From IMG/VR virus record IMGVR_UViG_3300044716_000130, positions 1 to 27,635 of that record: DNA of 27,635 bases, one strand, 5' to 3'. The stretch comes from a virus. The notes beneath the pieces are model-generated. The model ran no database searches. It saw nothing but the letters and a program-made list of their open reading frames with translations, and was not told the DNA's origin. Below are positions 1-27,635 of the stretch, in pieces. Position 1 is the stretch's first letter; each line of letters begins with the position of its first letter. A program made the translations under genes and the position numbers.

Positions 1-15
1 GAACGGAAAAATGCA

Positions 16-252
16 ATGAAACAAATTGACCCATCAGGCAGGGGCAAGACTGCTCCATCAGGAAAAGGCAAGACTGAAAAAGCTATTCCTGGAAGGCAAA
101 ACCTTCCTGGAAAGAAAATGGCCCCAAAACTTGGAAGGCAAAACCTTCCTATGACCCCTGAAACCTCAAAAGGAAAAAAGAGTCTTCCTAAGAACTCAAA
201 AATGGAAGCCCTTAAGAGCTACATGTACGGAATGAAAAAAGGCAAGAAGTAA
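16..252 (+). CDS. Small lysine-rich repeat protein, unknown function
   Basis: A 78-residue, strongly basic protein rich in K, G, P and S, with no recognisable domain. It is internally repetitive: PSGRGKTA is followed by PSGKGKTE, and GRQNLP occurs twice, from near-identical DNA at 91-108 and 133-150. The start is the ATG at 16; the ATG at 11 hits a stop after two codons. No convincing ribosome-binding site is visible, and the upstream region is outside the window. The stop overlaps the next start (TAATG at 250-254), so it is probably translationally coupled to the following small basic protein. Such short basic proteins are often DNA-binding or minor virion components in phages, but nothing here proves that. 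Confidence 0.6.
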   Translation: MKQIDPSGRGKTAPSGKGKTEKAIPGRQNLPGKKMAPKLGRQNLPMTPETSKGKKSLPKNSKMEALKSYMYGMKKGKK

Positions 253-389
253 TGCCTGAAGTAAACGGGATGAAGTTTCCTTACACAAAAAAGGGTAAGG
301 CTGCAGCTAAGAAGGCGGCGGTTAGCTCATTGCGGAAGAAGAAGAAGTCAAGCTTTTCTGGCGTAAAGTCACAAGTTTACAGCGGCTAG
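252..389 (+). CDS. Small basic protein (45 aa), unknown function
   Basis: A 45-residue basic protein starting at the ATG that overlaps the previous stop (TAATG) and ending in TAG at 387-389. The N-terminus reads MPEVNGMKFPYTKKGKAAAK, followed by a KKKK cluster and a Ser-rich tail. The pattern KFPYTxKGxAAAKKA resembles very small basic proteins I know from other tailed phages, where the function is undescribed. It sits between two co-directional genes, with a TAATG junction upstream and a 3-base gap downstream, which supports it as a real cistron despite its size. A role in nucleic-acid binding or as a minor virion protein is inference from charge alone. Confidence 0.6.
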   Translation: MPEVNGMKFPYTKKGKAAAKKAAVSSLRKKKKSSFSGVKSQVYSG

Positions 390-392
390 CTA

Positions 393-1262
393 ATGGCTAG
401 TGCAGACTCACTAGAGCGTATAGCGAGAAAAAAAGCATCTAGTTCTAAAAAAGAAACCGACTTTCAGGCTGCATCTAAAAAACAACAAGAGGCGTTTGAC
501 AGGGCGGCGTATGTTGCCAAGTCTCAGTCTGCTTCGAAAAAGAACGTTGCCAAAAAGGGCGAAGCTCTTAGTGGGTTTGTAAAGAACGCAATCTTTGACT
601 GGACTAGTCCAGAAATGATGGCGCTATCTGCTATTCCTTTTGGTATCGGTAAGATAGGTAGGCTTGGTGGTGAAGCGGCCAGTGCGGCAAGTGCGGCAGG
701 GAGAGCAGCTAGCAATATTTCACCTGCTGAAATAAAAGCGCTCGAAGAGTTTATGCAATCTCCTAAAACAGCATACAGTCCTAACATGTTTTTAAATGAA
801 ATAAACGCTGTTACTAACAGGGGTGTAATTCCTTCTGGTCAACAAATGTTTAGAGTTCCTACCACAAACGAGCTGGGTAGATTAAATACCTTAAAAGCTG
901 GGGATAGCTATACCTTACCTAAGGCAACTTCTGTTGCGGATCAAAATCAGTTAGAGGCATTGGGTAGGCTTGCCCAGGGAAAATTTGACACTGGAGGCAG
1001 GGTTTCAAACCAACCACCGAATGCAATAATGAGATTTTTACCAGAAGAAGACATAGCGGGAGTTCAAAGCTTTAACAAACTTAGCCCTGGTATTACTGAT
1101 AGGGTGTTTGGCTACACCAAGTCAACCAATAAACCTTATCCGTTTGCCGATGAGGGGCTTTTAGCACCTGGGCTACAAGCCACTTTAAGGTCAATAACAG
1201 GCTCTCCCGATATGAGAATTTACGAAATAGCTCTAAGAAACGCTATTCGGAACGCTCGCTAG
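393..1262 (+). CDS. Putative ADP-ribosyltransferase-like protein, possibly an ejected effector
   Basis: 289 residues. Residues 1-65 are Lys/Ser/Ala-rich and charged. Residues 70-108 are hydrophobic to Gly/Ala-rich and may be amphipathic. Residues 150-262 carry an order of short motifs like the R-S-E class of mono-ADP-ribosyltransferases: MFRV (R154), LKAGDSYTLPKATSVAD where family members have LkxGDxxxxxgfxSTS (S180), then DEGLLAPG (E254) where they have ExEVLLpxG. The first Glu of the usual ExE motif is missing (A252), and the STS motif reads ATS, so activity is uncertain. Phages use such enzymes (T4 Alt, ModA, ModB) to modify host RNA polymerase or ribosomes. The call rests on motif resemblance only. 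The start has no good Shine-Dalgarno and lies 3 bases after the upstream stop, suggesting coupled translation. Its 3' end overlaps a convergent gene by 20 bp. Confidence 0.5.
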   Translation: MASADSLERIARKKASSSKKETDFQAASKKQQEAFDRAAYVAKSQSASKKNVAKKGEALSGFVKNAIFDWTSPEMMALSAIPFGIGKIGRLGGEAASAASAAGRAASNISPAEIKALEEFMQSPKTAYSPNMFLNEINAVTNRGVIPSGQQMFRVPTTNELGRLNTLKAGDSYTLPKATSVADQNQLEALGRLAQGKFDTGGRVSNQPPNAIMRFLPEEDIAGVQSFNKLSPGITDRVFGYTKSTNKPYPFADEGLLAPGLQATLRSITGSPDMRIYEIALRNAIRNAR

Positions 1263-1479
1263 CTTCCGCTTCTTTAACAGCAGTCATTGCGTTTGCAATG
1301 TGTGCTAGTCCATTCATAATAATGTCTGCGGTCTGGCAGGGGAACTCTACAGCGCAGTGAACGCAGTTACCTGGGTCATTGTCATCTTCTGGCTTCTCTG
1401 GCGCGTGTAGGGCGTATACAGCGTCTAGCGTGCCAAATGTCAGCGCTAGTACATCATCAAATGTTGGGTTCAAGCTCAT
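1243..1479 (-). CDS. Small Cys-motif protein, actinobacterial type
   Basis: 78 residues starting at the ATG at 1479. This start has an AGGA about 6 bases upstream and lies 2 bases after the stop of the giant virion gene. A longer frame to 1533 would overlap that gene and has no better signal. Residues 39-48 hold C-x2-C-x5-C (CVHCAVEFPC) followed by QT. Small proteins with CxxC...PCxT are common in actinobacteria and their phages, usually without assigned function, and probably bind a metal. The spacing matches the C-x2-C-x5-C part of WhiB iron-sulphur proteins, but the upstream Cys and the GxWGG-type turn are absent, so I do not call WhiB. It is the last gene of the leftward late operon and overlaps the convergent 289-residue gene by 20 bp. 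Confidence 0.6.
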   Translation of the reverse strand: MSLNPTFDDVLALTFGTLDAVYALHAPEKPEDDNDPGNCVHCAVEFPCQTADIIMNGLAHIANAMTAVKEAEASERSE

Positions 1480-1481
1480 TG

Positions 1482-4400
1482 TTATTCCTGTCCTGTTAGT
1501 CTCTGCATCATTAATCTTTGATCGTTGTTCCATTGTCTAATAGTCTGGCTAGTGGAGTAGTCTTGCAACTTTTGACCCAAGAACCAGTTAGCCAATAGTC
1601 TAGCCTTTCTTTCCCCTTGTTCAGTAGGAGTCAACCCTGTTTCTGGATCCTGACCAATGCCAGTTATCTTTGATAGCGTGTTAATGCCACCAACCTGATC
1701 AATAGCGTACTCTAGGTAGTTATTAATGTCACCACCAGTACCCACTCTGTTGCCTGAGGTGATCTCTACGAACCACTTAGGTAGCGGTGATAGGTTGCCT
1801 CCAGCGAGGTTCTGAGAACCCTCTATGAGCACGTCAAAGCCTGATTGGCCTGGTTGTACGTCATAGCCACCAAGTAGTTGGTTCATAATGTCTAACTGCG
1901 GTACAGCAGGCCCAAAGCCCCATGCATCGCCAGCGCCACCAGGACCCTGGAACTGTGGACCAAATGTAGATCCAGTGTGCCACGAAGCATATATTCCATC
2001 TGGATCCCATGGATCTCCAAATGACTCTGGGTTGAATCCATTAGCTTCAGCAAATGCGTATTGGATCTTAGATGGGATAGTAATCTTGCCAGGCTGCTCC
2101 ATAATTAATTGGAATACCTTGGTAGCTGCAATGCGCTGCCAAGTGTAGAAGAATACCGCACGACGCATGTATTTACGCTCGAATGCAGATAGTCCACCAA
2201 TCGTAGGATGAAATGTTGTTACTTGTTTTGCTGCCTGAATAGCGGCTTCTTCAAATGATTTGTAGACACCACCTTTTTCAATCTCTTTTACAAAGTGAGC
2301 CATACGGAAGATGTTGTCACGGTGCGAGCTGAACTCAGCAAGCTTGCTGTTAAAGCGGCTGACTCCACCAACCACACCATCGCTTAGTTCACCCATACCG
2401 CGAAGGTCAAGGTCTTCTACTGTTGATGCACCACCACGAGTAAGGACACCTAGTCGCTCTGCCATGTAAGCAATCATCTCCATTGGAACAATAGTGCGCT
2501 TACCAGTTTGAGAGTTAATGTAACCAACTTCTTCAAATGCAGTTCTGTCAGTACCATCAGGTTTTTTACCTGTTGCCTTAAGCTGCATACCCTTAGGTGT
2601 GCCAACTTCAGCGTAAGCCTTAAACATGTTTGGATCACCCTTGTATATTGATGGGTCAAATCCGCGAAGAATTTCAAAAGCGTTTGCGTAGTACTTAGCG
2701 CTGTTTACACCAGCGAAAGAGTTCATAAATGCTTCACCAATAATGGATGTAACGTGGTGGCCTAGCCTCCAAGTAGTGTGAGCACCCTTTAGCACAGACA
2801 TGATCATGTCAGAGAAGTCAACAACTTTTTGGACGTTTTCATTCGAGAAGGACTTAGGGTATAGAACGTATTCTTTAACCGCAGCAAGTCTTTGCATCTC
2901 AGATGCATCGTAAACCTTGTTTGGGTCTAAATATTTTGCAAACTCATCTTTTGGATCAACTTTAATAAAGTTTTTAACATCTAAGCCCTCTTCTTTAATC
3001 TGATCAAAAGTCTTACCGAAGAATCTGCTAAACGATTGACCAATTCCGATGCGGGTTTGCACAGCGTGTAGTGCGCTAGCGTAGTTTGCCAAGAAAGTAA
3101 GCGAGGTAAACTTTTCGGTTACGTCAGCTGCAGCCCACGAATACTTTACCGCCATAGGGCCAGCACCGTCTTCTAAGCGGAATGCACCCTCACCAATTTC
3201 AAAAAACTTTCTCATGTCAAACATCTTGTTTAGCTCATCAGCAAAGATGTTGTGTTGCACAGCTTCGCCTAAAACTCCACCAATTTCATCTCCGACACCA
3301 AACATTGCCGCAATACCGTCGCTGAAAGACTCTGCAATTTCAACATTGACATTGCCAGTTTCAGAAGTTTTTACCCATTCTCTAAATGGTATTTCTCCAT
3401 TGCCTTGTTCAGCACGCTGAAGCATTTCTTGCCCCCACTTCTGGACAAGTTTGAACGAGTTGTTTATTTCTAAGATGTTTTTGTCATACTTTACGAACAT
3501 CTGCCTTAGCGTGTTCTTGAAGTAACCAACCTTGCTTTGGTTTACAGTTTCAACACCACCGATGATCGTCTTCATGTCAAGACCCATACCGTAGCGACCG
3601 CTAAATGCAATTAACCACTTCTCGGAAAACTTAGGATCTGTCAATCTCTTTATTTCTGAAACGGCAGCGTTAGCTTGACCAGTTGTAATTGGATCACCAG
3701 TTGCTTCAGCGTGGTTGTGAGCAAAGCTAGATGTTTCATCAGTTGACTTTACGCCAGCTTTTGCCATAGCTTCTGATACATCATCTTTATTGTCTAGACC
3801 TTTTCTCATCATAGAACTAGTTTCTTCAGCAATAATTTCAGCTTGTTCCCTGCGAGCGTTCTGTGCTTTTCTTGTAGCTTCAGGAGTAGCCTTAGCGCTT
3901 GGCTTAGAGCTACCCATTGCGTCGAATAAGCTAATCTCTTCAGAAATCTGTTTACGAAGTTCGCTCATCTCCCTGGAAACGTGAGTGCGCACACCTGCGG
4001 CGACCTTTGGGTCAAGCTTATCTAGCGGGCTTTTCCCTAGTCCACCAGTAAGTGGCTGCATAAACATATTCAAGATTGTGTCTAGCGCAGCTTGGGCAGT
4101 TTGAGGATCTGGGAAGACTTTAGCGCCAACTGTTACTGACTCTATTAAGTTTTTTAACCTACCCTTTACTTGTCTTAAGCCGACCATCCCCTCTACGCCA
4201 GTCATTAGTATCTCTGGACTACCAGCAGCTCTTGACCTAGTTGCAAGCTCAGCAATGCTAGTCATAAACTTTTCCCTAACAGAAACAAAAGTTACAAAAT
4301 CGGCTAGTATCTCTGAAGCTTTAGGCAGTATCTCAGCGGCAGCATCCGCAGTCCTAGCTGCAGCCCTAGAAGCGGATAGCGAACCTATTTCATCTAGATT

Positions 4401-6995
4401 GTCAACCATAAACTGAATCATTGCGTCAGTTTTTTTATCTAAATCTGGTATCTGCTTAAGCTTTTTACCGCCCACCACTCTAGTTGGGTTTACGTGCGGA
4501 GCTGGTTTAAAGAAGTCATCCACGGCAGTTTTCTTTGGTACTACGCCGTCCCTTGCACCGAATTCGTAAACTTCATCAAAGGCTTTACGGATTTCTAACC
4601 ACGCTTCACTGCCAGGTGTAATTTCTTTACCTAGTTGCTTGTAACGCAATGCGGTTAGCGCAGCATACTCAAAGTTTGTTGGCTGAACGTTTTGAAAAGA
4701 TTTACCTGGCCACTGCAGTGCTCCAATAAGATCACCCGCGCCCTTTTCGCTTGCCATGATAGCTAGGTCAGCGGTGGAAAAGTCCATGTTCATTGGAACA
4801 AAGTTCTTGCTTAGCTTGTCCCCCACGTTTTTTTGACCATCACGGCGAAGTTGCATAATAATGTTTTCTTGGGTCTTTACAGGAACACCAAAGACTCGCC
4901 ATAAGTTTTCAAAAGTTCTAAGAATCCGACCCTGCTCCTCTGACATTCTTGCCGCGGTTCTTCCGCCTTTACCCTCAACCTTGCGCATTCTTGCCCAAAC
5001 CTTGTCGTAGGTTGAAATGCGAGCCTCAGCGTTAATCATATCTAAACGAATAATGTCTTTTGTAAGTTCAGTGATTTGCGGGCTTGCTGCATTGTTAGTG
5101 GACTCAAGTATTTTAAATAGCTCTCTGCTTACTGTTGTGCCACGCTTTTCTGCAAGTTTTACAAGCTGATCGTAAGGTCCTGAGCCAAGAAAATCTTGTA
5201 GCACTATTTTTAGGTTTGCTGGAGTGCTTGTGCCAGCTTCGCTGCTGATAAACACTAGGTCTCGCGCAAGCTGCTCCGCTGAACCAGCACGAAGGCTTAC
5301 TGCATCTTCGACAAGTTGCTCTGCTGTTTTGGCTGTAGGAGTAGCGCCAGTTTCTAACACGGACTCAACTGCATCGTCTAGTGATTTCACAACCTCTGAC
5401 TCAACTTGCAGCGCATCTTCTGCAATCTTGCCAGCTTCTTTACCTCCTGCTGCTCCTGCACCAGCTGGAATGTTCTCAGTCTTGGCGTTCGAAAAGCCGC
5501 TTTCAATTCCTCTGGCTAGTTGGTTGCCTAGCTCAGCGATTTCATCTTGAGTCTTTTTTAGTTTGCTAAAGGTTTTGTTCATTGAAACCAAGGTCTTCGC
5601 CATCAAGTCAACAACTGTTTGCTGTGGGTCTGAAGACGCACCAAGCACCCTAGCAAAGCGTGCAGTTCTGTTTGCAGTAAGTGTAATCTTGTTGGTAGCA
5701 AGTAGGTCAGCGAGAGTTTCAAGTGGATTTGCTGACTCAGCAAGCTGCTTCTTAATGTTTGGATCTCCAACGCGCTTTATGAAATCCAAAGCTTCTTTGC
5801 GGATCTCTCCGTACTTAGTTGTTGCCGAAGCTACGTTACGCTTGTAAGACTTTTCTTTCTTTCTTATTTCTGTAGCTAACTCTTCAGCTGCAAACCTGTT
5901 TTCTGAAACAGCCTGAGCTTCAACTATTTCTCGCTCTATTGGGCGTGGCGGAGTTTCTACGACATCTTTTACAACTGCTGGAGTGGCGTCGATTGCGGAG
6001 GCATCTTCAAGCTGAGCTGCCTTTGTTGCAACGCTTGCTTGCGCAGCATCAAGTTTTTGACCAGTCTTAGGGTCGACAAACGCTAGGTCGTTTGCTTTTT
6101 CGGAAACTCTTGCAAACTTGCCAGCTTTTCTACCTAGTTTTTCTTTTAGTACGGGGCTCTCCGCAATAGCCCTAAACAAGTCTTCTCTGTTTCTTGCAGC
6201 TAGATCGTCAGCAATGCTGGCGTTAGCTGTCTTAGCAATTGTCTCAAACCCATAAACTAGCTCGTTTACGCGAGCGGCTAGGCTGTCATCCCCAGCTTTA
6301 GAAGCCTTAATTGCTTCTTTTCGGATCTTGCTACCGAGTTTTGCATTCAGCCGCTCTGCGGCATATTTACTCTTATTAAAGTCATAACCACGTAGCACAC
6401 CAGTTAGGTAGTTGCCAAGTTTTTGCCCTTGAGTAAGCGGAACTTCTGATGGTATGTAGGACCTTGCCATATCTGGCAGGTTGTTTACAGCAGCTTCGGC
6501 GGCAGATTTTACAATGGTTGCGTTTGCTTTATTTGCCGCAGACGCAAGACGTACTCCAGCGGCTGTTCCTTTAATTCCAGCAACAGCACCACCCGAAATA
6601 TATGTAGTTGGGTCTAAACCGATGTCAAGTGCAAGGCCGAGCCAAGTTGCGGTGTTATCATCCACACCCATTTCTTTTAGGTTTTGGCTGTATGTCCTAC
6701 GATCACCGACGCCTTTTACACCAGCAGAAACAGCGGAAATAGGATTTATTAAATCAAGAAGGGCACCAAGTTCACCGCGTTGAATGGCAGCAACGTTTTG
6801 ACCAAGTTTGTTTGTAATGCCCGCAGTGTAATAACCACCAGTTGAGAGAATGTCAATAATTCCTTGACCAAGGCTCCAAGCACCAGGCTGGGCGGCTCCT
6901 GCACCTACAGCTTGATTTGCTGCGTTTACGTCAAAAGCGGCAGAGGATTTTGCGCCTCCTGAAAGCGCTTTAAAAATCTCTGGATTAACTGCCAT
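1482..6995 (-). CDS. Giant internal virion / ejection protein
   Basis: 1837 residues, by far the longest gene. The N-terminal ~170 residues contain glycine-rich, amphipathic stretches (GGYYTAGITNKLGQN; LDIGLDPTTYISGG). The middle (about 250-1150) is rich in A, E, K and R with long predicted helices and coiled-coil-like segments. The C-terminal third has more aromatic and globular sequence, ending in a Q/R-rich tail. No transglycosylase motif is obvious to me. Its place last in the structural operon, after tail-tube-like genes and three small virion-type genes, matches the giant core protein of podoviruses (T7 gp16 or N4 gp50 in role, not by recognised homology). Such proteins are packed in the capsid and injected with the DNA. 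A tape measure is unlikely because no other long-tail genes are present. AGGA lies about 9 bases before the ATG. Confidence 0.7.
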   Translation of the reverse strand: MAVNPEIFKALSGGAKSSAAFDVNAANQAVGAGAAQPGAWSLGQGIIDILSTGGYYTAGITNKLGQNVAAIQRGELGALLDLINPISAVSAGVKGVGDRRTYSQNLKEMGVDDNTATWLGLALDIGLDPTTYISGGAVAGIKGTAAGVRLASAANKANATIVKSAAEAAVNNLPDMARSYIPSEVPLTQGQKLGNYLTGVLRGYDFNKSKYAAERLNAKLGSKIRKEAIKASKAGDDSLAARVNELVYGFETIAKTANASIADDLAARNREDLFRAIAESPVLKEKLGRKAGKFARVSEKANDLAFVDPKTGQKLDAAQASVATKAAQLEDASAIDATPAVVKDVVETPPRPIEREIVEAQAVSENRFAAEELATEIRKKEKSYKRNVASATTKYGEIRKEALDFIKRVGDPNIKKQLAESANPLETLADLLATNKITLTANRTARFARVLGASSDPQQTVVDLMAKTLVSMNKTFSKLKKTQDEIAELGNQLARGIESGFSNAKTENIPAGAGAAGGKEAGKIAEDALQVESEVVKSLDDAVESVLETGATPTAKTAEQLVEDAVSLRAGSAEQLARDLVFISSEAGTSTPANLKIVLQDFLGSGPYDQLVKLAEKRGTTVSRELFKILESTNNAASPQITELTKDIIRLDMINAEARISTYDKVWARMRKVEGKGGRTAARMSEEQGRILRTFENLWRVFGVPVKTQENIIMQLRRDGQKNVGDKLSKNFVPMNMDFSTADLAIMASEKGAGDLIGALQWPGKSFQNVQPTNFEYAALTALRYKQLGKEITPGSEAWLEIRKAFDEVYEFGARDGVVPKKTAVDDFFKPAPHVNPTRVVGGKKLKQIPDLDKKTDAMIQFMVDNLDEIGSLSASRAAARTADAAAEILPKASEILADFVTFVSVREKFMTSIAELATRSRAAGSPEILMTGVEGMVGLRQVKGRLKNLIESVTVGAKVFPDPQTAQAALDTILNMFMQPLTGGLGKSPLDKLDPKVAAGVRTHVSREMSELRKQISEEISLFDAMGSSKPSAKATPEATRKAQNARREQAEIIAEETSSMMRKGLDNKDDVSEAMAKAGVKSTDETSSFAHNHAEATGDPITTGQANAAVSEIKRLTDPKFSEKWLIAFSGRYGMGLDMKTIIGGVETVNQSKVGYFKNTLRQMFVKYDKNILEINNSFKLVQKWGQEMLQRAEQGNGEIPFREWVKTSETGNVNVEIAESFSDGIAAMFGVGDEIGGVLGEAVQHNIFADELNKMFDMRKFFEIGEGAFRLEDGAGPMAVKYSWAAADVTEKFTSLTFLANYASALHAVQTRIGIGQSFSRFFGKTFDQIKEEGLDVKNFIKVDPKDEFAKYLDPNKVYDASEMQRLAAVKEYVLYPKSFSNENVQKVVDFSDMIMSVLKGAHTTWRLGHHVTSIIGEAFMNSFAGVNSAKYYANAFEILRGFDPSIYKGDPNMFKAYAEVGTPKGMQLKATGKKPDGTDRTAFEEVGYINSQTGKRTIVPMEMIAYMAERLGVLTRGGASTVEDLDLRGMGELSDGVVGGVSRFNSKLAEFSSHRDNIFRMAHFVKEIEKGGVYKSFEEAAIQAAKQVTTFHPTIGGLSAFERKYMRRAVFFYTWQRIAATKVFQLIMEQPGKITIPSKIQYAFAEANGFNPESFGDPWDPDGIYASWHTGSTFGPQFQGPGGAGDAWGFGPAVPQLDIMNQLLGGYDVQPGQSGFDVLIEGSQNLAGGNLSPLPKWFVEITSGNRVGTGGDINNYLEYAIDQVGGINTLSKITGIGQDPETGLTPTEQGERKARLLANWFLGQKLQDYSTSQTIRQWNNDQRLMMQRLTGQE

Positions 6996-7012
6996 GGCTA
7001 AATCCTACTATA

Positions 7013-8191
7013 TTAGTAGCTATTGCCAATAGCTTCTTGCAAAGCACGCTTTTCATCATTAGACAGCTGGTCTCCAATAAACTTCATAGCGTCGGCAATT
7101 GCTGAGCCCTTGTCCCAACTTGTCCTACCTGCGGCAGTGGGAGTTGTTCCTCTGTTTATCATCCAGCCATTGTAAGCGTCCTGAACTTTTACTGGGTCAA
7201 AGTCAACATAACCAAGTTCTATTCCGCGACTTGTTGCCCTTGTCAGTGGATCTGAGCTGTCAAGAAGGTCCTGAGCCCGCTCCGCAGCAGCCCTATCTGC
7301 CGCGTTTGTAGCTGATCTAGCTGCTGCCGCAGCAGAGGCTGCTGCAGCCAGCTGTGATTGTTGGAAATCAAACCTCGCCTGAGCTTGCTGTGTTATTAAG
7401 TTAGTGCGCTCTCTTCCAATGTCTTCTTGGAAGTTTTCACGAGCACCGCGAAGCTGACCTAGATCTTCACCCATTCTGTAGTTGAAGCCCGTTACGTCTG
7501 ATCTTGCAAGATCCTGAGATGTCGCACCCATAGCAGTAAGTAGGTTCTGCCAGTTTTCAGCGTTTAGTTGGTTAGTGTTCTTAGCCATTGCAGCACCCTG
7601 AGAGGCGATGTCACCTTGCGAGGTAGATAGGCCACCAAGACCCATGCTCTCTAGCGCTGCTTGGTTGTTACGAAGCCTTGCAGCCTCTGACTCATCGATA
7701 GAGGTATTTACGGCAGAACTGCGAGAGCTGGCTGCGTCGGAAAGACGCCTAAATGCTTCACCCGTCGTAGCAATATCGGCTGTCCTGGCTCCAGTAATCT
7801 GACCGTAAATGTTTGTAACCTGCTCGCGGTTGGCTTCATATCTCTGGTTAGCAAGTTGCTCGCGCTGAGCAAGTGACTCAAACATTGGGGCAAATAAAGC
7901 ATCAATAGGATTTACTGAAGGCGCAGATGGTCCAGACGGTCCAGTGGGTCCAGGAGTGACTGGCCCAGGTATGACTTCGCCCCGCAGTCTTGCCATTTTA
8001 TCGGCAGTCATTCCTAAATCTTTAGCAGGAGCGGCGGGTTTGGGCGCTGGGGGTCTTACACTATATGGACTAGCTTGCTGACCATACGTTATAAGTAAGT
8101 CTCTACCAAAATTGCTTATGTTTTTTCCAGCGTCGTCAAACCACTTTTTTTGAGCTGTCCAGTCACCAAATAAGTTAGAGGTATCTGCCAT
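7013..8191 (-). CDS. Internal virion-type coiled-coil protein
   Basis: 392 residues. A short N-terminal region is followed by a Pro/Ala-rich linker (about 47-95) containing a GPTGPSGPSAP stretch. Residues 105-300 form a long Gln/Ala/Arg-rich segment likely to be helical and coiled-coil. The C-terminus is a shorter globular part (WMINRGTTPTAAGRTSWDKG). It starts 1 base after the stop of the 169-residue gene and ends 17 bases before the giant ejection protein. Its position and composition suggest a second internal core or ejection protein acting together with the giant protein, comparable in role to T7 gp15. I recognise no family, and the role is inferred from gene order. Confidence 0.6.
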   Translation of the reverse strand: MADTSNLFGDWTAQKKWFDDAGKNISNFGRDLLITYGQQASPYSVRPPAPKPAAPAKDLGMTADKMARLRGEVIPGPVTPGPTGPSGPSAPSVNPIDALFAPMFESLAQREQLANQRYEANREQVTNIYGQITGARTADIATTGEAFRRLSDAASSRSSAVNTSIDESEAARLRNNQAALESMGLGGLSTSQGDIASQGAAMAKNTNQLNAENWQNLLTAMGATSQDLARSDVTGFNYRMGEDLGQLRGARENFQEDIGRERTNLITQQAQARFDFQQSQLAAAASAAAAARSATNAADRAAAERAQDLLDSSDPLTRATSRGIELGYVDFDPVKVQDAYNGWMINRGTTPTAAGRTSWDKGSAIADAMKFIGDQLSNDEKRALQEAIGNSY

Positions 8192-8192
8192 T

Positions 8193-8702
8193 TTAGAATC
8201 TTCCTGGAGCTGTGCTAGCTCCGACGCCTAGTAGGTTGTAGTACTCTGGCAAGCCTTGTAGGCCAGATAGGGCAGAACGGCGAGCGCCTGCACCGACTGA
8301 ACCAAACTTAACTGGCTCACTCATAAACGTCTCACCAGTTTTAGCGCCTGTTCCGTACATTACATCGCGCTCGTTTTCCATGTCTGCAATACCGCTTTGC
8401 TCTTGACGGCTCTGTCTAGCAAACTGGTCTTGGACTCTTGAGCGATCCCTATTGATTGCGCCAGGTGTACGCATACCACGGGATGCGTAATCTCCAGCAA
8501 TTCTTCTAACTGCTTCACCTCTTTGGGTTGTGCGGTCGCCTTCGTTAGCCTGGAATGCGTTTCTAGCAGCATTAATACCAAAGGTTGCCCTAGTTAGGCC
8601 AGGTGCGTAAGTTGAAAGGTAGTAGTCCTGTAGTTCTCTTTGGTAAATAGGGTTATTTAGGACGTTCTGAACGCCGCCCGCTTGGGATAGTGTTGTTGCC
8701 AT
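8193..8702 (-). CDS. Small internal virion-type protein
   Basis: 169 residues, rich in Ala, Arg and Gln, with a predicted helical centre (residues 40-110) and a Gly/Ala-rich C-terminus. The N-terminal region contains NPIYQRELQDYYLSTYAPGL. The start codon overlaps the stop of the 75-residue gene (TAATG on the minus strand), and it is followed after 1 base by the 392-residue gene, so the three are tightly coupled. By position and helical character it could be the smallest ejection protein (T7 gp14 role), but there is no recognised homology. No transmembrane segment is evident. Confidence 0.6.
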   Translation of the reverse strand: MATTLSQAGGVQNVLNNPIYQRELQDYYLSTYAPGLTRATFGINAARNAFQANEGDRTTQRGEAVRRIAGDYASRGMRTPGAINRDRSRVQDQFARQSRQEQSGIADMENERDVMYGTGAKTGETFMSEPVKFGSVGAGARRSALSGLQGLPEYYNLLGVGASTAPGRF

Positions 8703-8929
8703 TACTCAAACCTCGCATAACTAGCACTTGCAAATTTCTTCTTCTGCCCAGCCTTCATCCGAGCTTGGAGAGCGTTAAGGCGAACCTTACGCTTCCTGTC
8801 TCGTTCTGAGTAACCAGTTTTGTCAACTGGGCCCATGGTAGGGTTGAACCTACCAGATCCGTAAACCTTTGCACCAGCAGCATAAGGGTTGAAGCCAGGC
8901 TTAGCTGGGTCTTTCATTGCCTTAGCCAT
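8702..8929 (-). CDS. Small basic structural-operon protein
   Basis: 75 residues, strongly basic and rich in G, P, K and R (for example YSERDRKRKVRLNALQARMK). No domain is recognised. Both ends are TAATG overlaps: its ATG shares a base with the stop of the tail-tube B-like gene, and its stop shares a base with the next ATG. That is strong evidence for a real gene translated by coupling. It may be a virion or DNA-associated protein; this is inference from charge and context. Confidence 0.55.
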   Translation of the reverse strand: MAKAMKDPAKPGFNPYAAGAKVYGSGRFNPTMGPVDKTGYSERDRKRKVRLNALQARMKAGQKKKFASASYARFE

Positions 8930-10572
8930 TAGGTAATCCTGTCTGACGACTTAGCCTTCATCCCGATCATGGGAGTAATGCTAAAAATCTGAGCTGGTGA
9001 CGTAGCTATCGTGCCATCGCACTCAAGATACAATTCAAAGTATACCCTACGGAAACGCACTCCGTTGTCTAGCTTCAAGCTATTCCGCTGTTTATAGGTA
9101 AATCCGTTGTCTATTTCGGTGGTTATTCCCCTAAATTCTACGTCTGTAGGGTTATCCCAAGTAGCCTCTGGGTCATCCCATACTACGAATTTATCGTCAC
9201 CAACAAAGTCCAGGCTTACATCATCCCAGGTAGCAAAAGCGTAAGATACCGAAGCAGGGATTACAATCGTTTTAATGTTGCCAGCTGCGATGACGTCAGC
9301 AGCCCACCAGTACAATCTTTTCCATTCGTTAGGGGTGTCAAAGTCGAAAACTCTTGTACGCAGGATACACTCTATGTTCTCTGAGCCAGTAGTGGAATGG
9401 CTGTGATCCACTATTTCGTAGACTTTCCATTTTGTAGAAGTTGCGCTACCAGATATAGCAAGTGCAGTCTTAGTTTCGCCAATGTTGTTTGGAGGAGTGG
9501 GGATTTCAATACATTTAGCAAACTGAGTATCGGATAGCCAAATAGACCAAGTGTTAGTTTTAATTTGGAATACGTATAGTGTGCCACCGAAATTTACGAT
9601 AGCCCTAGATCCCAAGATAGATACTGCATATCTAAGCTTTAGGTTGGCTGAGAATGACTGCTCTTCAAAGCGAACCTTCTGGTCATTAAGGGATGTAAAG
9701 TTTCCGTTGTAGTACGCATACAGCTGATCTCCGCTGAGTACAAGCAAACCATTTTCATAGTTAGCAATACAGTTCTGGTTTTCAGCACCAATACCTTCTT
9801 GGATCTTTGCCATAGTACCGCCTTCAGGCAGACCAGAGAAAGTAAAGCGGTAAGTTGACGCGTTTCTAAATACGGTAACTTCGTTGTAACCAGAGACTAA
9901 GCCTGTAATCCATTGACCGTCTCCACTGTTTACAGAGGTAAAGCCATTGTTAGCGTCCCACCAGCGCCAGTCTTGTCCAGGGAAAGCTTCAACTTCACCC
10001 GCAATGTTAGACCAGTACATCACTGACTGGGTTGCAGAGTTTAGTGGGCCAAACAAGAATAAGCGCTCTTGGTGAAGCTCAATACCACGGCCAGCAGGCA
10101 TAGTTGCAATGGTTGAAGTGTTTGAGCCAGCAATAGTCCAAAGTCCTGTAGCTGAATCATATCCTGGAGCTCCGCTGGGTCCCCAGTAAGCGCCTGCTCC
10201 ATTTGTGCGGCACATGATTAGGTAGCCTTGGTATTGCACAAAGTCGGCTGCTGGGTGCGTCCAGATCTGAGTCCAAGCCTCAGTGGCTATGTTGTATACG
10301 TAAGTCTTAGTTGTCGAAGTGTAGACGGCAAAACGCACTCCGTCTTCTTTGATGTAGTAACCAAGCAGGTTAAAAAATACCCCAGCTTCTGGAAAAGCCA
10401 CTCCCACATCCGTAATAGGGGGGCGAGAAGATAGTGCACCAGTTGGCGAAAACTCTAGGTTCTGTAGAAACGGTACTTCGTTCTGGGCAATAGCTGACGC
10501 ATCCCAGTAGTTATTCAAACCACCTGAGAAGTCTTTTATCTGCGCTGAACGCTCTCTTACTAGGTTAGACAT
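8929..10572 (-). CDS. Tail tubular protein B-like (short-tail nozzle)
   Basis: 547 residues from the ATG at 10572 (MSNLVRERSA). A longer frame would need a TTG at 10596. The ATG lies inside the end of the preceding gene (8-bp overlap), which fits coupled translation. The N-terminus IKDFSGGLNNYWDASAIAQN, then LQNLEFSPTGALSSRPP, is the usual opening of the phage nozzle / gp12-like proteins. The rest is rich in beta strands with repeated Tyr/Trp blades (NLLGYYIKEDG, LFLFGPLNSA, LYAYYNGNFTSL), consistent with a beta-propeller. It would form the distal end of the short tail, below the adaptor ring encoded by the upstream gene. Family length is about 550-800 residues, so this is at the short end. 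Confidence 0.75.
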   Translation of the reverse strand: MSNLVRERSAQIKDFSGGLNNYWDASAIAQNEVPFLQNLEFSPTGALSSRPPITDVGVAFPEAGVFFNLLGYYIKEDGVRFAVYTSTTKTYVYNIATEAWTQIWTHPAADFVQYQGYLIMCRTNGAGAYWGPSGAPGYDSATGLWTIAGSNTSTIATMPAGRGIELHQERLFLFGPLNSATQSVMYWSNIAGEVEAFPGQDWRWWDANNGFTSVNSGDGQWITGLVSGYNEVTVFRNASTYRFTFSGLPEGGTMAKIQEGIGAENQNCIANYENGLLVLSGDQLYAYYNGNFTSLNDQKVRFEEQSFSANLKLRYAVSILGSRAIVNFGGTLYVFQIKTNTWSIWLSDTQFAKCIEIPTPPNNIGETKTALAISGSATSTKWKVYEIVDHSHSTTGSENIECILRTRVFDFDTPNEWKRLYWWAADVIAAGNIKTIVIPASVSYAFATWDDVSLDFVGDDKFVVWDDPEATWDNPTDVEFRGITTEIDNGFTYKQRNSLKLDNGVRFRRVYFELYLECDGTIATSPAQIFSITPMIGMKAKSSDRIT

Positions 10573-11227
10573 AATCAGCTGGATCAGGTGAGACAACAGG
10601 ATATAAGTCAGACTGGGAGATGTTCTCCTTGTAGTGAAGTCTGTCTAGCCCGTCTCTGAACTGACCTAGCTTTAATTGCGCTGCTGTGTAGTTTTCGTCG
10701 TACTCTAAAGCTTGAACCATGCAGTAGTTTACTAATCCGTTTAGGTATCTATCTGGGATGCTTAGTGGATCGTTGAAGCTAGTTACCATTGCTGGCATCT
10801 CTACATATTCCATCTTTAGACCGTTAGGAAAGCTTTTTTGCGGTACTGGGTAAAGGGTGATAATTCCGCCACGCTCATACCATAGCTGAGGGTAGTCAGC
10901 ACGGGCAGCAAGGGTTGGGTCAGTTGCCAAGATAAAGTCCCTAGCACCCTGTGGGGATAGGTTCTTGATTGGGCGACCTTCAACGTAAAGCGCTTCAATG
11001 TATTGAACCTTGTCAGCTGGGAAGCTGTACTCAGCCTGGTTAGCAACAATATTGCCTACCTTGGTTTCTTTCAAAATGGCGTTGTTGTTTACGATTTCTT
11101 GCTGACCATCGTTGATCCAACGAATGATAGCCTCGTCGTTTATCTGCGCTCCAGAAGTGTCTCCAAATTGAGTTTTGACGCGTGTGATTACATCACTAAC
11201 GTGCTTGGTAAATAGCTCTGCTGGCAT
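10565..11227 (-). CDS. Tail tubular protein A-like head-tail adaptor
   Basis: 220 residues. The opening (FTKHVSDVITRVKTQFGDTS, then INDEAIIRWINDGQQEIV) is typical of phage adaptor/gp11-like proteins: an N-terminal helix pair with the motif DexIxrWIndgqxei. Later segments LYVEGRPIKNLSP and ITLYPVPQ fit the beta part of the fold. It would form the ring between portal and nozzle. The start shares a base with the previous stop (TAATG), and the 3' end overlaps the nozzle gene by 8 bp. The pairing of this gene with the next one is the main evidence for a podovirus-type tail. Confidence 0.75.
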   Translation of the reverse strand: MPAELFTKHVSDVITRVKTQFGDTSGAQINDEAIIRWINDGQQEIVNNNAILKETKVGNIVANQAEYSFPADKVQYIEALYVEGRPIKNLSPQGARDFILATDPTLAARADYPQLWYERGGIITLYPVPQKSFPNGLKMEYVEMPAMVTSFNDPLSIPDRYLNGLVNYCMVQALEYDENYTAAQLKLGQFRDGLDRLHYKENISQSDLYPVVSPDPADYV

Positions 11228-11649
11228 TACTTCCTAAGTACCTTTCCATCGTGGCGGTATTCGTTCTTGCGGGAACTCATTACGGACTTCATCATGTCCT
11301 TCTTTTCCTCCATCCATTCTAGCTCACGCTTGGCCTTCATGGCGGCTTCAGCCATCTCTAAAATGCGAAGTCTATTTACCTTTGAATCCTTGTCGTGCAT
11401 GTTGTTTTCTACAAGCCAAGCAACAAGCCTCTGGTCTACTTCAGACTCCCGCATGTACCTGATTACGTATGGCGGTAGCATGTGCGGTTCATCTACTAGT
11501 GCAAATGGTCGCTCTGGGTCAAAAGCTGGGTGTAACGAGTCAACGCGAATCAGCCTAACTGTAGGGAAAAGGTCGCTAATAACCTCGGCTACCCTACGGT
11601 GATCTGTTGAGTATAATCCGTCTATTTTGTCAAATTCTATGTAGCTCAT
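11227..11649 (-). CDS. Virion/neck-region protein, unknown function
   Basis: 140 residues. The N-terminal half looks like a compact alpha/beta domain (MSYIEFDKIDGLYSTDHRRV; VDEPHMLPPYVIRYMRES). The C-terminal half is a charged, Lys/Glu/Met-rich helix probably forming a coiled coil (about 95-130). I do not recognise the family. A strong ribosome-binding site (AGGAGG, 7 bases before the ATG) follows the hairpin terminator after the capsid gene, so it opens the distal tail segment of the operon. Its place between capsid and adaptor genes suggests a neck or completion role, which is inference. Confidence 0.6.
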   Translation of the reverse strand: MSYIEFDKIDGLYSTDHRRVAEVISDLFPTVRLIRVDSLHPAFDPERPFALVDEPHMLPPYVIRYMRESEVDQRLVAWLVENNMHDKDSKVNRLRILEMAEAAMKAKRELEWMEEKKDMMKSVMSSRKNEYRHDGKVLRK

Positions 11650-11682
11650 AATTCAGCCTCCTGTCTCAAGTATAAAGTAAAA

Positions 11683-11719
11683 CCCTTGGGGATAGATGAG
11701 ACGGGTCTATCCCCAAGGG
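11683..11719 (-). terminator. Strong hairpin terminator after the major capsid gene
   Basis: A perfect 14-bp stem (CCCTTGGGGATAGA with TCTATCCCCAAGGG) encloses a 9-base loop. On the minus strand it follows the capsid stop codon by 14 bases and runs straight into TTTTACTTTATACTT, the U-rich tail of an intrinsic terminator. It likely ends most capsid transcripts and lets a fraction read through to the tail genes. Confidence 0.85.
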
Positions 11720-11733
11720 CAATTATTTACTAG

Positions 11734-12966
11734 TTACTTCTCGGTGATGTTAGTCATTACCGCGTGTGCGTTTCTGCGGTAGGTTCCTAGCTGAGAGTAC
11801 TGGAAGTAGCGAGCTTCGTATGCATCAGTGTCAGCAACACGTGACCACATAGAACCATCGCGGTCCATCCATGCCCAGTCGCGCTTGCGGTTAACCACAA
11901 TCTCTTTCGAGCTAAGCGCGTATAGGGTGCTTGGTGGGGCTGCGTAGTCAGATACGAACTTGATTGGCTTGCCAACCGCGTCGAATGTGAATGCACGCTG
12001 TCCACCCTCAAGGGTTGCACCGTTGGTGAACTGGCGTAGACCCTGTAGAAGATCCCAGTAAGCGTTGAAGACTCCAGGGGATGCCAACATTACGTCAACG
12101 TCACCGCCCTGCTTGTCTACCTTCTGTACTAGGTTGATCAGTGCCAACTCAGTTAGTGTGCCAGTTGATACTCCTGGAGTTCCAAGAGCAACCTCTGTTG
12201 CAGACCATACTGGGTAGCTAGCTGGGTCAATTTCGTGTAGTTCGCCAGTAGCCTTAACGATTGCACCTAGACCAGTCCACTCCTTACCGAAGGAGTTTAC
12301 TCCGTTGGAAGAACGTACTAGGAAGTCGCCAGCGCTGATGTTAGTGCCGAAGGTTCCCAAAGTACCAGTTACTGTGATTACGTTGGTGGTTTCGTTAATA
12401 GATACGATTTCTAGAGAGCTTGCTGCACCTGACTGCTGCTTTACACCAGTTGTTGGGTCAACCACGTCAAAGGTCATTCCGACCTGTAGGAAGTGGTCGG
12501 TGTCAACGGTCAAGGTTGTAGCAGAAGGCTGAGCAGTAACAACTGCTAGCTTACCTGAGCCATCTCCGTAAACCTGACGGTTTAGGTCGTTAGCTAGGTC
12601 CTTCTTTAGACCATTGATTTCGTTGTCAACAACGTTGATGAAAGCCTGGTAGTCTTCGACTGCCTGCTCGAATAGCTGACCATCTACTTCAATCGAACCG
12701 TATAGGTTGGTTAGGTAAAGGTGAGCTTGCTTGTACTTCTGTGCTCCAGCTACTGGTAGCTTCTCGCGAACTCCGCGAGCACCAATACCCTGGTTGCGTC
12801 CGATGTGGGTGTCGAAGATAACTTCTTTACCGTTACGGGTGATGTTTGCAGACGATGCTTCGATGAGCTGTAGCGCTGGGTTCTTGTCCCGTAGCTGCTC
12901 GTGAAGGTCGCCATACACTAGTTTGATAGCTTCTGACGCAAAGGTCAGAATTGACTGTCCTGCCAT
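11734..12966 (-). CDS. Major capsid protein
   Basis: 410 residues. The N-terminus (SEAIKLVYGDLHEQLRDKNP) leads into segments typical of HK97-fold capsid proteins of podo-like phages: a conserved early region with ITRNGKEVIFDTHIGRN, then VREKLPVAG, a helix with VDNEINGLKKDLANDLNRQV (spine-helix-like), an inserted beta-rich stretch at about 140-215, and a C-terminal part ending in RYFQYSQLGTYRRNAHAVMT. It directly follows the scaffold gene. The ATG has AGGAG 8 bases upstream. It is flanked by minus-strand hairpins on both sides, the usual arrangement for a gene needing its own high transcript level. No promoter is clear in the 136-bp gap upstream. Confidence 0.85.
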   Translation of the reverse strand: MAGQSILTFASEAIKLVYGDLHEQLRDKNPALQLIEASSANITRNGKEVIFDTHIGRNQGIGARGVREKLPVAGAQKYKQAHLYLTNLYGSIEVDGQLFEQAVEDYQAFINVVDNEINGLKKDLANDLNRQVYGDGSGKLAVVTAQPSATTLTVDTDHFLQVGMTFDVVDPTTGVKQQSGAASSLEIVSINETTNVITVTGTLGTFGTNISAGDFLVRSSNGVNSFGKEWTGLGAIVKATGELHEIDPASYPVWSATEVALGTPGVSTGTLTELALINLVQKVDKQGGDVDVMLASPGVFNAYWDLLQGLRQFTNGATLEGGQRAFTFDAVGKPIKFVSDYAAPPSTLYALSSKEIVVNRKRDWAWMDRDGSMWSRVADTDAYEARYFQYSQLGTYRRNAHAVMTNITEK

Positions 12967-13060
12967 GTAAATGACTCCTATGATTTTAGAAAGGGGGAAT
13001 TGTTTGCATCGTCTGGCCCTGACTCGATCGGCTGTACCAAAGACCCTTCAAGGATAACAC

Positions 13061-13086
13061 AAAACCCCGCCGTTATAACGACGGGG
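13061..13086 (-). terminator. Hairpin terminator between scaffold and capsid genes
   Basis: On the minus strand CCCCGTCGTT pairs with AACGGCGGGG (10 bp including one G-U pair, minimal AT loop) and is followed by TTTTGTG. It lies 16 bases after the scaffold stop. The short loop probably opens a further pair or two. It could terminate, or attenuate, the terminase-portal-scaffold transcript. The 95 bases from here to the capsid ATG hold a good ribosome-binding site, but I could not find a convincing promoter in them. Confidence 0.65.
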
Positions 13087-13102
13087 CTCTGGGTTATGGA
13101 GT

Positions 13103-13954
13103 TTATAAGCCGCCTTTTAGCTGTTGCTCGAACATTTGAGCAAGCATTGCTTTCTTGCCCTTCATGTCTTTAGGTAGCTCGAATGCCTGAGATGGAACTC
13201 CGCCACCGCCACCCATGACGGTTGGAGCGTCTTCTTTGGGGTTTACACCTTTAGCTGGGTAACGAATACCAGCAATTTCAGCAAGTTCTCTTGCTGCGGT
13301 GAACACGGTTGCGTTGTCATCGGTAGCAAGCTGAATCTCTAGGACCTTAAGGATCTTGTCCATTTGCGCATCTGTAACATCGTAACGAGAAGTTAGATCT
13401 TCGATCTGGTTCTCAAGCTCAGCGTATTCGTAATTTACCTCAGCCTCAAACTTAACGTTTTCGATATACTCTTCTTGCTCCTGAAGCTTTGCATCTCTAG
13501 CAGCAAACTCTTTTTGCAGGGCTGGACTTAGCTCGTAATCGTCATCATCTGACTCTTCAATCTTGTCTGCCTCTTGCTCTACAAATTCGGCTTCGTCTAG
13601 CAAGCCTTGTGATCTTAGCTGGTCAGCTAGGGTACGGTACAGGTAAACAGGGTCAGATACAGCGACCTCTGCCAAGCGCAGGCTGTCACGGATGACATCT
13701 GGGCTAATGTCCACGTCCATAAACTCTTTGAACGGGGTGTACTTCTCTAGCTGCTGCTGGAAGTATTTGTCTTGCTCCTGTAGATGCGGAACAATCTTTT
13801 CATGCCATGCTTCTGGAAGCTCTGCTAAGACCTTCTCGTAAGCTGGGTGTATTTTTGCTTCTGGTGCCTCTGGTGCAGATGGCGCTTCAGGCGCTTCTAC
13901 CTCAGAACTTGAATCAATTGCCTCTGGTGGGTTGATATCGATTGCCTCAGACAT
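13103..13954 (-). CDS. Capsid assembly scaffold protein
   Basis: 283 residues, acidic, with an N-terminal Glu/Pro/Ala-rich disordered stretch (about 1-35). Next comes HPAYEKVLAELPEAWHEKIV, a motif frequent in podovirus scaffolds, then long charged helices (about 130-200) likely to form coiled coils. After a GGGGG linker (about 247-251) there is a basic C-terminus rich in K, M and Q, the part that in scaffolds typically contacts the capsid protein. Its position between portal and capsid is the canonical one. TAGGAG lies 5 bases before the ATG, 8 bases after the portal stop. Confidence 0.8.
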   Translation of the reverse strand: MSEAIDINPPEAIDSSSEVEAPEAPSAPEAPEAKIHPAYEKVLAELPEAWHEKIVPHLQEQDKYFQQQLEKYTPFKEFMDVDISPDVIRDSLRLAEVAVSDPVYLYRTLADQLRSQGLLDEAEFVEQEADKIEESDDDDYELSPALQKEFAARDAKLQEQEEYIENVKFEAEVNYEYAELENQIEDLTSRYDVTDAQMDKILKVLEIQLATDDNATVFTAARELAEIAGIRYPAKGVNPKEDAPTVMGGGGGVPSQAFELPKDMKGKKAMLAQMFEQQLKGGL

Positions 13955-13962
13955 TGCGTCTC

Positions 13963-16116
13963 CTATCCTAATTGCTCATCTGTGAACCCAGTTTGTTCTG
14001 GGAGTCCTTGCTGCATCTGACCGCCAGCTGCAGGTCCTTGTTGTGGCATTCCAGACTGCATCATCATCTGTAGCTCAGCTTGCTTTTGCAAGATCTGCTC
14101 GTGGATGCTTACGTGCTTCTGGAATTCTGCCTTTACTACGTCAGGCAAGCCTTGGAAGGCTTGCGACTTACGGAACCTGTTGTGTACCTCCATGTGTACA
14201 GCGTGGTTATCCCAGTCGTTGACGTTGACAACTGGTGGCACCTGTAGAGGCTGACCAGTGTTTGGATCAAGCTTATCGATTTCGCCAGCCTGTGCACCTT
14301 GGTTCCATGCATCTTCGTACTGCTGAGCCATTTCTTCGGTAATCTTCTTCATCATCAAGTTCTCACGTTGTGCAGCGTTTTCATCAATCTTGATGGTGTT
14401 GTAGTACTGCTTCAACATACCCATCTCAAGTACACGCAAACCATCCTCTGGAGAGATGAAGCCCATCTTCATCCATTCGGTAACTAGAGCCTGTCTTGCA
14501 GCCTTGCTTGTTGGCAATGCGGAGCCAGACTCAACACGGATGTCAGTTCCAGATGCAATGTCTGCACCAGATAGCATCATTGCGTCGAATGATCCGTCAT
14601 CGCCAGTGATTTTGATTAGGCGCTTGTCGTCTACGTACTGAACGAACAAGCTCAAAGCCTGCTTAGCCATCTTTTCAACACCAGCTTCGATGCTGTTGTA
14701 GATGGTTGTTAGGTAAGCATCGTCGCGCTCGCCAAGGTAAGCCAAGGCAGTAGCAGCTGTTACGCCTCCGCTGTCTCCACGGCTAACTTGGTGCTGTCCA
14801 GATAGATCCTCAAAGTCAGTGTGAAGCTGCTGGATTTCCTGAATAACGTAGTTAGGTAGTGGCTGAATAGGCACTGGAGTTGGGTACTGGAATCCTGGAC
14901 GTACTGGAATCCAAACACCTGCACGCGCTGTAACCTTACGAGCGTCAACAGATCCTTCTTGGTACATCATCTGTGGCTTGGCCATTAGGTTCTTAGCGTG
15001 GATGATCTGAGAGCGGGTTCTGTTGTATTCGCGCTGTAGCGGAATCAAAGACTTGATTACCGAACGGCGATAGAACTTGCCATTCTGCACACCGTGCAAG
15101 TGAGCAAATGGATACTGGCCGTGGTGGTAAGGGATACCTGAGTCAGAGTATTGAACGATTTCAGTGTCAACGATGGTAATCAAACCACCCTTAGGTAGCC
15201 AAGCTGTTTGGTTTGGCTTAATCCAAACTTCCATTACTAGAACAGCGTCAGGCTTAGCGTTGTCTACTCCGCGTAGATCGAGTAGCGCAGCATCCTGAAT
15301 TTCGCTAGATGTAACCTTGGTTGGCTTAAAGTCTTTAGGCAGAACATTCTTGAAAGTGTTCTTTACGTATTCTTCGCTCTTTGTGTAAACGTTGAAGATG
15401 TACGGCTGCTTTTCTAGGTCTTCTTCAGACAGGTCAGGCACGAATAAGTGGAACGGAGAAACTACTTCGTACTTTACGTCGCCGCTCGCACTTGGTACAC
15501 GGATAATCTTTTTTTCGCCGCTTAGCGGGTCCTGCACTTTTTGCGCGTCAAAGTTTTGAACTGATCCATCCCAGAAACACTTGATGAATCCGTTACCAGT
15601 GATGGCTCTCCAGAATTCAGCCTTCTGCAGAATCTCTGTCTGGAAGTGGTTTGCGTCATAGATGGACTGCCAAACTTGCTCGCCAGCGGTAGCAGATAGT
15701 AAATCTTCTTCATCGTTGGATGATGGGACTACGGAAGCAGATGGCTGCTGAGAAGTTGTCTTAGCGATTTCTGTACGGATAACTGGCTCGATGCGGTTCA
15801 CGGTAATACGTGGCAATAGCGATGGGTTTGGCTCTTCAACTAAACCTTGTCTACCTGCAACGGTACGCCAGTCGTGGTATTGGTATCCGTTGTAAAAAGC
15901 TAGCTGTAAGTACCAGTCATTTTCTTCGACCTTACGGACAGACTTGCATTTCTCGTATTCAGACTTAGCCCAAGCTACTAGCTTCTTAGCTTTTTCTTGT
16001 TCTTTAAACCTATTAAGGATAGAGTCGTCGACAAGCTCGCCAGCGATGACTGGTGCTTTTTCAAGCAAGCTACTTTCTAGCCCTGCCATCTCGCGATTTA
16101 GCTCATCAATTGCCAT
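13963..16116 (-). CDS. Portal protein
   Basis: 717 residues, in the length range of podovirus and P22-like portals. Visible portal features include an N-terminal helix rich in charged residues with NDWYLQLAFYNGYQY, then PRITVNRIEPVIRTEIAKTT, FIKCFWDGSV, and a central stem region with SVIKSLIPLQREYNRTRSQI and NLMAKPQMMYQEGSVD. TAATALAYLGERDD marks the tunnel-loop/clip side, and a Gln/Met/Pro-rich C-terminus (about 670-710) forms a barrel-type tail. It would be the dodecameric DNA channel to which terminase and the tail adaptor dock. GTGGAG lies 6 bases before the ATG, 3 bases after the small membrane protein gene. Confidence 0.85.
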   Translation of the reverse strand: MAIDELNREMAGLESSLLEKAPVIAGELVDDSILNRFKEQEKAKKLVAWAKSEYEKCKSVRKVEENDWYLQLAFYNGYQYHDWRTVAGRQGLVEEPNPSLLPRITVNRIEPVIRTEIAKTTSQQPSASVVPSSNDEEDLLSATAGEQVWQSIYDANHFQTEILQKAEFWRAITGNGFIKCFWDGSVQNFDAQKVQDPLSGEKKIIRVPSASGDVKYEVVSPFHLFVPDLSEEDLEKQPYIFNVYTKSEEYVKNTFKNVLPKDFKPTKVTSSEIQDAALLDLRGVDNAKPDAVLVMEVWIKPNQTAWLPKGGLITIVDTEIVQYSDSGIPYHHGQYPFAHLHGVQNGKFYRRSVIKSLIPLQREYNRTRSQIIHAKNLMAKPQMMYQEGSVDARKVTARAGVWIPVRPGFQYPTPVPIQPLPNYVIQEIQQLHTDFEDLSGQHQVSRGDSGGVTAATALAYLGERDDAYLTTIYNSIEAGVEKMAKQALSLFVQYVDDKRLIKITGDDGSFDAMMLSGADIASGTDIRVESGSALPTSKAARQALVTEWMKMGFISPEDGLRVLEMGMLKQYYNTIKIDENAAQRENLMMKKITEEMAQQYEDAWNQGAQAGEIDKLDPNTGQPLQVPPVVNVNDWDNHAVHMEVHNRFRKSQAFQGLPDVVKAEFQKHVSIHEQILQKQAELQMMMQSGMPQQGPAAGGQMQQGLPEQTGFTDEQLG

Positions 16117-16119
16117 AGT

Positions 16120-16458
16120 TTACTCCACGTCTTTCCACAGCTCATCCATACGACGTTGCTCTTGTAGCATAAGTTCGTATTCTTCGCCAGTAATGTAAGG
16201 TCCATTATACACCCCAGCGGCCTTAGGTTCAGGCGTTCCAGCTTGTAACATTTGGTACGCTACTGGCTCTTTACTACTTAGAAGATTTAGCGCTTGGCTT
16301 AGTAGCCTTTGCTGATCCCTTGACGCTCTCTCCTGGCTCGCCATTGTTTCCTTCAACGCTTCCAGAGTCGGCTTCAATACTTTCAGGTTGTACAGGCTTA
16401 CTAGGAACAGAACCGCTAGCAAGGTTAAGGACAAAGTTGCTAAGTAAAGATTGAACAT
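16120..16458 (-). CDS. Small membrane protein with N-terminal anchor and coiled coil
   Basis: 112 residues. Residues 3-24 are a clear transmembrane segment (LYLATLSLTLLAVLFLVSLY). Residues 28-65 form a charged helix likely to be a coiled coil, and the rest is hydrophilic, ending EEYELMLQEQRRMDELWKDVE. The first 185 bp overlap the preceding zinc-ribbon gene in another frame. GGAG about 10 bases before the ATG supports real initiation. The shape (one anchor plus periplasm- or cytoplasm-facing coil) resembles inner-membrane spanins or class II/III holins. However, the overlapping partner has no lipobox or signal peptide, so I do not call a spanin pair. The function is unknown. Confidence 0.6.
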   Translation of the reverse strand: MFNLYLATLSLTLLAVLFLVSLYNLKVLKPTLEALKETMASQERASRDQQRLLSQALNLLSSKEPVAYQMLQAGTPEPKAAGVYNGPYITGEEYELMLQEQRRMDELWKDVE

Positions 16459-16747
16459 TGTGGGTTAACTCCTTTATTAATTGTGGTGCTGCCTCTAGCT
16501 GGCTCTTTGCTTCTACCAGCTCTTTATTGATCCGTGTGACTTCGCCCTCAAATTGAGCCTTAGACGCCATACCAGTAAAGGTGGCCAACTCTGTTAGGCA
16601 ACCGTCGCAGTAGTATGCGCCCATGTTTGTTCCGCTGATGTTTCTACCTAGATCCCACAGGCTTGACCCCGCGCCGCATCTTAGGCAAATTCCTGGGTAT
16701 GGTGCCCCAGCTTCGTAAAAACGAAATGATGCTTGAAACTTGTCCAT
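16274..16747 (-). CDS. Zinc-ribbon protein next to terminase
   Basis: 157 residues starting at the ATG at 16747, which is preceded by GGAAGG and lies 2 bases after the terminase stop; a longer frame from 16801 would overlap terminase without need. Two CxxC pairs (C21/C24 and C47/C50) make a treble-clef or ribbon-type zinc site. Residues 65-110 look helical (VTRINKELVEAKSQLEAA). The last ~50 residues are disordered and rich in S, G, P, E and K. That tail is encoded by the same DNA as the membrane segment of the next gene. Context suggests a packaging or assembly accessory, but no family is recognised. Confidence 0.65.
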   Translation of the reverse strand: MDKFQASFRFYEAGAPYPGICLRCGAGSSLWDLGRNISGTNMGAYYCDGCLTELATFTGMASKAQFEGEVTRINKELVEAKSQLEAAPQLIKELTHNVQSLLSNFVLNLASGSVPSKPVQPESIEADSGSVEGNNGEPGESVKGSAKATKPSAKSSK

Positions 16748-16749
16748 CT

Positions 16750-18285
16750 CTATCCTTCCAATGATTGGATTGCAGAAACGCTCTTCCAACCGCCGCCCCA
16801 TGAATCAGAATCATCGATATCTGACAATGGATTAACAGGATTGAATCGCTCACCGAAGGTGGCGTGAAACGTCCCATGTGATTTCTTACCATTTAGCTGC
16901 TCTGGCGTTAGGTCATCCATAAACGTCATTGCATACTTAAGAGCATCATAGCAGTGATTGTTCACGTCTCTGATGTCTTCTTGCTTATTGTGTTGCTCAG
17001 CCATTTTTGGGCTAGCCCACTTCTTCCATTTGAGCTTAGGTAGCTCAGCTATCAACCGTGGGCATTCATCCGTAATCATAAGAAACGGTTTCTTAGTCTT
17101 CGGATTAATCTTGAAATACTGTTGGATCCTTTGGAGCCCAATACGGCGATCGGTAGGGATGGAATCCACAGAGATGTAGATGCCTGCCTTCTGATACTCC
17201 TGGAGAATCGATGTTCCCGTGTGCTCCTTAGTTTGCTTAATAGCTGGATCACCCGTTGTAAGCCATACTTCACAGCCATATTCAGTCTCTATCTCTCGTG
17301 TCATTTTGTTGACTATTGCGGCATGTTCTGCCACTGTCAGCTTAGCCTGATAATGCTCGCGAAACACGGTCATGGTGCCATTTTCCGACACGGCTATCCA
17401 GAGCCACACTGTTGGGTTAGTGTAGCCTGAGTCCATCGTGCGGATGATGCGGTCATCTGGTTTAGGCCTAAACTCGCCACGCGGGATGCAATGGGTATCA
17501 GGCATAAAGTCTGGGAATACTAGGCCTCCAAGGTGGACATACTGACCCTTGGACCTAACTTCGCGCTCTTCTTCAGGCAGCATATCTAGGAAGCGGGCGA
17601 TAGCTTCGCGGGATAGCGACGGGTTGTCATGGATCTGGGCTTCGACAACTCCGATGTCTCGCTTGCCTTCCTTGGCTGGCATGTAGATCTCGTCAAAGAT
17701 CCATTCCATACCTTGCACTGGGGTTTGAGACATCCACCAAACACCATCGGTATCTACTAGACGGGCTAGACACTCCCGAAATACAGTCTGCGGGCACTCT
17801 TCGTCAAAGTGGACAAAGTGCCTGGATGATCCAGCGAACTTATCTAGGTCCTGATCCTGAGACATAAACTCAACAAACGAGCCATTATTCAGGGTAAGTA
17901 CGTGGCGCTCTCTAGAGTAGCTCTGCTCCCATGACCCATTGATCAAGAAGGATTTAGGCAGCCATTGCTTGTAAAGCGGCAGGATAATCTTGTCCACACC
18001 GTTCAAAAAGTCAACGGCTACGACACGCCCACGGATGGGTTCATCTGGTATCTCGCGGTGCGGGTGGGAGTGGGTTAGCCACCAGATAGCTTCAATGGTA
18101 GAACCCAGCGATTTACCTGACCTGTTACCGCCAATGTAAAGCCTGTCGCGCATCTTGTGCTCATGGAATAACTGCTGTTTTTCGCTGGGAACGTAGTCAT
18201 ACAGGTTTGGCTGCCGTGTAGCTTCGGTTAGCCCTTCTCCTAGCTGGAGTAGGACTGATGAAAGATCGTAGCTTTCTTTAGCCAT
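16750..18285 (-). CDS. terL: Terminase large subunit
   Basis: 511 residues, the DNA-packaging ATPase and headful/site nuclease. ATPase: Walker A GGNRSGKS at 52-59, Walker B HFVHFDEE at 156-163 with the catalytic Glu, and coupling motif SQTP at about 187. Nuclease: acidic residues D285 (TMDSGY), D346 (TTGDPAIK) and D447 (NHCYDALKYA) in RNase H-like order. Length and motif spacing are normal for the family, so it looks intact. The start ATG overlaps the end of the upstream nuclease gene by 8 bp and has no clear Shine-Dalgarno, so it probably depends on coupled translation. No small terminase gene is recognised beside it. Confidence 0.93.
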   Translation of the reverse strand: MAKESYDLSSVLLQLGEGLTEATRQPNLYDYVPSEKQQLFHEHKMRDRLYIGGNRSGKSLGSTIEAIWWLTHSHPHREIPDEPIRGRVVAVDFLNGVDKIILPLYKQWLPKSFLINGSWEQSYSRERHVLTLNNGSFVEFMSQDQDLDKFAGSSRHFVHFDEECPQTVFRECLARLVDTDGVWWMSQTPVQGMEWIFDEIYMPAKEGKRDIGVVEAQIHDNPSLSREAIARFLDMLPEEEREVRSKGQYVHLGGLVFPDFMPDTHCIPRGEFRPKPDDRIIRTMDSGYTNPTVWLWIAVSENGTMTVFREHYQAKLTVAEHAAIVNKMTREIETEYGCEVWLTTGDPAIKQTKEHTGTSILQEYQKAGIYISVDSIPTDRRIGLQRIQQYFKINPKTKKPFLMITDECPRLIAELPKLKWKKWASPKMAEQHNKQEDIRDVNNHCYDALKYAMTFMDDLTPEQLNGKKSHGTFHATFGERFNPVNPLSDIDDSDSWGGGWKSVSAIQSLEG

Positions 18286-18709
18286 GTATTAATTTTACTA
18301 GCTCAGCTAGCGTTATCCTTACGAGCGTTTTATCAGCAGACTCAAGGTTAGTGCGGAGACAGATAAGATCTCCCAAGCTTGCATAAGCCCACCATTCACC
18401 AGCGCGGGGATAACCAACCCCAGCACGCTGAGTAACAAGGAAACCAAAACGCCCATCCGCGTTCTTGCACTCAAGCTCAGCTTCTTCGTACCATTTGGCA
18501 ATTTGCTGGAATGAGGCGTCTTTGGCGGACTTCCCGCCTTTGATTTCAAATACAATAAGACCGTTTGCTTCGCGTAGCCAAACATCTCCCTCATCGTCTT
18601 TACCTTTCAAAACATTGCGGTGTGCCTCTAATGGGTTATACCCGACAGATAGTAGATAATTTCTTACAGCGGTCTCGGCACGAGTGCCAATACTCTTTGA
18701 TTTACTCAC
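18278..18709 (-). CDS. PD-(D/E)XK nuclease (Holliday-junction-resolvase-like)
   Basis: 143 residues. It shows the archaeal Hjc / VRR-type restriction-fold pattern: E12 in IGTRAETAVRNYL, D42 in GDVWLREANG, then E55 and K57 in LIVFEIKGGK. A Gln/Lys helix (FQQIAKWYEEAELE) follows. Such enzymes resolve branched DNA before packaging, or cut host DNA. It is the first gene of the leftward late operon. The start is GTG at 18709, with AGGAG 9 bases upstream, only 34 bp from the divergent rightward gene. Its role in clearing junctions for the terminase encoded next door is a reasonable inference from position. Confidence 0.75.
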   Translation of the reverse strand: MSKSKSIGTRAETAVRNYLLSVGYNPLEAHRNVLKGKDDEGDVWLREANGLIVFEIKGGKSAKDASFQQIAKWYEEAELECKNADGRFGFLVTQRAGVGYPRAGEWWAYASLGDLICLRTNLESADKTLVRITLAELVKLIHG

Positions 18710-18727
18710 GTCTCGTGTCTCCTAGTC

Positions 18728-18744
18728 TGGTATTCTATTATGCA
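18728..18744 (+). promoter_or_regulatory. Rightward extended -10 promoter, probable leaderless start
   Basis: TGGTATTCT (18728-18736) is an extended -10 box. The ATG of the 88-residue gene begins 7 bases later, exactly where transcription would start, and no ribosome-binding site is present. That is the signature of leaderless mRNAs common in actinobacteria. The hexamer 17 bases upstream (ACGTCT) is a poor -35. The box overlaps the leftward -10 almost fully. Confidence 0.5.
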
Positions 18745-18760
18745 TGGGCTTTTTCGGCAA
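18732..18760 (-). promoter_or_regulatory. Leftward late promoter
   Basis: On the minus strand TTGCCG (18755-18760) is followed after exactly 17 bases by TAGAAT (18732-18737). This matches sigma-70-type consensus at 4/6 and 5/6. A start near 18725 would give a short leader containing the AGGAG of the GTG-started nuclease gene. It would drive the whole packaging and structural operon. Its -35 lies inside the first codons of the divergent rightward gene. Confidence 0.6.
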
Positions 18761-19010
18761 TGAGCAATCAACATACCAGCAGGTAAAAGATTTCCATGTC
18801 AACTCTGACGTGGACGAAAACCCGCTTGCTTACCATCATACACTAGGTCCGTTGGCTGGGCAGGCTAGCCCTGGAGATCACGTTCACGACGGAAAGACAT
18901 CGAAGAAGATAAACTTCTCTGACATCGAGGGTGGTTTATGGAATATCGACGGCGGTATTCCTAGTACGATTTACACTCCGATCCCAGCTTGGGACGGTGG
19001 AGGAGTCTAA
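18744..19010 (+). CDS. Small tail/fibre-associated protein, His-rich
   Basis: 88 residues: [20 protein letters not shown], then [20 protein letters not shown]. The HHTLG...ASPGDHxHDG segment recurs in actinobacteriophage tail-fibre proteins, and its HxH pair could bind a metal ion. A short Gly/Pro-rich C-terminus ends at the stop, which shares a base with the next ATG (TAATG, with GGAGGAG just upstream). It is the first gene of the adhesin arm, and it may attach the collagen-like fibre to the tail. Another start at 18740 gives only a 7-codon frame. Confidence 0.6.
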
Positions 19011-20920
19011 TGGCAGTAATTTTACAGCTCAGGCGCGGCACTGCCGCTGAGTGGACTGCCGCTAACCCATTACTTGCTCAGGGTGAAATGGGTGTTGAAA
19101 CCGACACGCTCAAAGTCAAAATCGGTAATGGATCTACCGTATGGACATCGCTACCTTACTTTACTCAGGGTGCCACTGGTGCTACTGGACCTACTGGCCC
19201 TACTGGTGCAACAGGTGCAACTGGTCCTACAGGCGCGACTGGCCCTACTGGCCCCATTGGTTTAACAGGTGCAACAGGCGCAACTGGTGCTACTGGACCA
19301 CAAGGTATTCAGGGTATTCAGGGCGTCAAAGGTGATACTGGAGATACTGGTCCTACTGGGGCTACAGGACCGCAGGGTATTCAAGGCGTTAAAGGAGATA
19401 CTGGAGATACTGGGCCAACAGGCCCAACTGGTGCTACAGGTGCTACTGGCCCGCAGGGTGTCAGCATTACCCTTAAGGGTACTGTTGCTAACGTAGGCGC
19501 TTTGCCGTCAAGCGGTAACGCAGTAAATGATGCCTACATTGTTTCAGCTGACGGAGATCTTTATGTCTGGAATGGTACTGCCTGGAACTCAGTTGGTCAG
19601 ATTGTAGGACCTGAAGGACCTACTGGGCCCACTGGGCCAACTGGACCAACTGGCCCTACAGGCCCTCAAGGTATTCAAGGTGTCAAAGGTGACACTGGTG
19701 ACACTGGCCCTACAGGCCCAACTGGTGCTACTGGAGCACAAGGTATTCAGGGTATCCAGGGTGTAAAGGGTGACACTGGAGACACTGGCCCAACTGGTCC
19801 TACTGGCGCAACTGGTGCTACTGGTGCCACAGGAGCTGACTCAACAGTGCCTGGTCCTACTGGCCCTACTGGTCCTACTGGCCCTGCGGGTCCTACAGGC
19901 GCAACAGGTGCCACAGGTGCAACTGGTGCAACAGGTGCAGGTGTCGTAGCTGGCGGAACTGAAGGGCAGATCCTTGCTAAGAACTCAGCTACGGATTACG
20001 ACACCGAATGGATCGACAACTTTACTGGGCAAGTTAAGCACCTTGTAAAGAACTCAACTGGCGTGACAATGCCAAAAGGCTCAGTCGTTTACGTGTCTTC
20101 GGCTAGCGGAACAAACATGAACGTTTCGCTGGCGGATGCTGACACTGAAGCAACGTCATCAAAAACTATGGGTCTTTTGGAAACTGCATTAGCTACTGGC
20201 GATATTGGCTACGTTGTTACTGAAGGTTTACTTTATGGACTAAACACTAACGCTGCAACTGCTGGGCAGGCTGTATGGCTATCCTCTACTCCAGGTGAAT
20301 TTGTCTTTGGCACTCCGCCAGCTAAGCCAGCTCACAGCGTTTACTTGGGTGTTGTTACCCGCGTGCAATCTGTAAACGGCGAAATCTTCGTAAAGGTACA
20401 AAACGGTTACGAGCTTGAAGAGCTACATAACGTATCTATAACTAGCCCTGCAGACGAGCAAGTATTGGCCTACGAAGCTGCAACTGGCCTTTGGAAAAAC
20501 GTAGCAGCATCTGGTGGTGCTAGCGTGACGATCTCTGAAACAGCACCAGCAAGCCCAGTTGCTGGCAACGTTTGGTACAACTCTACTGAGGGAACTTCTT
20601 ACATTTACTACGACAGCTTCTGGGTTCCGATCTCTCCGCCAAAAGCAGGCCTTGAGATCGTTTCTTCTGCCGCTAACCCAGCTAACACAAACGTAATTTG
20701 GTACAACACAGAAAACGGTAATTCTTACATTTACTACGACAATTATTGGGTGTCTTTGTCTGGGGGTTCAAATGATTTTGCTATCCAGCTTAATGGGCAA
20801 ATAATTTCCGCTAATTATGAGATACCTACAGGCTATAATGGAGTAAGTGCAGGACCGATTACAATTGCTACTGGTGTCACTGTGACCATTCCTACTGGAT
20901 CAGCTTGGAGCATCGTATGA
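19010..20920 (+). CDS. Collagen-like tail fibre with Mtd-type N-terminal domain
   Basis: 636 residues from the ATG at 19010 (GGAGGAG upstream); the longer frame from 18989 would overlap the previous gene. Residues 1-50 match the major-tropism-determinant N-terminal domain: [44 protein letters not shown]. Residues 54-150 and about 200-310 are Gly-X-Y collagen repeats ([24 protein letters not shown]), split by a globular insert (151-199) with [19 protein letters not shown] beta-rich C-terminal part follows, with two copies of a Trp/Tyr module: [13 protein letters not shown] and [13 protein letters not shown]. Likely a trimeric stalk with receptor-binding domains. No reverse transcriptase or template repeat is present, so it is not a diversity-generating target within this window. 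Confidence 0.85.
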
Positions 20921-21474
20921 GTGAACTATCTGTAGGTCAACTACGTGGACTGACTGTAAATAGCAACGTTATTACTGTGCCTGCTGGCCACAAGCTTTAC
21001 GCTCCAGGTTCAGTTGTTCAGGTTGTATCGGCCACAAAAACAGATACCTTTACACTAAGCTCTACAACATTTACCGACATTACTGGGTTTAGCGCGACAA
21101 TTACTCCTTCTTCAGTAAATAGTAAAATTTACATTGTTGCCACCATTATGTCAGGTCAAAATATTCAAGTAACTGCTCAGCACTTTTTACTTCTTAGAGA
21201 CTCAACTTCAATTTCTATTGGTGACGCTGCTGGGTCACGAACTCGGGTATCTTCAGGATCTTACGCCAACAGTGTAAATGAAGTAGTTCCTGTTTCAATA
21301 TCTTTTCTCGATTCACCAAGCACGACTTCTGCCGTCACATATAAAGTTCAGACAAGATCTAGCGTTTCAGGAGGAGGAAACGCCGTTTATATCAATAGAG
21401 GCAATGGAGACGGAGACGGAGCAAATATCTCAAGAGGAGTTTCAACAATTACTCTTATGGAGATAGCACAATGA
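20917..21474 (+). CDS. Tail fibre/adhesin paralogue 1
   Basis: 185 residues from the ATG at 20917, which overlaps the collagen-like fibre stop (ATGA). Beta-rich and Ser/Thr-rich, with the module [20 protein letters not shown], then [11 protein letters not shown] and a C-terminus [15 protein letters not shown]. This module is common among small virion or tail-tip proteins of aquatic phages. It is clearly paralogous to the third gene of the triplet (22022-22537), sharing TDTF, DITG(F/L)SATITP, GDAAGSR, DSP and STITLxEIAQ at the same positions. It probably forms or decorates a tail-tip receptor-binding complex. Confidence 0.7.
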
Positions 21475-22025
21475 GTACATTAAGAGCAACTAACGTACAA
21501 GACCTTGGTGGAGTAAACCAACTTATAAAGCCAGGAATGGTTGTGCAGGTGCAAACTGTTAGAAGTGACGCTAGAGTAACTTTTGCTCAAAATAACTCAG
21601 GCAACGGAACTACTATTACTCCGTTAAACTTAAGCATTACCCCGAAATTTGCAAACAGCAAATTAATTATGCAATGGATGATAAACGCAGAAAGTAACCA
21701 CGACACTGTTTTTTTAATTCATAGAGACGGTTCTTTAATAACAACTGCTGGCGCAACTGGCTATAACGCTGAGTCTGGAAACGTTAGATGGTCTGGAGTT
21801 GCAGCTGGAGCCTGGGACAATGATAATTCCACTACTCCTAGCAACTACTTTATTCAATACGAGTGTATTGCTGGCTCTACTTCCCCACAAGTATTTGCCC
21901 CAGCAACAAGAGCTTCCTTTGGTACAAGTCAGACTCTTTTCTTAAACAGAACAGTTAGAAGCACAGGCCAAGATAATGATGAAACAATGATTTCAAACGG
22001 AACAATTTGGGAGATAGCACAATGA
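21471..22025 (+). CDS. Tail fibre/adhesin paralogue 2, diverged
   Basis: 184 residues; the ATG overlaps the previous stop (ATGA). Same general plan as its neighbours: PGMVVQVQTVRSDARVTF, then LNLSITPKFANSKLIMQWMI in the place of SATITPKFASSKILVQVVM, and a C-terminus TIWEIAQ. The middle (about 85-160) is unlike the flanking copies (YNAESGNVRWSGVAAGAWD), which suggests replacement or fast evolution of the surface part. A receptor-contact or decoration role is inferred from the family and position. Confidence 0.7.
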   Translation: MSTLRATNVQDLGGVNQLIKPGMVVQVQTVRSDARVTFAQNNSGNGTTITPLNLSITPKFANSKLIMQWMINAESNHDTVFLIHRDGSLITTAGATGYNAESGNVRWSGVAAGAWDNDNSTTPSNYFIQYECIAGSTSPQVFAPATRASFGTSQTLFLNRTVRSTGQDNDETMISNGTIWEIAQ

Positions 22026-22537
22026 CATCAACAATGAGATTTGACAAATGGGAAAACAGCCTTGGTCAGCCATACGGAACAGTGCTGCAGGTTGTGCAGG
22101 CGGTGAAGACGGATACTTTTTCAATGTCTTCTACCACATACGCCGACATTACAGGCTTATCTGCTACTATTACCCCTAAATTTGCATCAAGTAAAATTTT
22201 GGTTCAAGTAGTTATGAGCGTCAACGCGGACCAAAATAATACAACAGCTATGTTTAAGTTGCTCCAAGGGTCAACAGAAATCGGTTTGGGTGATGCTGCT
22301 GGCTCCAGATTAAGGTCAGCTTTCCCTCGTGTGGGGTCATCTGCCGCAAATAGCATAAATGTTGTCTCTAATTTTTTTGATAGTCCAGCCACAATCTCAG
22401 CAACCACTTACAAAATTCAAGTAAGAACCGAAGTTAATGGGAACTCTGTTCACATAAATAGGTCCACTAGTGATGGAGACTCTGCAGTTGCTTCCCGCTC
22501 AATATCTACAATTACCCTAACAGAAATCGCACAGTAA
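22022..22537 (+). CDS. Tail fibre/adhesin paralogue 3
   Basis: 171 residues from the ATG at 22022, overlapping the previous stop (ATGA); the longer frame from 22007 is not needed. VLQVVQAVKTDTFSMSSTTY, then DITGLSATITPKFASSKI and the C-terminus SISTITLTEIAQ make it the close paralogue of the first copy. The tandem triplet, all joined by ATGA overlaps, implies matched synthesis of the three proteins. They may form a hetero-oligomeric tip or alternative adhesins. Confidence 0.7.
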   Translation: MTSTMRFDKWENSLGQPYGTVLQVVQAVKTDTFSMSSTTYADITGLSATITPKFASSKILVQVVMSVNADQNNTTAMFKLLQGSTEIGLGDAAGSRLRSAFPRVGSSAANSINVVSNFFDSPATISATTYKIQVRTEVNGNSVHINRSTSDGDSAVASRSISTITLTEIAQ

Positions 22538-22545
22538 GGAAAATA

Positions 22546-22863
22546 ATGAACAGAACATTTGGAATAGTAGAAGCGCTTAGCTCACTTGCACCTGGTGCAC
22601 AGTGGAGCCTAAATGGCGATGACTACGCTGGCCTTGACTGGCTAGATGAAGAGCAGGCTCAGCCAACTGAGGCTGAGTGCCTAGCAGAGGCAGCAAGGCT
22701 ACAAGCTGCTTATGACGCACTAGAGTATCAGCGACTTCGTGCACCAGAGTACCCAGCAATAACTGACTACCTAGACGGTATTGCTAAAGGTGACAAGGCT
22801 CAGGTTGACGCTTACATCGCTGCTTGCCAAGCAGTAAAAGCAAAATACCCAAAGCCTGAATAA
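22546..22863 (+). CDS. Tail-assembly-chaperone-like / XkdW-like protein
   Basis: 105 residues. The N-terminal half (ALSSLAPGAQWSLNGDDYAG, then LDWLDEEQAQPTEAECLAEA) resembles the small XkdW-like proteins found next to phage fibre genes. The C-terminal half (LEYQRLRAPEYPAITDYLDG ... AVKAKYPKPE) is a module I know from many marine and cyanobacterial phages, where it also lies beside tail-fibre genes. AAGGA stands 6 bases before the ATG. A likely role is fibre assembly or a small virion accessory, but neither is shown by sequence. Confidence 0.65.
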   Translation: MNRTFGIVEALSSLAPGAQWSLNGDDYAGLDWLDEEQAQPTEAECLAEAARLQAAYDALEYQRLRAPEYPAITDYLDGIAKGDKAQVDAYIAACQAVKAKYPKPE

Positions 22864-22878
22864 ATAAGGATTTAGCTA

Positions 22879-23832
22879 ATGCCCATTGACTTTCCATCTG
22901 GCCCTACCACTGGGCAGATATACACCTACCAAGGTAAGTATTGGGTTTACAATGGCACTGCCTGGGATGTAGTTAGTTCTCGTGACGCGCAAATACCTAT
23001 TGAATACCTAGTAATAGCTGGTGGCGGTTCTGGAGCTTGTCTTGATGGTGGCGAAGGTGGTGGCGGTGGTGGTGCTGGTGGTTATCGCACAAATGTTGTA
23101 GGTCAACTTAGCGGTGGTTCCTCTGCAGCCGAACCTGCCTTTACTTTTACCCTTAACACTAACTACCGAATTATTGTAGGTGCTGGTGGAGTTGCAGCAG
23201 CTTTTGATTGGGGCTACCGACCTGGAGCTATAGGTAGTCGTTCAGCTTTCGGTGTTATTACTTCTCAAGGTGGTGGTGGTGGTCGTACCCGTTTTCTTAG
23301 CGATAATGCAACTGGCGGTTCTGGAGGCGGTGGAAACCAGCACGGCAATACTCGTGGACTTGGAATTATTGAGCAAGGGACTGATGGAGGTCTTGGTCCT
23401 CTTACTAATACCATAAACGCTGGGGGTGGTGGTGGTGGTGCTGGCGTGGCAGGTCCAATAGGTCCGACTACTGCTAACGGCACCGCTGGTGGAGCTGGTT
23501 TATCTTCAAATATTACAGGTTCTGCTGTAATTCGTGCTGGTGGTGGTGGTGGTGGTGGTAACAATTCTGGAGGAGCTGGAGGAGCTGGCGGTGGTGGTGC
23601 TGGCAGTGCAGCTAACGTTAACGGCAATAGTGCTACTGCCAATACTGGTGGTGGCGGTGGTGGTTCCACAAACAGAATCGCTGGTAATGGCGGTTCTGGC
23701 ATAGTAATACTTCGATACCCATCTCAATACACAATTACTATTGGCGCAGGTCTTACTGGCACAACTGCAACCGTCGGTGCAACCAATGTAACTACATTTA
23801 CCGCTGGCACAGGAAACGTGAGCTGGACATAA
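22879..23832 (+). CDS. Glycine-rich adhesin 1
   Basis: 317 residues. Residues 1-34 form an N-terminal module MPIDFPSGPTTGQIYTYQGK, then YWVYNGTAWDVV. The body (about 45-275) is dominated by Gly runs (GGGGGGAGG, GGGGG) with EYLVIAGGGSG, matching the glycine-rich domain of phage tail adhesins. The T4-like S16 gp38 adhesin uses packed polyglycine helices in a similar composition. The C-terminus has VILRYPSQYTITIGAGLTGT and ends TAGTGNVSWT, a segment shared with the second glycine-rich protein. AAGGA lies before the ATG. It probably contacts the host surface directly. Long antisense frames here are only the Pro-rich mirror of Gly codons. Confidence 0.75.
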   Translation: MPIDFPSGPTTGQIYTYQGKYWVYNGTAWDVVSSRDAQIPIEYLVIAGGGSGACLDGGEGGGGGGAGGYRTNVVGQLSGGSSAAEPAFTFTLNTNYRIIVGAGGVAAAFDWGYRPGAIGSRSAFGVITSQGGGGGRTRFLSDNATGGSGGGGNQHGNTRGLGIIEQGTDGGLGPLTNTINAGGGGGGAGVAGPIGPTTANGTAGGAGLSSNITGSAVIRAGGGGGGGNNSGGAGGAGGGGAGSAANVNGNSATANTGGGGGGSTNRIAGNGGSGIVILRYPSQYTITIGAGLTGTTATVGATNVTTFTAGTGNVSWT

Positions 23833-23864
23833 TGGCACATTATAAGTTAGGTACGGTACAATAA
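23832..23864 (+). pseudogene. Short remnant of a MAHY-type gene start
   Basis: A 10-codon frame (MAHYKLGTVQ) begins at an ATG overlapping the stop of glycine-rich adhesin 1. Its first 12 bases, ATGGCACATTAC/T, match the start of the intact 88-residue MAHY gene at 25168, apart from the last base. It occupies the same place after a glycine-rich gene as the intact copy does. I read it as a truncated duplicate; the match is short and could be chance. Confidence 0.35.
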
Positions 23865-23868
23865 GATC

Positions 23869-24033
23869 ATGCCAGCTATTGATTTTCCAAACTCCCCTAC
23901 AGTAGGCCAGCTATTTACAGTTGGAGATACTACTTGGGAGTGGACTGGTGTACTCTGGAGAGGGTTTACATCATTCACAAGCCTTAATTTACCAGATCCG
24001 AGTCCGCAAATATTTTTACTAATGGGAGCTTAA
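23869..24033 (+). CDS. Stand-alone fibre N-terminal module (54 aa)
   Basis: 54 residues: MPAIDFPNSPTVGQLFTVGD, then TTWEWTGVLWRGF and a short tail ending FLLMGA. It aligns along its first 33 residues with the N-terminus of glycine-rich adhesin 1 (MPIDFPSGPTTGQIYTYQGK...YNGTAWDVV), but ends before any glycine-rich domain. The second glycine-rich protein, downstream, lacks this module. So this is either a free-standing attachment module or the detached front of a duplicated adhesin gene. It has a weak ribosome-binding site and a 1-base gap to the next ATG. Confidence 0.6.
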   Translation: MPAIDFPNSPTVGQLFTVGDTTWEWTGVLWRGFTSFTSLNLPDPSPQIFLLMGA

Positions 24034-24034
24034 G

Positions 24035-24367
24035 ATGGCAACAATTTACAAAGTGCTAGGCCAGTCAGCACCCGCTGCAACTACCAACGTCAACTTATAC
24101 ACAGTGCCTGCAGTGACCAGCGCAGTGATATCCACAATTGTTGTCGCAAATAGAGTAAATACTTCGGCAACATACAGAATTGCAATTAGACCAGCAGCGG
24201 CAGCAATAGCCAACCAACACTATATTGCTTACGATGTTGCTGTTGCTGCAGCAGACTCTACTACCCTTACTCTTGGAATTACGCTAGCAGCAACTGACAT
24301 AATCACTGTTTACTCCAGCACTGCAAACTTAAGCTTTAGTGTATTTGGTTCTGAAATAACGAGCTAA
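24035..24367 (+). CDS. Small virion/fibre protein, marine-phage type
   Basis: 110 residues: ATIYKVLGQSAPAATTNVNL, then ANQHYIAYDVAVAAADSTTL and ITVYSSTANLSFSVFGSEI. This pattern (yKvLGQsaP...hYIayDv...ttLtlGitL...sFs.fGsEi) is frequent in structural proteins of cyanophages and other aquatic phages, usually as a small beta-rich virion protein or decoration. It is inserted between the detached N-terminal module and glycine-rich adhesin 2. No signal peptide or membrane segment is evident. The exact location in the virion is unknown. Confidence 0.65.
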   Translation: MATIYKVLGQSAPAATTNVNLYTVPAVTSAVISTIVVANRVNTSATYRIAIRPAAAAIANQHYIAYDVAVAAADSTTLTLGITLAATDIITVYSSTANLSFSVFGSEITS

Positions 24368-24369
24368 TT

Positions 24370-25158
24370 ATGGCGGTTCAAGGTTTAAGAACTTCTGGGA
24401 TAGTAAATTACCAAAGACAAAAAAGCATTGCTACTAATTTTCCATTAATCGTTGAACATCTAGTAGTAGCTGGCGGTGGTGGTGGTGCAACAGATGCCGA
24501 CGTAGGAGGAGCAGGAGGAGCAGGAGGCTTAATTGCTGGAACTATGAGCCTAACTGCGGGGCAAACATATTCAGCAACAATTGGAGCAGGTGGAATTAGG
24601 GGAACTGGCCCCGACGTCACTGGTGTTGGTGGTGGAAGCAATGGTGGAAATGGTGGAAACACATTATTTGCTAGCTTAACTGCTATTGGTGGTGGTGGTG
24701 GTGGAACTCGACAGAGCAATGGAGCTGCTGGTGGTTCTGGTGGTGGTGGTGGTGACAACGGCAGGGCTGGTGGAGCTGGTACTGCGGGTCAAGGATTTGC
24801 TGGAGCTAATAGCCCAGGAATGAACGGAAATGGTGGTTTTGACTCTGGTGCAGGTGGTGGTGCAGGTGGTCCTGGCTCCCTTAACGTTGCAGGCCCAGGA
24901 TTAGTAAGCACGATTACTGGAGTAACGTACGCAAGGGGAGGTATAGGCTCTCAGGGTGGTAGCTTAACTGCAGGAGCTGACAATACTGGAAACGGTGGAG
25001 ATGGCTGTCGGCCTGGAGGGTCTGGTATTATTGCTCTTAAATATCCAATATTTTATAACATTACAATTGGTGCTGGCCTTACTGGCTCAACCACAACCGT
25101 TGGCACAAACAAAGTAACAATAATAACAGCTGGCACTGGAAACGTCAGCTTTAACTAA
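24370..25158 (+). CDS. Glycine-rich adhesin 2
   Basis: 262 residues, a paralogue of glycine-rich adhesin 1 without its N-terminal DFPSGP module. It contains EHLVVAGGGGGAT, repeated GGAGG and GGGGG runs, then ALKYPIFYNITIGAGLTGST and a final TAGTGNVSFN. The shared C-terminal block (YNITIGAGLTGSTTTVG...) is close to YTITIGAGLTGTTATVG in copy 1. It likely forms a polyglycine-type tail-tip domain for host recognition. It is followed 9 bases later by the intact MAHY-type gene. Confidence 0.75.
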   Translation: MAVQGLRTSGIVNYQRQKSIATNFPLIVEHLVVAGGGGGATDADVGGAGGAGGLIAGTMSLTAGQTYSATIGAGGIRGTGPDVTGVGGGSNGGNGGNTLFASLTAIGGGGGGTRQSNGAAGGSGGGGGDNGRAGGAGTAGQGFAGANSPGMNGNGGFDSGAGGGAGGPGSLNVAGPGLVSTITGVTYARGGIGSQGGSLTAGADNTGNGGDGCRPGGSGIIALKYPIFYNITIGAGLTGSTTTVGTNKVTIITAGTGNVSFN

Positions 25159-25167
25159 GGAAAACAA

Positions 25168-25434
25168 ATGGCACATTACGCATTTTTAGATAAAAACAAC
25201 ATTGTCACTGAGGTGATCACTGGCATTGATGAGACTGAGCTTATTGAAGGCTTGGATACCGAAACTTGGTATGGCAACTTTAGGGGTCAGGTTTGCAAGC
25301 GCACTTCTTACAACGGCAACTACAGGGGTCTTTATGCTGGCATTGGCTACACATACGATGAAGAGCTTGATGAGTTTATTGCTCCACAGGCAGAGAAGCC
25401 TCTAAACCTCGAAGAGCCTGAATCTGCGCTATAA
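25168..25434 (+). CDS. MAHY-type small tail-associated protein
   Basis: 88 residues: MAHYAFLDKNNIVTEVITGI, then CKRTSYNGNYRGLYAGIGYT and YDEELDEFIAP. The block (K/R)TSYNGNxRxxYAGIGYTYD is strongly conserved in a small protein of many cyanophages and pelagiphages, always near tail-fibre genes, with undescribed function. This copy is a little short for that family, with a reduced middle. AAGGA lies 6 bases before the ATG. Its presence in a likely actinobacterial phage points to exchange of adhesin genes among aquatic phages. Confidence 0.7.
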   Translation: MAHYAFLDKNNIVTEVITGIDETELIEGLDTETWYGNFRGQVCKRTSYNGNYRGLYAGIGYTYDEELDEFIAPQAEKPLNLEEPESAL

Positions 25435-25470
25435 TAAGCTTTAGATTAACACCTAACACGGGAGCATTTA

Positions 25471-25791
25471 ATGCCTAGAGTAAACCTAATCCAAGTTCGC
25501 AGAGATACTGCCGCCAACTGGACAAGCGCTAACCCTACCCTTGCTGCTGGCGAAACAGGCTTTGAGACTGACACCCGCCTAACTAAAGTCGGTACTGGAG
25601 CTGCCACTTGGACAGCCCTGCCTTACACTGCAGCATCAGTTGCAGACGGCAGCATTACTACCGCCAAGTTTGCTCCTACTGCCTCTACTACTTTTGTTGG
25701 CGGTAAAAGGATTATCGTACAGACAACCACACCAACTGCGCCTGCTGGCGGATTTGGTGTAGGCGATGTCTGGATCTCTTACACAGCTTAA
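25471..25791 (+). CDS. Short fibre protein with a second Mtd-type domain
   Basis: 106 residues. Residues 1-52 repeat the Mtd-type N-terminal domain seen in the collagen-like fibre: LIQVRRDTAANWTSANPTLA, then GETGFETDTRLTKVGTGAAT and WTALPY. Residues 55-75 (ASVADGSITTAKFAPTAS) are a common fibre linker, and the C-terminus (GFGVGDVWISYTA) is short. Full fibres normally carry a receptor domain after such a start, so this looks like a minimal or truncated fibre, or a separate base for the next gene. GGGAG precedes the ATG. Confidence 0.7.
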   Translation: MPRVNLIQVRRDTAANWTSANPTLAAGETGFETDTRLTKVGTGAATWTALPYTAASVADGSITTAKFAPTASTTFVGGKRIIVQTTTPTAPAGGFGVGDVWISYTA

Positions 25792-25804
25792 GGGGGTCTA
25801 ACTC

Positions 25805-26560
25805 ATGGCAACCGCAGCAACCAACGACAGCGCCGCCCGTGCCAGACTAACCGTAGACGCTTCTGGTGGACAAAACGTAATAAGCTGGTCAGCATCTGTT
25901 ACAGACAACAACGCAAGCTTTACTGGTTTTGGTGCTAACGGTGCAAGCTGGACCGTAACTGCTGGACCATATACCTTAGCCAGTGCTAGCAATCAAAGCT
26001 ATGACTTTGGTACTGGAAACGTCGCTGGCCCGTACTTTCCAAGGTCACAATCAGGAACTGTAACTGGTGTTCCCGCAGGAACCTACACTGTTTCTGGAAC
26101 TTTCACTACTACTGGCGTAGTTGGAACCGCAACCATAACACCATTTAGCGTTACAGTTACTTCTCCGCCTCCCCCTACCCCAGCCCCAGTATTTTCAGAT
26201 GCCACCGTTGCTAGCTCAGCAAGCATCGGCATAGCCTATAGCGATGGCGTTGCTGCTAGCAACTCGCCAAGCTATTCGGTTATCTCTGGAGCCCTACCTA
26301 CTGGGCTTAATCTAAACAGCGGTACTGGTGCGATCACTGGAACCCCTACGGTTAATGGAACATTTACATTTGTAATCAGAGCTTCCAACGCAGGAGGTAG
26401 CGTAGATACTGGTACCTTGACAATTACAGTTGTCAGTGCCGCTAGGGTCTGGAACGGCACTGCGTTTGTGCCAGGCCTAGCCAATGTATGGAACGGGACT
26501 GCCTTTGTATCTGGTATAATTAAAGTTTGGGACGGTTCAAATTGGGTAAATACCAACTAA
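25805..26560 (+). CDS. Ig-like domain adhesin with WNGT repeats
   Basis: 251 residues, beta-rich and Ser/Thr-rich. Residues about 1-120 form an uncharacterised beta domain, followed by a Pro linker (PPPPTPAP). Residues about 130-210 match a putative bacterial Ig-like (He_PIG type) domain: SYSVISGALPTGLNLNSGTG, then AITGTPTVNGTFTFVIRASN. The C-terminus has three short repeats: VWNGTAFVPGLA, VWNGTAFVSGII, VWDGSNWVN. Such domains bind cell-surface glycans in phage tails. GGGGG lies before the ATG. It is the last gene of the adhesin arm before the lysis genes. Confidence 0.75.
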   Translation: MATAATNDSAARARLTVDASGGQNVISWSASVTDNNASFTGFGANGASWTVTAGPYTLASASNQSYDFGTGNVAGPYFPRSQSGTVTGVPAGTYTVSGTFTTTGVVGTATITPFSVTVTSPPPPTPAPVFSDATVASSASIGIAYSDGVAASNSPSYSVISGALPTGLNLNSGTGAITGTPTVNGTFTFVIRASNAGGSVDTGTLTITVVSAARVWNGTAFVPGLANVWNGTAFVSGIIKVWDGSNWVNTN

Positions 26561-26572
26561 CTAGGAGTCTCA

Positions 26573-27229
26573 TTGTCAACATGGATCAGGCCTGTCGAAG
26601 GCAACATCACCCACGACTTTACTAAGCACAAGACCAGAACACCTGCGTCCGCAAACCCAGGAACTGATTACGCTGCTCCTACTGGAACACCTATCAAGGC
26701 AGCTGCCGATGGTGTTATTTCTGGAGTTGTCCCTACCTTTAAAGGTTCTGGTGGACGCATGGTCTTTCAAGATTTTCCATCTGGACACAGAGCTGACTAC
26801 CTTCACCTATCCCGCATAGATGTTCTACAGGGCCAAGAAGTAAAGCAAGGCCAGATCATTGGTTTAGTTGGCGGATCAGGACTTGGTAAAGAAAACGGCT
26901 ATGGAGCACATCTTCACTTCTCATTCCGTATGGGCGGAAGACCAACAATGGGGGAAGGCAACATAGACTACGAGATATTCCTAGCTCAGCAAGGTGGTGT
27001 TGCACCTGTTGCACCTAAGGCTCCCGCTACCCCTAAGGCACCAGCTGCAAAACCTGCTGCTAAGTCCGCCGTAAAGCCAGCCGCTACTGGAACCTACACT
27101 GTAAAAAGTGGCGACAACCTAACTAAGATTGCCAAAGCTAACAACACTACAGTTGCCAAGCTTGTGGAAATAAACGGGATAAAGAACGCTAACTTGATCA
27201 GTGTTGGTCAAGTATTGAAGCTAGGTTAA
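26573..27229 (+). CDS. M23 peptidase-LysM endolysin
   Basis: 218 residues. The start is a TTG at 26573 with AGGAG 5 bases upstream; the nearby ATG at 26581 is out of frame, and no in-frame ATG precedes the catalytic domain. Residues 8-140 are an M23 metallopeptidase: [14 protein letters not shown] around D32, YLHLS with H78, and GAHLHF with H113 and H115. The usual first zinc ligand (HxxxD) is N28 here. Residues 142-172 are an Ala/Pro/Lys linker. Residues 173-217 are a LysM domain ([16 protein letters not shown] ... VGQVLKL) that binds peptidoglycan. No signal peptide is seen, so release would need a holin, encoded just after. It cuts cross-bridges or stem peptides of the cell wall. Confidence 0.85.
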
Positions 27230-27239
27230 GGATAAACGC

Positions 27240-27500
27240 ATGAGAATTTGGTTAGATATCGCTAGAAGAACTGTAGCTGTCATTATTTTGAAGGTTACAG
27301 GTATCTTTGTTGGTGGAGCTGTTATTGGCCTAGAGGTTAGGGATGCTATTGCTATGGCAGCCTTTGCTGGCCTTATGGACGTTGGGCAGGAGCTATCTCG
27401 CTCTTACCTATCAGATGGCAAGCTAGACCCTGAGGAAATCAACAAGAGCTTTGGTAAGATCGCTGATTCATCCACTAAGAACAAGAGCGACAAGGCTTAG
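27240..27500 (+). CDS. Probable holin
   Basis: 86 residues. The N-terminal half is hydrophobic, with one or two membrane segments (TVAVIILKVTGIFVGGAVIG, then DAIAMAAFAGLMDVG), and the C-terminus is charged (SFGKIADSSTKNKSDKA). That size and layout, directly after an endolysin, fit a phage holin that permeabilises the membrane to time lysis. AAGGAT stands 6 bases before the ATG, and the gap to the lysin stop is 10 bases. I do not assign a holin family. Confidence 0.7.
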   Translation: MRIWLDIARRTVAVIILKVTGIFVGGAVIGLEVRDAIAMAAFAGLMDVGQELSRSYLSDGKLDPEEINKSFGKIADSSTKNKSDKA

Positions 27501-27520
27501 ACACGCCCAAAAATAGGGGC

Positions 27521-27548
27521 TTGACACACCTGCTCAGCAGGCTAGGCT
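27521..27548 (+). promoter_or_regulatory. Strong promoter with palindrome in the spacer
   Basis: TTGACA (27521-27526) is a perfect -35. It is followed after 16 bases by TAGGCT (27543-27548), an actinobacterial-type TANNNT -10. The spacer contains CCTGCT-C-AGCAGG (27529-27541), a 6+6 bp dyad that could bind a repressor or activator. It precedes a gene start at 27581 with AAGGAG. This is the best promoter in the window and probably serves a separate, perhaps early, transcription unit. Confidence 0.75.
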
Positions 27549-27580
27549 AAACCTTGAAGTACAACATGAAGGAGACGATC

Positions 27581-27635
27581 ATGCTAAAAGGGCTTACCCC
27601 GCCTGAGAAGGAATATGTCTGCGCGTTCATTAGAA
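27581..27635 (+). CDS. Start of a gene running off the window
   Basis: Eighteen codons are visible (MLKGLTPPEKEYVCAFIR), with AAGGAG 6 bases before the ATG and the strong promoter above. The opening MLKGLTPP resembles small helix-turn-helix-type proteins of actinobacteriophages that I recall only loosely, so I leave the product open. Confidence 0.6.
   Translation, partial: MLKGLTPPEKEYVCAFIR

Follow-up and report, generated by a model that had tools for sequence, protein, structure and literature searches.

A putative three-gene split fibre beside a one-piece fibre in a viral tail-fibre array

The long tail fibres of T4-type phages are built from separate polypeptides (gp34-gp35-gp36-gp37), with a small joint between the proximal and distal parts. 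In Pam3, the β-sandwich of gp25 is reported to bind the TNF-like and Gly-rich domains (PMC9608196). S16 gp38 is placed beside Pam3 gp24/gp25 among the closest known systems.

The DNA examined here is the IMG/VR virus record IMGVR_UViG_3300044716_000130, positions 1 to 27,635, and this whole stretch of 27,635 nucleotides is referred to as the window. Tail-fibre genes occupy its right side (18744-26560), where there is a collagen/Mtd_N protein, tandem small fibre-end proteins, two Gly-rich proteins, and Mtd_N and Ig-like proteins. Three small fibre-end proteins in a row at 20917-22537 make up a further tandem array, the first and third being 51% identical over 155 residues.

A preliminary description of this DNA, made from the sequence alone, reported that a Gly-rich gene followed by a MAHY gene occurs twice, and proposed a duplicated cassette with one copy broken apart. 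All of the DNA features it listed were recovered at the same positions by an open reading frame check, including the repeated order (22879-23864; 24370-25434). The features discussed below are as follows.

22879..23832, + strand: GLY1, one-piece fibre protein of 317 aa, with DFP module, Gly-rich tip and MAHY-associated C-terminal tail (from PF21722 and the DFP alignment)
23734..23824, + strand: C-terminal tail repeat, copy 1, 79% to copy 2 (pairwise comparison)
23832..23864, + strand: MAHY stub, MAHYKLGTVQ*, 10 codons, remnant of a MAHY start and unlikely to be a functional gene
23857..23862, + strand: TACAAT, −10-like, 6 nt before the DFP54 ATG, candidate leaderless promoter
23869..24033, + strand: DFP54, minimal anchor gene of 54 aa, with DFP module (codons 1-33), free linker and FLLMGA end
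24013..24030, + strand: FLLMGA C-terminal peptide; the GGAG inside it may double as the P110 Shine-Dalgarno
24035..24367, + strand: P110, jelly-roll protein of 110 aa, proposed joint
24370..25158, + strand: GLY2, Gly-rich tip of 262 aa with adaptor-type N-terminus MAVQGLRTSGIVNYQRQK
25060..25150, + strand: C-terminal tail repeat, copy 2 (pairwise comparison)
25168..25434, + strand: MAHY, 88 aa, proposed chaperone of the Gly-rich tips

We consider it probable that this region belongs to a phage tail-fibre array with one one-piece fibre and one three-gene split fibre with a docking joint. GLY1 would be the one-piece fibre, with a DFP anchor fused to a Gly-rich tip. In the split fibre the anchor would be DFP54 with its FLLMGA end, P110 would be a small jelly-roll joint between anchor and tip, and GLY2 would be the tip, beginning with an adaptor peptide. 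The C-terminal FLLMGA and the N-terminal adaptor would dock on a P110 oligomer, with the anchor providing the presumed tail-facing end, and such docking would let varied anchors and tips swap as separate genes. The stub after GLY1 would be an old MAHY remnant, and the sole intact MAHY probably helps to fold both Gly-rich tips, which retain the same C-terminal tail. Of this picture, the order of the genes, the conservation of the motifs and the junction of the relic are observed directly, whereas the docking, the oligomer, the orientation towards the tail, the chaperone and the promoter are inferred.

The MAHY stub and the intact MAHY gene

Of the 116 distinct MAHY-type genes examined, 114 lie directly after a gene for a Gly-rich protein (at least 20% Gly). 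In 90 of the 116 the start overlaps the preceding stop codon by one base (TAATG in 88, TGATG in 2), and the exact junction TAATGGCACAYTAY is found in 70. The ATG of the stub overlaps the TAA of GLY1 at a junction identical to this one, after which the MAHY frame closes at ten codons. Five loci have an intact MAHY-type gene at the stub's place, in the order Gly-rich gene, MAHY-type gene, DFP gene, P110: L016, L034 and L037, of the MAHY kind (97, 121 and 121 aa), L218, of the MSHW kind (117 aa), and L072, of the MAHF kind (87 aa). These are the syntenic intact homologues by which a decayed gene is recognised, and the stub looks like a genuine relic of a MAHY gene, as had been proposed at the outset.

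The stub is common to five contigs, namely the window and four others (a pattern scan of IMG/VR gave it in four contigs), and on contig 3300042465_005350 it reads MEHYKLDKL and stands behind a relocated GLY1-type gene, before an unrelated gene. The relic seems to travel with GLY1. Because it is common to five contigs, and in one case lies beside a relocated gene, the stub is old; the partial loss suggested in the preliminary description therefore holds for MAHY, but not as a recent event. A TAGTGNVSW-type tail is present in 97 Gly-rich genes, of which 82 have MAHY behind them and 15 do not. Five of these 15 are the stub family, one has its MAHY cut by the contig end, and nine lack MAHY in some other manner, so the stub family is not alone in having such a tail and no MAHY of its own. 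None of the 116 genes upstream of MAHY-type genes was an intact MPIDFP-type Gly gene followed by an intact MAHY. An origin of the stub in a MAHY head joined to a MAHY tail is possible but is not claimed here, as the TAAGG part is also a common promoter form.

The stub and the −10 element could alternatively have been retained for a function of their own, as a promoter spacer or a tiny leader ORF, and not be the product of decay. The 36-nt spacer is of the same length in the five contigs and TAYAAT stands 6 nt before the next ATG, both of which favour retention. The stub peptide nevertheless varies (MAHYKLGTVQ, MTHYKLGTVQ, MAQHKLSKVQ, MAQYKPSKVQ, MEHYKLDKL), and the changes, judged by eye, do not look coding. 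We regard retention for such a function as unlikely, if still worth bearing in mind, and prefer to read the stub as a relic.

The MAHY gene at 25168-25434 is the single intact one found in the window. At 88 aa it is shorter than many relatives (111-121 aa), and the SWxLDEETCxW end of several of them is absent. As would be expected of a chaperone gene, the MAHY type sits directly after a fibre tip gene (the 114 of 116 cases above), and the tail type of the Gly-rich gene goes with the MAHY type (95 and 5 versus 4 and 12). A model of a 119-aa relative (pLDDT 92.3) has one helix only (31-39), and MAHY is not assigned to the Tfa/gp25-type chaperones because the C-terminal helical trimerisation domain of that type is missing from the model. 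When 82 chains were compared with it, only 7ypx_a (Z 4.4; a Pam3 fibre entry of 162 residues, the same length as gp25) and 5yvq_B (Z 2.6; a chain of the Mu fibre-chaperone complex, taken as Tfa) reached Z 2, both being weak matches; residues 1-72 of MAHY align with residues 3-56 of 7ypx_a. Foldseek alone returned nothing for the model at E 0.001, Pfam gave nothing above cutoff for two longer relatives, and a PDB sequence search with MAHY gave nothing significant (best E 0.15). We take a chaperone role of MAHY for the Gly-rich tips as a lead only; if it holds, GLY1 would survive the loss of the MAHY behind it because the two tips, which end in the same tail, are served by a single chaperone.

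The FLLMGA end and the DFP54 gene

Of 75 distinct genes standing immediately before P110, 64 have an FLLMGA-like end, compared with 9 of the other 2481 called genes; the pattern was written after a first listing that overlaps the 75-gene set. For this reason a further set was fetched from unused contigs (61 loci, with 23 dropped as from contigs already seen), in which 48 of 62 genes upstream of P110 have such an end; the sequences in both sets are related, so these counts are not of independent events. The genes without the pattern (11 of 75 and 14 of 62) comprise near variants (such as HPFLLMGV and LILMGAL) and some plain misses, and one of them is of the MAHY type. Another 10 P110 genes in the further set yielded no upstream gene. 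At L260, L300, L326, L292 and L293, P110 follows a similar stretch without a called gene, rich in GTAC words and ending AAGGAGTC, which is possibly a shared regulatory region.

Single linkage at E 1e-3 sorts the N-termini of the 113 FLLMGA-motif genes with complete starts into 23 unlinked groups; in this method chaining can merge groups and weak homology can split them. Mtd_N domains were found in 2 of 10 scanned proteins upstream of P110.

Instead of serving as a docking peptide, FLLMGA could have arisen as a by-product of the P110 Shine-Dalgarno (ATGGGAGC) and translational coupling, since GGAG lies within the motif and the commonest gap to P110 is 1 nt (36 of 113). However, the codons vary synonymously (Phe TTT/TTC; Leu TTA, CTT, CTA, CTC; Gly GGC/GGT/GGG besides GGA), and the Phe and Leu positions outside GGAG are conserved despite these changes. 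GGC or GGT at the glycine breaks GGAG in 20 of the 113 genes, and in 10 of the 113 the motif is retained at gaps of at least 20 nt. The synonymous variation and the persistence at long gaps suggest that FLLMGA is more than a ribosome-binding site, which makes the by-product account quite improbable, and argue that the peptide, and not the DNA alone, is conserved at this end. In pairs with unlinked N-termini there was no covariation between the FLLMGA tail and P110 divergence (r = −0.022, with 178 of 500 permutations as low).

Three close relatives keep DFP54 over all 54 residues at 78-81% identity, with the same 36-nt gap and the same gene order as the window. Between the window and each relative dN/dS is 0.08-0.10 for codons 1-33, 0.5-1.2 for codons 34-46 and 0.18-0.25 for DFP54 as a whole, while that of P110 is 0.10-0.14, and this pattern along the gene suggests that DFP54 consists of a module, a freely varying linker and a constant end. 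For L004 against L005 and L006, codons 1-33 give 0.29 and 0.45 and the entire gene gives 0.89 and 0.95; the unevenness among relatives stems from the small number of changes, and the high whole-gene values from the linker. The codon comparisons indicate that the DFP module is under purifying selection.

The preliminary description regarded the DFP module as split from its Gly-rich body by an unrelated gene, and named a split shared by relatives and kept by selection as what would speak against this. Such a split is what the three relatives and the dN/dS of codons 1-33 reveal, and the supposedly unrelated gene, P110, is the usual partner of FLLMGA-ended genes. The phrase "broken apart" thus suits the MAHY remnant but is mistaken for DFP54, which, judging from its conservation, most likely is not debris of an insertion but opens a conserved triad.

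No Shine-Dalgarno was seen before DFP54, and TACAAT stands six bases ahead of its ATG. The pattern TA-N3-T is found at −12 or −13 in 12 of 15 DFP genes that are followed by P110, compared with 9 of the 85 others. Leaderless promoters are known in Actinobacteria, and the arrangement fits a candidate promoter of this kind. Two more window genes without a Shine-Dalgarno, at 18744 (+) and 18285 (−), have TA-N3-T 12-13 nt before the ATG.

The P110 joint and the triad in other phages

P110 is an open reading frame of its own, of 108-112 aa, in 90 of 90 cases; at L039 6433-7132 there are two P110 genes in tandem. The P110 model (pLDDT 94.6) has eight strands in a jelly roll, and its best fold matches in the PDB, jelly rolls as well, include plant nucleoplasmin-like HDT proteins (Z 10.2), KHP40 trimeric cement (Z 9.7) and subunits of Ena pili (Z 8.7). 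It also matches predicted cyanophage tail-fibre-like and virion proteins, and in more distant predicted relatives the fold lies within longer tail-fibre-like proteins (S-CAM1, 380 aa; P-SSM2, 504 aa). The P110 of the window (E 1.3e-9) and 62 of 62 alignment members match phrog_1276, which has no assigned function, while 51 of 62 match phrog_693 and 32 of 62 phrog_11338, both named tail fibre protein; the phrog_1276 and phrog_693 profiles (325 and 493 positions) are longer than P110. A PDB sequence search with the P110 alignment gave nothing significant (best E 0.36). The match to KHP40, together with the commonness of jelly rolls, would allow P110 to be a cement or decoration protein of the capsid whose gene simply adjoins the fibre genes, but its usual place between anchor and tip genes, the tail fibre names in PHROGs and the predicted tail-fibre-like relatives make this very doubtful.

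The genes after P110 have a common motif at the N-terminus (AUC 0.91 and 0.92 in cross-validation), which is loose, as 16 and 17 of 35 lie above the 99% control level and the top controls include other fibre genes of the same arrays.

The triad was found in two named phage records, phiPsal1 (genes 020-021 and the following ORF) and OX376640, in the same order as in the window. Both differ from the window in anchors, which end ALMLMGG in phiPsal1 and VFMLMGA in OX376640, and in tips, which start MSIRSLSRSTIQDF and MSISSLKTG respectively. The phiPsal1 tip is a Gly-rich ORF with a TTG start (L240 8349 onward; 15857 in the phiPsal1 record) that is unannotated in its own frame; the record has other ORFs at that place, with "no BlastP matches". 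According to its published description, phiPsal1 is the genome of a lytic phage detected in a culture of Pontimonas, and the phage has since been lost (PMC6106888). OX376640 is taken, from the record name, to be phage E7, which was cultured on 'Ca. Nanopelagicales' (PMC10202952). HTVC010P gp24 is a P110 relative according to the phiPsal1 annotation, and its upstream gene ends AIALG, not FLLMGA. In the literature searched, whose coverage leaves out most subscription journals, no account of the triad was found in titles and abstract openings, and "FLLMGA" occurred in no paper. Genome contigs with P110 (4 loci) are from Microbacteriaceae, 'Ca. Nanopelagicales', Actinomycetota and one Gammaproteobacteria MAG, and these taxa make an actinobacterial host likely.

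The Gly-rich tips and comparison with known fibres

The GLY1 and GLY2 proteins agree at 41% over 286 residues, a figure inflated by Gly composition. A 91-nt repeat closes both genes (23734-23824 versus 25060-25150, 79% identical), and the DFP module of the 317-aa protein aligns with that of the 54-aa protein at a score of 63, compared with 25 or less in 2000 shuffles. These likenesses exceed chance. Both Gly-rich proteins belong to Pfam PF21722 (Gly_rich_2; GLY1 55.4 bits and GLY2 35.7 bits, cutoff 24.3). The separate 54-residue DFP gene had been correctly recognised, but its N-terminal module is common to the first Gly-rich gene, GLY1; the N-terminus of GLY2 differs (MAVQGLRTSGIVNYQRQK) and is of the type found in genes after P110. 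The DFP module is also N-terminal in a protein annotated as long tail fiber proximal subunit. Searching phage records by tblastn with both Gly-rich proteins gave no match at E 1e-5, DNA matches of the region to phage records are limited to short stretches of two spring-water phage records, and a PDB sequence search with GLY1 gave nothing significant (best E 0.096).

A recent duplication of a DFP-Gly-rich-MAHY cassette, with P110 inserted into the second copy and the first MAHY lost, would account for the duplicated C-terminal tail, the common DFP module and the MAHY stub, but is highly improbable given that three relatives have the same split, that P110 partners FLLMGA-ended genes in many phages, that GLY2 starts with an adaptor N-terminus of its own and does not represent the lost remainder of a DFP-Gly protein, and that five contigs have the stub in common.

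The split fibre proposed for the window could be one case of a general plug and socket, in which any FLLMGA-ended anchor joins through P110 to any tip of the MAVxxLxxSxI type, and tips are exchanged without fusions in many freshwater and marine phages, several of them linked to actinobacterial hosts. We put this forward tentatively, with slightly more doubt than belief. If true, it would help to explain the mosaics of tiny "hypothetical" genes in host-range regions of phages of lake bacterioplankton. It would also provide a signature to search for (FLLMGA end, P110, adaptor start), by which anchors and tips without detectable homology could be annotated, and a natural connector for studying the exchange of receptor-binding modules in laboratory phages.

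Like the T4-type fibres, the proposed split fibre would consist of separate polypeptides with a small joint protein. It differs in its joint, which would be a jelly roll of 110 aa, and in its contacts, which seem to be made by short peptides at the protein ends. The Gly-rich tips and MAHY recall Pam3 gp24/gp25, for which the published account describes a phage-encoded chaperone dedicated to a Gly-rich domain that recognises the receptor (PMC9608196). Unlike gp25, the MAHY model is without a C-terminal helical trimerisation domain, and unlike the split fibre of the window, the Pam3 fibre is, in that same account, a single protein.
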